Shown: positions 1 through 64,000 of the stretch, piece by piece
Layout: every line of letters starts with the position of its first letter
Position numbering within the stretch: the first letter of the stretch is position 1
Assembly (NCBI GenBank): GCA_029556545.1
Contig: JAKQEQ010000181.1
Location: 1-64,000 of the forward strand
Length of the DNA: 64,000 nt
Source: Candidatus Hydrogenedentota bacterium
Lineage (GTDB): Bacteria > Hydrogenedentota > Hydrogenedentia > Hydrogenedentales > JAGMZX01
Direction: 5' to 3'
Notes under the pieces: generated by a model
What the model saw: the letters and a program-made list of their open reading frames with translations, nothing else
What the model was told of the DNA's origin: nothing
Databases searched by the model: none
Position numbers and translations under genes: made by a program

Positions 1-1
1 C

Positions 2-322
2 ACCGGCAAGTACATGGTGAACGGGCGCCCCGTGGGCGAGTATCTCGCCCGCGAGACCCTGGTGCAGGTCGCCACGCAGCCGCTGGACCTGCTGGGCCTC
101 AAGGACAGTTTCGACATCCGCGCCCGGTGCGACGGCGGCGGCCTTGCGGGCCAGGCCGGCGCGCTGCGGCTCGGCATCGCCCGCGCCATTGCGGAGAACG
201 ACGAGAACCTGCGCCCCGCGCTGCGGACGGCGGGCCTGCTGACCCGCGACGCGCGCGAGGTCGAGCGCAAGAAGCCCGGCCAGCCCGGCGCGCGCAAGCG
301 GTTCCAGTTCTCGAAGCGGTAA
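2..322 (+). CDS. rpsI: 30S ribosomal protein uS9 (S9), 5' end missing
   Basis: The window opens inside this gene. The visible 106 codons are the C-terminal part of uS9, a small-subunit head protein whose C-terminal tail reaches the P-site tRNA. The seen motifs are GLKDSFDI, the glycine/alanine-rich GGGLAGQAGALRLGIARA stretch and the terminal KRFQFSKR, which is diagnostic for the family. The full protein is usually about 130 residues, so roughly 25 are lost off the edge. In most bacteria rplM (uL13) lies directly upstream; that cannot be seen here. A strong hairpin follows 26 nt after the stop. Confidence 0.97.
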   Translation, partial: TGKYMVNGRPVGEYLARETLVQVATQPLDLLGLKDSFDIRARCDGGGLAGQAGALRLGIARAIAENDENLRPALRTAGLLTRDAREVERKKPGQPGARKRFQFSKR

Positions 323-348
323 TCGCCGCCCAATTTCATCCCTACGAA

Positions 349-389
349 GAACAAGCGCCCTCGGCCATCCGAGGGCGCTTCACTTGTTC
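349..389. terminator. Strong hairpin terminator between rpsI and the convergent DUF1573 gene
   Basis: Arms AAGCGCCCTCGG (353-364) and CCGAGGGCGCTT (369-380) pair perfectly over 12 bp around a CCAT loop. The stem is lengthened by GAACAAG/CTTGTTC with a 2-nt bulge. It sits between two convergent genes (stops at 322 and 422) and can serve both strands, although the T-run is short. Confidence 0.75.
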
Positions 390-421
390 TACGGAAGCAC
401 TTGCCGCGGGATCGCGCGGCG

Positions 422-1681
422 CTACTGCTGAGGCGCGTTCTTGTCCCCGGGCGCTTGGGCGGCGGGCGCCGGCGCGGCGCCATCCGTAAACGCGGGCCCC
501 TGCACGGCGCGAACGCCTTGACCCCGCTGCGCCGCCGCCGCGCCTTGGGACAGCGCCCGGTTCAACGAGCCGGGGGCCGGCATGACGGGCTGCGCGGGTT
601 TGATGACGCGGAACGGTATCCGCACCTCGGGCATTTGCTCGGCGGTCGTATACACGATCAGTTCCTTGCCTTCGAGGGAGTCGTCGCAGGGCATGTCGAT
701 GAGCTTGATCAGCCATTGACTCTGCGGACGCGGCATCAGCTCGACGCCGACGCGCTCGTCCGGGACCACCACTTCCTTCACCTCGAATTCCTTGACCGTG
801 CCGGGGCCGACGCGCAGAACCTGGGTAATCTTCTGATTGGGGTCCTCGCTGTATCGCACGGCGATGGTCGGCGGGCTGATGTCGAGGGGCCCGACGACGT
901 CGGCGTACACGGCCACCATGACGCGGGGGCGCGTGGGGTGGGTCGTCTCGATGGTCAACATGCCGGTCTGCTGTCCCGCGGTCGGCAGCTTGTCGATATG
1001 GGCGCTGATCTCGTAGGCCCGCTTCGGTTCAAGCTCCTTGTACTCGGCCTTGACGAAGTCCAATGAGGACGTGACGGACGTGATTTCGAAGTCCTCTTTC
1101 GGCGCTCGCAGAACCACCGTCTGAGGGTTGATATTGTCGTCGATCACTTTGCCGAAATTCAGGACGCGCGGCTCGTACATGATCGGCGCGGTGACGACGC
1201 CCTTCATCGTGAGCACCAGGTTCGGCGTGACGGGGTCGTTCGACATCACCGTGATGGTCTTCGCGTTCTCGCCCTGACGGCCGCGCAGGGACAAGGTCGC
1301 CGCGATTCTAGTCTCGCTGCCGGGGGCCACGGTCGAGTCCTTCGGCTTCGCCGCGGTGCAGCCGCAGGACGTTCTCACGTTCGTAATTTCGAGCGGCGTC
1401 TCGCCCTCGTTCCGTATCACAAATTCATGCTCGACGCTGACGTCTTCGTCTTTTTCGCCAAAATCAAACTCCGGATCGGGACACACTATCTTGGGGGCCG
1501 GCCCCTCGGGCGCCGGCGTGGGCGCATTGATGGCCGGGGCCGGAGCGGGTTGCGGGGCGGAGAGTTGCGCGCCCGCGTTTGGGGACTGCGCCGCCTCCTG
1601 CGCGAACGCTGCGCCCGCGCAGACCGCCATGATCGCTGCGGCGAAGGCCAAGAAACTCGTAACTTGCGATTTCATCTCCAT
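422..1681 (-). CDS. Secreted DUF1573-domain protein
   Basis: A 419-residue exported protein. It starts with a clear Sec signal peptide (hydrophobic core AFAAAIMAVCAGAAFA) followed by a Pro/Ala/Gln-rich linker to about residue 60. It then has a DUF1573 domain, an Ig-like beta-sandwich with the hallmark TSCGCTAAKP and the paired motif FDFGEKDEDVSVEHEF. A second Ig-like repeat follows and the tail is low-complexity and Ala/Gln-rich. The ATG at 1681 is chosen because GGAG lies 8 nt upstream and the signal peptide begins there; the longer upstream reading has no protein-like character. DUF1573 proteins are abundant in Planctomycetes, Bacteroidetes and relatives, and their function is unknown. The gene is convergent with rpsI. 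Confidence 0.85.
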   Translation of the reverse strand: MEMKSQVTSFLAFAAAIMAVCAGAAFAQEAAQSPNAGAQLSAPQPAPAPAINAPTPAPEGPAPKIVCPDPEFDFGEKDEDVSVEHEFVIRNEGETPLEITNVRTSCGCTAAKPKDSTVAPGSETRIAATLSLRGRQGENAKTITVMSNDPVTPNLVLTMKGVVTAPIMYEPRVLNFGKVIDDNINPQTVVLRAPKEDFEITSVTSSLDFVKAEYKELEPKRAYEISAHIDKLPTAGQQTGMLTIETTHPTRPRVMVAVYADVVGPLDISPPTIAVRYSEDPNQKITQVLRVGPGTVKEFEVKEVVVPDERVGVELMPRPQSQWLIKLIDMPCDDSLEGKELIVYTTAEQMPEVRIPFRVIKPAQPVMPAPGSLNRALSQGAAAAQRGQGVRAVQGPAFTDGAAPAPAAQAPGDKNAPQQ

Positions 1682-1954
1682 GGTTGTCACTCCGTCCTTT
1701 GTTGCACTCGCGGCGGTCGGGCCAAGGTGCGGTCGCCGCTTTTCGGCCCGCGCCGCCATTTGCTTGCCTGTAACCGCGCCTCCGCCGACATATCCCCGCG
1801 GCTCCATCACGACACGCGAATGTCGAAATGGGATATACAGCGAATCCTGCCGACGAGAAGCGTGCCCATACCATACACCCAACAAACGCGCAAGGGCAAG
1901 CGGATTGGGACAGCGGATTGGGGCGACCGCCGCCGCGAACTCCCCCACTCCCGG

Positions 1955-3271
1955 TCACGTCCCCTCGTTGTCCTCCGCGTCTCGGACAAGATCGTCGCCG
2001 CGGCCCGCCCGCAAGCCCCGGGCGCGTTTGCCGCGTATCCGCTCGATGCGTTCTCGCACCGCCGCCGTGTGCGGCGCTTCGCCGCCGGAAGGCCGCCGCT
2101 CGAGCAGGTCCAGGGCATCGAGACACAGCGCCTCCGCCCGCCCGAGGTCGCGCAGCCGGTGTTCGCAGTGTTTGGCGAGTTCGAGGCGCGCATCGAGGTG
2201 GGAAGGGAACTCATCGATAAGCCGCTCCCAGAAACGGGCCATTTCCTCGAATCGTTGCAGGCGTTTGCAGGCGAACGCCAGCATTTCAAGGCACTGGCGG
2301 CGGAGCGGTGAACGGTCCTCGCTTTCGAGGAAGCGCAGCGCATGCTCGACCACGTCTTCGTAGTGCTTCTGCCGGAAGTGCAGCCGCACAATCGAGAGCC
2401 GATCCTCCGCGTATTCGAAGCCGCCGCCGTCGGGCGCTTCGAGCAACTGCGACACGAGGCCCGTCAACGCGACCAGCGACAGAATGTCCGTCTGGTGATG
2501 CTGGAAGACCCCCGTGAGGGGCCGGGCGTCGCGGCTGCGCAGGTAATCGAACCAGAATTGCGGGATGAGGTGGCCGGGCACGTCGCCCGCGCGGCGCACG
2601 CCGAGGATGGCCTCCTCGACCGCGCCGAGGGTGCAACTGCCGAGGCGGTCCTTCCAGATGCGGCGGGCGGCGTGCATGGCATCGTAGTGCATGTAGCCGT
2701 CCAGCCGGAACGGGATGCGGTTCTGGATGAAGCGGGTCCGCAGGAGGGGCAGATCGAAGCTTTTCGAGTTGTAGCCCACCACGGCGTTGTGCGTCGCGAA
2801 AAGCTCCGCGAGGAAGCGCAACATCGGCTCCTCCTCGTCGAAATCGCGCATGAAACACTGATCGAGCCGGAAAGCGTCTTCGGTGAAGTAACCCACGCCG
2901 ACCAGAAAGGCCACCGTCCCCGCGCCGCCCGCGAGGCCGGTGGTCTCGGTGTCCATGAACAACGTCGCGCGCGGGTCGAGGTCCTCGAGTTCCGGGTCGC
3001 AGGCCGAAAAGGCGATATGCTTCGAACTCGTGCTCAGGACCGCGCCCAACTCCACGGTGCCGTGCGCCACGTCGAGGGGAAAGTCGCTGCGGATGAGGTA
3101 GAACCGCGCGTCGCCCTCCCCCACTTCTTTTCCGGGCAGAACTCGGTCGAGGTCATAGGCGCCCGCCCGGCGGCGCTGATCCTCCTCCGCGCGCTGCCGC
3201 GCCCACTGCGCGCCGGTCATGAGGCCGGCTCTGCGCGACAATGCGGCGAGTTTGTCCTGAATCTCCGACAT
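1955..3271 (-). CDS. YprB-like RNase H-fold exonuclease with C-terminal TPR region
   Basis: 438 residues. The middle region (about 95-265) is a DEDD-type exonuclease fold. FMDTETTGLAGG supplies the DxE of motif I, VVGYNSKSFDLPLL gives motif II (N/D), and HHQTDILSLVAL gives the last motif. This matches the YprB ribonuclease-H-like family, predicted 3'-5' exonucleases. After it, residues about 315-400 look like helical TPR-type repeats, as in other members. The exact substrate of the family is not established. The 273-nt gap to the DUF1573 gene shows no convincing feature. Confidence 0.8.
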   Translation of the reverse strand: MSEIQDKLAALSRRAGLMTGAQWARQRAEEDQRRRAGAYDLDRVLPGKEVGEGDARFYLIRSDFPLDVAHGTVELGAVLSTSSKHIAFSACDPELEDLDPRATLFMDTETTGLAGGAGTVAFLVGVGYFTEDAFRLDQCFMRDFDEEEPMLRFLAELFATHNAVVGYNSKSFDLPLLRTRFIQNRIPFRLDGYMHYDAMHAARRIWKDRLGSCTLGAVEEAILGVRRAGDVPGHLIPQFWFDYLRSRDARPLTGVFQHHQTDILSLVALTGLVSQLLEAPDGGGFEYAEDRLSIVRLHFRQKHYEDVVEHALRFLESEDRSPLRRQCLEMLAFACKRLQRFEEMARFWERLIDEFPSHLDARLELAKHCEHRLRDLGRAEALCLDALDLLERRPSGGEAPHTAAVRERIERIRGKRARGLRAGRGDDLVRDAEDNEGT

Positions 3272-3337
3272 GTGAAGCCCTGCGTTACGGTCTCGATAGG
3301 TAGCCTACGCGATTTCCCGAAGTCATTCCAATCAGAG

Positions 3338-4393
3338 TCAGGGACCGGGTTCGAGTGCGGCGACGCGACAGGCGGGCGGCGCGGTGACGGGGTTGCGGCG
3401 CACGGGGCCGTCGGCGAATTCGACGGTATAGCCGGTTTCCTCGTGGGGTCGGCGGGGCGGGAAGTCCGTGGTGACGACGTGCGCGCCGCTTTCGAGCGCG
3501 GCGTCGCGCCGGTCCGCATCGACGCGGAGGCCGGCGTCCGCGCGGGTGCGGACCATGTAACCCTTGGACACAAGGCGCTGAATCGCGTTCACGCGCGGGT
3601 AATCCACGATAAGAAACGCGGCGTCGTCGCGGCCCTCTTGCGAGCGGATGAACATGGCGCGGCCTTCGAGGGACGGGCGGCCGGACGTGTAGAGGTCGCG
3701 CGTTGCGCCTATTTCGTGCAGCACGAACATGACGCGCCCGCGCACGTCGTCCAGCGCGGGCCAGCCCCGTTCGAGGACGGCGGCCTCGAGCGTGGCCGCG
3801 TCGCCGCGCACGTCGTCCGGCGCAATCAATTCATGCGGCGCGAAGACGCTCCGAATCTCCGCGTCGAGTTTGTCCAGCGCCCCGGCGTCGATGGGAAGAA
3901 TGCGCGGGTCGAGCGCGATGGCTTCGTCCTTGATTTCGAGCAGGAAGATAATGGGCACGTGCCGCGGATGGGCCAGCGACCACGCGCGGACCGTGTCGAG
4001 GCATTCGATCAACGTGGGACAGGACGATCCCTCGTCAATGTACGGCGCGTGGAACACGGCGAAGCCGTCCGCCTTGTGATGGATATCCAACTCGAAACTG
4101 CGCACGCCCCAATCGAGTTGCAGGTCCAACGGCGCATGCGAGTAATCCCACGCCCGCGCCCCGTCCGTGACGGCCAGCGCCACCGACAATACGAAGTCGC
4201 TGGGTCGCTGATGATAACTGTTATGCGTCGCCACGACCTGAATCTGATTCATGCGGATCGGTTCTTCCGCGGCCGCGCCAAGAACGCGGCACAGCACGGC
4301 AAGGCCAAGCAGTAGCCGCCACGACCATGCGGACCCGCGGGAGAACGGTCGCGAGCCCGCCCGATACCGCCTGATGTGACGCCCGACCGCCAT
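3338..4393 (-). CDS. Secreted Ca2+-dependent phosphoinositide phospholipase C-like protein
   Basis: 351 residues from the ATG at 4393, which has GGAAAGG 7 nt upstream. An N-terminal basic stretch and hydrophobic segment (WRLLLGLAVLCRVLGAAA) make an export signal. The mature part follows the PI-PLC-C1 (Ca2+-dependent phosphoinositide phospholipase C) pattern. It has VVATHNSYHQRP with the likely catalytic His57, then RSFELDIHH with acidic metal ligands, VFHAPYIDEGSSC with a second His, and FLLEIKDE. The C-terminal TTDFPP is also typical. Substrates of bacterial members of this group are largely untested, so phosphoinositide cleavage is inferred from the family. The gene stands alone between yprB-like and dus. 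Confidence 0.78.
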   Translation of the reverse strand: MAVGRHIRRYRAGSRPFSRGSAWSWRLLLGLAVLCRVLGAAAEEPIRMNQIQVVATHNSYHQRPSDFVLSVALAVTDGARAWDYSHAPLDLQLDWGVRSFELDIHHKADGFAVFHAPYIDEGSSCPTLIECLDTVRAWSLAHPRHVPIIFLLEIKDEAIALDPRILPIDAGALDKLDAEIRSVFAPHELIAPDDVRGDAATLEAAVLERGWPALDDVRGRVMFVLHEIGATRDLYTSGRPSLEGRAMFIRSQEGRDDAAFLIVDYPRVNAIQRLVSKGYMVRTRADAGLRVDADRRDAALESGAHVVTTDFPPRRPHEETGYTVEFADGPVRRNPVTAPPACRVAALEPGP

Positions 4394-4498
4394 GCACGCA
4401 CCTTTCCGGAATACCATTCGCGAATTACGCGAATTTCGACCGGGGCTTTCAAGAGAGGGTTTCACGCCCGTCCGTTCGCCCCCCGCCAAGTTCGTCCG

Positions 4499-5485
4499 CT
4501 ACAGCAACGCCGCGGCGGTGTGGGCCTCGTAGTCGACGAGAAAGTGGCGCAACCGTTCTTCGATGAGGTCGACCTGTTCGATCTGCATGAGGTCGCGGCG
4601 GAGGTGGGCGATGTTCGCGACGCCTTTGAGGTAGCCCGCGTAATATTTGCGGAAGGAGAAGACGCCGCGTTTTTCGCCGCGGTGCGCGACGTGCGCCTTG
4701 AGGTGCCGCAGGCACAGCGCGACCCGTTCGTGGAGGTCGGGTTCGGGCAGGGTTTCGCCGTTGCGCAGGTAATGCTTGATGTGGTTGAAAATCCACGGAC
4801 TGCCGATCGCGCCGCGGCCAATCATGATGCCGTCCAGGCCCATGTCGAAGAGCGCCTTGGCCTGTTCCGGCGCGACGATGTCGCCGTTCGCGATGAGCGG
4901 AACGCCGCTGACTTCCTTGATCCGCGCGAGCCACGCCCAGTCGGCCTTGCCGGTGTAGCCCTGCTTCCGCGTGCGACAATGCACGGTGAGCGCCCGCACG
5001 CCGAGTCCCTCGAGCATGCGCGCCACGTCGAGGATGACGATGCTGTCCTCGTCCCAACCGAGCCGCGTCTTGACGGTTACGGGCAGGGTCGTGCCGCGCA
5101 GGACCGCTTTCACCACCGCCTCGAACTGCTTCAGGTCCCGGAGCAGCCCGGCGCCGTCGCCCCGCTGCGCGATTTTCTTGACCCAGCAGCCGCAGTTGAC
5201 GTCGATGAAGTCCGGGCGCATCCCCTCGGCGATGGCGGCGGCGGATTCCATCGAGCCTTCCGCGCTGCCGTAGAGTTGGACCGCGATGGGGCGCTCGTCA
5301 TCGAGGACGCGGATGCGTTCGAGGGCCCGGGGCACGTTGCGGACAAGCGCCTCGCAACTGGTGAATTCGGTGTAGACGATGTCCGCGCCGAGTTCCTTGC
5401 AGAGCAGGCGGAACGGCGTGTCCGACACGTCCTCCATCGGGGCCAGGCACAGGGGGCGGTCTATGTTCACACGGCCGATTTGCAT
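4499..5485 (-). CDS. dus: tRNA-dihydrouridine synthase
   Basis: 328-residue FMN enzyme that reduces specific uridines in tRNA to dihydrouridine. LAPMEDVSDTPFR is the typical N-terminal FMN-barrel motif. DVNCGCWVKKIAQRGDGAGL carries the catalytic Cys (about residue 100) in the usual place, although Pro after Cys is replaced by Trp. VKTRLGW, VHCRTRKQGYTG and PLIANGDI are the following barrel motifs, and GLDGIMIGRGAIGSPW binds phosphate. The start has GAAGGA about 7 nt upstream. It is divergent from the DUF1080 gene. The DusA/B/C type cannot be fixed by eye. Confidence 0.93.
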   Translation of the reverse strand: MQIGRVNIDRPLCLAPMEDVSDTPFRLLCKELGADIVYTEFTSCEALVRNVPRALERIRVLDDERPIAVQLYGSAEGSMESAAAIAEGMRPDFIDVNCGCWVKKIAQRGDGAGLLRDLKQFEAVVKAVLRGTTLPVTVKTRLGWDEDSIVILDVARMLEGLGVRALTVHCRTRKQGYTGKADWAWLARIKEVSGVPLIANGDIVAPEQAKALFDMGLDGIMIGRGAIGSPWIFNHIKHYLRNGETLPEPDLHERVALCLRHLKAHVAHRGEKRGVFSFRKYYAGYLKGVANIAHLRRDLMQIEQVDLIEERLRHFLVDYEAHTAAALL

Positions 5486-5685
5486 TCACGTTCCTTCGTT
5501 TACCATGATCATACCCCGGTTTCCGCGCGGACAACAACCGATTTCGGAAGACCGCCGGGAGGCGGCGCGTCTCCCCCATGCTGTCGGTCCGGACGGGAAC
5601 TCCGGCGCGGCTGCGCGGATTGAGACGGGGGCGCGGAACGGGCAAGTAACGAGCAACTAAGAAGCGGATAAAGGAAGGAGGCATT

Positions 5686-6789
5686 ATGCGTTTCCACACA
5701 CGGGCAGGGGTCGTCTTGTGCGCGACGGTGCTGGCGTTCGCGGCCTCGGCGCAGGGACAGACGGTGGCTGAAGGACAGTGGATCAACCTCTTCGACGGCG
5801 AATCGCTCTTCGGCTGGACGGTCTTCGGCGACGGCGAATGGAAGGTCGAGGAAGGCGTATTGGTCTGCGAGCGCGGCACGGGCGGCTGGCTCGCCACGAC
5901 GTGCCAGTTCAAGGATTTCGAGCTCGCGGCGAAGATGCGGGTGAAGCCTGGCTGCTCGACGGGGCTGGTCGTGCGCGGCGGCCTCGAAGGACACCCGAGT
6001 GAGAACGGGTCGGCGGTCGTCACGCTGGCCGAGCCAAAGGAAAGCGAGGCGGCCTGGCGCGAAATCGTCGTGAAGGCACTCGGCGACGAGATTAGCGCGA
6101 CCATCGACGGCCAGCCGGTCGAGGGACTCAAGGCGGGCCGCGCGCGCGGCTACGTCGGCGTCCAGTACCACCACAACAACCGCGCCCGGGTCGAAGTGGC
6201 CGAGTTGCGGCTGCGCCCGCTCGCGCTCGAGGCGATCTTTAACGGCGAGAACCTCGACGGCTGGAACATCATCCCTGGCCGCGCGTCCAAGTTCCAGGTC
6301 GTAGACGGCGCGCTGAATATCACGGACGGCAACGGGCAGATCGAGACGGCGAACGTCTATAAGGACTTCCTGCTGCAACTCGACATCATCTCGAACGGCG
6401 ATCGCCTGAACAGCGGCGTGTTCTACCGGGGACCCGTCGGCGTGTTTTGGAAGGGCTACGAATCCCAGGTCCGCAACGAATGGCGGCGCGAGAATCGCGA
6501 GGCGCCCATCGATTACGGCACCGGCGGCAATTACGGCAATCAACCGGCCCGCAAAGTGGTCTCGACGGACCACGAATGGTTCACCAAGACCATCGTGTGC
6601 GAGGGCAACCATGCCGCCGTGTGGATTAACGGCTATCTCGTGAGCGACTACCGGGACACGCGCCCCGTCTCGCCCGAGGGCGACGGCAAAGCCGGGTACG
6701 TCCCCGGCCCCGGCACGATTCACCTCCAGGGCCACGACCCGACCACGGACCTCTCGTTCCGGAACATCCATATCCAGCAGTACCCGTAA
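5686..6789 (+). CDS. Secreted protein with two DUF1080 (3-keto-disaccharide hydrolase) domains
   Basis: 367 residues with a signal peptide (VVLCATVLAFAASAQGQT). Two copies of the DUF1080 / LamG-like sandwich follow. The first (about 27-180) begins WINLFDGESLFGWTV. The second (about 184-366) begins EAIFNGENLDGWNI and ends LQGHDPTTDLSFRNIHIQQ. FRNIxI at the end of a DUF1080 domain is typical. Members of the family hydrolyse 3-keto-glycosides or act in extracellular sugar processing, but the activity of this one is inferred only. A very good Shine-Dalgarno (AAGGAGG, 5 nt) fixes the start. It is divergent from dus. Confidence 0.85.
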   Translation: MRFHTRAGVVLCATVLAFAASAQGQTVAEGQWINLFDGESLFGWTVFGDGEWKVEEGVLVCERGTGGWLATTCQFKDFELAAKMRVKPGCSTGLVVRGGLEGHPSENGSAVVTLAEPKESEAAWREIVVKALGDEISATIDGQPVEGLKAGRARGYVGVQYHHNNRARVEVAELRLRPLALEAIFNGENLDGWNIIPGRASKFQVVDGALNITDGNGQIETANVYKDFLLQLDIISNGDRLNSGVFYRGPVGVFWKGYESQVRNEWRRENREAPIDYGTGGNYGNQPARKVVSTDHEWFTKTIVCEGNHAAVWINGYLVSDYRDTRPVSPEGDGKAGYVPGPGTIHLQGHDPTTDLSFRNIHIQQYP

Positions 6790-6914
6790 GCGACGCGCGA
6801 GGGCGTACATTTCGTCCTCGTTACACCGCTCCCGCGGCATAACGCAGGTGCGCGACGCTTCGCGCCGCAATCCCGTTTGATTTCGCCGTTGCGGCCTTGT
6901 CTAATGGGTCCGTT

Positions 6915-7544
6915 ATGGTCGCTGCAATCACGGCGGGTATCGTGCTCGGTCTGTCGGCGGGTTTATCGCCGGGGCCGCTGCTGACGCTTGTCATTTCACA
7001 ATCGATCCGGCACGGCGTCCGCGAGGGCGTCATGGTTGCCGTGGTCCCCGTGATTACGGACCTGCCCATCGTCCTGGTATCGACCCTTGTGCTGACGCAC
7101 CTGGCCGGTTTCCAGACGCTGCTCGGCGTGATTACCTTCGCCGGCGCGTTGTTTGTGGCGTACCTGGCCTACGAGAGTTTTCGGACCGGCGCTCTCGACC
7201 CGGACGCCGAGTGCGCCAAGCCGCAATCGCTGAGCAAGGGCGTGATCGTAAACGCCCTGAGCCCGCACCCGTACCTGTTCTGGCTGACGGTGGGCGCGCC
7301 GATCGTCGTCAAGGCGTGGGCGGATCGTCCGATCGCGGCGGGCGGGTTTGTAGCGGGATTCTATGGCTTCCTGGTGGGGTCGAAGGTGCTGATTGCCGTG
7401 TTAGTGGGCAATTCGAGGCGCTTCCTCACGGGCAGAGCATACGTGTGCCTCATGCGCGCGCTCGGCGCGCTGCTGCTGTTGTTTTCCGTGCTGCTCTTCC
7501 GAAACGCGCTGGCGTTGCTCGGCGTGCTGATCCCTCACGTCTGA
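6915..7544 (+). CDS. LysE family amino-acid exporter
   Basis: About 209 residues, nearly all hydrophobic, with six likely membrane helices. The first helix carries the LysE signature (GIVLGLSAGLSPGPLLTLV) and the later NALSPHPYLFWLTVG is the second conserved loop. LysE/RhtB proteins export amino acids or related solutes; the substrate cannot be read here. The ATG at 6915 is preferred over an in-frame TTG at 6897, but neither has a clear Shine-Dalgarno. A short palindrome follows the stop. Confidence 0.85.
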   Translation: MVAAITAGIVLGLSAGLSPGPLLTLVISQSIRHGVREGVMVAVVPVITDLPIVLVSTLVLTHLAGFQTLLGVITFAGALFVAYLAYESFRTGALDPDAECAKPQSLSKGVIVNALSPHPYLFWLTVGAPIVVKAWADRPIAAGGFVAGFYGFLVGSKVLIAVLVGNSRRFLTGRAYVCLMRALGALLLLFSVLLFRNALALLGVLIPHV

Positions 7545-7564
7545 GCGGCCACGGCGCCCACTGA

Positions 7565-7581
7565 GCTTGCCCGGGGCAAGC
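7565..7581. terminator. Short palindrome, possible terminator
   Basis: GCTTGCCC and GGGCAAGC form a near-perfect 17-nt palindrome 20 nt after the lysE-like stop, between two convergent genes. The T-run is short (CCCTTTC), so termination is only possible, not clear. Confidence 0.4.
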
Positions 7582-7656
7582 CCTTTCGCGCGGGCGCTCC
7601 ATCAGGCGCTCGCGACGAACGCCAACGCGCTCATCGGCCATCCGACGAAGATCGCG

Positions 7657-7767
7657 CTACTTCGCTTTCTTCTTCTCTTGCTTCTTCTTTCGTTTCTCGA
7701 TAAGGGTAAGCTGGGCTTTCTTTTGTTCTTCCCGCTTCCCTTTGTCCTTCTTTCCCTTGTCGCCCAT
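7657..7767 (-). CDS. Small Lys/Glu-rich protein (36 aa)
   Basis: A 36-residue, almost wholly charged peptide starting MGDKGKKDKGKREEQKK and ending in Lys-rich repeats. AGGGAG lies 7 nt before the ATG. Very similar tiny proteins (MGDKGKKDK... with KEKRKLKKEKK-like ends) are annotated as hypothetical in many unrelated bacteria, which supports it being real. No fold or function is known; it is probably disordered or helical and nucleic-acid-binding by charge alone. The complementary strand reads as a Leu/Phe-rich ORF, which is a shadow. Confidence 0.7.
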   Translation of the reverse strand: MGDKGKKDKGKREEQKKAQLTLIEKRKKKQEKKKAK

Positions 7768-8000
7768 GTTCGTTTCTCCCTGTTCGAGGCGCGCGTCCCG
7801 GCAGTCTTGACGGGGCGCCTCTCCTCGTTGATCCTGATTCTCCTTCAACCGTCTGCGACAGGTCAACCCGGGCATCGTGAGTAACGCACGGAATCTGAAG
7901 CTCGTTCCGAACCTTCGATGGGGGCTTCCCGTTGCTGTCCTACGACCTGATGCCGGTTTTCCTGGATTTTCCTGTTTTGATGCAATTGCCGCGCGGCTCT

Positions 8001-8030
8001 TTGAATTGCAGCGTTTGTTTTTGATAGCAT
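8001..8030 (+). promoter_or_regulatory. Possible promoter of the VOR operon
   Basis: TTGAAT (8001-8006) and TAGCAT (8025-8030) are 18 nt apart, 36 nt before the ferredoxin subunit start. Each hexamer matches only partly. The rest of the 298-nt gap (7768-8065) shows nothing else recognisable. Confidence 0.3.
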
Positions 8031-8065
8031 TGCGCTGATGGGCCGGAATGCGTATAGGACGTGAC

Positions 8066-8308
8066 GTGAACACCATTATCATTGACACGGAACGGTGCAA
8101 GGGCTGCTACCTGTGTATCGAGGCCTGCCCGAAAAATTGCATCGAACAGAACGGGCGGCCTAACGCCTCCGGCAATTATCCCGTCCAGTTTGTGCTGGCA
8201 TCGGAGTGTATCGCCTGCGCGTTGTGCGCACTGGTCTGTCCGGACGTCGCCATAACGGTTTTCCGGCACGTGAAAGAAGCGAAAACGGCCGACACGGCGA
8301 TGGCGTGA
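8066..8308 (+). CDS. 2-oxoacid:ferredoxin oxidoreductase, delta (4Fe-4S ferredoxin) subunit
   Basis: About 80 residues with two ferredoxin clusters: CKGCYLCIEACPKNC near the N-terminus and CIACALCALVCPD near the C-terminus. This is the KorD/VorD-type subunit that carries electrons from the TPP site to ferredoxin. The GTG at 8066 is chosen because AGGA lies about 7 nt upstream and family members start MNTIxID; an ATG at 8048 would add six residues. It is the first gene of a four-gene operon with the alpha gene 14 nt downstream. Confidence 0.88.
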   Translation: MNTIIIDTERCKGCYLCIEACPKNCIEQNGRPNASGNYPVQFVLASECIACALCALVCPDVAITVFRHVKEAKTADTAMA

Positions 8309-8322
8309 AAGGGTAACGGTTC

Positions 8323-9510
8323 GTGGGTGAGCGCGGGGGTAAACGAGTGCTCGAAAAGGGCAACGTCGCCATGGCCGAAGGGGCCGTGCAGGCGGGTTGC
8401 CGGTGTTATTTCGGGTATCCCATCACGCCGCAGAACGAAGTGCCGGAGTATCTGTCGAAACGCCTGCCCGAGGTCGGCGGGGTTTTCCTTCAAGCGGAGA
8501 GCGAAATCGCCAGCATCAATATGGTGCTTGGCGCCGTGTCGACGGGCGTGCGCGCCATGACGAGTTCGTCCAGTCCCGGCATATCGCTCATGCAGGAGGG
8601 AATTTCCTTCCTCGCGGGCAGCCAATTGCCGGCGCTTATCGTGAACGTACAACGCTGCGGCCCGGGGCTCGGCGGGATCAAGACGACCCAGGGCGATTAC
8701 TACCAGGCGACGCGCGGGGGCGGCCATGGCGACTATCGGACGCTCGTGCTTGCGCCGTGGTCCGTGCAGGAGATGTTCGATTTTCCGTTCCTGGCGTTCG
8801 AACTCGCCGAGAAGTATCGCAATCCCGTGCTGATGCTGCCGGATGCGGTGCTGGGCCAGATGAAGGACGCCGTGGTCATGACGCCGCCGGGTCCGATCAT
8901 AACCTACGAGAAGGATTATGTCCTCGACGGCGCGAAGGGCCGTCCCGCGCGCAATATCCGCAGTATGTATTTGGAGGACGACGACCAGGAATTGCTGAAT
9001 TACGCGCTGCGCACGAAGTACGAGATAATGGAAGCGAACGAACAGCGCCATGAGGAAACGGAGACCGACGACGCGGAGGTCGTGATCGTGGCGTATGGGA
9101 CCGCGGCGCGGCTTGCGCTGTCGGCGATGCAGCAGGCGCGTGAAGAAGGGCTGCGCGTGGGACTGTTCCGGCCCGTGACGCTGTGGCCGTTTCCAGCGAA
9201 GGCGCTGCGCGCGCTGGCGCGGCGCGTCAAACGCTTTCTGGTCGTCGAGATGAATCTCGGTCAGATGGTGGACGACGTCCGGGCCGTGCTCGGGCCGGAA
9301 GTCGAGGTGGACTTTTTCGGACGTCCGGGCGGCGGCATGCCCACGCCGCGTGAGATTCTCGCGCACCTCCACGGTCGCGGCGTCGACAAGGGCAACGAGT
9401 GGGCGGACAAGGTCGACGCGGCCGTGGACCACTACGTCTGGTGGCGCGAGGGCGTGCTCCAGCCCCGTGAAGTGAGCCCGGTCGGGCACAAGGGCGTTGC
9501 CGATGAGTAA
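8323..9510 (+). CDS. vorB: 3-methyl-2-oxobutanoate:ferredoxin oxidoreductase (VorB-type), alpha subunit
   Basis: 395 residues with the POR N-terminal fold. YPITPQNEVPEYL and FLQAESEIASINMVLGA are the typical opening motifs. The key GPGLGGIKTTQGDYYQATRG then GGGHGDYR is the VorB pattern, not the TGLPTKxEQ form of 2-oxoglutarate (KorA) enzymes, so a branched-chain 2-oxoacid substrate is more likely. The C-terminal half is the transketolase-C-like domain (LFRPVTLWPFP). With its partners it decarboxylates 2-oxoacids oxidatively to acyl-CoA, reducing ferredoxin. The start is GTG after AAGGG; the stop overlaps the beta gene. Confidence 0.88.
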   Translation: MGERGGKRVLEKGNVAMAEGAVQAGCRCYFGYPITPQNEVPEYLSKRLPEVGGVFLQAESEIASINMVLGAVSTGVRAMTSSSSPGISLMQEGISFLAGSQLPALIVNVQRCGPGLGGIKTTQGDYYQATRGGGHGDYRTLVLAPWSVQEMFDFPFLAFELAEKYRNPVLMLPDAVLGQMKDAVVMTPPGPIITYEKDYVLDGAKGRPARNIRSMYLEDDDQELLNYALRTKYEIMEANEQRHEETETDDAEVVIVAYGTAARLALSAMQQAREEGLRVGLFRPVTLWPFPAKALRALARRVKRFLVVEMNLGQMVDDVRAVLGPEVEVDFFGRPGGGMPTPREILAHLHGRGVDKGNEWADKVDAAVDHYVWWREGVLQPREVSPVGHKGVADE

Positions 9511-10321
9511 AGTGATCTTTGAACGTCCCCGTTACCTTTGCGACAAGGTGACGCACTACTGTGCGGGCTGCACCCACGGCACGGCGCATCGTCTGGTGGC
9601 TGAAGCGATCGAGCATTTCGGCGTGGGCGAAAAGGCGGTGGCAGTGGCGCCGGCCGGATGCAGCGTCATGCTTTACAAGTATTTTGACGTGGATTCCGTC
9701 GAGGCGCCGCACGGACGCGCGCTGGCCGTCGGCACGGGGATCAAGCGGGCGCGGCCCGACCTGTTTGTGTTCACGTATCAGGGCGACGGCGACCTCGCAA
9801 GCATCGGCCTGTGCGAGACGATGCATGCGGCGAATCGCGGAGAAGGGATCACGGTCATCTACGTAAACAACGCCGTCTACGGGATGACCGGCGGCCAGAT
9901 GGCGCCGACGACCCTGCTCGGGCAGCGCACGACCACGACGCCCGCGGGCCGGAAACACGACAACGAGGGACATCCGCTGAAGATGGCGGAGATGATGGCC
10001 ACACTCGAAGGCGTGCTGTACTCGGAACGGGTGGCGCTGTACGACCCGAAGCAGATACGCCGCGCGCGGAAAGCCATTTTCCACGCGTTCGAGGTCCAGA
10101 CAAAACATAACGGTTTCGGTTTTGTCGAGGTCCTGTCGGCCTGCCCGACGAATCTCCACCTCAGCCCGGTCCAATCGCAGAAGTGGGTCGAGAACGAGAT
10201 GTGCGCGGCGTTTCCCCTGGGCCTCTACAAGGATGTAACGGCGAAACCGCCCGAGCTGCCCGCGGCGACGCCGGAGGCGGAAGTCAACGGCGTAAGTCAG
10301 GGCACTTGCCATGCTGTTTGA
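9503..10321 (+). CDS. 2-oxoacid:ferredoxin oxidoreductase, TPP-binding beta subunit
   Basis: 272 residues. The TPP/Mg2+ site is plain: YQGDGDLASIGL (GDG) followed about 28 residues later by VNNAVYGMTGGQMAPTT. An N-terminal YCAGCTHG is the family CxGC motif. It forms the catalytic core with the alpha subunit. The start ATG overlaps the alpha stop by 8 nt (translational coupling). The stop in turn lies inside the start of the gamma gene. KorB/VorA-type; substrate range is inferred from the alpha subunit. Confidence 0.9.
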   Translation: MSKVIFERPRYLCDKVTHYCAGCTHGTAHRLVAEAIEHFGVGEKAVAVAPAGCSVMLYKYFDVDSVEAPHGRALAVGTGIKRARPDLFVFTYQGDGDLASIGLCETMHAANRGEGITVIYVNNAVYGMTGGQMAPTTLLGQRTTTTPAGRKHDNEGHPLKMAEMMATLEGVLYSERVALYDPKQIRRARKAIFHAFEVQTKHNGFGFVEVLSACPTNLHLSPVQSQKWVENEMCAAFPLGLYKDVTAKPPELPAATPEAEVNGVSQGTCHAV

Positions 10322-10853
10322 GTTCATGACGGCGGGGTTCGGAGGGCAAGGCATTCTCTACCTGGGCGATGTACTCGCCGGCGCCGCGCTTCGCGAGGGA
10401 CGCAACGCCACCTTCCTGCCCACCTATGGCGCGGCCATGCGCGGCGGTACGGCCAATTGCGTCGTCATTATTTCGGATAAAGCCATCGGCGCGATGACGC
10501 TCGACCAGCCCCATGCGGCGGTGTTGATGAACCAGCCCTCCTTCGAGAAGTTCCAGGCCGTGCTGCGGCCCGGCGGTCTCATCGTCGCCAACACGAGCCT
10601 TGTCGATCCATCGTCGCTGCGGCGAACCGACCTGCGCGTGGTGTGGATTCCCGCCACACAGATTTCCAAGGACGTCGTGGGGACCGAACGTTCGGCCAAC
10701 ATCGTGGCGCTCGGGGCCTTGCTGAAGGCGGAGCCCATCGTGGAAACGGCAACCATCGAGGCCATCTTCCGCGATGGGGCCACAGGCAAGCGCCGCGCCA
10801 TGCTCGACAAGAATCTCGCGGCGCTCCGGGCCGGACTCGACTTTCAGGACTGA
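10311..10853 (+). CDS. 2-oxoacid:ferredoxin oxidoreductase, gamma subunit
   Basis: 180 residues of the POR gamma family. GFGGQGILYLGDVLA near the N-terminus and PTYGAAMRGGTANCVVIIS are the conserved CoA-side motifs. It overlaps the beta gene by 11 nt and ends the VOR operon, whose order is delta-alpha-beta-gamma. Only 33 nt separate its stop from the stop of the convergent ACT gene; no clear hairpin lies there. Confidence 0.9.
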   Translation: MLFEFMTAGFGGQGILYLGDVLAGAALREGRNATFLPTYGAAMRGGTANCVVIISDKAIGAMTLDQPHAAVLMNQPSFEKFQAVLRPGGLIVANTSLVDPSSLRRTDLRVVWIPATQISKDVVGTERSANIVALGALLKAEPIVETATIEAIFRDGATGKRRAMLDKNLAALRAGLDFQD

Positions 10854-10886
10854 CGCGCCCGGAAGGGGTCGGACTGCAACGGGGGC

Positions 10887-11372
10887 TCATAGGCCGATAA
10901 CGGAATACACGATGTCTGTGACCACGCCTCCTTTTTCGAGCCGTTCGAGGACGGGGTCGAGTTCGCTCGGGGAGCCGGCGAGGAAATAGGTCCAGGTCTG
11001 GCCGTTCGCCTCGACGAGTTCGCACGTGAGGAAGGTCTGGTCCCCGGCGACATCATGGGGGGCGAGACGTCTGTTTGCGGTGATTATTGCTGATTTGCGT
11101 AGGTTTTGAGAGTTATATGGATGTTCTTCGAGGCCCGTTACCTTGCTCAGCCGCCGCACTTTGCGGACCATGACGTCCTTCTCGCGCTCGTTGCACCAGA
11201 AGGTCATGACGACGCTGCCGTCCACGCCAGCGTGCGCTTCGAGTCCATGACCGACGACGGTGTCGATGCTGATGCCTTCGTTGCTGAAAGCGGAGGCGAT
11301 GCTGGTGAGGGCTCCCGCGCGGTCCAGGACGTGCGCGCGGAAAACCCAGTGCCGTTTTCCGGTATCAGTCAT
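10887..11372 (-). CDS. ACT-domain protein next to Ptb-Buk fusion
   Basis: 161 residues. Residues about 8-80 form an ACT domain (VLDRAGALTSIASAFSNEGI, like the IlvH small subunit), and a second, weaker ACT-like fold fills the C-terminal half. ACT domains bind amino acids and regulate enzymes of their metabolism. AAGGAGGG 9 nt before the ATG is a strong ribosome site. The gene overlaps the end of ptb-buk by 8 nt, so the two are translated from one mRNA. I infer, without proof, that it senses a branched-chain amino acid or regulates the fused enzyme or its operon. Confidence 0.75.
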   Translation of the reverse strand: MTDTGKRHWVFRAHVLDRAGALTSIASAFSNEGISIDTVVGHGLEAHAGVDGSVVMTFWCNEREKDVMVRKVRRLSKVTGLEEHPYNSQNLRKSAIITANRRLAPHDVAGDQTFLTCELVEANGQTWTYFLAGSPSELDPVLERLEKGGVVTDIVYSVIGL

Positions 11373-13506
11373 GACGGGTCCCTCCTTCCGCGGCGTGGTT
11401 GGGCTGTTCCCAGAGATATCGGTGAGGCGGGGAACCGGCGGTCAACGCGCCGAGGGCTCCCGCGGCGAGCGCTTCCATTTCGAGCGGCTGGTCGAAGATC
11501 AGTATAGGGGCGAGTTTCCCGACCCGTCTCCGAAGCTCGTTGCGGATACGTTCGGACCGAATCATGCCGCCGGTGAGCACAATGGCCTCGATATCGCAGC
11601 CGGCGGCGGCGAACATGGCGCCGATTTCCTTGGCGATCTGGTAGGTCATTGCGTCCACGATCAGGCGTGCGTATTCGTTGCCGGCGCGGATTTGATCCTC
11701 GATCACGTCGAGTCGGTATTCGCCGAGGTACGATTGGAGTCCGCCCCGCGTGGTGAGTTCTTCGAGGAGTTCCTCGCGCGTGAACCGTCCGCTGAAACAC
11801 AGATCGATCAATTCGGCCGTAGGCAGTTGACCGGCCCGCTGGGGCGTGAAGGGCCCGCCGCCGAGAAGCGCGATGTTGCTGTCCACCATCCTGCCGTTGC
11901 GCACTGCGGTGACGGAAACGCCCCCGCCGAGATGGGCGACGACAAGATGAACGTCTTTGACGGGTCTTCCCATGATTTCCGCGGCTTTGCGGATGCCTGC
12001 GCGGATGCTCAATGCGTGTGAGATGTTGCGTCGGACGATTCCGTTGTATCCCGAGATTTCCGCCTCGGGGAGGAACTCGTCGACGACCACGGGGTCGACG
12101 AAGTACGCCGGGGCCGTGAGCGCCCTGGCCAGGACGGCGGCGACGGGAATGCCCAAGTTGCTTGCATGCTGTTTTTCGGGATGTTCGAGCACCGCGAACA
12201 TGAGCGATTCATTGACGACCACGTCGCCGTCCTGGAGTTCCGCGATGACATAGGCGCCGCCGGACAGCTTCTCCGGCGGGCGGGGCACGAAGCCGCCTCG
12301 GGCGGCGATTGCGTCCACGGATTGCCAACTGGCGGCATGGAGGAGTTGCAGGACGCGCTGCGCCAGTTCGTCGGCTTGGTTTCGCCGTTCCTCGATCGTG
12401 CCGGCGGCGGGGATCATGTATTCCGATTCGAGATGCCGAACGCAGTCTTCATTTTCAAAGAGGGCGATCTTCGTGGACGTGGAGCCGGGATTGACGGCCA
12501 CGACGCGATAGGTCCTTGTCCGGGCGGGCCCGGGCGCTCTTCGTGGCTTGGTCTGTTCTTCGGAAAACCGCTGGGCGTAAATGGCGCCGAGCGCCACGGA
12601 ATTGAGCCGCGTTTCAAGGGCGTCGGACCGGGAAAGGAGTACATACGGCTGGGGGAAACCCATGATTATGTTGGCGAGCGAGGCCTCGCCGTACTTGATC
12701 AGTGCGCTCACCATCTTATAGATGACGTTGCCGGTGTCGATCCCTGGGCAAACCAGAATATCGGCGCGTCCGCCCACTTCGCGCGCGCCCGGCGCATCGG
12801 GGAGTCCCTTGGACGCGACGGCGCCGGGATCCGTGGCCAGGTCCAGAGACAGCGGGCCGTAAACGATCGCGTCGGGCCATCCCCGGCGTGCGAACTCCGC
12901 GCCGAGCTGCGTTGACGGGAGCGTGGGCAGGATTTTCTCGTTTGCAGACAAGAGAGCCACGCGCGGTGTCTCGATTCCCATGACGCTGCGCGCGACATCG
13001 ACCGCGTTTCGGATGAGCCCGGCGATTCGGGCATAGGTGCAGACGGTGGTAACGCCGGCATCCGTGAGGATCATCGGGCGTCCGTTCGCGATGGGGGCGG
13101 CGTCGAAGATGGATACGAGACTGACGGTGGGGCGCACGGCCAGGGGAAGCATGTGGCGATGCAGGACATGGGTGGGCGTGCTCCCCTTGAGGACCATTTG
13201 CACGACCCCGGTCTTGACGAGCGCGACGGTGGCGGCAGCGGCCTCCTCCTCACCGTCGGCGGCGAGAATGTCTTTTTCGGGTACGTCGATTCCGACTTTG
13301 GCGACGGCCTCGGCGATACGCTGCTTCTTGCCGACGAGCACGATGCGATCAATGATCCCATGATCGCGGGCGGACTCGACAAGGAGCAGGTCTTCGACCC
13401 GTTCGCCGCCTGCCATGACCGCCGCCAAGGGGCGCAGCGAGCCGGCGATCTGGACGAGATCGACTACCCTTTCAAATCCTTTGCGTTCGGATGCGCTTGC
13501 GGTCAT
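11365..13506 (-). CDS. ptb-buk: Bifunctional phosphate butyryltransferase / butyrate kinase (Ptb-Buk fusion)
   Basis: 713 residues in one uninterrupted frame. Residues 1-315 are a phosphate acyltransferase of the Ptb type (VLKGSTPTHVLHRHML, ILTDAGVTTVCTYAR, ADILVCPGIDTGN, ending VLLSRSDALETRLNSVALG). After a short Pro/Arg linker (316-332), residues 333-713 are an acetate/butyrate kinase of the ASKHA fold. This part has VVAVNPGSTSTKIALF (phosphate loop), RNISHALSIRAG, VVAHLGGGVSVTAV and VLTGGMIRS. The two reactions turn acyl-CoA plus Pi into acyl-phosphate, then make ATP and free acid. The enzymes are usually separate genes (ptb, buk). Opposite VOR, the likely substrates are isobutyryl-, isovaleryl- or 2-methylbutyryl-CoA. 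Confidence 0.93.
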   Translation of the reverse strand: MTASASERKGFERVVDLVQIAGSLRPLAAVMAGGERVEDLLLVESARDHGIIDRIVLVGKKQRIAEAVAKVGIDVPEKDILAADGEEEAAAATVALVKTGVVQMVLKGSTPTHVLHRHMLPLAVRPTVSLVSIFDAAPIANGRPMILTDAGVTTVCTYARIAGLIRNAVDVARSVMGIETPRVALLSANEKILPTLPSTQLGAEFARRGWPDAIVYGPLSLDLATDPGAVASKGLPDAPGAREVGGRADILVCPGIDTGNVIYKMVSALIKYGEASLANIIMGFPQPYVLLSRSDALETRLNSVALGAIYAQRFSEEQTKPRRAPGPARTRTYRVVAVNPGSTSTKIALFENEDCVRHLESEYMIPAAGTIEERRNQADELAQRVLQLLHAASWQSVDAIAARGGFVPRPPEKLSGGAYVIAELQDGDVVVNESLMFAVLEHPEKQHASNLGIPVAAVLARALTAPAYFVDPVVVDEFLPEAEISGYNGIVRRNISHALSIRAGIRKAAEIMGRPVKDVHLVVAHLGGGVSVTAVRNGRMVDSNIALLGGGPFTPQRAGQLPTAELIDLCFSGRFTREELLEELTTRGGLQSYLGEYRLDVIEDQIRAGNEYARLIVDAMTYQIAKEIGAMFAAAGCDIEAIVLTGGMIRSERIRNELRRRVGKLAPILIFDQPLEMEALAAGALGALTAGSPPHRYLWEQPNHAAEGGTRHD

Positions 13507-13642
13507 TTTCGAGCGTATCCCTTGATTCCCCGTTCAGTCGACGCGCGTGATCGCGATATATTGCCGTCGACTCCGGAAAGACTACCTGAAACGACGGAAG
13601 GAATGCACGGGGCAATGGTCGGCCGCACGCCGCGCGCGGATT

Positions 13643-14635
13643 CTACCAGTGTCCGGGGTCGCGGCTGACATTTCGGTCCGCGTCGGCGGGAAGGTTATAG
13701 GTTGCGCGCACAATGTAGAGGGGCCGTTGCTTCACTTCGAGCATGAGGCACTTGAGGTATTCGCCGATGATGCCAAGCAGTACGAACGTCGTTCCGAATA
13801 GCGCGCCGCCAAGAGCGATGACGACGTGCAATAGCGGGTTTTCGATGACAACGCCGGACGCGGCCAGCGCGCCCGCGCACGCCGCGTATCCGAAAGCCGC
13901 CACAATCAGCAGCAGCCCGCAATAGAGGCCGGCGCGCAACGGAAGCGCGGTATTCGACATGATCGCGTCGCGCGCGAAACGCAGGACATTGCGGACATGA
14001 TACTTGGACTCGCCCGCGACACGCGATGCGCGAACGAACGGCAGGGTCGTCTGCCGAAACCCGAGGGTGGCGAACAGGCCGCGCAGGAATTGCACCCGTT
14101 CGGGATAGCGGCGCAGCGCATCGAGCACGCGGCGGTTGAAGCCCTTGAAGTCCGCGGCGTTCTCGACGAGGTCCGGCAGGACCCAGCGCCGCATGAATGC
14201 GTAGAAGAGCTTAGCGGTCGCGCGCTTGCAGAAGGAATCGACGGTACGGTCGGCGCGCACCGCATGGACGACGTCGTAGCCTTCCTCCAATTTGCCCAGC
14301 ATGTTCGGAATCAGCTCCGGCGGGTCCTGGAGGTCGGCGTCCATCACGATGACGTAATCGCCGGCGCAGAAGTCGAGGCCCGCCGTAATGGCGCGCTGGT
14401 GGCCGAAGTTGCGCGAAAGAGCGACGCCTTTCACGTGGGCGTGCTCGGCGCACAAGCGGGCGATTACGGCCTCGGTGGCGTCGCTGCTGCCGTCGTCCAC
14501 GAAGACGATCTCGAAGCGGAACCGCGACAACGCCGCGCACAGCGGCAGGAGCCGCGCCATGAATGCATCGATGAGGCCCGCCTCGTTGTGGCAGGGCGCG
14601 ACTATCGAGACCAATGGGGACGGGTTCAGGCTCAT
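13643..14635 (-). CDS. Family 2 glycosyltransferase, polyprenyl-phosphate type
   Basis: 330 residues. The GT-A catalytic domain (about 8-230) shows VSIVAPCHNEAG, VFVDDGSSD and the metal-binding DADLQDPPELIPNML. Two hydrophobic helices near the C-terminus (about 235-300) anchor it in the membrane. This is the layout of DPM1/GtrB/ArnC-like enzymes that move a sugar from a nucleotide to undecaprenyl phosphate. It lies directly downstream of rmlB and rmlD on the same strand with a 50-nt gap, so it may act in envelope polysaccharide synthesis. The sugar is unknown. Confidence 0.85.
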   Translation of the reverse strand: MSLNPSPLVSIVAPCHNEAGLIDAFMARLLPLCAALSRFRFEIVFVDDGSSDATEAVIARLCAEHAHVKGVALSRNFGHQRAITAGLDFCAGDYVIVMDADLQDPPELIPNMLGKLEEGYDVVHAVRADRTVDSFCKRATAKLFYAFMRRWVLPDLVENAADFKGFNRRVLDALRRYPERVQFLRGLFATLGFRQTTLPFVRASRVAGESKYHVRNVLRFARDAIMSNTALPLRAGLYCGLLLIVAAFGYAACAGALAASGVVIENPLLHVVIALGGALFGTTFVLLGIIGEYLKCLMLEVKQRPLYIVRATYNLPADADRNVSRDPGHW

Positions 14636-14685
14636 GCGGGGATTCTAGAACAGCCGCCGCGTCACTGCAAGGGACGAGGCGCAAG

Positions 14686-15702
14686 CTACTCGGTGATTGC
14701 GGAGAGCGCGGCGTACTGCCGTTTGTAGTATTCGAGGTACTCGCCGGTCTTGATCTTTCGCCACCACCACTCGTTCTCCTGATACCAGCGTATGGTCAGC
14801 GCCATGCCCTCGTCCCAATCCATCCGCGGACACCAGCCAAGCGCGCGCAGTTTCGAGGCGTCAATCGAGTAACGGCGATCATGGCCCGGGCGGTCCGGCA
14901 CGAAGCGGATAAGGCTTTCGTCACGGCCGGTGAGTTCCAGAATCCTTCGGGTCAGTTCGATGTTCTCGCGCTCGTTGCCGCCGGCGACGTTATAGACCTC
15001 GCCGGGGCGCCCCTCACGGAGCGCGAGGTCGATGCCGCGGCAATGGTCATCGACGTAGAGCCAGTCGCGGACGTTGTGTTCGCCGCCTTCGTACAGGGGA
15101 AGCGGCTGGCCGTCGATGGCGTTGGTCGCGAAGAGCGGCAGCACCTTCTCCGGGTATTGATAGGGGCCGTAGGTGTTCGAGCCGCGCGTGATGATCACCG
15201 GGACGCCGAAGGTCGTGAAATACGAGCGGCCCAACAATTCGCCGCCTGCTTTCGCCGCGCTGTACGGATTGCGCGGGTTGATCGGGTCCGTCTCCTTGAA
15301 GGACCCCGTGTCGATGCTGCCGTAGACCTCATCGGTCGAGACCAGCAGCACGCGCGCCGTGCCGAGCCGCTTCGCGGCCTCCATGATGTTGTACACGCCG
15401 TCCACGTTCGTGCGCAGGAATTCCGTCGCGCCCATGATGCTGCGATCGACGTGCGTTTCGGCGGCGAAGTTGACCACCGCGTCGCAGCCTTCCATCGCCG
15501 CGCCGAGAGCGGTGGCGTCGGCGATGTCGCCGCGCACGAAGGTGTGGCGGTCCGGCGGGCACTCCTTCACGTTGTCCAGGTTGCCGGCGTAGGTCATCTT
15601 GTCGTAGTTGACGACGTGCACGTCCGGATAGGTCCGCAGGAGGTAGCGCACGAAGGCGGATCCGATGAAGCCCGCGCCGCCGGTAACCAGGATGCGTTTC
15701 AT
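14686..15702 (-). CDS. rmlB: dTDP-glucose 4,6-dehydratase
   Basis: 338 residues, extended SDR fold. MKRILVTGGAGFIGSAF is the NAD+ Rossmann motif. LLVSTDEVYG carries the catalytic Thr/Asp/Glu (TDE). YSAAKAGGELLGRSY is the YxxxK active site. RDWLYVDDHCRGI is the typical downstream motif. It makes dTDP-4-keto-6-deoxyglucose, the second step to dTDP-L-rhamnose. The ATG at 15702 overlaps the rmlD stop (ATGA), so the two genes are coupled. rmlA and rmlC are not in the window. Confidence 0.95.
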   Translation of the reverse strand: MKRILVTGGAGFIGSAFVRYLLRTYPDVHVVNYDKMTYAGNLDNVKECPPDRHTFVRGDIADATALGAAMEGCDAVVNFAAETHVDRSIMGATEFLRTNVDGVYNIMEAAKRLGTARVLLVSTDEVYGSIDTGSFKETDPINPRNPYSAAKAGGELLGRSYFTTFGVPVIITRGSNTYGPYQYPEKVLPLFATNAIDGQPLPLYEGGEHNVRDWLYVDDHCRGIDLALREGRPGEVYNVAGGNERENIELTRRILELTGRDESLIRFVPDRPGHDRRYSIDASKLRALGWCPRMDWDEGMALTIRWYQENEWWWRKIKTGEYLEYYKRQYAALSAITE

Positions 15703-16547
15703 GAGGATGCCGTTCTCCGTATCATGTAATCGGCCAGCGCGGCCTCCCATGAGCGCATGGTGTGGCCGGTGGCCCGCTCGATCTTGGCGTTCGACAGCAC
15801 CGAATACGCCGGGCGGCGCGCCTTGGTCGGGAAATCGTTCGCGACGCACGCCTCGAGGCGCACGCCAATGCCGGCGCGGTCCAGAATTTCGCGGGCGAGC
15901 TCGAAGCGCGAGCACGCGCCGTCGTTGACCGCGTGATACACGCCGAAAGCGTCAGTCCGCGCGAGGGCAAGCACCGCCTCCGCGAGATCAAGCGTGTGCG
16001 TGGGCGAACCCTCCTCGTCGCACACGACGCGCAAGGGGCCGCCCTTCTTGGCGAGGCGCAGTATCTTCTCGACGAAGTTGTTGCCGCCCGGCCCGTAGAG
16101 CCAAGCGGTGCGCACGATGAAGTGACGCGGGTTGGCCTTGCGCACTGCGGCCTCGCCCGCCGCCTTTGTCTTCCCGTAGACGCCGAGCGGCGAGATCGAG
16201 TCCTCAGGTTCGTAGGGCGTCTTCTTCGAGCCGTCGAAGACGTAATCCGTACTGATGTGCACCATCGGAATATGATAGTACTCGGCAATTTCCGCGAGGT
16301 TGCGCGCGCCGACCTCGTTCGTCAGAAACGCCGTTTCGAGGTTGTCCTCCGCGCCGTCCACGTCCGTATAGGCCGCGGCATTGACGATGAGGTCGGGGCC
16401 GAACGCGGCGACGGCGGCCTGCACGTGCGGCTCGTAGGCGATGTTCACTTCGGGCAGGTCGTGGCCGAGCACTTCCCCTTCCCGATCGAAAACATCGAGC
16501 AGGTCGCGGCCCAACTGTCCTTTCGCGCCAAAAACCAGCGTTCGCAT
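15699..16547 (-). CDS. rmlD: dTDP-4-dehydrorhamnose reductase
   Basis: 282 residues. FGAKGQLGRDL is the GxxGxxG NADPH motif, NAAAYTDVDGAE and HISTDYVFDG follow, and YGKTKAAGE is the YxxxK active site. It carries out the last step of dTDP-L-rhamnose synthesis. It is the first gene of a rmlD-rmlB-GT2 run. The ATG at 16547 matches the family N-terminus; the longer reading upstream is not protein-like. Rhamnose from this path may serve the neighbouring glycosyltransferase. Confidence 0.94.
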   Translation of the reverse strand: MRTLVFGAKGQLGRDLLDVFDREGEVLGHDLPEVNIAYEPHVQAAVAAFGPDLIVNAAAYTDVDGAEDNLETAFLTNEVGARNLAEIAEYYHIPMVHISTDYVFDGSKKTPYEPEDSISPLGVYGKTKAAGEAAVRKANPRHFIVRTAWLYGPGGNNFVEKILRLAKKGGPLRVVCDEEGSPTHTLDLAEAVLALARTDAFGVYHAVNDGACSRFELAREILDRAGIGVRLEACVANDFPTKARRPAYSVLSNAKIERATGHTMRSWEAALADYMIRRTASS

Positions 16548-16887
16548 AATGTGTGAGTCCCTCGCGGCGCGCGAATTGTAGCAACTGGACCCGCCTGTCA
16601 ACAACGAGGCGGCGCACCGCGCAACGCCGCCGCGCGAACTGTTGTATTCTTCGCCGCATAGTGCGGACGCGGTGACGATGAGGCCGCGATCGCCGACTCG
16701 CGGCATAGGGTGCCGGACGACGGCTCGCCGGACGACGGATCTGTTCGCCCTATCGTGCCTTGTTTCGTATAATGTCGCCGCGTATCTATCGGCGCGCGGC
16801 GGGCGCGCACAGACGCATTGTGGAAGATGGGGAGCTTCAATTGATCCCAGGAACGACGAGACCGGGCTCAACCTGGACACCGGACGC
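16548..16887. other. Divergent intergenic region with tandem repeat
   Basis: 340 nt between rmlD and the antiporter. It holds a 12-nt direct repeat GCCGGACGACGG (16712-16723 and 16727-16738) separated by CTC, and one exact TATAAT. No small ORF with a ribosome site or structured RNA was recognised. Confidence 0.5.
16768..16773 (+). promoter_or_regulatory. Possible -10 element of the antiporter gene
   Basis: An exact TATAAT 115 nt upstream of the chosen start. No good -35 lies at 16-18 nt, so this is only a candidate. Confidence 0.3.
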
Positions 16888-18573
16888 ATGACGCAGGCGG
16901 AGGTCACCGTATTCTTCCTGGCGCTGGCCGTGTTGCTGGCGCTGGCGCGCATCCTGGGCGAGATGGCCGTGCGTCTGCGGCAACCCTCAGTCTTGGGCGA
17001 GATTCTGGCGGGCATCCTGCTTGGCCCGACGGTGTTGGGAGCGCTGGCGCCGGAATGGAGCGCGGCCCTGTTTCCGGAGCAGGGGGCATTCCCGGTGGCG
17101 CTGGAGGGGGTGACGTCGCTGGCGATTGCGCTGTTTCTGCTGGTGGCGGGCATGGAGGTGGACCTGAGCACGGTGTGGCGTCAGGGCCGGGCGGCACTGA
17201 CTATCGGCCTTATGGGCATGATCGTGCCCTTCGTACTCGGCTTCGGGGCTGCCTGGGGTGACCCGGACTTGTTGGGGGCCGCTACCGGGACACCGCCCTT
17301 CGTGTTCGCACTCTTCCTCGCCACGGCCTTGTCCATCTCCGCTTTGCCCGTCATCTCGAAGATTCTGATGGACCTGAACCTCTTCCGATCCGACATTGGT
17401 ATGATCATCATCGCGGCGGCGATAATGAACGATCTGCTGGGCTGGATCATCTTCGCGCTCGTGCTGAGCCTGATGGGCGGAGGCGCGACCGCGAATGGCA
17501 TGGGGATCGGGACCACAGTGGTCCTGCTGCTGGCATTCACGGCGTTCGTGCTCACGGCGGGCCGCTGGATCCTGAACCGGCTGCTGCCTTGGATACAGGC
17601 CAACACGTCGTGGCCGGCGGGGGTACTCGGCCTGGCGCTCGCGGGGGCATTGTTCAGCGCCGCGTTTACGGAGTGGATAGGCGTCCACGCCATCTTCGGC
17701 GCGTTTCTTTTCGGCGTGGCAATCGGGGACTCGCCGCACCTGCGCGAGCGCACCCGCGCCACGCTCGAACGGTTCATTGCCTTTATTTTCGCGCCGCTTT
17801 TCTTCGCCACCATCGGGCTGCGCGTCGATTTCGCCGCTCATTTCGACGCGGGGCTGGTCCTGCTTGTGCTGGTGCTTGCGACGGCGGGCAAGGTGCTTGG
17901 CTGCCGGCTCGGTGCGCGATGGAGCGGCCTGCGTCCGCGAGAGACCTGGGCCATCGGACTGGGCCTCAACGCGCGCGGCGCCATGGAAATCATCCTTGGG
18001 CTGCTGGCCCTCGAGGCGGGGGTCATCCGCGAGCGGATGTTCGTGGCGCTCGTCATCATGGCGCTGGTGACCTCGATGGCGAGTGGATCCGCGATCCAGG
18101 CCATCTTGAAACCCAAGCGTTCGGTCCGTTTCTTCGATTTCCTGTCGGCCCGCGGCTTCGCGGGCGCATTAAGCGGCCCCGAGCGCCATGACGCCATCGC
18201 GGAGTTGTCCCGGTGCGCGGCCGCCTGTTGCGACGCAACGCCCGAGTCCATTTTCGAGGCGGTGTGGGCCCGCGAGATGGTCATGTCCACGAGTCTCAAC
18301 GCGGGCATCGCGGTCCCGCACGCGCGGTTGCCGCAGCTGAAGACCCCCGTGGTGACGGTGGGTCGCTCGCCGGCGGGCATCGATTTCGACGCCATGGACG
18401 GGCAGCCGACGCACATCGTGTTTCTGATTCTGACGCCGGCGGAGGACTACCGGTCGCAACTCGAAATCCTGGCGGACGTCGGGCGCACGTTTCAGGCGCC
18501 GGCCTTCGTTGAGAAGTGTGTTGCAGCGGCTAATTACACGGAATTTCTGGCGCTGGTCAAGAGCAACGAATGA
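16888..18573 (+). CDS. CPA2-type cation/proton antiporter fused to PTS EIIA-like domain
   Basis: 561 residues. The first 400 are a Na+(K+)/H+ exchanger membrane domain with about 12 helices. RQPSVLGEILAGILLGPTVLG is the typical helix-2 motif; ALFLATALSISALPVISKIL, IMNDLLGWIIFA and GLGLNARGAMEIILGL are the core motifs. Residues about 415-560 form a PTS EIIA type-2 (fructose/mannitol-like) domain with His478 in GIAVPHAR at the phosphorylation site. In related proteins this domain may regulate transport by phosphorylation. No PTS gene lies nearby. The start is uncertain: the ATG lacks a clear Shine-Dalgarno. Confidence 0.85.
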   Translation: MTQAEVTVFFLALAVLLALARILGEMAVRLRQPSVLGEILAGILLGPTVLGALAPEWSAALFPEQGAFPVALEGVTSLAIALFLLVAGMEVDLSTVWRQGRAALTIGLMGMIVPFVLGFGAAWGDPDLLGAATGTPPFVFALFLATALSISALPVISKILMDLNLFRSDIGMIIIAAAIMNDLLGWIIFALVLSLMGGGATANGMGIGTTVVLLLAFTAFVLTAGRWILNRLLPWIQANTSWPAGVLGLALAGALFSAAFTEWIGVHAIFGAFLFGVAIGDSPHLRERTRATLERFIAFIFAPLFFATIGLRVDFAAHFDAGLVLLVLVLATAGKVLGCRLGARWSGLRPRETWAIGLGLNARGAMEIILGLLALEAGVIRERMFVALVIMALVTSMASGSAIQAILKPKRSVRFFDFLSARGFAGALSGPERHDAIAELSRCAAACCDATPESIFEAVWAREMVMSTSLNAGIAVPHARLPQLKTPVVTVGRSPAGIDFDAMDGQPTHIVFLILTPAEDYRSQLEILADVGRTFQAPAFVEKCVAAANYTEFLALVKSNE

Positions 18574-18665
18574 ATGCCGGCGGCCGTCACGGGTCGCGCG
18601 CTTCGCGATTATCGGGAAGCCGTGGTAAAATTAGAGAGAGCAGGCGAGCAGCGGAAACTCGGGGC

Positions 18666-19142
18666 ATGGCCAAGACACGCAAGGAACGATTGCGCGAGTA
18701 CGGGAGCAACGTGGCGGGGCAGTTGCGGCGGGCGTTGCGGCGCGAAGTGGCGCCCGCAGACGCCGTAAAGACGCTGTACCACGACACGCGGCATCTCGCC
18801 AAGCGAATGTTGCGCGGCGAGCAGACCAAGGAACGAAAGCGGGCCAAGCAGTTTCTTCAACAGGGCGTCGAGGCGTACAACTCGCGCTGCTATGACCGCG
18901 CTCATTCCCTTTTTGATAAGGCGCTGTACCATGACGGGCACTTTGCGCTGGCTTGGGCCTACATGGGCAACGCCCATTACAAACTGGGTCATTACGGGGA
19001 GGCGGTGCAGGCGTGGCAGAAGGCGGTCGAGGTCGAGCCCGGTTCCCGCGGGGCCGCCATGGCCAAGGAAAAGCTCGCGAAGGTGGGCACTGGCAACGAG
19101 GGCGTATTCGCCGCTATCAAGGACCAAATGCACGAGCGGTGA
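18666..19142 (+). CDS. Small TPR-repeat protein
   Basis: 158 residues. The N-terminal 60 are very basic (MAKTRKERLREYGSN, then RRALRREV). Two to three TPR helix pairs follow (GVEAYNSRCYDRAHSLFDKAL, LAWAYMGNAHYKLGHYGEAV, AWQKAVEVEPGSRGA). TPRs are protein-binding scaffolds; no partner can be named. A possible -10 (TAAAAT, 18626-18631) lies about 35 nt upstream. It stands alone after the antiporter. Confidence 0.7.
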   Translation: MAKTRKERLREYGSNVAGQLRRALRREVAPADAVKTLYHDTRHLAKRMLRGEQTKERKRAKQFLQQGVEAYNSRCYDRAHSLFDKALYHDGHFALAWAYMGNAHYKLGHYGEAVQAWQKAVEVEPGSRGAAMAKEKLAKVGTGNEGVFAAIKDQMHER

Positions 19143-19241
19143 GGGGCTGCGGAAGGGGATGGGGAGAAATGGGACGGATGGGACCCGAGGGGGAACGACA
19201 AGAAACAATCGTGGATAGCGCGTACGGGCGTGCAAGACCTC

Positions 19242-19270
19242 TTGACGAAACGCCGACGCCGTGCTACCTT
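19242..19270 (+). promoter_or_regulatory. Promoter of the pseudopilin gene
   Basis: TTGACG (19242-19247) and TACCTT (19265-19270) are separated by 17 nt, 44 nt before the ATG. The -35 is 5/6 to consensus; the -10 is weaker. Confidence 0.45.
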
Positions 19271-19314
19271 GGAGGCGTGGTGGCAGAACAGCCGCAAAGA
19301 GAAAGGGGCCTCTT

Positions 19315-20235
19315 ATGCGAAAGCGCGGATTCACCCTCATCGAATTGCTCGTTGTGATCGCGATCATCGGCATCCTGGCGGCCATACTCCTGCCGGCGCT
19401 CGGGCGGGCGCGCGAGGCGGCCCGCCGCTCGAGCTGCCAGAACAACCTCAAGCAGATCGGACTGGCCCTCAAGATGTACGCGGGAGAGGACCGCGGCGAA
19501 CGATTCCCGCCCAACAAGTACGCCGACGGCGACGACTGTTCGAGTCCGACCGTGGACGTGATCTGGCAGGGCAACCTCATGTATCCCGAGTACTTGAGCG
19601 ATTTCGCCGTCGTGGTTTGTCCCTCGGATTCCGACGGGTTCTCGCGATATAACGCGGGCCGATGGAACTGCGAGGACGCTTTCGGGAACCGCAGTCTTGA
19701 TAATCCGGTCTGTCCCTGCCAACTGGACAATCTGTCCTATGGCTACTTCGGGTGGGCGCTCACCGAGCGGCATTACATGAAACCGGGCATCAGCGCGAAC
19801 GCGCCCAACTTCCCCACTGACATGGTCGGTATCATGACCTTCCTCGACAGCGGCTTCGTGACGGCGCTGCTGACGCTGGCGGAGCCGTTGATTACGGGCA
19901 ACCCGACGATGCAGCAGGTACAGGAACTGACGGACAGCGACATGGAGATGGTGCATACCACTTACGGCCCCATGCCCGCGTATCGTCTGCGGGAAGGCAT
20001 CGAGCGATTTCTAATTACGGACATCAATAATCCGGCGGCGGCCGCGCAGGCACAAAGCACGATCACCGTCATGTTCGACTTTGTCACGCCCGAGGCGAAG
20101 CATTTCAATCACGTGCCGGGCGGGGCAAACGTGCTCTACCTGGACGGGCACGCCAAATTCATCCGCTACCCGGGCGACCACCCCATCAACCGTGCTTTCA
20201 CGGCCATTATCGCCTTGGTCAACAGCATGGATTAG
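19315..20235 (+). CDS. Type II secretion-like pseudopilin with H-X9-DG C-terminal domain
   Basis: 306 residues. The start [20 protein letters not shown] is a class-III prepilin leader: cleavage after Gly5, Phe+1 methylation and Glu+5. The hydrophobic helix is followed by [20 protein letters not shown] and [12 protein letters not shown]. The C-terminus [11 protein letters not shown] is the H-X9-DG (prepilin-processing-associated) motif, common in Planctomycetes, Lentisphaerae and Hydrogenedentota, where such genes are numerous. AAGGGG lies about 6 nt before the ATG. There are no pilus assembly genes beside it; pilT lies 11 kb away. The exact role is unknown. The lipoprotein at 49208-51436 carries a homologous head domain. 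Confidence 0.9.
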
Positions 20236-20312
20236 TAAGGGGTGCTCACCGGTCGCGCGTCGGGACTCGGTGTCGCGTGTGACGGCCTGCGCGATACGAG
20301 GCTGACCGCCGA

Positions 20313-20726
20313 CTATGATCTCAGTTCGACGCCCGCTTTCCGAGCCGCGCGCCGCAACGCTTGGTCCAACGTGGCCAATGGCAAGCCCATACACTGGGCA
20401 ATCTCGAGATAGGCCGCATCGTAAGTGCTAAGCCCATATTTGCGCGCGGCAGACAAGGCCGCGGTCGCGTGCCGCAGCGGTTCATCGTCCACCACGTCGA
20501 CTTGAAGGCATTGAAGAAGTGAGAGTGCCTGGTCCGCCTCGCGGGACGTGAGGCGTTTGCGCCGTTCGGCCACGAGAATCGCATTGGCCACCTCGATCCC
20601 CCAGAAGGAGGGAACCACAGGACGGTACCGTTTCAAATCCCCCAGGATTCCATCCGCGTAAGGAGAGTTCTCGTCGTCGAGCAAGAACGCAACAGTCACC
20701 GAGGAATCCAAGACAAATCGTTCCAC
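20313..20726 (-). CDS. vapC: VapC-like PIN-domain toxin ribonuclease
   Basis: 137 residues. The PIN active site is complete: LDSSVTVAF (Asp7), IEVANAI (Glu45), STYDAAYLEIA (Asp103) and LATLDQAL (Asp121). VapC toxins cut tRNA or rRNA when freed from their antitoxin. The GTG start overlaps the antitoxin TAG by one base, the usual tight antitoxin-first order. No other start would keep the first Asp motif near the N-terminus. Confidence 0.9.
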   Translation of the reverse strand: MERFVLDSSVTVAFLLDDENSPYADGILGDLKRYRPVVPSFWGIEVANAILVAERRKRLTSREADQALSLLQCLQVDVVDDEPLRHATAALSAARKYGLSTYDAAYLEIAQCMGLPLATLDQALRRAARKAGVELRS

Positions 20727-20965
20727 TACCGGCGCCCTTCGTTGATCATCTCGCGAATGGACAACCCGGCGAGGGTCCGCCCCTTGCGAAATGCGCGGAT
20801 CGCGCGAATCGTGTCCTCTACGTTGCGCGCGCCGCGCTTCGCCGCCGAGGTGAGCAGGGCTACCGGTACGCCGTGGCGCGTAATGGTAATCTCCTCGCCC
20901 TTGCACACGCGGTCCAGCAGTTCCGGCAGCTTGGTTTTGGCTTCATAAGCACCAACTGTCGCCAT
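20726..20965 (-). CDS. vapB: Phd/YefM-family antitoxin
   Basis: 79 residues. MATVGAYEAKTKLPELLDRV then ITRHGVPVALL is the Phd/YefM DNA-binding fold (residues about 1-50). The rest is the helical tail that wraps the toxin. AGGAG lies 10 nt before the ATG. It neutralises the PIN toxin and likely represses its own promoter through the palindrome at 20980-20998. Confidence 0.88.
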   Translation of the reverse strand: MATVGAYEAKTKLPELLDRVCKGEEITITRHGVPVALLTSAAKRGARNVEDTIRAIRAFRKGRTLAGLSIREMINEGRR

Positions 20966-20979
20966 GTGAGAATACTCCT

Positions 20980-20998
20980 GACTGGTCTGAGACCAGTC
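20980..20998. promoter_or_regulatory. Operator palindrome of the vapBC module
   Basis: GACTGGTC and GACCAGTC are perfect 8-bp inverted arms around TGA, ending 15 nt before the antitoxin ATG. Toxin-antitoxin operons are normally autoregulated at such a site; binding is inferred. Confidence 0.65.
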
Positions 20999-21093
20999 TA
21001 ACCTAAGTTGGCGGCAAGAAGCAATTGAAAGAGACCGCTAAACGGTGACGCCCGGGAGCGACCCCATCGCGCGTGCTTTGGCCGACGGAACGA

Positions 21094-22185
21094 CTATCCG
21101 TTCTTCCGTTGGAACTCGATCATGAAGTCGCGCAGGGCCTCGCAGCCCGCCGCGGGCATGGCGTTGTAGATCGACGCGCGGCACCCGCCCACCGAGCGAT
21201 GGCCTTTGAGCCCGTCCATGCCGGCGGCCTTCGCCTCGGTCACGAATCGTGCTTCGAGATCGGGTTCCGGTAAGGTAAAGGTCACGTTCATTAGCGAACG
21301 GCTGTCCGTCCGCGCGTGGCCCTTGTAGAAACCGCCGCTTTGGTCGATGGCGTCGTACAAGAGTTGCGCCTTCGCCCGGTTGACGGCGTCCATTTTTTCG
21401 AGGCCGCCGACGTCGTCCTTGAGCCACCGCGCGACCAGGCCGGTGATGTAGATCGTGTAACAGGGCGGGGTGTTGTACAGCGAGTCGTTTTCCGCCATGA
21501 GGCGATAATCCAGCAGCGACGGCAGACCTTCCGGAACAAGTTCGAGCAGGTCCTCGCGCAGGATCACGACCGCCATGCCAGCCGGGCCGGCGTTCTTCTG
21601 CGCTCCGGCGTAGAGCAGCGCGTACTTGTCGGCGGCGATAGGGCGCGAGAAAAAGTCCGACGAGGCATCGCAGAAGAGCGGGGTCTCCCCCACTTCCGGC
21701 TCGGTGCGCGTCTGGATGCCCTGGATGGTTTCGTTCGACGTGAAATGAACGTAGGCGGCGTTCGGGTCGAGGTCGAGTTCCTCGTTCGCGGGCATGCGGA
21801 CGTAGTTCTCGTCCTTGCCGCTCCACACGGCGCGGACCGCGCCGAAGCGCTTGGCCTCGCTCATGGCCTTGCTCGCCCAAGAACCGCACTGGACGTAATC
21901 CGCGGACTTGTCCTTGCCGAGAAAGTTCATGGCCAGCATAATGAACTGCATCGTGGCCCCGCCCGCGATAAAGAGCACGCGGTAATGGTCCGGCAGACCG
22001 AGGAGCGCCTTGATATTCGCTTTCGCTGCCTCGTGAATCGCCGCGAAGGCCTTCGATCGGTGGCTCATCTCCATGACGGACATGCCCGCCCCCGGGTAGG
22101 ACACCAGTTCCTCTCGTGCCCGCTGCAACACCGGCAACGGCAGCACGGCCGGCCCCGCCGAAAAGTTGAAAATCCGCTGTTCCAC
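21094..22185 (-). CDS. serC: Phosphoserine aminotransferase
   Basis: 363 residues, class-V aminotransferase. It converts 3-phosphohydroxypyruvate to phosphoserine (and acts in PLP synthesis in some bacteria). NFSAGPAVLP is the N-terminal signature, EMSHRSKAF and FIAGGATMQF bind PLP phosphate, and LLYAGAQKNAGPAGMAVV holds the Schiff-base Lys. The C-terminal VGGCRASIYNAM is typical. It stands alone between the two toxin-antitoxin modules. PdxH, which also serves PLP supply, lies 15 kb away. Confidence 0.95.
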   Translation of the reverse strand: MEQRIFNFSAGPAVLPLPVLQRAREELVSYPGAGMSVMEMSHRSKAFAAIHEAAKANIKALLGLPDHYRVLFIAGGATMQFIMLAMNFLGKDKSADYVQCGSWASKAMSEAKRFGAVRAVWSGKDENYVRMPANEELDLDPNAAYVHFTSNETIQGIQTRTEPEVGETPLFCDASSDFFSRPIAADKYALLYAGAQKNAGPAGMAVVILREDLLELVPEGLPSLLDYRLMAENDSLYNTPPCYTIYITGLVARWLKDDVGGLEKMDAVNRAKAQLLYDAIDQSGGFYKGHARTDSRSLMNVTFTLPEPDLEARFVTEAKAAGMDGLKGHRSVGGCRASIYNAMPAAGCEALRDFMIEFQRKNG

Positions 22186-22212
22186 CGCACGAACTCCTGT
22201 ACTGAAAACACC

Positions 22213-22233
22213 GCGTCCCCGACGCGGGGACGC
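22213..22233 (-). promoter_or_regulatory. serC: Hairpin in the serC 5' leader
   Basis: GCGTCCCC and GGGGACGC pair over 8 bp with a 5-nt loop, 28 nt before the serC ATG. A candidate promoter lies just upstream (TTGGCG at 22276-22271, 19 nt, TATCAT at 22251-22246), so the hairpin would form at the very 5' end of the mRNA. It may stabilise the transcript; no known riboswitch was recognised. Confidence 0.45.
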
Positions 22234-22360
22234 TGAGAGGGACCGATGATAGCAGGAGGCCGCCCCGCCGCGCCAATGTGGTACAAGCGCGCCAAGTCAA
22301 TCGCGGGAATGGCGCTACCAAAAGGCAAATCGTGGTGTAGGCCGACGAGATTGGACGTGA

Positions 22361-22624
22361 CTAACTTGTCCGATAAACCTCGCGCCTATGGCCAATCTTG
22401 ATCACCAGGACACGGAGCACCTGGTCGTGGATTTCATAGAGCACGCGGTAATCGCCGACGCGTATTCGATAGGAGCAGTCGCTTCCGGACAGTTTTTCGG
22501 CGCCTTGCGGCCTGGGATTCTCCGCCAACGCCGAGAGGCGCATGTCGATGCGGGTCCGGAGATGAAGGGGCAAGCCCTTGAGAACGCGGAGTGCAGCCCG
22601 TTCGATGATCACCGAGTAGGCCAC
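22361..22624 (-). CDS. relE: RelE/ParE-family toxin
   Basis: 87 residues of the RelE mRNA-interferase fold. YSVIIERAALRVLKGLP is the N-terminal helix, GSDCSYRIRVGDYRVLYEI the beta-sheet with the basic residues, and VLVIKIGHRREVYR the C-terminal strand. These toxins cut mRNA at the ribosomal A-site. The gene begins 1 nt after the antitoxin stop. Confidence 0.9.
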   Translation of the reverse strand: MAYSVIIERAALRVLKGLPLHLRTRIDMRLSALAENPRPQGAEKLSGSDCSYRIRVGDYRVLYEIHDQVLRVLVIKIGHRREVYRTS

Positions 22625-22625
22625 G

Positions 22626-22862
22626 TCAGAGGCTCAGTTCCTTGCGAGCCTCCGCATAGGGGACCGCACCCTCACTTTCGGCCTTTGCCTTGGCCATATC
22701 GGCAAGGTCTACCCGGTCCTCAAGCTCGCGCAGGAGACGATATTCGCTCGCCGACATCATGACGGCGATGTCGTCGACAATGACTGGCTCGCCGCCCGCG
22801 GCTAATTGCGCCAGCGTTCGGCTGAGGTTCTCCCGAAGCTGGCGTTCAGTCACCTGCGTCAT
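22626..22862 (-). CDS. Phd/YefM-like antitoxin partner of RelE-type toxin
   Basis: 78 residues. TERQLRENLSRTLAQLAAGG is the N-terminal dimer/DNA-binding part, and the acidic helical C-terminus (SEYRLLRELEDRVDLADMAKA) is the toxin-binding arm. An AAGGAA site is upstream. It lies immediately before the toxin gene, the standard order. It is divergent from proA. Confidence 0.83.
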   Translation of the reverse strand: MTQVTERQLRENLSRTLAQLAAGGEPVIVDDIAVMMSASEYRLLRELEDRVDLADMAKAKAESEGAVPYAEARKELSL

Positions 22863-23033
22863 GGCGCATGTTCCTTATGTTGCAGCGAAGCCTTATGACA
22901 TTATTGTAACTTGCGAAACAGAATGAAGCAAGGGCCATCGAGCCCGGTGCATGCGCAGATTGTGCCCCGCGCCGCCGGGGTCTGGCATAATGGCGCGCCC
23001 AAACATCGTTCCCATGACAGGAGGCACGCGATC

Positions 23034-24302
23034 ATGGCGGCGGAAACGCGGAGTTTGCAGGAAGAGTTGCTGGAAATCGGCAGGCGGGCGCGACAGGCGA
23101 GTCATGCGCTGCGGTCGTTGTCGTCGCGGGTCAAGAACGCGGCGCTGTCGCGCGTGGCGCGGGAGTTGCGCGCGCAAGCGGATACGATCAAGGCGGCGAA
23201 CGCGAAGGACATCGAGGCGGGCCGCGCGAAAGGGCTCTCCGGCGCGATGCTGGATCGCCTGGAATTGAATGACAAGCGGATCGAGGCGATGGCCGAGGGG
23301 CTTGAGGCGGTCGTCGCGCTGCCGGACCCGGTGGGCGATATCGTGCGGCAGTACGTGCACCCGAACGGACTGCGGATCGCGCAATTGCGCCAGCCGATCG
23401 GCGTCGTGGGCATCATCTATGAGAGCCGGCCCAACGTCACGGCGGACGCGGCGGCGCTATGCCTCAAGTCGGGCAATGCAACGATTCTGCGGGGCGGCTC
23501 GGAGGCCATCCACTCGAACGTGGCCATTGCGCGCATCTTCGCGGAAGGCGCGACCGCCGAGGGCGCCCCCGAGTACGCGGTCCAGATGATTGCCACGTCG
23601 GACCGGGCGGCGGTGGGCGAGATGCTGAAGCTGGAGCGGCATATCGATCTAATCGTGCCGCGCGGCGGCAAGGGGCTTATCGCGCGGGTGCTCGACGAGT
23701 CGCGCATCCCGGTCGTGGCGCACCTCGATGGCATTTGCCATACTTACGTGCACGAGGACGCGGACCTCGATATGGCGGTGCGCTTGTGCGTGAACGCGAA
23801 ACTCCAGCGGCCCGGCGTGTGCAACGCGATGGAGACACTGCTGGTGCATGAGCGCGTCGCGCCGGAGTTCCTGCCGCGCTTGGCGCAGGCGCTGCGCGAC
23901 GGCGGTTGCGAACTGCGGGGCTGCGAGAAGACGCGGGCGATCATCGACTGCAATCCGGCGACGGACGAGGACTGGGTGACCGAGTACTTGGACAAGATAC
24001 TCTCGATCAAGGTGGTGGACTCGCTGGAGTGCGCGGTCGAGCACATCAACGCGTATGGTTCGCATCATTCGGACGCGATCATCACGGAAGGTTACGCGAG
24101 CGCGGAGCGGTTTCTCGAAGAGGTGGACAGTGCGACGGTGTACGTGAACGCCTCGACTCGGTTCACGGACGGTTTCGAGTTCGGCCTCGGGGCGGAGATC
24201 GGCATCAGCACGTCGAAGCTGCATTGTCGCGGGCCGATGGCACTCGAGGGGCTGACCACGCTCAAGTACGTCATCCGCGGCTCGGGGCAAATCCGTGAGT
24301 AA
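23034..24302 (+). CDS. proA: Gamma-glutamyl phosphate reductase
   Basis: 422 residues, aldehyde-dehydrogenase fold. It reduces gamma-glutamyl phosphate to glutamate semialdehyde in proline synthesis. GVVGIIYESRPNVTADAAAL and NATILRGGSEAI are the NADPH-side motifs. RPGVCNAMETLLVHE has the catalytic Cys263. DGFEFGLGAEIGISTSKLH is the C-terminal signature. AGGAGG lies 10 nt before the chosen ATG. proB, the usual partner, is not in the window. The stop overlaps nadD. Confidence 0.96.
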   Translation: MAAETRSLQEELLEIGRRARQASHALRSLSSRVKNAALSRVARELRAQADTIKAANAKDIEAGRAKGLSGAMLDRLELNDKRIEAMAEGLEAVVALPDPVGDIVRQYVHPNGLRIAQLRQPIGVVGIIYESRPNVTADAAALCLKSGNATILRGGSEAIHSNVAIARIFAEGATAEGAPEYAVQMIATSDRAAVGEMLKLERHIDLIVPRGGKGLIARVLDESRIPVVAHLDGICHTYVHEDADLDMAVRLCVNAKLQRPGVCNAMETLLVHERVAPEFLPRLAQALRDGGCELRGCEKTRAIIDCNPATDEDWVTEYLDKILSIKVVDSLECAVEHINAYGSHHSDAIITEGYASAERFLEEVDSATVYVNASTRFTDGFEFGLGAEIGISTSKLHCRGPMALEGLTTLKYVIRGSGQIRE

Positions 24303-24891
24303 CGGCGAACGCATCGGGGTCTTCGGCGGCACCTTCGATCCGGTCCACAAGACGCACCTGGATATCGCGCGCGCGGCGCGCGAACAGGCGCGCCTGGACC
24401 GCGTGCTTCTTGTGCCCGCCGCCACGCCGCCGCACAAGAAGGGCGACGTGCATACGAACGCCGAGGACCGCTTCGCCATGGTTGCGGCGGCCGTGGCCGG
24501 TGAGCCGAACTTCGAGGCGTCGCGCATCGAGATAGACCGCGAAGGACCCAGTTATACCATCGACACGCTGGAAGCGCTGAGCAGTATCCACCCCGGATGC
24601 CTGCTTTTCCTTATCGTCGGCTTCGATTCGTTGATCGATCTGCCGCGATGGCGGCGAGCGGAGGACATCGTCGCGCGCGCGCGGCTGCTGGTCGCGCCGC
24701 GTCCCGACACCGCCGGGAACGCGCAGGTTCCCTATGCGGACCGTTGCCAACTTCTGCGGATCACGCCATCGGCCGTATCCTCGACGGAAATCCGCAAACG
24801 GCTTGCGGCGGGCGAGGACCTGAGCCCGTGGCTCCCGGCGCCGGTACTGCGCGTCATCGGCGAGCGAGGGCTGTATCATGCCCATTATTAG
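24295..24891 (+). CDS. nadD: Nicotinate-nucleotide adenylyltransferase
   Basis: 198 residues. GVFGGTFDPVHKTHL is the (T/H)xxH nucleotidyltransferase motif, VPAATPPHKKGD the second, and SAVSSTEIRKRL the C-terminal ISSTxIR. It makes deamido-NAD from nicotinate mononucleotide. The GTG start overlaps the proA stop by 8 nt. The proA-nadD order is conserved in many bacteria. Confidence 0.95.
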   Translation: MSNGERIGVFGGTFDPVHKTHLDIARAAREQARLDRVLLVPAATPPHKKGDVHTNAEDRFAMVAAAVAGEPNFEASRIEIDREGPSYTIDTLEALSSIHPGCLLFLIVGFDSLIDLPRWRRAEDIVARARLLVAPRPDTAGNAQVPYADRCQLLRITPSAVSSTEIRKRLAAGEDLSPWLPAPVLRVIGERGLYHAHY

Positions 24892-25465
24892 GGCGCCGGG
24901 CGCCAAGGCATACGTGGCGCTGCTACACCAACGCGTGCCGGAGAAGAAGGCGCAACACGCCATATTTGTCGCCGAGTTCGTGTCTTCCTTCGCGGAGCGC
25001 GTCGGCGTCGACCATGACCTCGCGGTGACCGCGGGCCTATTGCACGACCTTTGCCGCACCCTCGAGAATGAAGAGATGCTGCGCCGCGCGCGGGCCTACG
25101 GCATCGTTGTCCAGCCATGGCACGAGGCCAAGCCGAACCTGCTGCACGGGCCCGTGGCCGCCGAGGAAATCCGGCGCGAATTAGCGGTGGACGACCCCGA
25201 CGTGTACGACGCGGTGTACTGGCACACGACGGGCCGACCCCGCTTCTGCCGTCTCGGGCAGGCGTTGTACGTGGCCGACTTCGCCGAGCCGACGCGCGAC
25301 TATGCCGAGGCCGCGCGGACGCGGGAGCTTCTGCGGCGCGAGGGGTTCGAGGCGGCGCTACGATACGCGGCGGAGGCCCGGCTGCGGTTTCACCGCGACA
25401 CGGCGGTGCTGGACCCGACGAGCGCGGCCTTTCATGCGTGGGTCGAGGAGGAATTCGGGGCATGA
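24878..25465 (+). CDS. yqeK: YqeK-family HD-domain hydrolase
   Basis: 195 residues. The HD motif is plain (QHAIFVAEF, AGLLHDLCR), with a later VYWHTTGR and VADFAEPTRDY, as in YqeK. The Bacillus protein hydrolyses Ap4A symmetrically. nadD-yqeK is a common pair; rsfS, which often follows, is missing here. It overlaps nadD by 14 nt and the methyltransferase by 4 nt. Confidence 0.9.
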   Translation: MPIIRAPGAKAYVALLHQRVPEKKAQHAIFVAEFVSSFAERVGVDHDLAVTAGLLHDLCRTLENEEMLRRARAYGIVVQPWHEAKPNLLHGPVAAEEIRRELAVDDPDVYDAVYWHTTGRPRFCRLGQALYVADFAEPTRDYAEAARTRELLRREGFEAALRYAAEARLRFHRDTAVLDPTSAAFHAWVEEEFGA

Positions 25466-26241
25466 CCCGTCCGGACGCCTTCGACGTGCTCGCACGATAT
25501 TACGACGTGATCATGGAGCACGTCGATTACGATCATTGGGCCGCCGTAACCGCGACGCTCGGCGAATTGCCGCCGCCGGGCTTCCGGCACCTCGACATCG
25601 CCTGCGGTACGGGGTCCTTGATCGCACGCCTGCGCGCGCAAGGCTGGCGCAGCGTGGGCGTCGACCTGTCCTTTGCCATGTTGCGGACGGGCCGCGCGCA
25701 CACGGAAGGACGCGTGGCAGCCGCCGACATGTCCGCCCTGCCCTTTCGCGGCGGCTTCCACTTGATTACGTGTCTCTTCGACAGCCTCAACTTCCTGCTG
25801 GAGGAGGACGCCGTCAGAAGCGCGATCTCGGGCTTCGCCGACGTGCTGGAACCGGGCGGGATTCTCTATTTCGATATCGTGACGGAACGCATGGTGACCG
25901 ATCATTTCGCGGACCGCTCATGGACGGAATCGAACGGACGCTTCGAGACGGCCTGGACCAGCAGCTACGACAAGACCACCGGCATCGCCGACTCGATCAT
26001 CCGCGTCAACACCGGCCCCGAGTGCCTGGTCCGGGAACGAGTGTACCCCGGCCGGGTCTTTCAAGATGCCGTTAAAGGCGCCGGACTAACGCTACTTGCC
26101 GCAGTGGACGCCGACACGTGGCGCGCGCCGAGGCGGCGCACCACGCGCATCGATTTCGTGGCCGCCAAACGCCCGAAGAAGGACCAGGTGCGGCGATTCG
26201 ACGAAATCCGCGAGCGGATACGGCGGTTTAGCTTGCGGTGA
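25462..26241 (+). CDS. Class I SAM-dependent methyltransferase
   Basis: 259 residues. HLDIACGTGSLIARL is SAM motif I, VGVDLSFAML motif II, AADMSALPF motif III and LEPGGILYFDIV motif IV. The N-terminus (FDVLARYYDVIM) is common in small-molecule methyltransferases. The substrate is unknown. It ends a proA-nadD-yqeK operon with a 4-nt overlap, and GAGGAGG is upstream of the ATG. Confidence 0.87.
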   Translation: MTRPDAFDVLARYYDVIMEHVDYDHWAAVTATLGELPPPGFRHLDIACGTGSLIARLRAQGWRSVGVDLSFAMLRTGRAHTEGRVAAADMSALPFRGGFHLITCLFDSLNFLLEEDAVRSAISGFADVLEPGGILYFDIVTERMVTDHFADRSWTESNGRFETAWTSSYDKTTGIADSIIRVNTGPECLVRERVYPGRVFQDAVKGAGLTLLAAVDADTWRAPRRRTTRIDFVAAKRPKKDQVRRFDEIRERIRRFSLR

Positions 26242-26274
26242 GTTAAGGAGGCGGGGTGTCTCGTCCCAAATGGA

Positions 26275-26571
26275 TCACGGCTCCACGAGGGGGAACATCC
26301 GCTGCGCGACTTGCATCACCACCTCCTGGATACGGTGGGCGCCGCGCTCCAGGTCCGCGCGGGCTTCGGCAATGAGTTCCTCGCGAATATCGCGGTTTCC
26401 GGCGGCGACTACGGAAAAGCGCGCGCTTTCGGCGGCGGCCAGGGCTTCCTCGCTGATGACAACGCCGTCGCCGCCTGACGCGCGACGAGGCGCAGTGGCG
26501 GTGCGGGCAGGTCCGCTCCCCGGCTTGTCGGGAAGCGGCGTGTTGGCGGCTATGGCGTCGATGATGGACAT
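26275..26571 (-). CDS. Small protein resembling anti-sigma-28 factor FlgM
   Basis: 98 residues from the ATG at 26571; an in-frame TTG lies 6 nt earlier. The first 40 residues are low-complexity and probably disordered (Pro/Ala/Gly). Then VVISEEALAAAESARF resembles the VTLSDAQ part of FlgM. DIREELIAEARADLERGAHR with VMQVAQRMF resembles its two C-terminal sigma-binding helices (xR-x-E-x-I-x-x-x-R-x-x-I-x-x-G-x-Y/H). Length also fits (FlgM of Salmonella is 97). The neighbour, divergent, is flgK behind a sigma-28-like promoter. I infer FlgM; sequence similarity is modest. Confidence 0.5.
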   Translation of the reverse strand: MSIIDAIAANTPLPDKPGSGPARTATAPRRASGGDGVVISEEALAAAESARFSVVAAGNRDIREELIAEARADLERGAHRIQEVVMQVAQRMFPLVEP

Positions 26572-26660
26572 ATTCAACGGTCCGAGTTTCGCGCCAAGGG
26601 CGCGTTACAGTGTTCTCACAACAGAATATCGGCAGGGGCCGCCCGCGCTTTAGCGGCGGG

Positions 26661-26697
26661 GAGGGACCAGGGACAAGGGGGAAGGGGGAAGGGGGAG
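26661..26697. repeat. G-rich GGGACCA/GGGACAA/GGGGGAA low-complexity repeat
   Basis: Short runs such as GGGACCAGGGACAAG followed by GGGGGAAGGGGGAAG. A similar array lies upstream of lexA at 33871-33908. Purine-only on this strand; no coding potential. Confidence 0.5.
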
Positions 26698-26776
26698 CAT
26701 GTTTTTCCACGGAGCGGCAAGCTTTGCCAGCCGCGGCGCACGGCGCCCGATGTGACGAGTCGCCAAGCGCTTGTGC

Positions 26777-26804
26777 TAAAGGCACTTACGCGATATGCCG
26801 ATAA
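26777..26804 (+). promoter_or_regulatory. Sigma-28 (FliA)-type promoter of flgK
   Basis: TAAA (26777-26780) and an exact GCCGATAA (26797-26804) are 16 nt apart; the enterobacterial consensus is TAAA-N15-GCCGATAA. The downstream gene is flagellar (flgK, GTG 98 nt later), which makes chance less likely. Spacing is one base long. Confidence 0.6.
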
Positions 26805-26840
26805 TTGGAACGCCGATTGCTCGATTTTGGTTCGGACTCG

Positions 26841-26882
26841 TCCGCCTATGGCGGATTCGTATACTCGTCCGCCTGTGGCGGA
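26841..26882. repeat. Two copies of a 15-bp palindrome, 27 bp apart
   Basis: TCCGCC-TAT-GGCGGA (26841-26855) and TCCGCC-TGT-GGCGGA (26868-26882), each preceded by ACTCG. A third related copy lies at 40795-40809, also after CTCG. They lie in the flgK 5' leader, where they could form hairpins. Confidence 0.75.
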
Positions 26883-26902
26883 CCGGAAACCAGGAGAATG
26901 CT

Positions 26903-28621
26903 GTGGGCACGCTTTTCAGCGCCTTGGACATCGGCCGCGCCGGCCTGCAAGTGGCGCAGGTGCAGTTGGACATTACGGGCCACAACATCGCGAACGTGAA
27001 CAAGATCGGCTTCTCGCGGCAGCGGGTCGAACTGATAACGCGTATGCCGAATTACACGCCATACGGGGCCATCGGGCGCGGGCCGGGGGTTGCCGGTATC
27101 GAGCGACTGCGCGAAGGCTTTCTGGACTTCGTGTATCGCCAATCGGTACAGGGTTTCGGCAACGCCTCGATTCGGGCGCGCTATTTCGCCCGCATCGAGG
27201 ATATTTTCCAGGAGCCGGGCAGCACCGGGTTCGGCACGCGGCTGGACGCGTTCTTTGACGCGTTGAACGATTTCTCGACGCACGTGGAGGACATTCCCGT
27301 TCGGGTAGCGCTCCTGAGCGAGGCGCAGGCGCTGGCAGCCGGTCTCAAGCAGGCCGCCGAGCGTTTGAAGACCCTGCGCACAAACGCGAACGAAGAGGTG
27401 CGCAACTTGGTCCCCGAGGCCAACTCGCTGATGTCGCGCATCGCCGACCTTAATGGCCGCATTCGCGAAGCGGAATTGAGCGGACAGAGCGCAAACGACC
27501 TGCGCGACGACCGCGACGTCCTCATCGACGAACTGGCTCAGATCATCAATATCACGTACCGCGAGCGGGAGGACGGGCAAATCGACATCATGGTGGGCAG
27601 CGACATGGTGGTGAATGGGGACAAGTACCGCGAGATGCGCGCTGTAGCCACGCCCGCCATCGACCCCGGCAGGCCCGACCTGCTCGAAGTGCGCTTCGTC
27701 GATACGGATGACCTGGTCACCATCACGGACGGCGAACTCTTCGGCGCGCTAAACATACGCGACTCGGTGTTGGTTTCGGTGGACAACCGGCTCGATGAAC
27801 TGGCCCGCACGCTGATTCACGCGGTCAACCGCATCCACAGTTCAGGCAACGGCCTGTCCGCCGTCGGCGTGCCGATGACCTCGACGTACCCCGTAAACAG
27901 CGCGGCGACGGCGCTGACCCTGGCCGGCCTGCCGTTTACAGTGCAGGACGGTTCCTTCGAGATATACGTCTACGACAGCGCGGGCAATATCGTGGATTCG
28001 GTCACGGTGCCCGTGCTTGCCTCCGGCAATCCGGCCCTCCAGACGGACTTGGCCGCGATCGAAAGCGCGATCAACGGGCTTACCGGGATGTCGGCGCTCG
28101 TCGGTCCGGACGGGAGGCTGACCATAACGCCGGACGCCGGCTATTCCTTCACTTTCGCCAATGATACTTCGGGCGCGCTTGCCGCGCTCGGGCTTAACAG
28201 CTTCTTTACCGGTTTCGACGCCGAAACCATTGACGTGAACCAACTGCTTCTCGATCATCCGGAGTACGTCACGTCGGCGTACAGCACGGATCCGCTGGAC
28301 ACGGGCGACAACAGCGCCGCGCTCGACCTTGCCGCGTTGCGCAATGCCCTGCTGCTGGGCGGCGACACGCAGACGTTCAGCGCGTATTACCAGGCGACGG
28401 TCGTCCAAGTGGGCGTGGACACCCGCGCCAACGACCAGACCCTTACCGTCGAGCGTTCGTTCGTCGAGGACTTCGACCGCAGACGCCTCGAAGTCTCCGG
28501 CGTGAACCTCGATGAAGAGGTGACCTTCCTCATCCAGTTTCAGCGTGCCTTCGAGGCGTCGGCCCGCGTCATCACCGTTGCCGACCGCATGTTGGAAACC
28601 CTCCTGAACGTGGCGCTCTAA
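26903..28621 (+). CDS. flgK: Flagellar hook-associated protein 1
   Basis: 572 residues. The N-terminus (FSALDIGRAGLQVAQVQLDI then TGHNIANVNKIGFSRQRVEL) is the rod/hook coiled-coil domain. The C-terminus (SGVNLDEEVTFLIQFQRAF, then EASARVITVADRMLETLLNV) is the matching helix, ending in the export-type hydrophobic repeat. The middle is variable. FlgK joins hook to filament. The GTG at 26903 is chosen because AGGAG is 7 nt upstream; translation upstream is not conserved. flgL, which usually follows, and all other flagellar genes are absent from the window. Confidence 0.94.
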   Translation: MGTLFSALDIGRAGLQVAQVQLDITGHNIANVNKIGFSRQRVELITRMPNYTPYGAIGRGPGVAGIERLREGFLDFVYRQSVQGFGNASIRARYFARIEDIFQEPGSTGFGTRLDAFFDALNDFSTHVEDIPVRVALLSEAQALAAGLKQAAERLKTLRTNANEEVRNLVPEANSLMSRIADLNGRIREAELSGQSANDLRDDRDVLIDELAQIINITYREREDGQIDIMVGSDMVVNGDKYREMRAVATPAIDPGRPDLLEVRFVDTDDLVTITDGELFGALNIRDSVLVSVDNRLDELARTLIHAVNRIHSSGNGLSAVGVPMTSTYPVNSAATALTLAGLPFTVQDGSFEIYVYDSAGNIVDSVTVPVLASGNPALQTDLAAIESAINGLTGMSALVGPDGRLTITPDAGYSFTFANDTSGALAALGLNSFFTGFDAETIDVNQLLLDHPEYVTSAYSTDPLDTGDNSAALDLAALRNALLLGGDTQTFSAYYQATVVQVGVDTRANDQTLTVERSFVEDFDRRRLEVSGVNLDEEVTFLIQFQRAFEASARVITVADRMLETLLNVAL

Positions 28622-28639
28622 GGCAACGCCACAGCCGAT

Positions 28640-28669
28640 TTGGCGAACGCGGTGCTCTTGGGCTATCAT
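28640..28669 (+). promoter_or_regulatory. Possible promoter of the aminotransferase gene
   Basis: TTGGCG (28640-28645), 18 nt, TATCAT (28664-28669), 55 nt before the ATG. The same TATCATCCGG string occurs in the rhaT promoter (62565). Confidence 0.4.
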
Positions 28670-28724
28670 CCGGGCCGGTTACGGGGATGCGGTATGCGGG
28701 GAAAACCATCGGGAGAGCAAGCCT

Positions 28725-29915
28725 ATGTTTGAACAACTCGAAATGGCGCCGCCGGACGCAATTCTGGGTTTGACTGAGGCATTCAAGAAGGACCCGAAAC
28801 CGAACAAGATCAACCTCGGCGTAGGAGTCTACAAGGACGCGCAGGGCGGCACGCCGGTGCTCGAGTGCGTCAAACAGGCGGAACAGCGGCTCCTCGAGGA
28901 CGAGAAGAGCAAGAGCTACCTGCCTATCCCCGGCGCGCCGGAGTACGGCATCGAGGTGCGCACGTTGCTCTTCGGCGCGGCCCACGAACTCGTCGCGGGC
29001 GGGGCCGCGGTGACGGCGCACACGCCGGGCGGGACGGGCGCGCTGCGCGTGGCGGCCGATTTCATCAAGCGTTGCAACCCCGCGGCTCGGGTGTGGCTGA
29101 GCGATCCGACTTGGGAAAATCACGCGGCGGTCTTCAACGCGGCGGGGATCGAGACGAAGGCTTATCCATATTACGATCAATCGGGGAAACGCCTGGCGTT
29201 CGACGCCATGACCGACGCGCTTTCGCGCGTTCCGGAGGGGGACGTGGTCCTGTTACATGCGTGCTGTCACAATCCGAGCGGCATGGACCTCGATGCGGAG
29301 CAGTGGCGCGAAGTGGCCCGATTGGCCGGGCAGCGGCACTTTCTGCCCCTGGTGGATTTCGCGTATCAGGGATTGGCCGAAGGACTCGAAGAGGATGCGG
29401 CCGGCGTTCGCGCGCTATATCGGGCCGGTTTCGAGATGGTCGTGTGCAGTTCGTTTTCGAAGAACTTCGGGCTCTATAACGAGCGCGTGGGCGCGCTCAC
29501 GATTGTCGGCGGCGACGCGACCGCCGCCGAGAAGGCGTTCAGCCATATCAAGCGGTGCATCCGCACGAATTATTCGAATCCGCCCGCGCACGGCGGCCAG
29601 ATCGTGTTAACCGTACTGAGGAACCCGGAATTGCGGGGTCTGTGGGCGCGGGAGGTCGCGGCGATGCGCGACCGGATTAACGGTATGCGGGCGTTGTTTG
29701 TCAAGACCCTCAAGGCGAAAGGCATCAAAGAGGACTTCTCTTTCATTACACGCCAACGGGGCATGTTCTCGTTCTCGGGCCTCAGCCGCGAGCAGGTCGC
29801 GCTTCTGCGGGACGAGTACGCTATCTATATCGTCGGTTCCGGCCGCATCAACGTCGCTGGCATGACGGAAGGCAACATGGACCGGCTCTGCGAGGCCATC
29901 GCGAGCGTGCTGTAG
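28725..29915 (+). CDS. aspC: Aspartate/aromatic amino-acid aminotransferase
   Basis: 396 residues of class I. NKINLGVGVYKDAQGGTPVL is the N-terminal signature of the Ib-type aspartate/tyrosine aminotransferases. HTPGGTGALRVAADF binds PLP. LLHACCHNPSGMDL and VDFAYQGLAEGLEEDA follow. VVCSSFSKNFGLYNERVGAL holds the PLP Lys. The C-terminal GSGRINVAGM has the substrate-binding Arg. AspC and TyrB cannot be separated by eye. It is convergent with the anti-sigma gene (6 nt gap). Confidence 0.94.
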   Translation: MFEQLEMAPPDAILGLTEAFKKDPKPNKINLGVGVYKDAQGGTPVLECVKQAEQRLLEDEKSKSYLPIPGAPEYGIEVRTLLFGAAHELVAGGAAVTAHTPGGTGALRVAADFIKRCNPAARVWLSDPTWENHAAVFNAAGIETKAYPYYDQSGKRLAFDAMTDALSRVPEGDVVLLHACCHNPSGMDLDAEQWREVARLAGQRHFLPLVDFAYQGLAEGLEEDAAGVRALYRAGFEMVVCSSFSKNFGLYNERVGALTIVGGDATAAEKAFSHIKRCIRTNYSNPPAHGGQIVLTVLRNPELRGLWAREVAAMRDRINGMRALFVKTLKAKGIKEDFSFITRQRGMFSFSGLSREQVALLRDEYAIYIVGSGRINVAGMTEGNMDRLCEAIASVL

Positions 29916-29920
29916 ATTCC

Positions 29921-30649
29921 TTAAGACGCCGAGTCTCCGCCGGGGTCGCGTGATTGCTTGTCTGCGGGGGGGCCCCCTCCCCCGCTCGGCGGCGACTGGA
30001 TAAGGTAGAGTGCGCGTAAGGCATCCTCTTCAACGGCGAGGGCGTGTTCGAGCGCCGCTCGCGCCCGCGGCGATCGGGGATTGCGCCGCAGGGCGTCTCG
30101 CGCCGCTTTGATATTTTCCGAGACCAGGATCGCGATGCGGCGCAAGGCGCGTTCCGCCGGGCGTTTGGGTGTCCGCGGGTCCGCCGCCGTGGCGGCGGCA
30201 AGCCGGGTTATCTCGTCCATGCGGTCGCGCGTCGAGAGAACGGGCTGCGACACGGGTACGGGGCCGGAACCGTCCCGGACCGCGAGTGACGATGCTATGT
30301 CATTCGGGGACGGCGCAAGCACGAATCGGAACCAGGTCGCGACGCCGAGGCCAAGCACGACGACAGCGGCCAGGCGGCCCGCACGCCGCAGCGGCTCGGG
30401 CACGCGCCAGCGAGGCTCCCGGCTGTGGTTGTCTTGGGCCGCCAGCAGAATCTGAGCTGTCAGGTCTTTCGAGGGCTCGAGCGCCTGGGCCGACGCTGTG
30501 AAATCGAGGGATTCGCGCATGTCGCGCACTTCGGCGGCGCAGCGCTTGCACCCGGCCACATGGGCGGCCACCGTCGAGGATACGGGCGTGGCCTGGTCGA
30601 TCAGGCTCTCGACGTACGCCAGAAGCTGTTCCCTTGACGGGTGGCGCAT
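29921..30649 (-). CDS. Membrane anti-sigma factor with zinc-finger (zf-HC2)
   Basis: 242 residues. HVAGCKRC (His30, Cys34, Cys37) is the HCC zinc-binding anti-sigma domain that holds the ECF sigma factor. A single membrane helix (about 91-110, GRLAAVVVLGLGVATWF) follows, then an Arg/Ala-rich, mostly charged outer domain to the C-terminus. It begins 30 nt after the ECF sigma stop on the same strand, the usual sigma/anti-sigma pair. The signal that releases the sigma factor is not seen. Confidence 0.87.
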   Translation of the reverse strand: MRHPSREQLLAYVESLIDQATPVSSTVAAHVAGCKRCAAEVRDMRESLDFTASAQALEPSKDLTAQILLAAQDNHSREPRWRVPEPLRRAGRLAAVVVLGLGVATWFRFVLAPSPNDIASSLAVRDGSGPVPVSQPVLSTRDRMDEITRLAAATAADPRTPKRPAERALRRIAILVSENIKAARDALRRNPRSPRARAALEHALAVEEDALRALYLIQSPPSGGGGPPADKQSRDPGGDSAS

Positions 30650-30679
30650 GGAATCACCCCGTGCCGCCGCGCGGGCCGT

Positions 30680-31387
30680 TCAGGAGACGTACTCCCGGAA
30701 CCGTTCGAGATAAGGTCGGAGCGCCCGTTCCGCGCGAACGATCCGCGACTTGACCGTACCGACCGGGACTTCGGTGATCTCGGCGATCTCCTGGTAGGAG
30801 AGGTCCTGGAACCGCCGGAGCACGAACGCCTCGCGCTGGTGCTCGGGAAGGTACTTGAGGGCGGCGTTGACCGCCTCGGAGATTTCGCCCTTCTGGAACG
30901 CGGTCAGGACATTGGCCCGATCATCGCCCACGGTCTCGATGGGGTCGACTTCCTGATCCGCCCGGTCGCGGTTCCAGAAGCCCGCCAGGTTGAAGAGCTT
31001 GGGCCGCCGTTTCTGGCGCGCCCACTCCTTCGAGACGATGTTCGACGCGATGGTGTAGAGGTAGGTCGTAAACTTCGCGGTCGGCTGGTAGCGCTCCGCG
31101 TTCTTGATGAGCGCCATGAAGACTTCCTGCGTCAATTCTTCCGCGATGTGGCGGTTCTGCACCATGCGGAACGTGTAGTTGAGCACGTTCTTCTGATGCC
31201 TCCGGACCAATTCCTCGAACGCGGCCTCCATGCCTTCGGCATGGGCCTGCATGAGCGGTTCATCCGCCCACTCCCGCAGCGGCGGCGCTTCTCCCGTGAA
31301 TAACCGGAGCGCGCTGCCTTGCCGCGTTCTCGAAGCCAACTCCCTCTGTTCCATCATGACGGGGAATCCCATCCCGACACTTACCAT
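30680..31387 (-). CDS. RNA polymerase ECF sigma factor
   Basis: 235 residues. Region 2 (VRRHQKNVLNYTFRMVQNRH, then EELTQEVFMAL, TYLYTIASNIVSKEWAR) binds the core and -10. Region 4 (LPEHQREAFVLRRFQDLSYQ, then EIAEITEVPVGTVKSRI) is the -35 helix-turn-helix. The first ~35 residues are unlike the family and several ATGs lie there, so the true start may be later (31357 or 31354). It is cotranscribed with the anti-sigma gene and lies 88 nt downstream of pilT. Confidence 0.9.
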   Translation of the reverse strand: MVSVGMGFPVMMEQRELASRTRQGSALRLFTGEAPPLREWADEPLMQAHAEGMEAAFEELVRRHQKNVLNYTFRMVQNRHIAEELTQEVFMALIKNAERYQPTAKFTTYLYTIASNIVSKEWARQKRRPKLFNLAGFWNRDRADQEVDPIETVGDDRANVLTAFQKGEISEAVNAALKYLPEHQREAFVLRRFQDLSYQEIAEITEVPVGTVKSRIVRAERALRPYLERFREYVS

Positions 31388-31475
31388 TCAGGGCTGGTCG
31401 ATTTATCCTCTTGTCCTGGGAAAAGTTCCCTGGCGCCTTCGACAAGAACGCACGCCGTCGTAAACAATGGGACGC

Positions 31476-32552
31476 TTACCCGGCGCTGTTATTCAATTCC
31501 TTCGGGTTGCGCATATGAGCAATGGCTTCCTCGCGCGTTATAAGTCCTTTGGTATAAAGGGCTTTCAGGGACCGGTCGAGGGTGGTCATGCCTTCCCGGT
31601 AGCTGGTTTCGAGAACGCTGTGCACCTGGTGGGTTTTCCCCTCGCGGATGAGATTGGCGACAGCCGCGTTGTTCAGGAGCAGTTCGTAGGCGAGGATGCG
31701 GCCCTGTCCATCGGCTTTGGGCAAGAGCCGCTGCGACAGGATGGCCAGGAGCGTCATCGAGAGTTGGAACCGGATTTGCTGCTGCTGGTTGCCGGGGAAG
31801 ACGTCGATGATGCGGTCCACGGTCTGGATGGCGTCGTTCGTGTGGAGGGTCGCGAGGACGAGATGGCCGGTCTCCGCCGCCGTGAGCGCGGCCTGAATCG
31901 TTTCGAGGTCCCGCATCTCCCCGATCAGGATGACATCCGGGGCCTGGCGCAACACGTATTTCAGCGCGGCTGCGAAGGACCGCGTGTCCCCCCCCACTTC
32001 CCGCTGATCGACGATGCTCTGGTTATGGGTGTGGACGTACTCGATGGGGTCCTCGACGGTGATGACGTGACAGGCACGCTCCTTGTTGATCTTGTTGATA
32101 ATTGCAGCCTGGGTGGTCGTCTTGCCGTGGCCGGTGGGCCCGGTCACGAGGATGAGCCCCTGTCGCGCGTGGGCAAGGTCATGCGCGATCTGCGGGAGAC
32201 CCAGTTCGTCGATGGTCGGGATCACCTCCGGAATCGGCCGCAACGCGGCTGTGACGGACGATTTCTGGCGATAGACGTTGACCCGAAAGCGGTGGCGCCG
32301 CCCGACGGCCAACGAGAAATCGAGTTCCTTGTGTTCCTCGTAGTGGGCAATCTGTTCCTCCGTGAGAAAGCCGTAGATTAGCGCCTGCGTGGCCTCGGGG
32401 GTCAACGACTCGGTGCGTGTGCGAAATAATTGGCCGTTAATCCGGAGGATAGGCGGGGCCCCGGCACTGATTAGCAGGTCCGATGCCTTCTCGCGCGCGA
32501 CCAATTCGAACAGGTCGTTAATATCCATCCCGGCGGCTTTTTTTGTGGGCAT
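31476..32552 (-). CDS. pilT: Twitching-motility retraction ATPase PilT
   Basis: 358 residues, GspE/PilT ATPase. VTGPTGHGKTTT is Walker A and LIGEMRDLETIQAAL Walker B with the AIRNLIRE-type C-terminus (here AVANLIREGKTHQ) diagnostic of PilT. HLVLATLHTNDAIQTVDRI is the His box. PilT depolymerises type IV pili. GGGAG lies 8 nt before the ATG at 32552, preferred over a TTG two codons upstream. No other pil genes are adjacent. Confidence 0.95.
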   Translation of the reverse strand: MPTKKAAGMDINDLFELVAREKASDLLISAGAPPILRINGQLFRTRTESLTPEATQALIYGFLTEEQIAHYEEHKELDFSLAVGRRHRFRVNVYRQKSSVTAALRPIPEVIPTIDELGLPQIAHDLAHARQGLILVTGPTGHGKTTTQAAIINKINKERACHVITVEDPIEYVHTHNQSIVDQREVGGDTRSFAAALKYVLRQAPDVILIGEMRDLETIQAALTAAETGHLVLATLHTNDAIQTVDRIIDVFPGNQQQQIRFQLSMTLLAILSQRLLPKADGQGRILAYELLLNNAAVANLIREGKTHQVHSVLETSYREGMTTLDRSLKALYTKGLITREEAIAHMRNPKELNNSAG

Positions 32553-32607
32553 GTGCAATTCTCCCGGGCGGGATCATAGCGAAGGGCGGCGGAGCATGCA
32601 AAAACGG

Positions 32608-33048
32608 CTATGACGCGGCAGTTTCGAGGGCGCGCGCCCGCTCGTAGAAGTTCGTCATTACCCTGGGGAGGTTGTAGGACACGAGGCGGTTGATGATCAT
32701 GCGCGGGACGAATAGCTTCGGCTCGATGTCCAGCGAATACGTGACCTCGACCTTGCGCTTGCCGCGCTTCTTCAGGTCCCAGGAGCCGTCCATCTTGCTG
32801 AACAAGTCGCCGCGCACGAGATTCCAGTGCACGCGCTTGAGGGGATCATGGTACAGGTCGAGCGTGTAGTTGAACTCGCGGATCAGGTGGACGAAGAACT
32901 TCACGCGGGCGCCATCGTCCCGCACCTTCAACACCTGCGTCTTCACGACGTTGTCCGCGAACTCGGGATACAACTTGTAGTCCACGATGACCTGATAGAA
33001 CACGTCTGGACTAACATCGAACGTTTCCGTACGCGTGGCGCTGGGCAT
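32608..33048 (-). CDS. START/COQ10-like SRPBCC domain protein (RatA-like)
   Basis: 146 residues. The lipid/ligand-binding fold is seen as VFYQVIVDYKLYPEF, VKFFVHLIREFNY, and MIINRLVSYNLPRVMTNFYERA at the C-terminus. COQ10 / RatA relatives bind polyprenyl quinones or act on the ribosome; which applies is unknown. GGGGAG lies 5 nt before the ATG at 33048. Quinone binding would fit the NQR of this genome, but that is only a guess. Confidence 0.75.
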   Translation of the reverse strand: MPSATRTETFDVSPDVFYQVIVDYKLYPEFADNVVKTQVLKVRDDGARVKFFVHLIREFNYTLDLYHDPLKRVHWNLVRGDLFSKMDGSWDLKKRGKRKVEVTYSLDIEPKLFVPRMIINRLVSYNLPRVMTNFYERARALETAAS

Positions 33049-33161
33049 AGGCTCCCCTTTCTTGACGCGCCGCATTGTGGCAGAGACGCGCCAAGAAGGC
33101 AAGACGGACGGCTTCGCCGAATAGACTGGGGCTCTGGCGCGGGAACATTGTCGCGTCGCGG

Positions 33162-33779
33162 TTATTTCAGCGTTCGCTGGAGGCCGGCGACGACGCCCTG
33201 AATCTGGACGTCTCGCGCGGGGAAACGCATCGGTTGCATGTTCGGGTGCGCCGGGCGCAATTCCACCTGCGCTCCCGCGGGATGGAAGTATTTTACGGTC
33301 GCCTCGTCGCCGACGAGCGCCACGACGATATCGCCGGGCCTCGGGCGGCGCTGCTGGTCCACGACGAGGACGTCGCCATCCAGGATGCCGGCCTCGATCA
33401 TGCTGTCGCCGTTCACTCGGAGGCAGAACGCCTTGCGCCGCGCCTGCGCCGAGGTCACGGGCACGTAGTCCTCGATGTTTTCCGTGGCGTAGAGCGGTTG
33501 TCCCGCCGCGACGCGCCCGACGAGAGGCAGCGCGCCGATGTTGTGCTGATAGAGCCCCGCCGCCGCCTGCTCTGTTACGCGGATGCCGCGCGCCTTGGAA
33601 CTGCGCTCGATGTAGCCCTTTTTTTCGAGCGCGACGAGGTGGTCGCTTGCCGCATTCGTCGAGGTCAGGCCGAATTCATCGCAGATTTCCGACATCGTGG
33701 GCGGCAGGCCGTGGTCGCGGATGCACTCGATCACGAATTCGAGCACGTTTCGCTGTCGCTTTGTAAGTCCCTTCGCCAT
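33162..33779 (-). CDS. lexA: SOS repressor LexA
   Basis: 205 residues. The winged helix (LTKRQRNVLEFVIECI, TNAASDHLVALEKKGYIER) is N-terminal. The cleavage site is Ala92-Gly93 in GRVAAGQP. Ser126 (GDSM) and Lys163 (TVKYF) form the self-cleavage dyad. It represses DNA-damage genes until RecA triggers cleavage. Its own promoter and a CTG-N10-CAG operator lie 20-70 nt upstream, so it is autoregulated. Confidence 0.96.
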   Translation of the reverse strand: MAKGLTKRQRNVLEFVIECIRDHGLPPTMSEICDEFGLTSTNAASDHLVALEKKGYIERSSKARGIRVTEQAAAGLYQHNIGALPLVGRVAAGQPLYATENIEDYVPVTSAQARRKAFCLRVNGDSMIEAGILDGDVLVVDQQRRPRPGDIVVALVGDEATVKYFHPAGAQVELRPAHPNMQPMRFPARDVQIQGVVAGLQRTLK

Positions 33780-33798
33780 AACCGGTCCTCGGAAAAGA

Positions 33799-33814
33799 CT
33801 GAATTTGTTTACAG
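33799..33814. promoter_or_regulatory. lexA: LexA operator (SOS box) upstream of lexA
   Basis: On the lexA strand CTG-TAAACAAATT-CAG matches the proteobacterial CTG-N10-CAG SOS box. It lies 20 nt before the ATG and covers the likely transcription start set by the promoter at 33819-33847. LexA boxes vary between phyla, so binding is inferred. Confidence 0.65.
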
Positions 33815-33818
33815 GGAT

Positions 33819-33847
33819 ATTCTTTCACGTTTCCGGGCGGATGTCAA
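33819..33847 (-). promoter_or_regulatory. lexA: Promoter of lexA
   Basis: An exact TTGACA (33847-33842) and AAGAAT (33824-33819) are 17 nt apart on the minus strand. The SOS box begins 5 nt downstream of the -10. Confidence 0.6.
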
Positions 33848-33870
33848 GAGGGCGCGACGGAAAGGAGGAA

Positions 33871-33908
33871 AGGGACAAGGGACGAGGGACAGGGGACGAG
33901 GGACGAGG
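33871..33908. repeat. GGGACRAGGGAC tandem low-complexity repeat
   Basis: Four to five degenerate copies of GGGACAA/GGGACGA in a row, between the lexA promoter and the clpA stop. A looser relative is at 26661-26697. Non-coding; probably mobile or slippage-derived. Confidence 0.6.
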
Positions 33909-33962
33909 CACCCCGGAGAGGAGGATGGCGCGAACCGTGAGACACGGGCGGCGGGCGCGTGC

Positions 33963-36233
33963 TCAGGCGGGGGGCTGCGCGGACGGGAACGCGAAGGCGA
34001 GTTCGCCGTCGCGGAGTTCGATGGTGACGTCGCCGCCTTTTTCGAGGCGTCCGAAGAGGATTTCGTCACTGAGCGGGTCGGCGATCTTCTGCTGGATGAG
34101 CCTGCTGAGGGGACGCGCTCCCATTTTGTCGTCGTAGCCGTTTTCGGCGAGCCAGTGGCGCGCGTCGTCCGCGAGACGCAAGCGCACCTTGCGCGAGACA
34201 AGCTGCAATTCGAGTTCATGCACGAACTTTTCGACGATCTGCTCGATAATCTCGATGGGCAGCGGGTTGAACGCGACAATCGCATCGAGCCGGTTGCGGA
34301 ACTCGGGGGTGAACGCCTTCTCGACGGCGTGGAGGCTCTTGCGCTGCGATTCGTCGTTGGCGCCGCGGAAGCCGATGCTGCGGGCGGCGAGTTCGCGGGC
34401 GCCGGCGTTCGAAGTCATGATGAGGATCACGTTGCGGAAGTCGGCTTTGCGGCCCTGGTTGTCCGTCAGGCTGGCATGGTCCATGACTTGGAGCAAGATG
34501 CTGAAGAGGTCCGGGTGGGCCTTTTCGATTTCGTCGAGGAGCAGAACGGCATAAGGGTGTCTGCGGATTTCATCGACGAGCAACCCGCCTTGGTCGAAGC
34601 CGACGTAGCCGGGTGGCGCGCCGATGAGCCGCGACACAGCATGCTTCTCCATGTATTCGCTCATGTCGTAGCGCGCGAAATGGACGCCCAGGATCGCCGC
34701 GAGTTGGCGGGCCACTTCGGTCTTGCCAACGCCCGTGGGCCCGGTGAACAGGAAACAGCCCACTGGGCGCTCGGGGCGTCCAAGGCCCGCGCGGGAGCGT
34801 CGAATCGAACGGGCGACGAGGTCAATGGCCTCGTTCTGCCCGAAGACGACGCGCTTCAGTTCCGTATCGAGGGCACCCAGCTTTTCCTTGTCTGAGGAGG
34901 AGACGGTGCGCGCGGGAATCTGGGCGATGTCGGCGACGACCTTTTCGATGTCGCTGGGCCGGACGGTCTTTCGGTCGCCAGGGGTTTCGAGGCGGCACAC
35001 GACCCCCGCCTCGTCGATGACGTCGATGGCTTTGTCGGGAAGGAAGCGGTCATTGATGTGTCGGGCGGCGAGTTCCGCGGCGGTGCGGAGGGCGCTGTCC
35101 GTGTAAGCGATTTGGTGATGCTGCTCGTAGTACGCCTTGAGCCCGCGGAGGATGCGGACCGTTTCCTCGATGCTCGGCTCCGCGATGTCCACCTTCTGGA
35201 AGCGGCGCGACAGGGCGCGGTCGCGCTCGAAATGCTTCTTGAACTCGTCATACGTGGTCGAGCCGATGCAGCGGAGTTCGCCCGAGGCCAGGGCCGGCTT
35301 GAGAATGGTCGAGGCGTCCATGCTCGAGTCCGTTGTCGAGCCCGCGCCGACTACCGTGTGGATTTCGTCGATAAAGAGGATGATGTCCCCGCGTTTGATA
35401 ATCTCGTTGATGACGGCCTTGAGCCGAAGCTCGAAATCGCCGCGGAATTTCGTGCCTGCGAGCAAGGCGGCGAGGTCGAGCGTGCGGATTTCGACGCCCT
35501 TGAGCGCGTCGGGCGCCTGCCCCTCGTGGATGCGCAGGGCGAGCCCCTCGGCGAGGGCAGTCTTACCGACGCCGGGCTCGCCCACGAAAACGGGGTTGTT
35601 CTTGCGGCGGCGGCACAAGATGCGCACGGTCCGGCGCAATTCGGCTACGCGCCCGATTAGCGGGTCGATCTTGCCTTCGGCGGCCTTCTTCGAGAGCGAG
35701 ATCGTGAAAGATTCGAGCGGGTTCGGTGGCGGCTTGCGTTTGCCCTCCTCGTCGCCTTCGGCGCCGGCGGGCGTTGGCTGCCGCTCCTGGCCGCCGAGGC
35801 CGCGCTTCGAGATGCCGTGGGAAATGTAGTTCAGTACGTCGAGCCGGGTAATGCCCTGCGTCCCGAGCAGGTAGGCCGCCTGCGAGTCCCGCTCCTCGAA
35901 AATCGCCGCCAGCACGTCCCCGGCGTCCACCTCGCTCTTGCCGGAGTATTGCACGTGCATGACGGCCCGCTGCATGACCCGCTCGAATTCGGCGGTCTGC
36001 TGGAGCTGGGGCCGGCCGCGGCCCGGGGCGGGCTCGAGATCCTCGTCGAAGAAGCGTTCAAGGTCCTCGCGGAGCCGGTCGATGTCGCAGCCGCACTGTT
36101 CGAGGATTTCCCGCCCGTAGGCGTCGTCGAGCAGGGCGTAAAGCAGGTGCTCGACGCACAGGTACTCGTGGCGTCGCTCACGGGCGGCCCCAAGCGCCAC
36201 GGAGAGGCTGTTCTGTAAGTCTCGGCTAAGCAT
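33963..36233 (-). CDS. clpA: ATP-dependent Clp protease ATPase subunit ClpA
   Basis: 756 residues (E. coli ClpA is 758). The N-domain (1-150) has the twin Clp repeat (EHLLYALLDD). AAA+ module 1 has GEPGVGKTALAEGLALRI (Walker A) and module 2 GPTGVGKTEVARQLA with LLLDEIEKAHPDLF (Walker B) and the C-terminal D2 domain. It unfolds substrates for ClpP, which is not in the window. clpS lies 21 nt upstream on the same strand, so adaptor and unfoldase are one operon. Confidence 0.95.
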   Translation of the reverse strand: MLSRDLQNSLSVALGAARERRHEYLCVEHLLYALLDDAYGREILEQCGCDIDRLREDLERFFDEDLEPAPGRGRPQLQQTAEFERVMQRAVMHVQYSGKSEVDAGDVLAAIFEERDSQAAYLLGTQGITRLDVLNYISHGISKRGLGGQERQPTPAGAEGDEEGKRKPPPNPLESFTISLSKKAAEGKIDPLIGRVAELRRTVRILCRRRKNNPVFVGEPGVGKTALAEGLALRIHEGQAPDALKGVEIRTLDLAALLAGTKFRGDFELRLKAVINEIIKRGDIILFIDEIHTVVGAGSTTDSSMDASTILKPALASGELRCIGSTTYDEFKKHFERDRALSRRFQKVDIAEPSIEETVRILRGLKAYYEQHHQIAYTDSALRTAAELAARHINDRFLPDKAIDVIDEAGVVCRLETPGDRKTVRPSDIEKVVADIAQIPARTVSSSDKEKLGALDTELKRVVFGQNEAIDLVARSIRRSRAGLGRPERPVGCFLFTGPTGVGKTEVARQLAAILGVHFARYDMSEYMEKHAVSRLIGAPPGYVGFDQGGLLVDEIRRHPYAVLLLDEIEKAHPDLFSILLQVMDHASLTDNQGRKADFRNVILIMTSNAGARELAARSIGFRGANDESQRKSLHAVEKAFTPEFRNRLDAIVAFNPLPIEIIEQIVEKFVHELELQLVSRKVRLRLADDARHWLAENGYDDKMGARPLSRLIQQKIADPLSDEILFGRLEKGGDVTIELRDGELAFAFPSAQPPA

Positions 36234-36254
36234 GCTTTCCTGACAATGCGGTAT

Positions 36255-36569
36255 CTATTCCGGTTCCATGCTGCACCGGAGCGGAAATCCCTGCCCTTGG
36301 GCAAGGTCATGGACGGTCCGAATCTTGGTCTCCGCCACCGCTTTAGTATATACCCCCGCCACGCCCATTCCATTCCGGTGCACGTTCAACATGATGCGCA
36401 CCGCCTCGTCGCGGGGACGGCTAAATACCTCCTCGAGGACCATGACGACGAAGTCCATGGTCGTATAGTCGTCATTATGCAGCAAGACCCTGTACCGGCG
36501 CGGCTTCTCGGTCTTCTGCTGTTCCTCGGTCGCCGCGCCGCCGCCAGGCTTTTCCACGTAACCGGCCAT
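36255..36569 (-). CDS. clpS: ClpS adaptor for N-degron substrates
   Basis: 104 residues. YRVLLHNDDYTTMDFVVMVL is the substrate-binding NDD(Y) signature, and GMGVAGVYTKAVAETKI the C-terminal strand. ClpS delivers proteins with bulky N-terminal residues to ClpA. GGGAGG before the ATG at 36569. The extreme N-terminus (GGGAATEEQQKTEKP) is the flexible tail that controls ClpA. Confidence 0.95.
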   Translation of the reverse strand: MAGYVEKPGGGAATEEQQKTEKPRRYRVLLHNDDYTTMDFVVMVLEEVFSRPRDEAVRIMLNVHRNGMGVAGVYTKAVAETKIRTVHDLAQGQGFPLRCSMEPE

Positions 36570-36615
36570 GCCGGATTGCCTCCCAGGTTCGCCGATGCGT
36601 GTGCTTTGCACCTCT

Positions 36616-36621
36616 ATTATA
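36616..36621 (-). promoter_or_regulatory. Possible -10 of the clpSA operon
   Basis: TATAAT on the minus strand (36621-36616), 47 nt before clpS. No good -35 is seen. Confidence 0.35.
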
Positions 36622-36756
36622 GGGCATCCGGGGCATCGAGGTGGAATGGGCGGCGTTGGGCATGAACACGCGGACTTGCCTTTGTCCGCCCGCAATACCT
36701 ATTGTATGGGCACGCGCGCGCGGCCATCGCGCGGCGGCACACGCCGGAGGGACACC

Positions 36757-37569
36757 ATGAAGTTCGCCATCTGCAACGAAGTGTTCAAGGACTGGAACGA
36801 CATCGAGCGGACGATTGCCTACGTCAAGGAAGTGGGCTACGAGGGGCTGGAAATCGCCCCGTTTACGTTGGCGCAATATGTGACGGACATCTCCGGGGCG
36901 ACGCGCCGCCAGATAGTGCGGTGCGCGGAAGAGGCGGGGCTCGACATCGCGGGAATTCACTGGGTCTTCGTGGGGCCGGAAGGCGTGTACCTGACGCACC
37001 CGGACAAGGCGGTGCGCGAGTTCACGGCGCAGTACCTGAACGAACTGGTGCGATTCTGCGGGGATATCGGCGGGAAGGTGCTGGTGTTCGGATCGCCGAA
37101 GCAGCGTAACGTGATGCGGGACGTTACGTACAACCAGGCGTTCGACTACGCGCGCGAGGTCTTCGAGAGCGCGCTGCCGCGCTGCCAGGAATACGGCGTG
37201 ACCATCTGCATGGAGCAGTTGACGCATCTCGAAACGAATTTTTGCCAGACGGTGGAAGAGACGGTCGAGCTGATCGAGGCGATCAATCATCCGAATTTCC
37301 AGTTGTTGCTCGACACGAAGGCGATGGCGTTTCAGGCGGAGGACCGGCCGACGCTGATCCGCAAATACGCGAAATATCTGCGCCATTATCACGCGAATGA
37401 CGATAACCTGGAGGGGCCGGGCTTCGGAGAAGTCGATTTCGGTCCCATATTCGAGGCGCTGCGCGACATTCAATACACCGGGTACCTCTCGGTGGAGGTG
37501 TTCAAGTTCGACCCGGGTCCCGAAGCCATCGCGACGCGGAGCCTGGAGTACATGCGGCGCTTCGTGTGA
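36757..37569 (+). CDS. Sugar phosphate isomerase/epimerase family protein (xylose isomerase-like TIM barrel)
   Basis: 270 residues. The TIM-barrel motifs are VKEVGYEGLEIAPF, GLDIAGIHW, YGVTICMEQL (metal Glu), FQLLLDTKAMAF (Asp), LRHYHANDDN (His/Asp) and GYLSVEVF (Glu). These are the metal ligands of the AP-endonuclease-2 / sugar isomerase-epimerase superfamily. Substrate is unknown; such genes are abundant in Planctomycetes-like genomes. GGAGG lies 7 nt before the ATG. It is divergent from clpS and 58 nt before pdxH. Confidence 0.85.
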   Translation: MKFAICNEVFKDWNDIERTIAYVKEVGYEGLEIAPFTLAQYVTDISGATRRQIVRCAEEAGLDIAGIHWVFVGPEGVYLTHPDKAVREFTAQYLNELVRFCGDIGGKVLVFGSPKQRNVMRDVTYNQAFDYAREVFESALPRCQEYGVTICMEQLTHLETNFCQTVEETVELIEAINHPNFQLLLDTKAMAFQAEDRPTLIRKYAKYLRHYHANDDNLEGPGFGEVDFGPIFEALRDIQYTGYLSVEVFKFDPGPEAIATRSLEYMRRFV

Positions 37570-37627
37570 AATCAACCCGCAATGCGGACCGCTTTCCCGT
37601 CTATGACGAACAGGAGCATGGTGTTTC

Positions 37628-38224
37628 ATGCCTATACCATTTGAGGACGACCCGCTGGTTACGTTTACGGCGTGGTTCGCCGAGGCGCAAGCCCGAACAG
37701 ACGCCATTCCGGAGCCTACTGCCGCTACGTTGGCCACGGTCGATGCGCTGGGCATGCCGGACGCGCGGATCGTGCTGGTCAAGGCGGCGGATGCACGGGG
37801 GTTTTTGTTCTACACCAACCTGGAGAGCCCGAAAGCGCGACAGCTCGATGCACTGCCCCACGCCGCGTTGTGCTTCTATTGGGGACCGCTCGACCGGCAG
37901 GTGCGCATCCGGGGGCGGATCGAGCGGGTAAGCGACGCCGAGGCGGACGCCTACTTCGCGTCGCGGCCGAAAGAGAGCCAGATTGGGGCGTGGGCCTCGA
38001 AGCAGTCGCAGCCGTTGGTGGGGCGCTTCGAGTTGGAGAAGCGCGTGGCGATTTTCGCGGCAAAGTACGCCATCGGCAAGGTTCCCCGACCGGAGTTCTG
38101 GTCGGGATATCGCCTCGTGCCGGAGGCCATCGAGTTCTGGCTGAAAAGGCCGTATCGGCTTCACGAGCGCCTCTTGTATACCCGCACCGACGACGGCTGG
38201 GATAAGCAGTATCTATACCCGTGA
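37628..38224 (+). CDS. pdxH: Pyridoxamine 5'-phosphate oxidase
   Basis: 198 residues. ATLATVDALGMPDARIVLVK, GFLFYTNLESPKARQL, WGPLDRQVRIRGRIERV and SKQSQPL are FMN-binding motifs. PEFWSGYRLVPEAIEFW and the RLHER...LYP ending are PdxH signatures. It oxidises PNP/PMP to PLP, the cofactor of SerC, AspC and the DegT enzyme of this window. Confidence 0.95.
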   Translation: MPIPFEDDPLVTFTAWFAEAQARTDAIPEPTAATLATVDALGMPDARIVLVKAADARGFLFYTNLESPKARQLDALPHAALCFYWGPLDRQVRIRGRIERVSDAEADAYFASRPKESQIGAWASKQSQPLVGRFELEKRVAIFAAKYAIGKVPRPEFWSGYRLVPEAIEFWLKRPYRLHERLLYTRTDDGWDKQYLYP

Positions 38225-38235
38225 TTGGGGAGAGG

Positions 38236-38270
38236 CTGAAGGCTGTACTACGAACGTAGACCGGCTTCAG
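38236..38270. terminator. Hairpin between pdxH and recJ stops
   Basis: CTGAAG (38236-38241) pairs with CTTCAG (38265-38270), with an inner CTAC-GAAC-GTAG hairpin. It sits between convergent genes and overlaps the recJ stop. No T-run, so a weak candidate. Confidence 0.3.
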
Positions 38271-39970
38271 TGTGTCTTCCCGGCGGGCCGCAGGTCGCGG
38301 AGGACCAGTTGGATCGAGGTTTCGCCGCGGTAGGTGTTGGTCTCGGGCACGAAAGCGATGTCGAGTCTGCGGGGGATCGCGTCGGGGCGGATCCATTCGC
38401 CGAAGCCGAACCCGACGACATCGAAGACCCGGCCACCCTGCCGCACGGCGAACTTGACGTGGCCGCCGTTGAGCGCGCGGGGTGAATGGGGTATCAGGTC
38501 GACCTCCAACGCGCAGAAGAGGGGCGCGGGGTTCTTATTGCCGAAGGGCTCGAGCCGCGCAAGCGCGCTCATGAAGGCGCCGTCGATCTCGCTTAGCGAC
38601 ACGGGACCGTCGATATCAAGGGCGGGCAGGATTTCGTCCGGGCCGAGGCGGCGGAGGGCTTCTGCCTCGAAGGCCTCGCGAAAAGCCGGGATGTTCTCCT
38701 CGCGGATGGTCAACCCCGCGGCGGCCTGGTGGCCGCCGTATTGTTCGAAAGTTCCTACGCACGCGGCGAACGCGCCCACCAAGTCAAAGCCGGGGATGCT
38801 CCGGGCCGAGCCCTTGCCCATGCCGTCGTCGTCGATGGCGATGAGCGTTACCGGGCGGAAGAAGTGGGTTTGCACGCGCGTGGCGACGATACCGATGACG
38901 CCCGAGTGCCAGCCGCGCCGGGCGAGCACGATGGTGCGTTGCTCAGGTGTGAAGACGTGTTCAAGTTCCGCCACAGCCTCGTCGTAGATGCGTTTTTCTA
39001 GGTCGCGGCGCTCGTCGTTGGCGGCGTGAAGTTCGACGGCTAGTTCGCGTGCTTGGGCGGCGTCTTCCTCGAGGAGGAGGCGCAGTGCGGCGCGGCCGTC
39101 GCTGAGGCGGCCCGCGGCGTTGAGCCTTGGGGCCAGATGGAAGCCGAGATGCCGCGCGCGGAGTTCGCGCACGTTGAGTCCGGCCACGTCCGCGAGTTGG
39201 GCAAGGCTGGTGCGGGCGTAACGCGCCATGTGTTTAAGCCCCAGGGCCACGATGACGCGGTTCTCGCCCAGGAGCGGCACGATGTCGGCCACGGTGCCGA
39301 GGGCGGCCAGGTCCAGGTCGTTCCGGCTGCCGTTGAGCGCCTCGGAGAGTTTGAAGGCAATGCCCGCGCCGCACAGGTGAGCCGTGGGCAGGTCCGCGGC
39401 GTCCCGTTTGGGGTTGATCACCGCGACGGCCTCGGGCAAGAGGCCGTCTACGGCGTGGTGGTCCGTAATAATAAGGTCGATCCCGAGTTCCCGGGCGCGG
39501 GCCGCCGCGTCATAGGCGCGCACCCCGTTGTCCACGGTGATGATCAGGGAGACGTCGTCGGCGTGCGCGGCGTCCACGTGCTCGACGCTGATGCCGTAGC
39601 CTTCGACCAGCCGCTGGGGCAGGCCGCAACTGACGCGATCGACGCCGAAGCGCCGCAGTCCCGCGTGCAGGATGGCGCAGGCGGCGATGCCATCGACGTC
39701 GTAGTCGCCGAAGACGCGGACGTGCTCGTTACGTTGGCGGGCGGCGGCGATACGGTCCACGGCGGCGCGCATGTCCGTAAGCGCGAAGGGGTCGCCGAGT
39801 TGTCGAAGCGCGGGATTCAGGAACTCGCGGGCGGCGTCCTCCGAGGTCACGCCGCGGGCGAGCAGGAGTTGGGCCACGACGGGATGCACGCCGACCGTCC
39901 GCGCGAGTTCCATGGCGGCGGCGCGGTCTTGCGCGGCGATGCGCCATAGGCGCTTGGGCGCCCCGTTCAC
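38267..39970 (-). CDS. recJ: Single-stranded-DNA-specific exonuclease RecJ
   Basis: 567 residues. VFGDYDVDGIAACAIL (motif I) and LIITDHHAVDG (DHH, motif III) form the DHH phosphoesterase site, FHLAPRLNAAGRLSDGRAAL follows, and GGHQAAAGLTI is the DHHA1 domain. A C-terminal OB-fold part is present. It degrades ssDNA 5'-3' in recombination and mismatch repair. The start is GTG, overlapping the cmk stop by 4 nt. Confidence 0.96.
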   Translation of the reverse strand: MNGAPKRLWRIAAQDRAAAMELARTVGVHPVVAQLLLARGVTSEDAAREFLNPALRQLGDPFALTDMRAAVDRIAAARQRNEHVRVFGDYDVDGIAACAILHAGLRRFGVDRVSCGLPQRLVEGYGISVEHVDAAHADDVSLIITVDNGVRAYDAAARARELGIDLIITDHHAVDGLLPEAVAVINPKRDAADLPTAHLCGAGIAFKLSEALNGSRNDLDLAALGTVADIVPLLGENRVIVALGLKHMARYARTSLAQLADVAGLNVRELRARHLGFHLAPRLNAAGRLSDGRAALRLLLEEDAAQARELAVELHAANDERRDLEKRIYDEAVAELEHVFTPEQRTIVLARRGWHSGVIGIVATRVQTHFFRPVTLIAIDDDGMGKGSARSIPGFDLVGAFAACVGTFEQYGGHQAAAGLTIREENIPAFREAFEAEALRRLGPDEILPALDIDGPVSLSEIDGAFMSALARLEPFGNKNPAPLFCALEVDLIPHSPRALNGGHVKFAVRQGGRVFDVVGFGFGEWIRPDAIPRRLDIAFVPETNTYRGETSIQLVLRDLRPAGKTH

Positions 39971-40641
39971 AGCCGCTCCCGCGCAAGGCGCACAATGGCG
40001 TCGACCACCTCGTCCGGGGTCATATCGGTCGTATCGACCAGCACCGCGTCCTCAGCCTGTTTGAGCGGCGAATCGCGGCGCGTCCTGTTCTTCTCGTCGC
40101 GATCATGTATCTCCGCGCGCAACGCTTCGAGGTCGACGGCAACGCCCTTGGATTCGAGTTCGCGCGCGCGACGACGCGTGCGCTCTTCGAGAGATGCATC
40201 GAGGAATATCTTGCACGCCGCCTCGGGGAAAACCACCGTGCCGATGTCGCGCCCCTCGGCCACCGTTGGGCCGCGAGCGCCTATCTCCCGCTGCAGCGCG
40301 ACGAGCCGCCGCCGTACCGCCGGGTTCTGGTCCAACTTGTAGATCAGGCGCGTGATTTCCGGGGTGCGAATCGCGTCGGTGACGTCCACGCCGCCGACGG
40401 CGACCCGTTGTTCGCCGTTCGTCTCGTTCATCACGAGTTCCATCGCCTCCGTCGAGGCTGCGAGCGCGTCCGGGGCATCGAGGTCGGCCCCATTGTGCAA
40501 TGCGCACCACGTGGCGGCGCGGTACATGGCGCCGGTGTCGAGGAACGCGAACCCGAGGGCCCGCGCGACGCGGCGGGCCGTGGTGCTCTTGCCCGCGCCC
40601 GCGGGACCGTCAATAGCGACGATTCGCGTAATGTTCGGCAT
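39967..40641 (-). CDS. cmk: Cytidylate kinase
   Basis: 224 residues. IDGPAGAGKSTTARRVA is the P-loop, FLDTGAMYRAATW the CMP site, GRDIGTVVFPEA and SLEERTRRRARELE the LID. It makes CDP from CMP. GGGAG lies 5 nt before the ATG at 40641. It is translationally coupled to recJ. Confidence 0.96.
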   Translation of the reverse strand: MPNITRIVAIDGPAGAGKSTTARRVARALGFAFLDTGAMYRAATWCALHNGADLDAPDALAASTEAMELVMNETNGEQRVAVGGVDVTDAIRTPEITRLIYKLDQNPAVRRRLVALQREIGARGPTVAEGRDIGTVVFPEAACKIFLDASLEERTRRRARELESKGVAVDLEALRAEIHDRDEKNRTRRDSPLKQAEDAVLVDTTDMTPDEVVDAIVRLARERL

Positions 40642-40775
40642 GGCAACTCCCGTGAAGAGACGCATTACGACGTGACTTGGACCACGGGCGGGACGCCCGT
40701 GCCACGCGAGGGAAGCGCATGCTACCATGCGGGTGCGTGGGGGTCAACCGGCGCGAGGGATTGGGGCACGTCTCC

Positions 40776-40809
40776 CCCGCGAAGCGCGGGCTCGCCCGCC
40801 TGCGGCGGG
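40776..40809. repeat. Two adjacent short palindromes
   Basis: CCCGCG-AAG-CGCGGG (40776-40790) and CCCGCC-TGC-GGCGGG (40795-40809), joined by CTCG. The second matches the pattern of the flgK-leader palindromes. They lie between cmk and mtnA, 15 nt from the mtnA stop. Confidence 0.65.
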
Positions 40810-40823
40810 GTCGCTTGTGCCGG

Positions 40824-41891
40824 TCACCCGGTCCTAAGCACGGCCAGGGCGTCTTGAAACGGGGGCCGGAGTACGCCGGCTTCGGTGATGAAACCGGCAA
40901 TCAGTTCGGCGGGCGTGACGTCGAAGGCGGGGTTGTAGACCTTCACGCCTCCGGGCGCGGTGCGCACGCCCCAGGCTTCGGTAATCTCTTCGGCGGGCCG
41001 ATCCTCGATGGGGATGCCTTCGCCGTCGGGCAAGGAGAAGTCGAACGTGGTCGAGGGCGCCGCTACGTAGAACGGTATGCCGTGGGCCTTGGCCAGCACG
41101 GCGACGCCGTAGGTGCCGATCTTGTTCGCGGTGTCGCCGTTGGCGGCGATGCGGTCCGCGCCCACGATAACGAGTTGCACCTGTCCCTCGCGCATGACCC
41201 GCGCGGCCATGCTGTCGCACAAGACGGTAACGTCGATACCGGCCCGGTCCAGTTCCCAGGCCGTGAGCCGCGCGCCCTGCAGCAGCGGCCGGGTCTCGTC
41301 GGCAAAGACGTGGATACGCCGGCCGAGTTCGTGGACGCGAAAAACGACCGCGAGAGCGGTGCCGTATCCGGCGGTCGCGAGCGCGCCCGCGTTGCAGTGG
41401 GTGAGGATGCCATCGCCGTCGCGCACCAGGGCCGCGCCGTGATCGCCGATGGCGCGGCAGATGCGCAGGTTCTCTTCGAAGATGGCCCGCGCTTCGTCTT
41501 CGAGACGCGCCGTGAACTCGGCGACATCCGCAACGGCAGCACACGAGGCCGCGGCGCGGCGCATGCGATCAAGAGCCCAAAAGAGATTGACGGCGGTGGG
41601 CCGGGACGTCGCAAGATACTCGGCGGCTTCCTTGACGACGCGCGCGGCGGCGGCCACGTTGCCTGGGGCGCGTTCGCGAAGGGCGACGAGCAGACCGAAG
41701 GCGGCGCAACAGCCGATGGCCGGGGCGCCGCGGATACGGAGGGCTCTTATCGCTTCCCAGACGTCTGCGACCGTCTCGAGTTCCATTCGTCGCTCGACGG
41801 TGGGGAGCAAGGTCTGGTCCAGAATCGTCAGCCGGCCTTCCTCCCAGGAAAGAGGCGCGCATGGTCCGCGGATTTCCGTCGTGTCTTTCAT
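40824..41891 (-). CDS. mtnA: S-methyl-5-thioribose-1-phosphate isomerase
   Basis: 355 residues, eIF2B-like fold. IRGAPAIGCCAAFG binds substrate, GILTHCNAGALATAGYGTAL has the catalytic Cys166, IVGADRIAANGDTANKIGTY the catalytic Asp246. It opens the ring of methylthioribose-1-phosphate in methionine salvage. Other mtn genes are absent here; punA at 53551 may supply it if it accepts methylthioadenosine. The ATG at 41891 lacks a strong Shine-Dalgarno but matches the family N-terminus. Confidence 0.94.
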   Translation of the reverse strand: MKDTTEIRGPCAPLSWEEGRLTILDQTLLPTVERRMELETVADVWEAIRALRIRGAPAIGCCAAFGLLVALRERAPGNVAAAARVVKEAAEYLATSRPTAVNLFWALDRMRRAAASCAAVADVAEFTARLEDEARAIFEENLRICRAIGDHGAALVRDGDGILTHCNAGALATAGYGTALAVVFRVHELGRRIHVFADETRPLLQGARLTAWELDRAGIDVTVLCDSMAARVMREGQVQLVIVGADRIAANGDTANKIGTYGVAVLAKAHGIPFYVAAPSTTFDFSLPDGEGIPIEDRPAEEITEAWGVRTAPGGVKVYNPAFDVTPAELIAGFITEAGVLRPPFQDALAVLRTG

Positions 41892-41995
41892 GCGCGGGAT
41901 GCTACCGTCTTCCGGGCGGGAATTCCAGTTCCGGCGCGCACAGCAGCGATTTTTGGCGTGGCGAGCGGGCGGGCTTGCAGGTCGGCGTGGAGCGC

Positions 41996-42024
41996 TTGTA
42001 TCCGGGTGCGTGTTCTGGCATAAT
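41996..42024 (+). promoter_or_regulatory. Promoter of the nqr operon
   Basis: TTGTAT (41996-42001), 17 nt, CATAAT (42019-42024). It predicts a ~110-nt leader before nqrA. Confidence 0.45.
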
Positions 42025-42068
42025 CTCGTCTCATGCACTCGGGGATAGCAGTGTCTTCCGGCGCGCGC

Positions 42069-42136
42069 ACCTAACTACCGTTAGGTACGCCCGATCCCGT
42101 CGCCACCGCCCCGAAAGAAACCAGAACGTCTGGGGA
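42069..42136 (+). promoter_or_regulatory. Structured 5' leader of the nqr operon
   Basis: Two small hairpins: ACCTAAC-TACC-GTTAGGT (42069-42086) and CCAGA-ACG-TCTGG just before nqrA (about 42122-42134). The second abuts the GGGG ribosome site. No known riboswitch class is recognised; the role is open. Confidence 0.4.
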
Positions 42137-42142
42137 ACACAT

Positions 42143-43522
42143 ATGGGTCATTACATTATCAAGAAAGGACTGAATCTCCCCATCACGGGCGAACCCGCCC
42201 CGCGCCTCGACGCCGCGCCCCCCGTCAGCCGCGTTGCCGTTCTGGCCGCTGATTATATCGGGATGAAACCCACCATGCTGGTGCAGCAGGGCAGTCCCGT
42301 CAAACGGGGCCAGCCCCTCTTCGAAGACAAGAAGCAGCCGGGCGTCCTGCATACCGCGCCGGGGGCGGGGACGGTCCTTGCCGTCAATCGGGGCGAGCGC
42401 CGCGCGTTGCAGTCGGTGGTTATTGAACTCACCGAGACCGAGCGGCGCAATCAACCGGAGGTGGGGGATTTTCATCCCTTCGCGGCGTACACGGGAAAAG
42501 ACCCGGCCCTGCTGGACCGGGCGCAGGTGAAGGCGTTGCTGGTCGAGTCGGGGCTGTGGACGGCCCTCCGCACACGGCCGTTCAGCCGGACGCCGGCCAT
42601 CGATTCCGTTCCCCATGCGATTTTCATCACGGCGATGGATACGAATCCGCTGGCGCCAAATCTCGATCTTTCGGTCGAGGGCCGCGAGGATGACCTCCGC
42701 TTGGGCGCGCTGGTGGCGGCGAAGCTGACGGACGGGCAGGTCTACTGGTGCACCACGCCGGGGTCGAAGGTACGGCCGCCGGCCAATCTCGGCGTAGACG
42801 TGGAGACCTTCGAAGGGCCGCACCCGGCCGGGAACGTGGGGACCCACATTCACCTGCTGACCCCAGTCAACCGCCATAAGACGGTCTGGCACGCGGGCAT
42901 CCAGGACGTACTGACCATCGGCGCGCTGTTCCGTACGGGCCGGCTTTCGGTCGAGCGGCTATTAACGCTCGCCGGCCCCGGCGTCAAGGCGCCGCGCCAC
43001 TTGAAGACCCGCGCGGGCGCGTGGATCGACGAGATCGTGCGGGGCGAGACAGCTGAGGGCGAACAGCGCGTTATTTCGGGGTCGGTGCTTTCCGGTCGCA
43101 AGGCGATGGGCGAGATTCTCGGATACCTGGGCCGGTTCCACCATCAGATCAGCGTGATCGCGGAAGACCACGACCGGAAGTTTCTGGGGTGGCTCTCGCC
43201 GGGCGCCGATACCTTTTCCGTTGTGAACGTGTTCGTATCCAAGTTTCTGGGGGGAAAGAAGTTCGCGTTTACCACAACGGCGAACGGCGCCCCGCGCGCG
43301 ATGGTGCCCATCGGCGTGTATGAGCGGGTCACGCCGCTTGACCTCGTGATGACGTACCTGCTGCGGTCCCTCATCATGAACGACATCGAGCGGGCCGAGA
43401 TGCTTGGCTGCCTCGAACTGGACGAGGAAGACGTGGCGCTGTCCACGTTTGTCTGTCCCTGCAAATTCGATTACGGCCCCATCCTCCGTCGCAACCTCGA
43501 CGAAATCGAGCGCGAGGGATAG
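42143..43522 (+). CDS. nqrA: Na+-translocating NADH:quinone reductase subunit A
   Basis: 459 residues. MGHYIIKKGLNLPITGEPAP is the NqrA N-terminus; KPTMLVQQGSPVKRGQPLFE and TAPGAGTVLAVNRGERRALQ follow. The ending ALSTFVCPCKFDYGPILRRN is the C-terminal signature. NqrA is the cytoplasmic quinone-site subunit. It opens a seven-gene operon that pumps Na+ while oxidising NADH. Confidence 0.96.
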   Translation: MGHYIIKKGLNLPITGEPAPRLDAAPPVSRVAVLAADYIGMKPTMLVQQGSPVKRGQPLFEDKKQPGVLHTAPGAGTVLAVNRGERRALQSVVIELTETERRNQPEVGDFHPFAAYTGKDPALLDRAQVKALLVESGLWTALRTRPFSRTPAIDSVPHAIFITAMDTNPLAPNLDLSVEGREDDLRLGALVAAKLTDGQVYWCTTPGSKVRPPANLGVDVETFEGPHPAGNVGTHIHLLTPVNRHKTVWHAGIQDVLTIGALFRTGRLSVERLLTLAGPGVKAPRHLKTRAGAWIDEIVRGETAEGEQRVISGSVLSGRKAMGEILGYLGRFHHQISVIAEDHDRKFLGWLSPGADTFSVVNVFVSKFLGGKKFAFTTTANGAPRAMVPIGVYERVTPLDLVMTYLLRSLIMNDIERAEMLGCLELDEEDVALSTFVCPCKFDYGPILRRNLDEIEREG

Positions 43523-43576
43523 ACGCGACGGGTCCGAGATGTTAAGGAACAAAGGAGGCGGCATTCGCGAGAACTT

Positions 43577-44821
43577 ATGAGTGTTTTACGCAAACTGATG
43601 GACAAGCCCGCCAAGCTCTTCGAGAAAGGCGGCAGACTTGAGAAGTTGTACCCGCTGTGGGAGGCGATAGACACCTTCACGTTCACGCCGGGGCAGGTCA
43701 CGCGGACCGCTTCGCACGTCCGCGACGGTCTGGACCTAAAGCGGCTGATGATCACCGTGGTCGTGGCGCTGGTCCCCTGTACGCTGATGGCGATGTACAA
43801 CACGGGTCTCCAGGCAAACCTCGCGCTGGAGCAGGCGGACCTCGGGCAGTTGACGGGGTGGCGCAACGCCGTGATGCACGCCGTCGGGTTCGGATACAAC
43901 CCCGGCAGTTTCCTGGCGTGTCTGTTCCATGGCGCGCTCTACTTCCTGCCGGTTTACATCGTGACGGTGGCGATCGGCGGGGCGTGGGAAACCCTGTTCG
44001 CCGTGGTCCGGAAGCACGAGATTAACGAGGGTTTCCTGGTCACGAGCCTCTTGTTTCCGCTGATCCTGCCGCCGACCATCCCGCTCTGGCAGGTGGCGGT
44101 CGGGATCAGCTTCGGGGTGGTGATTGGCAAGGAAATCTTCGGGGGCGTCGGCATGAACGTGCTGAATCCCGCGCTGACGGCCCGCGCCTTCCTGTACTTC
44201 GCGTATCCGGCGCAGATCAGCGGCGATAAGGTGTGGACCGCGGTAGACGGGTACAGTGGCGCGACGGCGCTGGCAGTCATCAAGGAGAGCGGCCTCGGCA
44301 CGATCGCGCCTTCCGGTTTGTTTGATTGGAATCTCGGGGACGGGAAACTGAGCTGGATCGAGTCGTTCATCGGCATCGAGCCGGGGTCGATGGGCGAGAC
44401 CTCGACGTTGTTCTGTCTGTTCGGCGCGGCGGTGCTGATCGCCACCGGAGTCGGGTCGTGGCGCACGATGGCGGGCATTTTGGTCGGAGCATTCGTATGC
44501 GCAACCGGCCTGAGCCTCGTGGAATCAAGTGCGAATCCTGCCTTTGCCTTGCCGTTCCACTGGCATCTGGTCATAGGCGGCCTGGCGTTCGGCGCGGTCT
44601 TCATGGCCACGGACCCGGTCACGTCCCCGTTCACCGATACGGGGAAGTGGGTCTATGGGCTTCTTATCGGGCTGCTCATCATTTTGATGCGCGTAGTCAA
44701 TCCCGCGTACCCGGAGACGGTTATGCTGGTCATCTTGCTGATGAACGTGTTTGCTCCCTTGATTGACTATTTCGTCATTCAAGCGAACGTGAAACGGAGG
44801 GCGGCCCGTTATGCGGCGTGA
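43577..44821 (+). CDS. nqrB: Na+-translocating NADH:quinone reductase subunit B
   Basis: 414 residues with about ten membrane helices. [12 protein letters not shown] carries Thr230, to which ApbE attaches FMN. A riboflavin/ubiquinone site is known for the family. The best Shine-Dalgarno (AAAGGAGG) lies unusually far (18 nt) from the ATG; GAG at 8 nt may serve. The gene overlaps nqrC by 11 nt. Confidence 0.96.
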
Positions 44822-45602
44822 AGGCACGCTCTATACGATCCTGTTCACCTGCGGCGTTTGCGGCATCTGCTCGGTCCTGGTGTCCGGCGCCGCCGTGGGG
44901 CTCAAGGAACGGCAAATCGCGAATCGAATCCTCGAACGGCAGACGCACGTGCTGGCCGTAACAGGCATGATCGACCGGGGCGCACATCCGACCGCCAGCC
45001 AGATTCGCGAAATTTTCCAGGACCGGGTCGTTGCGAAGGTCATTGATCTCGCGACAGGCGAATTTGACGACAGTGCGGACGTGGCGACCTTCGACCAGCG
45101 TCGCGCGGCCAAGGACCCAGCGACGAGCACGCCCGCCCCGGAAAACGATGCGCGCGTGCTTCGTCTGCCGAAGAACGCGCTGGTATACCTGATCAGGGAG
45201 AAAGGCAGCCGAGACGAGATCGAACAGATTGTCTTGCCGGTCGAGGGCATGGGGCTGTGGTCGATCCTGTACGGCTACCTCGCCCTGGACAAAGACACGA
45301 CGACGATTCGCGGCATCACGTTTTATGAGCACGGCGAGACGCCGGGACTCGGGGGTGAAGTGGAGAACCCGACCTGGACCGCGAAATGGCCGGGCCGCAA
45401 GGCGTTCGATAATGCGTGGCAGCCGGCGGTGCGGGTGGTCAAGGGGGTCGCGGGCGGCCCGGAGGAAGATCCCCACCACGTGGACGGACTTTCGGGCGCG
45501 ACGTTGACGAGTCGAGGCGTGACAAATCTGCTGGCCTTCTGGCTGGGCGACAACGGATTCGGCCCGTTCCTCGGAAAAATCCGCGAGCAACAAGGGAGTT
45601 GA
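44811..45602 (+). CDS. nqrC: Na+-translocating NADH:quinone reductase subunit C
   Basis: 263 residues. One N-terminal membrane helix ([21 protein letters not shown]), then a periplasmic flavin domain. [13 protein letters not shown] and [11 protein letters not shown] are the signatures; Thr231 takes FMN. GGAGG lies 10 nt before the ATG. The nqrD start follows 5 nt after the stop. Confidence 0.96.
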
Positions 45603-45607
45603 CCACG

Positions 45608-46267
45608 ATGGCTTTCCCCTTCGCATTCGGCAAGAAAGAGCGGGCGGTCCTTCTCGATCCGCTGTTCAACAATAACCCGATCATGTTGCAGGTTCTGGGC
45701 ATTTGCTCGGCGCTTGCGGTGACCACCAAGCTGGACAAGTCGATCGTGATGTCCGTCTCGCTGACCATGGTGACGGGATTTTCGAGTCTTGCCATCAGCC
45801 TTATCCGCAATTACATTCCCACGAACGTGCGCATCATCATCCAACTGACCATCATCGCGTCGCTCGTGATCGTCACGGACCAGATTCTCAAGGCGTTCGT
45901 GCCGGCGATCAGCAAGCAATTGTCGGTCTTCGTGGGGTTGATCATCACCAATTGCATCGTGATGGGTCGCGCCGAGGCGTACGCCATGCAGAATCCGCCA
46001 TGGCCCAGCTTCATCGACGGGATCGGCAACGGTGTCGGCTACAGCATGATACTCATCGTCACGGGGTTCCTGCGCGAACTCTTCGGCTCGGGCAAAGTGC
46101 TCGGGTACAGCGTGTTGCCGCTGGTCACCGAGCAGGTGGCTCCGGGGAAATTCGGATGGTACGTGCCGAACGGGATGCTCTTGATGGCGCCCGGCGCCTT
46201 GTTTCTGATCGGATTGTTTATCTGGGCGCTGCGCGTGTGGAAGCCGGAACAAGTCGAGAAAGAGTAG
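45608..46267 (+). CDS. nqrD: Na+-translocating NADH:quinone reductase subunit D
   Basis: 219 residues, six membrane helices. [12 protein letters not shown] (Cys33) and [12 protein letters not shown] (Cys116) give two of the four Cys that hold the intramembrane Fe centre with Nqr[15 protein letters not shown] is also conserved. The longer in-frame start at 45416 lies inside nqrC and is rejected. Confidence 0.96.
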
Positions 46268-46271
46268 GACC

Positions 46272-46889
46272 ATGTGGGAACACTATCTGAACATCGGCAT
46301 CAAGGCGGTCTTCATCGAGAACCTGGCGCTGGCTTTCTTCCTGGGCATGTGCTCGTTTCTGGCGGTGTCGAAGAAGGTCGAAACGGCGCTGGGCCTAGGC
46401 GCGGCCGTCATCTTCGTCCTTTTCCTGGCGGTCTCGGTCAGCAACCTGATCTTCAACTTCCTGCTTCGCGAGGGCGCGCTGGCCTGGATACACCCGAGCA
46501 TGCGTTCGGTGGACCTGGGCTTTCTCAGCTTCCTCGCGTACATCGGGACGATTGCGGCGCTGGTGCAGTTCGTTGAAATGGTTCTGGACCGGTTCGTACC
46601 CACGCTTTATGCGGCGCTCGGTATCTTTCTGCCGTTGATCGCGGTGAACTGCGCCATTCTCGGGGCCGCGCTCTTCATGGAGCAGCGGGATTACCGGTTC
46701 GGCGAGAGCGTTGTCTTCGCCTTGGGATCGGGGGTCGGTTGGGCACTTGCGATTGCGGCCTTGGCGGCCATTCGCGAAAAGATGCGTTACAGCAATGTTC
46801 CCACCGCGCTGCGGGGTCTCGGGATGGCGTTCATCCTGACGGGCCTGATGGCGATGGGTTTCATGGCCTTCTCGGGTATTCAACTGTAA
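46272..46889 (+). CDS. nqrE: Na+-translocating NADH:quinone reductase subunit E
   Basis: 205 residues, six membrane helices, a homologue of NqrD in inverted topology. [12 protein letters not shown] (Cys27) and [12 protein letters not shown] (Cys127) complete the Fe site. It begins 4 nt after nqrD. Confidence 0.96.
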
Positions 46890-46911
46890 ACCGGGGGAGC
46901 GAGCAGACCCT

Positions 46912-48135
46912 ATGCAAATCGTTTTACTTGGCATGTTGATGTTCACCGTGGTGGTGCTGAGCCTTGTGATTGTTCTCATGATCGCGAAGGCAAGACTCGT
47001 GAGTAGCGGCAACGTGACCGTCCTTATCAACGACGATCCCGATAAGGCGCTCACGGTGCCGGTGGGCGGCACGCTCCTCGGGACACTTGCGAACCAGAAG
47101 ATATTCATCCCCTCGGCCTGCGGCGGCAAAGGCAGTTGCGGCGTTTGCAAGGTGACGGTGAAGGAAGGCGGCGGCGCGCTGTTGCCCACGGAAGAGACCC
47201 ACATCAATCGCGGCGAGGCCCGTGCGGGCGTGCGGCTTTCGTGTCAGGTGAAGGTGAAGCAGGACCTCAAGATCGAGCTGCCCGCCGAGGTCTTCGACGT
47301 GCGCAAGTGGACGTGCAAGGTGCGATCGAACCAGAACGTGGCCACATTTATCAAGGAACTGGTCCTCGAATTGCCGCCGGGTGAAGAAGTGCCCTTCCGC
47401 GCCGGCGGTTACATCCAGATCGAGTGCCCGCCGCACACGGTCTATTACAAGGATTTCGATATCGAGCCGGAGTATCGCGACGCCTGGGACGCCTTCAAGC
47501 TGTGGGACCTGAAGTCCAGCACCGACGAGACGGTGACGCGCGCCTACTCGATGGCCAATTACCCTGACGAGAAGGACGTCATCATGCTCAACGTGCGCAT
47601 CGCGACGCCACCGCCGCGCACGCAGGGCATCCCGCCGGGGATCATGTCTTCGTACATTTTCAGCCGCAAGCCGGGCGAAGAAGTGATTATTTCGGGCCCG
47701 TTTGGCGAGTTCTTCGCGCAGGACACAAACCGCGAGATGTGTTTCATCGGCGGGGGCGCGGGGATGGCGCCCATGCGGTCGCATATCTTCGACCAGTTCA
47801 AGCGGCTCAAGACGAAGCGGAAGGCAACCTACTGGTACGGCGCGCGCAGCCTGCGCGAGATGTTCTACGTGGAGGACTTCGACTCGATCCAGGCGGAGAA
47901 CGAGAATTTCAAGTGGTACGTCGCGCTGTCCGAGCCGGTGCCGGAAGACAACTGGACGGGCCTGACGGGGTTCATCCATCAGGTGTTGCACGACAACTAC
48001 CTCAAGGACCACCCCGCGCCGGAGGACATCGAGTACTACATTTGCGGGCCGCCGATGATGCTCAACGCATGCCTCAACATGCTGCATAACCTCGGCGTCG
48101 AGGACGAGATGATCGCCTTTGACAACTTCGGCTGA
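46912..48135 (+). CDS. nqrF: Na+-translocating NADH:quinone reductase subunit F
   Basis: 407 residues. An N-terminal membrane helix, then a plant-type ferredoxin domain with Cys70, Cys76, Cys79 and Cys111 ([19 protein letters not shown]), the same numbering as in Vibrio Nqr[10 protein letters not shown] binds FAD, and [17 protein letters not shown] and [17 protein letters not shown] bind NADH. It is the NADH-entry subunit. GGGGGAG precedes the ATG. Confidence 0.97.
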
Positions 48136-49180
48136 TACCCGACTCAAGATCAGGATACTCTGGAGCGCGGCCGCGGCCGTGCTCCTTCTTTTCCTGCTCG
48201 TGGGCCGTTGCCGCACCGTCGTTGGGCCCTCCGAATACATCGTGACGGGCGCGACCATGGGCACGACCTATACCGTCAAGCTGGGCGAGGCGATTGCCGG
48301 GGAACGTCTTGCCGCGATCGCGCGGGCGGTGGACGCGCTACTCTTCGACATGAATCGCGTCTTCTCGACGTACCTTGAGGACTCGGAACTCTCTCGATTC
48401 AACCGGAGCGACGGTGCCGTGCCCTTTCCCCTCTCCGACGATCTGCTGCGCGTTTTCGAGGTTGCCCTCGACGTGAGCCGACAGACGAACGGGGCCTTCG
48501 ATGTGACCGTCGGGCCGCTCGTGAATGCCTGGGGCTTCGGCCCCGACAGGCCGGAGACGCCGCCGAGCGCCGAGGAAGTCGCCACGCTCCGCGAGCGGAT
48601 CGGGTTCGAGAAGCTGCATCTCGAAGACGGCGCGCTGTCCAAGAGCCGACCCGACGTGTATTGCGATCTCTCCGCCGTCGCCAAGGGGTATGCCGTGGAC
48701 CGCGTCGCCGCGTTACTCGAAGCGCAAGGGCTGCGCCGCTTCATGGTCGAGATTGGTGGCGAGGTGCGCACGCGCGGCGCGCGGGGCGACGGGCGGCCCT
48801 GGCACATCGCCGTCGAGGAACCCATCCCTGAGACGCGGGCCGTCCGCCGCGTCGTGCCGCTGGGAGATATGGCGATGGCCACATCCGGGGACTACCGCAA
48901 CTTTGTCGAGCGGGACGGACGTCGCTACTCCCACACGATCAACCCGCGCACCGGCGCGCCCGTGCAACACGCCCTTGCCTCGGTCACCGTGCTGCATCCC
49001 GAGTGCGCTTGGGCCGACGCCTATGCCACCGGCATCCATGTGCTCGGATCGGATGAAGGATTCGACTTCGCAGAGGCGCGCGGCCTGGCGGTGCTCCTGA
49101 TTTTCCACGGGCCGGATGGCGGCTTCGAGGAACGGGCCACGGCCGAGTTCGAGGCAATTTGCGCGGCGGCGATGCCGTGA
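48119..49180 (+). CDS. apbE: FAD:protein FMN transferase
   Basis: About 353 residues. The N-terminus is hydrophobic ([15 protein letters not shown]), a membrane anchor or signal peptide with no lipobox Cys in the usual place. [36 protein letters not shown] and [13 protein letters not shown] are ApbE motifs. It moves FMN from FAD to the Thr of NqrB and NqrC. The start is most likely the TTG at 48119, inside the nqrF end; no ATG lies before the conserved core, so the start is uncertain. Confidence 0.92.
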
Positions 49181-49207
49181 TCGCGCTTCAAATCGAAGGC
49201 GAGCGCG

Positions 49208-51436
49208 CTACCCGTTCTTGAGGGCATTGAGCGCGAGCAGGGCCTCCATGAACGTTTCCGTGTAGGGGAACGTGCCCTTCCGGACGAATTCGACGTGCCC
49301 ATCGAAGTACAGGACATTGATGCCGTCCACGTCCCAGACACCGGGGCGCTCCCACATCACGGGCATGGTTGCCTGAACCTTGGCTGCCGAGCGCGGGTCG
49401 TTTATGTCCGTGATGAAGAAGCGATCTATGCCCTCGCGCAAGCGGTATATGGTCTTGCCGTCGGGCGTTTCGAAGTCGCGGTCGAAGCCGGTCCCGTCCT
49501 CAACGGCCTGGAAATACGCGGCAATCCAGGCCAGCCCCTCCTCCTCGTTCGTTACCGCGTGGGACAGGTAGACGTAGCCCTGGTCGTCAATAAGCCGGTC
49601 CGCGTCTTCCGGCGAGGATATCTCAATTACCGGGGCTTCGCCCGCGCCGGGATTCGACAATATTGCCAGATCGAACACGTATTCCGGGTAGATGAGACTG
49701 CCGCGGGCCATGAGATTGCCGGGAACGGGAGAGAGCGCCGGAAACCGCTGGCCCTTGCTTTCGTTGGCGAACATCTTGAAGACTATGCCCCATTGCTTCA
49801 GGTTGTTCTGGCTTGACGAGCGTCGGGCCTCAGCGCGGGCTCGCGTCAGCGCGGGTAGCAGCGCGGTAGTCGCGGGCGCCAGCTTCGGCGACTCAAGAAC
49901 CGCCTGGACCCACGTCGCGTGTTGTTCCAGTGTAAGCGTCACCTGTCCCACGCCGGAGACGGCCGGCACTGCGAGACTGTCGGGCATATTCTCGGCGACG
50001 ACCTGCATAATCTTGTCGCCGTTCAGCCAGAGAAAGCCATGATTCGCGGCGGCGAGACGCTGCGCATCAAGGGCGAAGCCGCCCGGGGGCGCCTCGGCAG
50101 TCAGGCGGTCGATAGCGTCGCGGAGGAGTGCTTCGTCGGTGGCCAGGATGAAGTGCGTCTCGGTGCTTGCCCAGAAGAGCCCGAAATCCAGACCGGGAAT
50201 GTATTCGGCCGCGTACAATTGGCTACCCTTATACTTGTCCTCGGCTGTGCCCACGCCCGTCATTTCGAGGAGACCCTCGATCATTTTGGGACTTGGGCTT
50301 TGCGCGATAACGACGGCCTCCGGCCCCGTTCGCATGTCCACGCCGAGCAATGCGGCGGCGACCTCCTCGCCAAGCACGCCGTCAGCCGTGTTGATCATGC
50401 CTTGGATGATTTGCGCCTCGCCCGCCGCCATCGCGCTCGCGGCAACCGCCTCCTTGATGTAGGCGCGCAGCCCCGGCGACAAGCGCAGCGCCAACACGCC
50501 GAGCGCGTCCGCAGGCAGCCGCGCGGGCAGTTCCAGCGCGCCTGGCAAGGCCTCCTGGGAGGCAACGCCGTGAGCCGCGATCCGCATGCGCATGGCGTCT
50601 TCGCCGATTTCCGTTGCAAGGATCATTTCATCGCAAATCGCGGCAAGCGGGCGGAGCACCGGCCCCGCCAAGTCCACTTGGGACGGCAGGAGCGGGGTGT
50701 CGAACACGTTCTGGAGCGTCGCCGTGTTTATACGGACTACGAATTCCCTGCCCACGGCGGGGAAATCGGGGGTCCCGTAGTGGACCGTGCCCGGTTCGAC
50801 GATCGCGCGGGCGGCGCGTTCGAGGGCCGCCGGAGCATCACCGACGATGGCGTAATCTTTATACAGGATGTACGCGACGTTGGCGTTGTCATATGCGCCC
50901 GTGCAGACCACGTTGCCGACCGCCACCTCGACCGGCGTGCTTTCGGCAAAATCGAGACTTTCGATGAAGCGGTCCGCCGAAGCGATCGGCAGCACCGCCA
51001 GCCCTTGAGACTCACCCATGGGCGATATCGCGATGCCGATGGGCCGCGCACCGTCGAGACCGGTTTTATCGAGGATGTCGGAGAGGGCGGATACGTCGCC
51101 AAGGCCGAGACTCGCACCAATCATCGACAGCACAGACTCCGCGGAGAAACCGGCCGTCCCGGCCAACTGCGCCACGGGTTCCGTGGCGAGATACCGCTCG
51201 AATTGACCGAAAGTGGCGTCAATCGACGGGGCGACCGCGGCGAGCACCGCGTCCTCGGGCGCCATGGCCAAGATGTCATGGACGGTCCAGCCCGTGGCGC
51301 TTGGCGCCGCGGCGGTCGGCGCGGAATCGGCGGGTTGCGCCTCGGGCTTCGCCTGTTGCTCCTTCGAGCACGCGCCTGGTATCAGGATTGCAGTCAGAAA
51401 TAGAATAGTCCATCCAGCGTGTTTCGCGGATCGCAT
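49208..51436 (-). CDS. Large lipoprotein with C-terminal pseudopilin head (H-X9-DG) domain
   Basis: 742 residues. The N-terminus has a signal with lipobox IPGAC-S, so it is a lipoprotein. Residues about 45-520 are an alpha/beta region that looks like the DUF3352 type (repeated LPADALGVLALRL, FILATDEALLRDAIDRL) with no active site that I can name. From about 526, LLPALTRARAEARRSSSQNN then LKQWGIVFKMF and the ending INVLYFDGHVEFVRKG are homologous to the head of the pseudopilin at 19315-20235, including LREGIDRFFITDIND against [15 protein letters not shown]. The prepilin leader and helix are missing. It is therefore a chimera of lipoprotein and pseudopilin head. Function unknown. Confidence 0.8.
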   Translation of the reverse strand: MRSAKHAGWTILFLTAILIPGACSKEQQAKPEAQPADSAPTAAAPSATGWTVHDILAMAPEDAVLAAVAPSIDATFGQFERYLATEPVAQLAGTAGFSAESVLSMIGASLGLGDVSALSDILDKTGLDGARPIGIAISPMGESQGLAVLPIASADRFIESLDFAESTPVEVAVGNVVCTGAYDNANVAYILYKDYAIVGDAPAALERAARAIVEPGTVHYGTPDFPAVGREFVVRINTATLQNVFDTPLLPSQVDLAGPVLRPLAAICDEMILATEIGEDAMRMRIAAHGVASQEALPGALELPARLPADALGVLALRLSPGLRAYIKEAVAASAMAAGEAQIIQGMINTADGVLGEEVAAALLGVDMRTGPEAVVIAQSPSPKMIEGLLEMTGVGTAEDKYKGSQLYAAEYIPGLDFGLFWASTETHFILATDEALLRDAIDRLTAEAPPGGFALDAQRLAAANHGFLWLNGDKIMQVVAENMPDSLAVPAVSGVGQVTLTLEQHATWVQAVLESPKLAPATTALLPALTRARAEARRSSSQNNLKQWGIVFKMFANESKGQRFPALSPVPGNLMARGSLIYPEYVFDLAILSNPGAGEAPVIEISSPEDADRLIDDQGYVYLSHAVTNEEEGLAWIAAYFQAVEDGTGFDRDFETPDGKTIYRLREGIDRFFITDINDPRSAAKVQATMPVMWERPGVWDVDGINVLYFDGHVEFVRKGTFPYTETFMEALLALNALKNG

Positions 51437-51776
51437 CGTGTCGCCTCCCCTGTATGGTTGAAGTGCTATCGTCCTTGAAGGCGGGGCTGAAAGTCAAGGG
51501 GGGCGGGGGCCCAAGGGATGGAAACACGGAATACGGCGCGTATTGCGGCATAATTCGGCGATGAAGGGCGTTCCGCAGGCGAGCGGACGAGGACCGGGTC
51601 ACGGTGGGCGCCGAACTTGGCGAATTCGTGTCGGAAATCATACGGCCGCCACACGATCTTGCACGATTTTTTTACTTGACAAATGGTGTCGGATGTGGTA
51701 TAAGCCGTCTGCCTGCAGGTGCGTCAGGGGGTTGTACCGCAAGACCAACATGCACGAAAAGGAGGTGAATTGTAGC
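51437..51776. other. Divergent intergenic region
   Basis: 340 nt between the lipoprotein gene and the small zinc-protein gene. The last 100 nt hold a near-consensus promoter; in the first 220 nt I see no gene or structure. Confidence 0.5.
51676..51704 (+). promoter_or_regulatory. Near-consensus sigma-70 promoter
   Basis: TTGACA (51676-51681, exact) and TATAAG (51699-51704, 5/6) with a 17-nt spacer, 72 nt before the small zinc-protein ATG. It is the best promoter in the window. Confidence 0.8.
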
Positions 51777-51914
51777 ATGCAGTGCCAGCTATGCAACGAG
51801 CACATTGAGGATGTAGAGTTCCAGTTCGAAGACGCATTTGAAATCGACGGCGAATTCTGGCACTCCGAGTGCTACGCCGAGTACTTCGGCGAAGTGTACG
51901 AAGAAGTAGCCTGA
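51777..51914 (+). CDS. Small acidic LIM-half-finger-like zinc protein (45 aa)
   Basis: 45 residues starting MQCQLCNEHIEDVEF. CxxC (Cys3, Cys6) and HxxC (His29, Cys32), 22 residues apart, match one half of a LIM zinc finger (C-x2-C-x16-23-H-x2-C). It is very acidic. A perfect AAGGAGGTGA Shine-Dalgarno, a near-consensus promoter and a terminator frame it, so it is expressed as a single-gene unit. A longer in-frame start at 51748 is possible but the ribosome site favours 51777. Function unknown. Confidence 0.75.
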   Translation: MQCQLCNEHIEDVEFQFEDAFEIDGEFWHSECYAEYFGEVYEEVA

Positions 51915-51947
51915 ATCCTCACCCCACCGTTATCCGTTCGGAAGGAC

Positions 51948-51988
51948 CTCGGTTGGCCTTTTGGCCCCGCCGAGGGTTTTCTTTTTTG
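51948..51988 (+). terminator. Rho-independent terminator of the zinc-protein gene
   Basis: CCTCGG (51948-51953) and CCGAGG (51971-51976) enclose an inner GGCC-TTTT-GGCC hairpin and are followed by GTTTTCTTTTTT. It lies 33 nt after the stop. Confidence 0.8.
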
Positions 51989-52208
51989 GCGGGAGGCAAT
52001 CAAGCGGAAGGGGAGGACAGGATGGACGGTATGGACAGAATGAAGGAGATCCGAAGGATAGCGCTTGCCTGAAGCCCGGACGCCGCTCCCTCTGGAATTC
52101 CTGGGGCTGCATCGCGGACCGAGACGTGGTAGAATGAGGGCCATCGAAGGTCAGAAAATTGTTGACGCATGGTAATTGCAACCGCAGTTTGCGCCGGTCG
52201 GGTGCGCG

Positions 52209-53219
52209 ATGGAAGGCCGTCGCGCCATAACTGGTACGGCGTTGACAACGGACAACCGGGGTAGCCAGTTGGCGGTCATAGATCAGACGCTTCCGTTCGA
52301 GCGGGCGCTTGCGGAACTCCAGGACCGGCTCAAGGAGGCCGCGTCGGACGAGGAACGGCAAACGCTCGAGGCGGAAATCGAACGCCGACGGGACGAGGTC
52401 TACGCGGACCTCACGCCTTGGCAGCGGGTTCAGTTGGCGCGCCATCCGCAACGCCCGCGAACGCTCGATTATACATCGCGGATTCTGGACGATTTCATCG
52501 AGCTGCACGGGGACCGGGCGGTAGGCGACGACCCGGCGATGGTGTGCGGGGTGGGCCGTTTTCGCGGGAAGACGGTCTTTGTGGTGGGGCAGCAAAAAGG
52601 GGTGACGACGGACGAGAAGATCAAGCGGAATTTTGGGATGGCGCACCCGTGGGGCTACCGGAAGGCGCTCCGTGTGTTCCGCATGGCGGAGCGGCTGAAC
52701 CATCCGGTGCTCACGTTTGTGGACACGCCCGCGGCCCATCCCGGGATCGAGGCGGAGCAGTACGGTCAGGGATCGGCGATAGCACAGAGTCTGTTGGCGT
52801 GCGCCGGTTTGCGGGTTCCGATTTTCGCGGTCATCCTGAGCGAGGGCGGCAGCGGCGGTGCGCTTGCGATCGCGATGGCGGACTGGGTGGCGATGTTCGA
52901 GTACGCGGTGTATATGATTTGCCCCCCGGAACGGTGTGCGGAGATTCTTTGGCGGGACGTCGAGAAGCGCGAGTTGGCGGCGGCTGCGATGAAGGTCACC
53001 GCGGCTGACCTCAAGGAGTTTGGCGTAATCGACGCCATATTGCCTGAGGCGGGCTGCGGGGCTCATCGAAACCCTGACGCGGCGGCGGATGTCTTAGCGG
53101 AGGAAATCGACCGGTTCCTGGTGGGCTGCGCCAAGGGCGCCTGGGGGCCGGAGCACCGGCAGCGCAAGTATCGCAACATGGGAGTCTGGGCGGAGGCGAG
53201 CGGTGATGGAACCCATTGA
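52209..53219 (+). CDS. accA: Acetyl-CoA carboxylase carboxyltransferase subunit alpha
   Basis: About 336 residues. RTLDYTSRILDDFIELHGDR, VGQQKGVTTDEK, RNFGMAHPWGYRKALR, FVDTPAAHPGIEAEQYGQ and LSEGGSGGALAIAMADWVAM are the family blocks. It transfers CO2 from carboxybiotin to acetyl-CoA with AccD, starting fatty-acid synthesis. accD is not here. The start is unclear: ATG 52209, TTG 52176 or TTG 52269 are possible. It overlaps the DUF167 gene. Confidence 0.94.
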   Translation: MEGRRAITGTALTTDNRGSQLAVIDQTLPFERALAELQDRLKEAASDEERQTLEAEIERRRDEVYADLTPWQRVQLARHPQRPRTLDYTSRILDDFIELHGDRAVGDDPAMVCGVGRFRGKTVFVVGQQKGVTTDEKIKRNFGMAHPWGYRKALRVFRMAERLNHPVLTFVDTPAAHPGIEAEQYGQGSAIAQSLLACAGLRVPIFAVILSEGGSGGALAIAMADWVAMFEYAVYMICPPERCAEILWRDVEKRELAAAAMKVTAADLKEFGVIDAILPEAGCGAHRNPDAAADVLAEEIDRFLVGCAKGAWGPEHRQRKYRNMGVWAEASGDGTH

Positions 53220-53493
53220 GGCAAAGGGGGATTATGTGCTGGTCCGGGTGCGGGTGCGTCCGCGAGCCGCCCGGAATGAGGTAACGAGAGGGCCGGACGG
53301 CGGCCTTTATGTCGCCTTGACGGCGGCGCCGAAGGAGGGAGAGGCCAACGCGGCGCTGCTGGCCTTCCTGGCGAAGCGGCTGGACGTGGCGAAGAGCCGG
53401 ATCACGCTGACGGCGGGGGCAAAGGCGCGGAGCAAGACGGTGCGCATCGATGGTATAGCAATAGAGGAAATTTGTCGGGTGCTAAGCGTATGA
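53206..53493 (+). CDS. DUF167 (YggU-family) protein
   Basis: 95 residues. VRVRPRAARNEVTRGPDGGL, ALTAAPKEGEANAALLAFLA and TLTAGAKARSKTVRI are the family motifs. A small, widely kept protein of unknown role. It overlaps accA by 14 nt. Confidence 0.92.
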   Translation: MEPIEAKGDYVLVRVRVRPRAARNEVTRGPDGGLYVALTAAPKEGEANAALLAFLAKRLDVAKSRITLTAGAKARSKTVRIDGIAIEEICRVLSV

Positions 53494-53550
53494 TTAGCGT
53501 CAGCGACTGGAAATTGGGCGTGTCGAAGAGGACTCCTACCAAGGGAAGGC

Positions 53551-54375
53551 ATGACTGTGGGGTTGTATGAGCAGGTGCTGGAGGCGGCGGAGACTGTCCG
53601 CCGTAAAGCCCATATCGAACCGCGCGTCGGAATAATCCTGGGCACGGGCCTTGGGAATTTTGCGGACCGCATCGAGGACTCCGTGCGGATTCCTTACGAG
53701 GCCATACCCCACTTCCCGACCTCGACGGTGGATACCCACGCCGGTGAACTGGTGCTGGGGCGGGCGGCGAACAAGCCGGTCATTGCGCTGTCGGGGCGTT
53801 TTCACTATTACGAAGGCTACTCGATGGCGCGGGTCACGTTTCCGGTGCGGGTGGCGAAAGCCCTCGGGATCGATACGCTGATTGTCTCGAACGCGGCTGG
53901 CGGGATGAATCCCCAGTTTGCCGCAGGCGACTTGATGGTGATTACGGACCACATCAATCTGATGGGCGACAATCCGCTCATCGGTCCGAATGATGATCGG
54001 CTCGGACCGCGCTTCCCTGATATGTCGGAGCCTTACGCGAAGGAACTTGTCGCGTTGGCGGAGCGGGCGGCGCTCGAACAAGGGGTACGACTGCAACGCG
54101 GGGTTTATCTCGCGGTGGCGGGACCATGCCTCGAAACACGCGCGGAATACCGTTTTATGCGGGGTATCGGAGCGGACGCGGTGGGCATGAGCACGGTGCC
54201 GGAGGTAATCGTCGCCATTCATGCGGGACTCCGGGTGTTGGGGTTTTCCGCAATTACGGACGAATGCCTGCCGGACGCGCTCGCGCCGGTGGATATCGCG
54301 AAGATCATCGCCACGGCAAACGCGGTCGAGCCGGTGCTTACGCGGATCGTGATGGAGTGTATCGCACGGATGTGA
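53551..54375 (+). CDS. punA: Purine nucleoside phosphorylase
   Basis: 274 residues. [54 protein letters not shown] and [20 protein letters not shown] with [10 protein letters not shown] are PNP (class I, trimeric) motifs. It splits purine nucleosides with phosphate. It is codirectional with accA and the PIN/TRAM gene. Confidence 0.95.
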
Positions 54376-54394
54376 TGAAATGAAACGCGGATGC

Positions 54395-54423
54395 TGGACA
54401 TGTCGTCAGTGAATCGTTATAGT
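54395..54423 (+). promoter_or_regulatory. Promoter of the PIN/TRAM-ispD-ispF operon
   Basis: TGGACA (54395-54400), 17 nt, TATAGT (54418-54423), both 5/6 to consensus, 51 nt before the ATG. Confidence 0.6.
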
Positions 54424-54473
54424 AGAGCGTTGAAAGGGAAACTGGCCGACGCGCCATACAGAGGGGGGCCGTT

Positions 54474-55532
54474 ATGGAAAAACAGCCATTATCAACCGTC
54501 GAGATGATCATCCGGGGCATTTTCGTGCTCGCGTGCGTGATCATGGGCGCTATTTGGGCGCAATACCTGCTGGACAGCCCACCAGCCAGTCCGGACGGCA
54601 GCCCACCGCTGTGGATGCTCGTCGTCGGCGGCGTTATCGGCTGCGCGGTGGCTTTTCTTGTCTTCTTGCTGTTGCACTTTGTAACGCAGGACGTATACGA
54701 GCGCATTTCACCGGCTCTGGCGTCGATCGCGCTGGCAATGATTATCGGCTATTTCATTGGCGCTTACATTCTGTCCTGGTTCCCCCATGCCGAGATTTCC
54801 TTGCGCGTGTTCGTCACGGTCTCGCTCGTGCTCGTATTCGGTTATATCGGCATCACGTTGGGGCTGACGCGGGCCTCGAACTGGGAATCACTGGTTTCCG
54901 AGGTGCGCCGAAACCGTCAAACCGGGGCGAGCTTGAAACTCGTTGACACCAGCGTGATCATCGACGGCCGGATCGCGGATATCTGCGAAAGCGGGTTTAT
55001 CGAGGGGACGCTTCTGGTGCCGCGGTTCGTTCTGACGGAATTGCAGCATATCGCGGATTCCAGCGAGGTGCTGCGCCGCGCCAAGGGACGTCGCGGCTTG
55101 GACATTTTGAAGCGGATGCAGGACGGCGATTCGCGGGTAAGTATCGAGATAATCGAGGACGATCCGAGGGAGGCGCCGGATGTCGATGCCAAGCTGGTCC
55201 GGCTGGCGCTTGCGATGCACGCGAAAATCCTGACGAACGACTTCAATTTGAACAAGGTGGCCCAGATCGAGGGAATCCAAGTGCTGAACGTGAACGATCT
55301 GGCCAACGCGCTCAAGCCCGCCCTGGTGCCGGACGAGGTGATGGAGGTGAAGATCATCAAGGAGGGCAAGGAGCCCACGCAAGGCGTTGGTTATCTCGAC
55401 GACGGCACGATGATCGTGGTGGACAACGGCCGGGCGCACGTCGGCAGGACGGTCTCCGTGGTGGTGACGAGCGTCCTGCAAACGGCGGCGGGACGCATGA
55501 TCTTCACGCGATTCAACGGCGAGGTCAGGTGA
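54474..55532 (+). CDS. Membrane PIN/TRAM domain protein (YacL-like)
   Basis: 352 residues. Four membrane helices (about 10-130), then a PIN nuclease domain starting KLVDTSVIIDGRIADI with ILTNDFNLNKVAQI, and a C-terminal TRAM RNA-binding domain (about 290-350). The same order and the link to ispD/ispF are seen in Firmicutes (yacL). A role in RNA processing is expected; the target is not known. The stop overlaps the ispD GTG. Confidence 0.9.
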   Translation: MEKQPLSTVEMIIRGIFVLACVIMGAIWAQYLLDSPPASPDGSPPLWMLVVGGVIGCAVAFLVFLLLHFVTQDVYERISPALASIALAMIIGYFIGAYILSWFPHAEISLRVFVTVSLVLVFGYIGITLGLTRASNWESLVSEVRRNRQTGASLKLVDTSVIIDGRIADICESGFIEGTLLVPRFVLTELQHIADSSEVLRRAKGRRGLDILKRMQDGDSRVSIEIIEDDPREAPDVDAKLVRLALAMHAKILTNDFNLNKVAQIEGIQVLNVNDLANALKPALVPDEVMEVKIIKEGKEPTQGVGYLDDGTMIVVDNGRAHVGRTVSVVVTSVLQTAAGRMIFTRFNGEVR

Positions 55533-56218
55533 AGGCGCAACTTCTGGTTCCCGCGGCGGGTATTGGGACGCGTCTGGGCGCGGAGGTTCCCAAAGCGCTC
55601 ACCGAGATCGAGGGAAAGCCGCTGCTTGTGCGAACCCTTGAGCGCGCGGCGATCCCCGAGTGCCTCTCCCCCGCCGTCATCACGATTCCGCCCGAATCGC
55701 GCGAGGCCTTTGACGCGGCCTTGCGGGCTTGGTTTCCGGCCCATGCATACCATCTGGCGGCGGGCGGACGTGAGCGGCAGCATTCGGTCGCAAACGGTCT
55801 TGTGGCGCTGGACGCGGACACGGAGATTGTCATTATTCATGATGCCGCCCGGCCGTTCGTGCCCGTCGAAGCGGTGCGGGCGTCAGTGGAAGCCGCAATT
55901 GCATATGGTGCGGCCACGGTCGCAATTCCGGTAACGGACACCATTCTTGAGGGCGACGACGCGGCGTTTCTCGAACGTACCCCGGAACGCCGGAAGCTCT
56001 GGGCCTGTCAAACGCCGCAGACGTTTCGCGTAACGGTCATCCGCGAGGCGCACGCCCGCGCGGCACGTGACGACATGCTGCTGACGGACGACGCTTCGCT
56101 CGTGCGAGCCTACGGGGGAAAGGTCAAGCTGGTTCTCGGCAGTCCGCTTAATTTCAAGATTACAACGCCGGCGGACCTGCAACTGGCCCGCCTCATCATT
56201 CGCGAGGGGTTGACATGA
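55529..56218 (+). CDS. ispD: 2-C-methyl-D-erythritol 4-phosphate cytidylyltransferase
   Basis: 229 residues. LVPAAGIGTRLGAEVPKAL is the CTP-binding loop, IHDAARPFVP and VTDTILEGD follow, LWACQTPQTFRV and LLTDDASLV close the site. MEP isoprenoid pathway. GTG start overlaps the PIN/TRAM stop; ATGA overlap with ispF. Confidence 0.96.
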   Translation: MKAQLLVPAAGIGTRLGAEVPKALTEIEGKPLLVRTLERAAIPECLSPAVITIPPESREAFDAALRAWFPAHAYHLAAGGRERQHSVANGLVALDADTEIVIIHDAARPFVPVEAVRASVEAAIAYGAATVAIPVTDTILEGDDAAFLERTPERRKLWACQTPQTFRVTVIREAHARAARDDMLLTDDASLVRAYGGKVKLVLGSPLNFKITTPADLQLARLIIREGLT

Positions 56219-56691
56219 TCCGCATCGGCATAGGATACGACCTGCACCGCCTGATACCGGGCCGCCCGCTGGTTCTCGGCGGCGTCACCATACCGCATGA
56301 GAAGGGCCTCGCGGGGCACTCGGACGCGGACGCATTGTGTCACGCAGTCACGGACGCAGTGTTGGGCGCGTTGGCGCTGGGCGACATCGGCGGCCATTTC
56401 CCGGACACGGACCCGCGCTACGGGAACGCGAACAGCCTGCAATTGTTGGAGGCGGTGGTGCGCCTGGCGCATAACACGGGGTACCGGGTCGTAAACGTGG
56501 ACGCGAATATCATTGTACAACGGCCGAAGATGCAGCCGTATATCGACGCCATGCGCCAGCGGCTCGCCGAGGCGCTGCAAACGGACAAGGCGCGCGTTTC
56601 CGTGAAAGCCAAGACGAACGAGAATGTAGGTCCGGAAGGGCGCGAGGAGGCCATAAGCGCCGAGGCCGTGGTGCTGCTGGAATCGGGCTGA
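56215..56691 (+). CDS. ispF: 2-C-methyl-D-erythritol 2,4-cyclodiphosphate synthase
   Basis: 158 residues. IGIGYDLHRLIPGRPLVLGG (Asp, His zinc ligands), GHSDADALCHAVTDAVLGAL, GDIGGHFPDTDPRY and AKTNENVGPEGREEAI are the family blocks. It follows IspD in the MEP pathway by two steps; IspE is elsewhere. Confidence 0.97.
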   Translation: MIRIGIGYDLHRLIPGRPLVLGGVTIPHEKGLAGHSDADALCHAVTDAVLGALALGDIGGHFPDTDPRYGNANSLQLLEAVVRLAHNTGYRVVNVDANIIVQRPKMQPYIDAMRQRLAEALQTDKARVSVKAKTNENVGPEGREEAISAEAVVLLESG

Positions 56692-56696
56692 AGGAG

Positions 56697-56715
56697 CGGG
56701 GGCGTCTCGCCCCCG
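56697..56715. terminator. Perfect GC-rich hairpin after ispF
   Basis: CGGGGGCG-TCT-CGCCCCCG, 8 bp, begins 5 nt after the ispF stop. It lacks a T-run, so it may pause or terminate transcription, or mark the mRNA end. Confidence 0.5.
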
Positions 56716-56727
56716 AATGAAGAGTAA

Positions 56728-56766
56728 CCCTCACCCTGGCCCTCTCCCTCGGGGAGAGGGAGGGGC
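56728..56766. repeat. CCCTCACCCTGGCCCTCTCC-type dispersed repeat
   Basis: A motif found in many bacterial and environmental genomes. CCCTCTCCC-TCG-GGGAGAGGG (56740-56760) forms a 9-bp hairpin. Its right end (GGGAGGGG) provides the tlyA ribosome site. Its translation gives the NPHPGPLPRGEG string often mis-annotated as protein. Confidence 0.7.
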
Positions 56767-56770
56767 AGTT

Positions 56771-57505
56771 ATGAAGAAGCAACGTTTGGACATGCTCGTG
56801 CAGCAGCAGGCCGGAGTTTCACGGTCCCGCGCGCAGGGACTGATTCGAGCGGGGCAGGTCTGGTTCGGCAACGAGCGTCTCGATAAACCGGGACTGCATC
56901 TCCCGGAGGACAGCATCCTCGACATTCGGGCGCAGCCGCGCTTTGTCAGCCGGGGCGGCGATAAGCTCGAAGCCGCGTTCGAGGCGTTCGCGATCGACGT
57001 GACGGACCGCGTCGCCATCGACGTGGGCGCGTCCACGGGCGGATTCACGGACTGCCTGCTGCAGCACGGCGCGGCCCGCGTGTACGCGGTGGACGTCGGC
57101 TATGGCCAACTGGCCTGGAAGCTTCGTCAGGACCCGCGCGTCGTGGTGCTCGAACGGACGAACATTCGCCATCTGACGCGGGACCGGCTTACGGACCCGC
57201 CCGCGTTCTTCACGGTGGATTGTTCGTTTATCTCGTTGCGGCTGGTGTTGCCGCCACTCGTCGAACTGCTGGCCGCGAACCCGGAGGGCGTCGTGCTCAT
57301 CAAGCCGCAATTCGAGGCGGGGCGCGACCAAGTCGGCAAAGGAGGGGTGGTGCGGGATGAGGAGGTCCATGAGCAGGTCATTGCACAGGTTCGCGAGGCG
57401 GCGCGGCAGGTGGGATTCGCGCGGATCGATGTGATACCCTCGCCCCTGCTCGGCCCCGCCGGTAATCGGGAATTCCTGGCATACCTGCGCGAAATGTGCG
57501 CGTGA
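56771..57505 (+). CDS. tlyA: TlyA-family rRNA 2'-O-methyltransferase
   Basis: 244 residues. The N-terminal S4 RNA-binding domain (RLDMLVQQQAGVSRSRAQGL) and FVSRGGDKLEAAFEAF precede an FtsJ-like SAM domain with AIDVGASTGGFTDCLLQ, VYAVDVGYGQL and VLIKPQFEAGRDQVGKGGVV. In Mycobacterium TlyA modifies 16S and 23S rRNA. The ATG 56771 is used. Confidence 0.93.
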   Translation: MKKQRLDMLVQQQAGVSRSRAQGLIRAGQVWFGNERLDKPGLHLPEDSILDIRAQPRFVSRGGDKLEAAFEAFAIDVTDRVAIDVGASTGGFTDCLLQHGAARVYAVDVGYGQLAWKLRQDPRVVVLERTNIRHLTRDRLTDPPAFFTVDCSFISLRLVLPPLVELLAANPEGVVLIKPQFEAGRDQVGKGGVVRDEEVHEQVIAQVREAARQVGFARIDVIPSPLLGPAGNREFLAYLREMCA

Positions 57506-57545
57506 CGCCGGGGCGGGGACCGGGGCGCCGCACCACGAAACAACC

Positions 57546-59210
57546 ATGCTCGAAACGCTGCGCATCCAGAATTACGCCCTAATCGATGCGGTGGAAATGG
57601 ATTTCCGCGGCGGCTTCAATGCCCTGACGGGCGAAACCGGCGCGGGAAAGTCCATTCTCATCGGCGCCCTCGAACTTGTGCTCGGCGCGCGCGCCTCGGG
57701 CGAGATGCTGCGCGAAGGCGCCGATCGCGCGAGCATCGAGGCCGTGTTCCGGGTTCCACGACCGAGCGCGCGCCTCAGACGCATCTTGAAGACTCACGAT
57801 ATCGAGACCGCCGAGGGGGAACTGCTGTTGAGTCGCACCCTCACTGCGGACGGCCGTAGCCGGGGCTATGTCTCGGGCGTACTAACGCCGCTCGCGGTGC
57901 TCGCCGAGATCGGCGATGAACTGGTCGATCTGCACGGCCAGCACGAACACCAATCGCTTCTCAAGCCGGACCGGCAGCTCGACCTCCTGGACGCCTTCGG
58001 CGGCGCGGAGAAAGACGCCGCAGCCGTGGCGGATCAGGTCGAGGCGCTGCGCGCGCTGGACCGCGAGCTTGCCGGCCTCGAGACCGATTATCGCGAAAGA
58101 GTGCGCCAACTGGAGTTTCTGCGTTTCGAGGTCAACGAGATCGACGCGGCCGCGATTTCTCCGGGGGAGGAGGAGGAAGTTCGGAGCAGGTTGAATCTCA
58201 TTACGAACGCGGAGCAGGTCTACTCGCTGACAAGCCGCGTGTATGCCCTGCTTTATGAGAACGAGGATCAGACAGCCATAGACCTGATCGCCGCCGCCTC
58301 GCACGATCTTGACGAATTGGCGAGTATTGACGAGCGGTTCCGCGTTCTGGCCGGACAACTGGCGGAATTGCGGACGGGCGTCGAGGCGGTCGCGGGCGAG
58401 ACGCGCGGCTGCGCCGACGGCCTCGAGTTCGACCCACAGGAACTCGAGCGGCTCAACGCGCGCCTCGCGCTCCTGCGCGATTTGAAACGCAAGTACGGGG
58501 GAAGCATCGAGGAAATCCTGGCCTACCGCGAGAAGGCGGCGGCGCAACTCGATGCTTACGAAAAGCGCGATGAACGGCTGGCCGCCCTGCGCCGGGAACG
58601 GGAAGCGCTAGACGCGGCGACACAGTCGGCGGCGCGGTCGCTTTCGCGCAAGCGCGCCGCGGCGGCCCAGCGCCTGAACAAGAAAGTCACCGACACGCTT
58701 CAGGAACTGGGCATGAAAGGCGGCAGTTTCCGGGCGCAACTCGAGCGGGTTTCCCTGTGCGCCCAAGGCGTGGATCGGGTCGAATTCCTGCTCGCGGCGA
58801 ACCCGGGCGAGCGCCTCAAGCCGCTGCGGCAGGTGGCCTCGGGCGGCGAAATCTCGCGTATTATGCTCGCGCTCAAGGCGGTCTTCGCCGAGGCCGACCA
58901 CATCCCCACGCTGATATTCGACGAAATCGACGCTGGCGTAGGCGGCGCAATGGCGCGGAAGGTCGCGGACAAGATCAGGGATCTCGCGCGGACGCATCAG
59001 GTGGTCTGCATCACACACATTCCGCAGATTGCCGCCGTGGCACAGGCGCACTTCAGCGTCACCAAGGAAACGACTGGCAAGCGCACAACCACGCGGGTCG
59101 AGGAAGTGAAAGCTGATGCACGGGTCGCCGAGGTGGCGCGCCTGCTTGATGGTTCGGTTTCGAAGGTCAGCCTCGAACACGCGCGCGCCCTGCTGCGAGA
59201 CGCCGGCTGA
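57546..59210 (+). CDS. recN: DNA repair ATPase RecN
   Basis: 554 residues. LTGETGAGKSILIGALELVL is Walker A, LVDLHGQHEHQSLLKPDRQL is specific for RecN, coiled coils fill about 155-370, VASGGEISRIMLALK is the ABC signature and LIFDEIDAGVGG Walker B. SMC-like protein for double-strand-break repair. No SOS box was seen in the 40 nt upstream. Confidence 0.97.
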   Translation: MLETLRIQNYALIDAVEMDFRGGFNALTGETGAGKSILIGALELVLGARASGEMLREGADRASIEAVFRVPRPSARLRRILKTHDIETAEGELLLSRTLTADGRSRGYVSGVLTPLAVLAEIGDELVDLHGQHEHQSLLKPDRQLDLLDAFGGAEKDAAAVADQVEALRALDRELAGLETDYRERVRQLEFLRFEVNEIDAAAISPGEEEEVRSRLNLITNAEQVYSLTSRVYALLYENEDQTAIDLIAAASHDLDELASIDERFRVLAGQLAELRTGVEAVAGETRGCADGLEFDPQELERLNARLALLRDLKRKYGGSIEEILAYREKAAAQLDAYEKRDERLAALRREREALDAATQSAARSLSRKRAAAAQRLNKKVTDTLQELGMKGGSFRAQLERVSLCAQGVDRVEFLLAANPGERLKPLRQVASGGEISRIMLALKAVFAEADHIPTLIFDEIDAGVGGAMARKVADKIRDLARTHQVVCITHIPQIAAVAQAHFSVTKETTGKRTTTRVEEVKADARVAEVARLLDGSVSKVSLEHARALLRDAG

Positions 59211-59222
59211 AGGAGGGTTTTC

Positions 59223-59801
59223 GTGCATTCCATGCGCATCAAAATCGGGGTCATGGGCTCGGCGGGCGGCGAAATGCAGCCCGAGATCATGGAAAAGTGC
59301 GTCGAGATGGGCCGGGCCATCGCCGACGAAGGCTGCGCGATCCTGACGGGCGGCTGCCCGGGTCTCCCCCACGCCGCCGTGATCGGCTGCAAGCAGAACG
59401 CCGGCCTGACCGTCGGCGTATCCCCCGCCATGAGCCTGGACGAACACGTGAATGTTTACGGCAGCCCGACCGACCACATCGACGTCATGATCTACACGGG
59501 GTCCGGCCTCATGGGCCGCGAAGTAATCGGCGTGCGCAGTTGCGACATAGTCATCATCGTCGGCGGGCGGTCCGGCACACTCGGTGAGTTCGCCATCGCC
59601 TACGACGAGGGCCGGCCCATCGGCGTGCTCACAGGCACGGGCGGGGTGGCGGACCACATCGATGACTTCCTGCCCATCATCAAGAAGCAAACCGGGTCCC
59701 GCATCATTTACGACGCCGATCCGAGGCGGCTCGTGCAGCGCTGCGTCGCGGAATACAGGAAGAACCCGCCGCGTATCCGCCAGCGCGAAGCATCGGGCTA
59801 G
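59223..59801 (+). CDS. LOG-like (SLOG Rossmann) protein
   Basis: 192 residues. IGVMGSAGGEMQPEI, GCAILTGGCPGLPHAAVIG and VGGRSGTLGEFAIAYDEGRP with IGVLTG follow the TIGR00725/LOG pattern (GGxGTxxE). LOG proteins of plants free cytokinins from nucleotides; bacterial relatives are mostly untested. GAAGGAGGG before the GTG start. It lies 12 nt after recN. Confidence 0.82.
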   Translation: MHSMRIKIGVMGSAGGEMQPEIMEKCVEMGRAIADEGCAILTGGCPGLPHAAVIGCKQNAGLTVGVSPAMSLDEHVNVYGSPTDHIDVMIYTGSGLMGREVIGVRSCDIVIIVGGRSGTLGEFAIAYDEGRPIGVLTGTGGVADHIDDFLPIIKKQTGSRIIYDADPRRLVQRCVAEYRKNPPRIRQREASG

Positions 59802-59860
59802 GGCGACACTTCTTGACTGCCGCTGAGCGTCCCCTCGAAACGACAAAGGAAACGAATAGC

Positions 59861-61063
59861 ATGTCCGCGCCGACTATCCGTTATGAACTTGAGAGCAAGT
59901 TCGGGTCCGTTTATGGGCCGGAAGAGGAACAGGCCGTGCTCGCCGTGCTGCGTCAGGGCGCGCCCACCTCGGGGAACGCCTGCCTGCAATTCGAGCGGGA
60001 CTTCGCCGCCTACTGCGGCACGCGGCACGCGCGCGTCGTCTCGAACGGAACCGCCGCCCTGTTTCTCTCGCTCGTGGCGTTGGGCGTCAAGCCGGGCGAC
60101 CGCGTGCTGACCACGCCGCTGACGTGGATCGCCACGGCCGCCGCGGGCGCGACGCTCGGGGCCGAGGTCGATTTTGTGGACATCGACCCCGAGACGTACA
60201 ACCTGGACCCGAATCGGCTGGCCGAGAAACTCACGCCCAATACGAAGGTCGTGCTCCCGGTTCATCTCTACGGCCAGTGCTGCGACATGGACCCGATCCT
60301 CGAACTGGGCCGCGATCACGGCTTCGCCATTGTCGAGGACGCCTGCCATGCCGTCGGGGCCACGTACAAAGGGCGCATGGCGGGCGCAATGGGGGCCGCG
60401 GGCTGTTTCAGTTTCCATGAGCAAAAGAACATGTCCACGTTGGGCGAGGGCGGCATGATTGTCACGGACGACCCCGACCTGTTCGAGCGGGTCGCCCTTT
60501 ATCGATCCCATTGCACGCGCGTGTATGGCGCCAGCACGAAATACTGCCGGCTCGATGAGGCGCGTTTTCCGATGGGCAAGCGCTTCTGGTGGCAGGATTT
60601 CGACGACACGGGTTACAACTTCCGTATGGCGGACATCCAGGCCGCGGTCGGGATCGAGCAACTAAAGAAACTCGACGGCTTCAATCAACGGCGCATCGAG
60701 TTGGCGGCGTACCTCACCGAGCGTTTGCGGGATATTCCGGGATTGAAGACGCCGCGCGTGATGCCGGACCGGAGGCACGTCTTCCACCTTTACCCGCTCG
60801 AGATAGACGCCGTCCATTTCGGCGTGAGCAAGGATGACTTTATCTACGCGATGCTACACGAGCACGGCATCAAGTTCGGGACGCATTATATTCCGCTGCA
60901 TTACAGCACGGCGTTCAAGAAGCGCGGCTTCACGCGGGGGCAGTTCCCCGCCGCCGAGGGGGTCGCGGAACGGCTTGTCACGTTGCCGCTGCATCCGAGG
61001 CTGACTTTCGAGGCCCTGGATTATATGATTGGCTGTATTCGAGGATTGGGGCAAAGGCGGTGA
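59861..61063 (+). CDS. DegT/DnrJ/EryC1/StrS-family sugar aminotransferase
   Basis: 400 residues. VVSNGTAALFLSLVALGV, TPLTWIATAAAGATLGAEVD, VHLYGQCCDMDPI, VEDACHAVGATYKGR and SFHEQKNMSTLGEGGM (PLP Lys189) are family blocks. These enzymes aminate nucleotide keto-sugars for glycan or antibiotic synthesis. The RmlB product could be a substrate, but the genes are far apart. Confidence 0.9.
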   Translation: MSAPTIRYELESKFGSVYGPEEEQAVLAVLRQGAPTSGNACLQFERDFAAYCGTRHARVVSNGTAALFLSLVALGVKPGDRVLTTPLTWIATAAAGATLGAEVDFVDIDPETYNLDPNRLAEKLTPNTKVVLPVHLYGQCCDMDPILELGRDHGFAIVEDACHAVGATYKGRMAGAMGAAGCFSFHEQKNMSTLGEGGMIVTDDPDLFERVALYRSHCTRVYGASTKYCRLDEARFPMGKRFWWQDFDDTGYNFRMADIQAAVGIEQLKKLDGFNQRRIELAAYLTERLRDIPGLKTPRVMPDRRHVFHLYPLEIDAVHFGVSKDDFIYAMLHEHGIKFGTHYIPLHYSTAFKKRGFTRGQFPAAEGVAERLVTLPLHPRLTFEALDYMIGCIRGLGQRR

Positions 61064-61124
61064 GGGTGAGGGGAAGGGCGATTACGATTACTAACACGAG
61101 CACGAGTATGGCGAGAGGAAAATC

Positions 61125-62504
61125 ATGAAGATCACATCGTATGGCGCGGCGGAAGGGGTTACGGGAAGCAAACACCTTATCGAGGTCAACGGGCACCGCG
61201 TTCTGCTGGATTGCGGGATGTTCCAGGGAAGCCGCAAGGAGGCGGACGCGAAGAATCGGCGTTTGGGTTTCGACCCCGCGAAATTAGACGCCGTCGTGCT
61301 CAGCCATGCGCACATCGACCATAGCGGCCTCTTGCCGATGCTCGCGAAGGGCGGGTACCGCGGCGGCATCCACGCTACGCCGGCCACGCGGGACCTCTGC
61401 GCCATCATGCTGATGGACAGCGCGCACATCCAGGAGAAAGACGCGGAATGGCTTTCCAAGAAGCACATGACCTTCGTGCCGCCATTGTACACCGCGGAAG
61501 ACGCGCAGGAAATCATGCGCCGATTCATGTCCGTGCCCTACGAGATTCGCTTCGCCCTGGTCCCCGGGGTGTTTGTGACGTTTCACGATGCGGGCCACGT
61601 ACTCGGATCGGCCATGATCGAGCTGGAAATCGAGGAAGGCCCCCGGCGGCGACGGCTAATCTTCTCGGGCGACATCGGCCGGAAGAACATGCCCATCCTC
61701 GAGGACCCGTGGGAGCCGACGGACGCCGATATCGTCCTCATGGAAAGCACCTACGGCGACCGCGACCACGACCCCATCGAGCGCATGGACGAGAAACTGG
61801 CGCGCATCGTGACCGAGACGGTCGAGCGCGGCGGCAAGATCATCATTCCAACCTTTGCATTGGAGCGTGCGCAGGAGATCGTGTATGCCCTGAAGCGGCT
61901 CGAAGCCCGCAACGCGGTTCCCGACGTCCCCGTGTTCGTGGACAGCCCCCTCACGGTCAACATTACCGAGGTGTTCCGCCTGCACACAGAAGCTTTCGAT
62001 CGAGACTTCCAGCGGGTGATGCGCGAGACCGGCGACCCCTTCCAGCTTCGCCGCATCTCCTACATTCGCGCGCTCAACGAGTCGATGCAACTCAACGACC
62101 TGCGCGAGCCGGCCATCATCATTTCCGCCTCCGGCATGTGCGAGTACGGGCGTATCCTCCACCACCTCAAGAACCATTGCGGCAACCCGAAAAACACCAT
62201 CCTCATCATCGGTTTCCAGGCCAAGAACACCTTGGGCCGCCGCATCGTCGAACGCCAACCGCGCATCCCCATCTTCGGCGTCCAGCGCGACCTGCGCGCC
62301 CAGGTCAAGATCATGAACGAGTTCAGCGCTCACGCCGGGCGCACCGAACTCATCGCGTTCGGAAAGCGCTTCAAGGATTGCGCCGAGCGCCTGTTGCTCG
62401 TACACGGCGAACCCGCGTCGCTCGAAGCGCTGAAGGCCGCCCTCGAAAACGAGGGCGTTAAGAACCTTGAGATAGCGAAGGAAGCGGTAACGATCGAGTT
62501 CTGA
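61125..62504 (+). CDS. Metallo-beta-lactamase/beta-CASP RNA hydrolase
   Basis: 459 residues. SHAHIDHSGLLP is the HxHxDH metal site, FHDAGHVLGSAMIELE and FSGDIGRKNMPIL further ligands. The beta-CASP part has IIPTFALERAQEIVYAL, SASGMCEYGRILHHL and NEFSAHAGRTELIAF. It is the CPSF73-like/YsnA-type RNA nuclease group in bacteria. RNA target unknown. Confidence 0.9.
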   Translation: MKITSYGAAEGVTGSKHLIEVNGHRVLLDCGMFQGSRKEADAKNRRLGFDPAKLDAVVLSHAHIDHSGLLPMLAKGGYRGGIHATPATRDLCAIMLMDSAHIQEKDAEWLSKKHMTFVPPLYTAEDAQEIMRRFMSVPYEIRFALVPGVFVTFHDAGHVLGSAMIELEIEEGPRRRRLIFSGDIGRKNMPILEDPWEPTDADIVLMESTYGDRDHDPIERMDEKLARIVTETVERGGKIIIPTFALERAQEIVYALKRLEARNAVPDVPVFVDSPLTVNITEVFRLHTEAFDRDFQRVMRETGDPFQLRRISYIRALNESMQLNDLREPAIIISASGMCEYGRILHHLKNHCGNPKNTILIIGFQAKNTLGRRIVERQPRIPIFGVQRDLRAQVKIMNEFSAHAGRTELIAFGKRFKDCAERLLLVHGEPASLEALKAALENEGVKNLEIAKEAVTIEF

Positions 62505-62541
62505 GCCGGAAGAGCAACCCCCATCTTGGCGCGAGCGGTCC

Positions 62542-62570
62542 TTGACCCCGTCGCGCCGACGCCCTATCAT
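62542..62570 (+). promoter_or_regulatory. rhaT: Promoter of rhaT
   Basis: TTGACC (62542-62547), 17 nt, TATCAT (62565-62570), both 5/6, 30 nt before the ATG. Confidence 0.6.
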
Positions 62571-62599
62571 CCGGTTTTTCGTCAGAGAGGGACCGATTC

Positions 62600-63820
62600 A
62601 TGAATCCATTTCTTGGGGTGACGCTACATGCCGTGGGCGGGTTGGCCGCGGCGAGTTTCTACATTCCATATAAGGGCGTGCGGCGGTGGTCCTGGGAGAG
62701 TTACTGGATTGTGGGCGGGGTGTTCAGTTGGCTGATTGCGCCGTGGGTGGTCGCGCTGCTGACCGTGCCGGGGGTACTGGGGATTCTCCGCGCCGCGGAG
62801 TGGAGCACCCTCTTCTGGTGCTATTTCTTCGGCGTGTTGTGGGGCGTCGGCGGGCTGACTTTCGGGTTGTCGGTGCGGTATCTCGGCATGTCGCTCGGCT
62901 ATGCGATTACGCTCGGTTTCTGCGCGGCCTTCGGAACGCTTATCCCGCCGATCTTCGCGGGCGGCTTGCCCGAACTGCTGGGGCATTTCAGCGGCTGGGT
63001 GGTCTTGAGCGGCGTCGCGGTGTGTCTGGGCGGCATCGCGACGTGTGGCCACGCGGGGATACGCAAGGAGCGCGAACTCTCGGACGAGGCGAAGACGGCG
63101 AGCATTCAGGAATTCAATTTCGTGAAGGGGGTGTGGGTAGCCATTCTTTCGGGCATCATGAGCGCGTGCATGAATTACGGGATCACGGCGGGTCAGCCGC
63201 TGGCCAAACTGGCGGCGGACATGGGCGCGCCCGCGCTGTTCGTCAACGGGCCGGTCTTCATCATCGTGCTCGCGGGCGGCTTCACGACGAACGTGATCTG
63301 GTGCCTGTACCTGAACGTGAAGAACCGCAGCGGCGGCGACTACGTGAACACGAACTCGCCGCTCCCGCTGAACTATGTGCTCTCCGCGCTTGCGGGCACG
63401 ACGTGGTATTTCCAGTTTATGTTCTACGGGATGGGCAAGACGCAGATGGGCCGTTTCGACTTTTCGAGTTGGACGCTCCACATGGCGTTCATCATCATTT
63501 TCAGCAACATCTGGGGATTGCTCTTCCGCGAATGGCGCGGTTCGAGCCGCCGCACGCTGCGCTGGGTCGCTGCGGGCATTCTGGTGCTGATCGCGTCGAC
63601 CATTGTCGTGGGCGCGGGCAACACGCTGGAAGAGCGCCGCATCGGCGCCGGGTCCGTGGAGGAAAGAACAGACTCCGGGAACGCCGTGGAGCGACCCGTC
63701 TCACTTCTCCTCGGGGAAGACGCGAACCAGTACGACGCCGTGCCGGGGCACACGACCGGTGAAGTCGCGATCGAAACTTCCCAGGTCCCGCTGCCGCCAG
63801 AGGTCGCGGACCCGTCGTGA
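62600..63820 (+). CDS. rhaT: L-rhamnose-proton symporter RhaT, with extended C-terminus
   Basis: 406 residues against about 344 in E. coli. Ten membrane helices fit to about residue 340, with FYIPYKGVRRWSWESYWIVG and TTWYFQFMFYGMGKTQMG as family motifs. After STIVVGAGNTLEE the remaining ~60 residues are polar, unlike RhaT, and run 120 nt into the convergent alpha-galactosidase gene. The original stop was probably lost near 63640. It imports rhamnose with H+. Confidence 0.88.
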   Translation: MNPFLGVTLHAVGGLAAASFYIPYKGVRRWSWESYWIVGGVFSWLIAPWVVALLTVPGVLGILRAAEWSTLFWCYFFGVLWGVGGLTFGLSVRYLGMSLGYAITLGFCAAFGTLIPPIFAGGLPELLGHFSGWVVLSGVAVCLGGIATCGHAGIRKERELSDEAKTASIQEFNFVKGVWVAILSGIMSACMNYGITAGQPLAKLAADMGAPALFVNGPVFIIVLAGGFTTNVIWCLYLNVKNRSGGDYVNTNSPLPLNYVLSALAGTTWYFQFMFYGMGKTQMGRFDFSSWTLHMAFIIIFSNIWGLLFREWRGSSRRTLRWVAAGILVLIASTIVVGAGNTLEERRIGAGSVEERTDSGNAVERPVSLLLGEDANQYDAVPGHTTGEVAIETSQVPLPPEVADPS

Positions 63821-64000
63821 CCCGGTCACGCCCAGGTCCGCCCACGTGACGCGCACTTCGCGCTCGATTTCGTCGAGATTAAAGAGTCCGACCGCTTTCG
63901 ATCCATCTTCCATGTCCTTCGCCCACGCCTCCACGAGGTCTCCGCGCATGGCGGGCGCGGCGGCGCGGCAAAGCGGGTCCTGATCGACTTCGAGGACTTC
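63701..64000 (-). CDS. GH27-like alpha-galactosidase, 3' end
   Basis: Only the last 99 codons are inside the window (5' end off the edge). EVLEVDQDPLCRAA resembles the end of the GH27 barrel (xVNQDPLG). The C-terminal beta-domain follows with AWAKDMEDGSKAVGLFNLDE, RDLWRQRDLGSFDRDF and a final PRHGVVLVRVFP. GH27 enzymes cut alpha-galactose or related sugars. The gene is convergent with rhaT, overlapping its end. Confidence 0.8.
   Translation of the reverse strand, partial: EVLEVDQDPLCRAAAPAMRGDLVEAWAKDMEDGSKAVGLFNLDEIEREVRVTWADLGVTGSRRVRDLWRQRDLGSFDRDFTGRVPRHGVVLVRVFPEEK

Follow-up and report, generated by a model that had tools for sequence, protein, structure and literature searches.

A predicted single-chain fusion of a Ptb-like phosphate acyltransferase with butyrate kinase, linked to an ACT-domain gene, in Hydrogenedentota

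Results

A Ptb-like domain and a butyrate kinase domain are encoded in one frame

One gene of a Candidatus Hydrogenedentota bacterium encodes a Ptb-type phosphate acyltransferase domain and a butyrate kinase (Buk) domain in a single polypeptide, and the same arrangement is conserved in other genomes of the phylum. The gene lies within a stretch of 64,000 nucleotides, referred to here as the window (contig C151:1-64000 of genome G000; 6.1 Mb, 96% complete). It is read from 13506 to 11365 on the minus strand, which the preliminary description had not given, and the unbroken frame of 713 codons reported there is indeed uninterrupted from ATG to TGA. Each of the other reading frames over this DNA contains 2-28 stops, and there is no step in GC or GC3 at the fusion junction. 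Pfam analysis of the protein revealed PTA_PTB (E=2.8e-23, residues 89-307) and Acetate_kinase (E=1.7e-18), and the Pfam, NCBIfam and PDB relatives of both halves agree with the earlier view of Ptb and Buk in a single chain. Both domains proposed at that time are present, and their extents, given as residues 1-315 and 333-713, were refined to those in Table 1; the Pro/Arg linker of 17 residues was found as described, with a length of about 17-19 residues.

Table 1. Features of the fusion locus (window coordinates) and of further loci (locus:coordinates)
Feature	Location	Strand	Basis or source
Ferredoxin subunit of VorDBAC-type 2-oxoacid:ferredoxin oxidoreductase	8048-8308	plus	Family searches
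VorB	8323-9510	plus	Family searches
VorA (TPP)	9497-10321	plus	Family searches
VorC	10311-10853	plus	Family searches
ACT-domain gene, 161 aa	10887..11372	minus	Directly downstream of fusion; ATG overlaps fusion TGA by 8 nt
ptb-buk fusion gene, 713 aa	11365..13506	minus	ATG 13506-13504, TGA 11367-11365; ORF and family searches
Shine-Dalgarno-like AAGGAGG	11387-11381		Within 3' end of fusion
Butyrate kinase (ASKHA) domain (residues 333-700)	11407..12510	minus	TIGR02707 score and conserved columns
Variable Pro/Arg-rich linker (residues 314-332)	12511..12567	minus	Length and sequence differ among 10 fusions
Ptb-type phosphate acyltransferase domain (residues 12-313)	12568..13473	minus	AlphaFold fold match and residue conservation
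Aromatic amino acid transaminase	28725-29915	plus	PRK09257, 584 bits
Pta-type-Buk fusion	L080:104-2551	minus	Calditrichota-group sample
Pta-type-Buk fusion	L082:2411-4684	plus	Calditrichota-group sample
Pta-type-Buk fusion	L083:1394-3682	plus	Calditrichota-group sample
Pta-type-Buk fusion	L084:2249-4543	plus	Calditrichota-group sample
Pta-type-Buk fusion	L085:2674-4920	plus	Calditrichota-group sample
Pta-type-Buk fusion	L073:2820-5024	minus	Desulfobacterota-group genome
Tandem Ptb-like pair upstream of buk	L009:5926-7777		One copy without Ser-Arg motif
Tandem Ptb-like pair upstream of buk	L075:3866-5723		One copy without Ser-Arg motif
Tandem Ptb-like pair upstream of buk	L076:3521-5362		One copy without Ser-Arg motif
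Tandem Ptb-like pair upstream of buk	L079:1445-3221		One copy without Ser-Arg motif

The fusion is conserved in four families of the phylum

All genomes of a set of 68 from Hydrogenedentota were searched, and a full-length fusion in one stop-free frame was found in 10 of them (63-81% identity), representing four families within the phylum (f1, f4, f9 and f10). A full-length relative (74% identity) is also present in record DSBB01000210.1 of Ca. Hydrogenedentota SpSt-1162 (6,305 bp), the matches of which are the same as those of a contig from G051. The aligned junction falls at the identical place in all 10 fusions, with linkers that vary in length and sequence, and each domain forms one clade with a support of 100 in the Ptb and Buk trees, respectively. 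As the fusion occurs in full length in 10 assemblies and in DSBB01000210.1, it is due neither to chance nor to an assembly join. The preliminary description had named a misassembly of two open reading frames as what would speak against a fusion; such an artefact, or one caused by a frameshift, is practically inconceivable with the same junction and no internal stop in 10 assemblies of this divergence, and nothing was found in its favor. No relatives of the fusion were encountered among viral contigs, and the best places listed for plasmids had separate buk and acyltransferase features or were without listed annotation.

Nei-Gojobori estimates for five fusion pairs gave dN/dS values of 0.06-0.11 for the Ptb domain and of 0.13-0.16 for the Buk domain, compared with 0.36-0.86 for the linker (15-19 codons) in the three pairs where it could be estimated, the other two being saturated. 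Both domains are therefore maintained under strong purifying selection, and the tether between them is not.

The C-terminal half is a butyrate kinase by family score

For the C-terminal half a score of 310.6 bits was obtained with the butyrate kinase model TIGR02707, above its equivalog cut-off of 289.1 bits, and the fusions at L043 and L046 likewise exceeded this cut-off. PDB relatives of residues 333-700 are structures of butyrate kinase 2 (1x9j/1saz), and the domain displays the motifs NPGSTSTK, RGG, HASNLG, DPVVVDE, HLGGG, GPFTPxR and TGGM, as well as E676. Of the 63 alignment columns with a conservation of 90% or more among standalone Buk, 45 are kept in all fusions. Eight kinase-motif residues (N339, R403, H447, D471, H497, H525, R557 and E676) are invariant in the 10 fusions and, with the exception of R403, near-invariant in standalone Buk.

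The N-terminal half has a Ptb fold and lineage-specific changes

The N-terminal half reached 83.2 bits with PTA_PTB (PF01515; gathering score 24). It stayed below the equivalog cut-offs for phosphate butyryltransferase (TIGR02706; 159.7 versus 410.5 bits) and for branched-chain phosphotransacylase (TIGR02709; 113.1 versus 475.15 bits) and, because the TIGR02706 cut-off was missed, we call this half Ptb-like. A sequence search identified Ptb of C. acetobutylicum (7vg9) as the PDB relative of residues 22-311, and the AlphaFold model of residues 1-320 (pLDDT 94, pTM 0.92) also had its best fold match in 7vg9 (TM 0.84-0.85 / 0.88-0.90). The residues S292-R293-x-D295, N260, K264, T148-D149 and E190 are kept in all 10 fusions, and the two characteristics of the catalytic family, a Ser-Arg CoA/acyl-phosphate site (S292-R293) and the Ptb fold, are both present.

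At position 156 the fusions have Cys, in contrast to Pro in 30 of 30 standalone homologues; an aliphatic residue replaces the Lys found at position 161 in 29 of 30, and Gly replaces the Ala found at position 202 in 28 of 30. The loop following R117 is shorter in the fusions by about five residues, and the stem of the fusion Ptb clade amounts to about 2.3 substitutions per site. Since the Ptb half has diverged at family-invariant sites and lies below the cut-off, its substrate specificity cannot be read from the family name. From the initial designation as phosphate butyryltransferase we retain the Ptb-family fold, which is clear, and drop the butyryl identity, the substrate being uncertain.

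In addition to the fusion, four of these genomes (G038, G060, G051 and G043) contain a Ptb as a separate protein that is far more typical of the family (L047, L048, L049 and L050); two of these were scored with TIGR02706 and reached 310-321 bits. No standalone Buk was detected in any of the four.

An ACT-domain gene accompanies the fusion

The ACT-domain gene that overlaps the end of the fusion gene (Table 1) adjoins it in all nine genomes in which the contig continues past the fusion. In the tenth, G060, the contig stops about 20 nt beyond the fusion stop, and a search for the ACT gene elsewhere in this genome did not find it. The gene was not detected in any of the 58 phylum genomes without the fusion and is present in nine of the 68 genomes, all of them with the fusion. 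Identities among the ACT proteins of different genomes (76-88%) are higher than those among the fusions. The ACT protein shows a weak collinear resemblance to the acetolactate synthase small subunit (IlvH/N); the scores of the G009 orthologue lie below the respective cut-offs (TIGR00119, 17.2 versus 56.9 bits; NF008864, 19.3 versus 119 bits), and E=0.52 was obtained with structure 2pc6. Gene order around the fusion-ACT pair differs in two other loci examined, where neighbors include Fic, GH38 and TyrRS genes. Beside the ACT gene no catalytic partner is apparent except the fusion. The ACT protein is probably an amino-acid sensor with a regulatory effect on the fusion protein or on the pathway to which this belongs. 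We know of no regulatory layer of this kind for Ptb-Buk, and among our observations the linkage to ACT was the least expected.

A 2-oxoacid:ferredoxin oxidoreductase co-occurs with the fusion

The genes for a VorDBAC-type enzyme (8048..10853, plus strand) are arranged tail-to-tail with the ACT gene and do not belong to its operon. Vor adjoins the fusion locus in two genomes, G000 and its congener G001, and only in the window's genus. Nine of the 10 fusion genomes have VorB versus six of the 58 others (hypergeometric 9e-7, with phylogeny ignored); it was not found in G051, which is 82% complete. An aromatic amino acid transaminase is encoded elsewhere in the window and is a possible source of 2-oxoacid for Vor.

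Full-length AckA is encoded in 26 of the 58 genomes without the fusion versus one of the 10 with it (Fisher p=0.04, confounded by phylogeny), and many of the phylum's genomes have neither AckA nor the fusion. A query comprising both domains hit nothing but the fusion in G000 (E<=1e-3), and no further Pta/Ptb or acetate/butyrate kinase was detectable, PduL, an unrelated family, lying outside this search; true AckA was readily detected in relatives. The one fusion genome with AckA is G060 (L046, L097), which is also the only f4 genome with the fusion. Its VorBAC is 76-87% identical to that of the window, although of all fusions the one in G060 has diverged furthest (63-64%); on these identities, its Vor may have been acquired horizontally.

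A second acyltransferase-Buk architecture occurs outside the phylum

We sampled genomes around named relatives, comprising 247 of a Deltaproteobacteria group (called Desulfobacterota here), 348 of a Clostridia group, 345 of an Ignavibacteriales/Bacteroidota group, 82 of a Calditrichota group and eight of one more group, the groups being named after the titles of records among their genomes. In the large samples 3-4 candidates per genome were scored among the matches listed, so that further fusions may be missed and the fusion counts are lower bounds. Most of the matches that we checked have distinct genes for ptb and buk. A different arrangement, with an N-terminal Pta-type acyltransferase and a C-terminal Buk in one frame of 735-816 codons, was found at no fewer than five Calditrichota-group loci and at least one Desulfobacterota-group locus. 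The N-terminal domain of these fusions lies on a different branch from the Hydrogenedentota Ptb half (100 support), and a sister relationship between Hydrogenedentota Buk and the Buk domains of the Calditrichota group was rejected (p-AU 0.042). On the basis of these trees, an acyltransferase-Buk fusion most likely arose at least twice.

Some candidates were rejected. Pta-AckA fusions suspected in relatives proved to be two separate genes according to the frames at the loci checked, and the long stop-free Buk frames of G189, G237, G543, G337, G1026, G1027, G1032 and G1093 did not represent fusions, ptb and buk being separate. Four loci have tandem Ptb-like pairs upstream of buk (Table 1); the absence of the Ser-Arg motif from one copy suggests a heteromeric or regulatory Ptb partner.

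Discussion

We consider it reasonably probable, from domain content and genomic context, that the fusion protein is a bifunctional enzyme converting acyl-CoA via acyl-phosphate to acid and ATP, probably in the fermentation of branched-chain 2-oxoacids. We infer both activities, the substrate, the direction and the role of ACT. The Ptb-type domain would convert a short, most likely branched, acyl-CoA and phosphate to acyl-phosphate and CoA, and the Buk domain would transfer the phosphate to ADP, yielding the free acid and one ATP; judged from the families, both steps would be reversible. Amino acids with branched (or aromatic) side chains would be the source of the acyl-CoA, delivered by the neighboring ferredoxin-dependent Vor, and the product of the overlapping ACT gene would act as amino-acid sensor regulating the fusion or the pathway. 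As no enzyme other than the fusion was detectable for either step in G000, it is probably the acyl-phosphate route of substrate-level phosphorylation in this organism, and the Vor association together with the ACT partner favors 2-oxoacids from amino-acid breakdown. There is a precedent in Cloacimonadota, for which a branched-chain 2-oxoacid route through individual Vor, Ptb and Buk enzymes was proposed by genome inference (PMC8542988). Speaking against our reading are the distance of the Ptb half from characterized enzymes and the situation of Vor, which adjoins the locus in a single genus, is convergent with the ACT gene and, as far as VorB is concerned, was not found in G051.

Other readings of the same protein have to be weighed. 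The enzyme could be bifunctional and use acetyl-CoA, propionyl-CoA or another acyl-CoA, replacing Pta-AckA as a general acid-forming ATP step, for which the diverged pocket region of Ptb and the distribution of AckA, confounded by phylogeny as it is, could be cited. However, the Buk domain lies above the butyrate kinase equivalog cut-off, many genomes have neither route, and the co-occurrence with Vor indicates longer acyl groups, so that we regard such a substrate as unlikely. The main structural rival is a MaeB-like role, in which the Ptb domain would sense acyl-CoA and regulate a kinase that alone is catalytic. In MaeB, a malic enzyme, a C-terminal Pta-like domain has been reported to be without Pta activity (PMC4522649), and this precedent shares with our protein a PTA_PTB-family domain fused to another enzyme; MaeB PTA structures are among the fold matches, the stem of the Ptb clade is long, and Pro156 and Lys161 are changed at near-invariant positions. 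In contrast to MaeB, the domain is N-terminal in Hydrogenedentota and retains Ser-Arg and the other landmarks in every fusion, its closest fold is a catalytic Ptb and not MaeB, and G000 has, PduL being outside the search, no other detectable Pta/Ptb to make acyl-phosphate. A purely regulatory Ptb half appears to us improbable.

Channeling, as suggested in the preliminary description, would pass the labile acyl-phosphate from one active site directly to the other; it would add to the bifunctional reading and is compatible with it. Consecutive enzymes in one chain, and the separate Pta-type-Buk fusion in another lineage, which suggests a recurring advantage, speak for channeling, but the short linker differs among the fusions and is under little constraint, co-expression and stoichiometry account equally well for a fusion, and the full-length AlphaFold model, for which only 10 close sequences were aligned, is of low confidence (pLDDT 59, pTM 0.45) and too poor to show a tunnel or an interface. 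We therefore hold channeling to be doubtful. Rather unlikely, in our estimation, is a single-chain, ACT-gated acyl-CoA-to-ATP synthase, in which acyl-phosphate would pass between the sites and a dedicated ACT sensor of amino acids would turn an energy-yielding step of their fermentation on or off.

In Clostridium, Enterococcus and Listeria, ptb-buk operons encode two individual proteins (Ptb 7vg9, Buk2 1x9j) of the same families, with the same catalytic landmarks, for adjacent steps, whereas the Hydrogenedentota form is one polypeptide with Ptb first, a divergent Ptb half and an appended ACT gene. The bkd operon of Enterococcus, which combines a branched-chain phosphotransacylase (structure 1yco) with Buk and a 2-oxoacid dehydrogenase, likely follows the same logic from branched-chain 2-oxoacid via acyl-CoA and acyl-phosphate to acid and ATP. 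Its enzymes are separate, unlike the fused enzyme of Hydrogenedentota, which has a ferredoxin-dependent Vor nearby and scores 113 versus 475 bits with TIGR02709. The Pta-type-Buk fusions resemble our protein in their one frame, N-terminal acyltransferase and C-terminal Buk, and differ in having a Pta-type and not a Ptb-type N-domain, probably reflecting a separate origin; an acyltransferase-Buk fusion as such is thus not unique to Hydrogenedentota. We found no description of a natural Ptb-Buk or Pta-Buk fusion in the literature searched, subscription papers and database annotations being mostly beyond reach, and within this literature the initial impression that none had been described holds. 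Neither the components nor the joining of consecutive enzymes as a principle is new; the natural single-chain form appears to be undescribed.

Ptb and Buk serve as models of how acids are formed and, in biotechnology, of how this is reversed, and the literature found treats them as two proteins. A conserved natural single-chain form offers a direct way into the question of acyl-phosphate channeling and a ready-made fused tool for the interconversion of acids and acyl-CoA, and the accompanying ACT gene hints at an additional level of regulation of Ptb-Buk. For the uncultured Hydrogenedentota, the fusion provides a first hint of how they may make ATP.

Follow-up and report, generated by a model that had tools for sequence, protein, structure and literature searches.

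An exported, probably lipid-anchored protein of Hydrogenedentota ends in a pseudopilin head without its prepilin helix, and such heads recur on regulators, lipoproteins and tandem arrays across the phylum

The window, that is, the whole stretch of 64,000 nucleotides from a Candidatus Hydrogenedentota genome (contig JAKQEQ010000181.1) analyzed here, encodes on its reverse strand an envelope protein of 742 aa (49208..51436, -) composed of a signal peptide with a probable lipobox, a secreted domain of about 470 residues, and a C-terminal pseudopilin head. The frame is open and a good Shine-Dalgarno sequence (GGGGAGG) precedes its start. The export signal (51368..51436, -) leads to a Cys at position 23 within the motif ILIPGA↓C23, which was read by eye; the non-canonical Pro at -3 puts it outside the strict PROSITE lipobox pattern. 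The ortholog in a second genome of the genus (L030 in G001) has a canonical lipobox, VGSA↓C, and a paralog in that genome (L046) lacks the Cys. The lipobox described in the earlier note is therefore retained only as probable, on the strength of Cys23 and the ortholog; given the Pro at -3 and the Cys-less paralog, the lipid anchor is not certain and, from these sequences, is not a conserved property. The N-terminal secreted domain (residues 48-519; 49880..51295, -) had been called DUF3352-like. For the window protein itself this resemblance was not significant, as Pfam DUF3352 (PF11832) gave no match in its own genome at E-values up to 10 and the ortholog scored 13.4 bits; it holds for distant relatives, since one of the 10 N-terminal relatives scanned passed the cut-off (L077, 32.5 bits) and two were weak matches.

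The two parts meet at a remnant of a prepilin helix, LLPALTRARAEARRSSSQNN (residues 526-545; 49802..49861, -), and the helix-less head follows (residues 541-742; 49211..49816, -). No prepilin cleavage motif (GFxxxE) was found in the protein by profile or sequence, and only LLPALTRARAEARRSS remains of the hydrophobic N-terminal prepilin helix, about 500 residues into the chain, which bears out the claim that the membrane helix is gone. For comparison, the window also encodes an ordinary H-X9-DG (DUF1559) pseudopilin with a GFTLIE prepilin motif (19315..20235, +). Residues 528-739 of the envelope protein align with residues 27-305 of this pseudopilin (32% identity, E=2e-27, 280 columns; BLASTP), and the alignment starts where the hydrophobic prepilin helix of the pseudopilin ends, with the junction at LLPALTRARAEARRSS. 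A profile–profile comparison (hhalign) of four fused heads with six pseudopilin heads from the same genome gave a probability of 100 and E=2.6e-56. The homology thus spans the whole DUF1559/H-X9-DG head, and the match from about residue 526 proposed in the earlier note is confirmed. Against library profiles the window head falls under the cut-offs, with both matches correctly placed (Pfam DUF1559 PF07596, 17.1 bits against 23.3; NCBIfam H-X9-DG TIGR04294, 18.3 bits against 19), and the ortholog is above the PF07596 cut-off at 26.4 bits. The ending of the H-X9-DG signature is kept in part: DGH is present (residues 712-714; 49295..49303, -), but the H itself is replaced by W701. Likewise, S542 and N595 stand in place of a conserved Cys pair. 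Both the His and the Cys pair are kept in 34 of 34 pseudopilins.

A similarity produced by chance or low complexity, a frameshift, or an assembly join is hardly credible here, and nothing was found in favor of any of them. The similarity extends over 280 columns at E=2e-27, and the G001 ortholog (747 aa, 56% identity over its full length) independently carries the same architecture with the same junction, which rules out both a join and chance. The architecture was also found elsewhere, in the lipobox-less paralog L046, which pairs the same head with a plain signal peptide, and in L083, a distant relative from a genome of another family that also has the head. When the window protein is compared with its G001 ortholog, the N-terminal domains are 55% identical and the heads 68%, and dN/dS is about 0.29 and 0.18, respectively, with dS near saturation. 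The window head is under purifying selection (dN/dS ~0.18, dS near saturation), which argues against a decaying relic.

The N-terminal domain belongs to a family with relatives in 38 of the 68 genomes of the order. Nearly all relatives whose sequence was read stop at the position where the head of the window protein starts, and, the fused proteins excepted, none of those read has a head. A wider search of genome contigs with the N-terminal profile returned one relative, also headless (CALEDJ010000010.1). No relatives were found among viral contigs and plasmids. As nearly all N-terminal relatives read, also those from other families within the order, terminate where the head begins, and as the fused heads group among pseudopilin heads in trees, the head is best read as an addition to an older secreted family, which upholds the domain capture suggested earlier. 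One G001 paralog (L045) is headless, and the DNA downstream of it contains no head remnant. Another headless G001 paralog, in which a short hydrophobic tail replaces the head, spans two contigs (L051:9586-10920 with L052). The window protein and its ortholog share no neighbors; hence NqrF, ApbE, and AccA, which are encoded near the window protein, are probably bystanders. In this comparison no conserved gene neighborhood ties the protein to a pathway, and pilus genes are not encoded with it.

We then surveyed the free heads with a profile of fused heads; searches of the order and of the whole phylum returned the same 68 genomes. At least 61 helix-less head proteins were identified in 33 of the 68 genomes and 8 of the 11 families by this profile and reading of the frames, a lower bound because a part of the matches was read and many genomes hold further unscored candidates. 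All 61 lack a prepilin motif in a pattern search. Helix-less heads outrank GFTLIE pseudopilins in this search, and the strongest identified pilin (~181 bits) lies well under most top matches. Helix-less heads have spread through the phylum as a C-terminal module. The carriers include ECF sigma factors, confirmed by HMM, in which a membrane helix precedes the head (L123, L129, and L131), M56/BlaR1-type proteins (L116, L125, and L127, identified by HMM but below the NCBIfam BlaR1 cut-offs; L116 also matches MlaD and SecD-head), and lipoproteins. Further partners are Sel1 and HEAT plus propeller proteins by HMM, zinc-ribbon/DUF4190 membrane proteins, and one DUF2092-like protein. In a separate 2696-residue frame with an M56-type N-terminus, a close relative of L116, the pseudopilin head lies mid-protein (L115:3171-11258).

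Other head proteins were identified as anti-sigma factors (NF052375, E=1e-11; HMM), and nine anti-sigma-like head proteins are overlapped or abutted by an ECF sigma frame. This arrangement, in which the gene of an anti-sigma factor with a pseudopilin head as its extracytoplasmic domain is overlapped or abutted by an ECF sigma gene, was observed at L155:2415-3967, L156:1171-2948, and seven other loci; in the two named loci the stop and start codons of the two frames overlap. In two apparent operons (L136 and L144), the ECF sigma and anti-sigma-head genes are followed by more small genes each encoding a membrane helix plus a head. The Sigma70 and anti-sigma HMM matches, the hydropathy segment before the head, and the adjoining ECF genes all place the head after the membrane helix of the ECF or anti-sigma factor, as in a sensor. 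By sequence and topology estimate, the head on ECF sigma, anti-sigma, and M56/BlaR1-type proteins sits where the extracytoplasmic input domain is expected. No ECF or anti-sigma version was found in the genome of the window protein, and sensing is therefore argued from the relatives. Seven proteins (L117, L118, L119, L120, L121, L122, and L126) are tandem arrays of three or four heads without a prepilin helix. In a quick tree the array units group across families, first with first and last with last, so the order of the four units appears to be old.

The helix relics of the free heads are graded in length. The longest are near-complete, of 22 residues without GFTLIE (L143, L149, and similarly L135); the DUF4190 and anti-sigma types keep 15 residues behind a foreign membrane helix, the window protein keeps LLPALTRARAEARRSS behind its secreted domain, and the ECF types and arrays have no relic. 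Two frames of the window protein's own genome deserve mention in their own right. The first (L048:660-3734, contig C157), of 1024 residues, begins as a surface protein and continues into a complete GFTLIE pseudopilin, which may reflect a true fusion, the absence of a stop codon, or a start inside the frame. In the second (contig C2, ~38160-39087, L018), the prepilin helix of a pseudopilin lies in another frame and is apparently frameshifted. The quick tree placed the free heads in one clade apart from the pilins (SH-aLRT 95), bar one pilin trimmed at the region edge. A firm single origin was set aside, as a more careful tree required two changes and recovered a single clade in only 34% of bootstraps. 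The AU test did not reject a single clade (p=0.40). A fair statement from these trees and the AU test is therefore that the heads probably detached from pilins once or twice and then spread, given a profile built from fused heads in which intermediate pilins could be under-sampled.

Residue conservation distinguishes the heads further. Two Cys columns, one where the helix ends (SSCQNN) and the other within the CPS motif (CPSD), are both occupied in 81 heads and both empty in 23. Eight heads appeared to break this rule because the first column had been trimmed in extraction, and the seven of these not cut by a contig end show the Cys there in the printed sequence. The pair is thus all-or-none in every scorable head of about 110 in the alignment, and probably forms a disulfide. 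The four heads of the group to which the window protein belongs have all lost the pair, as have most of the anti-sigma group. The window head has lost both the pair and the His, which are kept in nearly all pseudopilin heads and in most free heads, and its function may therefore be changed or reduced. Certain positions are conserved specifically in free heads and not kept in pilin heads (e.g., residues L568, G573, A640, Y641, and P724 in window numbering), and the window head keeps nearly all of the free-head consensus residues. No solved structure was found by sequence among the relatives.

Processing of a pilin and its packing into a pseudopilus require both the prepilin signal and the hydrophobic helix. 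Since both are missing here, the head would be neither processed by prepilin peptidase nor packed into a pseudopilus, and would act as a separate extracytoplasmic domain. By placing a free head C-terminally on an older secreted domain, the fusion would have produced an exported, probably lipid-anchored protein. We consider it probable, from architecture and distribution, that the head is a module for extracytoplasmic binding or sensing that works autonomously, and that the window protein represents the form anchored in the envelope; in each case the head would lie outside the cytoplasm, fold alone, and bind a ligand for sensing or capture. The suggestion in the earlier note that the head acts by itself gains indirect support from the 61 prepilin-motif-less proteins, which carry it in contexts unable to enter a pilus. 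Because the head takes the position of the extracytoplasmic input domain of regulators, its most likely job would be to bind an envelope or extracellular ligand, perhaps the same one as that of the expanded pseudopilins. Regulators would sense this ligand through the head, and lipoproteins and 4-head arrays would bind or present it. We know of no ligand of any DUF1559 head. More tentatively, and with somewhat less than even confidence, the pseudopilin head, a fold borne by dozens of pseudopilins, could have become a general envelope-sensing module in the phylum, whereby ECF, anti-sigma, and M56 proteins would adjust expression to a ligand handled by the pseudopilins, with the lipoproteins and 4-head arrays as dedicated binders.

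The main rival is that free heads dock to the pseudopilus or secretion machinery, through pseudopilin heads or the platform, and so recruit lipoproteins, with the regulators reading the state of the pilus. It is the main rival since the window protein's own genome encodes about 25 pseudopilins whose heads are homologous, besides one prepilin peptidase and several T2SSF platform genes, and pilin heads are known to pack against one another in filaments. However, it is mainly the helix that drives the packing of pilins, and free heads lack it; the conserved residues common to free heads are missing from pilin heads, and the window protein is encoded apart from pilus genes. Docking is, on balance, an unlikely explanation. 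It is still less probable that the window head forms a passive tail without a role in binding, whether as a structural cap or as an evolutionary remnant. The missing Cys pair and H-X9-DG His would fit such a tail, as would the headless relatives, including the G001 paralog whose downstream DNA holds no head remnant; yet the head is better conserved than the N-terminal domain, evolves under the low dN/dS given above, and retains the free-head consensus. The preferred reading thus remains that of a binding or sensing module. The occurrence of the same head on many unrelated proteins across the phylum, including gene-control sensors, suggests that a loose head was reused as a stand-alone binding part outside the cell. 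In heads that escaped from the pilins and became wired to transcription factors, the function of the head is separated from filament assembly, and the ligand can therefore be sought with soluble heads or with a reporter of the cognate sigma factor. In essence, a filament subunit has clearly been dismantled here and put to another use.

DUF1559 pseudopilins are reported, in the parts of the literature consulted, to be strongly expanded in Planctomycetes (PMC2754498, PMC4807772, PMC8567305), where they rank among the most expanded families, with 74 in Rhodopirellula (PMC2754498) and 91, with both SBP_bac_10 and N_methyl domains, in Tuwongella immobilis (PMC8567305). The head described here is homologous to the one that DUF1559 (SBP_bac_10, PF07596)/H-X9-DG (TIGR04294) pseudopilins carry in Planctomycetes and related bacteria; both share the RLREGIERF and DGH motifs and, where the helix ends, SxQNNLKQ. 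Free heads differ from these pseudopilins in lacking both the hydrophobic helix and a motif for prepilin cleavage and in sitting C-terminally on other proteins, and the window head additionally lacks the CPS Cys and the His. A close described case is that of three SBP_bac_10 proteins of T. immobilis, which have a Sec/SPI signal peptide and likewise lack the N_methyl prepilin domain; these belong to a different phylum, and the parts of that report consulted describe no lipoprotein or sigma/anti-sigma fusion and no tandem array (PMC8567305). In the portion of the DUF1559/SBP_bac_10 literature surveyed, no description of head fusions of the kind seen here was found. Relative to that portion, what is known comprises DUF1559 pseudopilins and a few plain-signal SBP_bac_10 proteins (PMC8567305), and the fusions of helix-less heads to regulators and lipoproteins and their arrays are new. 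Regulatory proteins of two known kinds offer parallels in design. The RsgI proteins of clostridia are anti-sigma factors with extracellular carbohydrate-binding or hydrolase domains, so that an anti-sigma factor senses a ligand via an extracellular domain borrowed from proteins that act on that ligand; here, in contrast, the borrowed domains are pilin heads. BlaR1 and MecR1 similarly couple an M56 membrane protease to an extracytoplasmic input domain at the C-terminus, but in the proteins of this phylum the beta-lactam-binding domain is replaced by domains that end in, or include, a pilin head.
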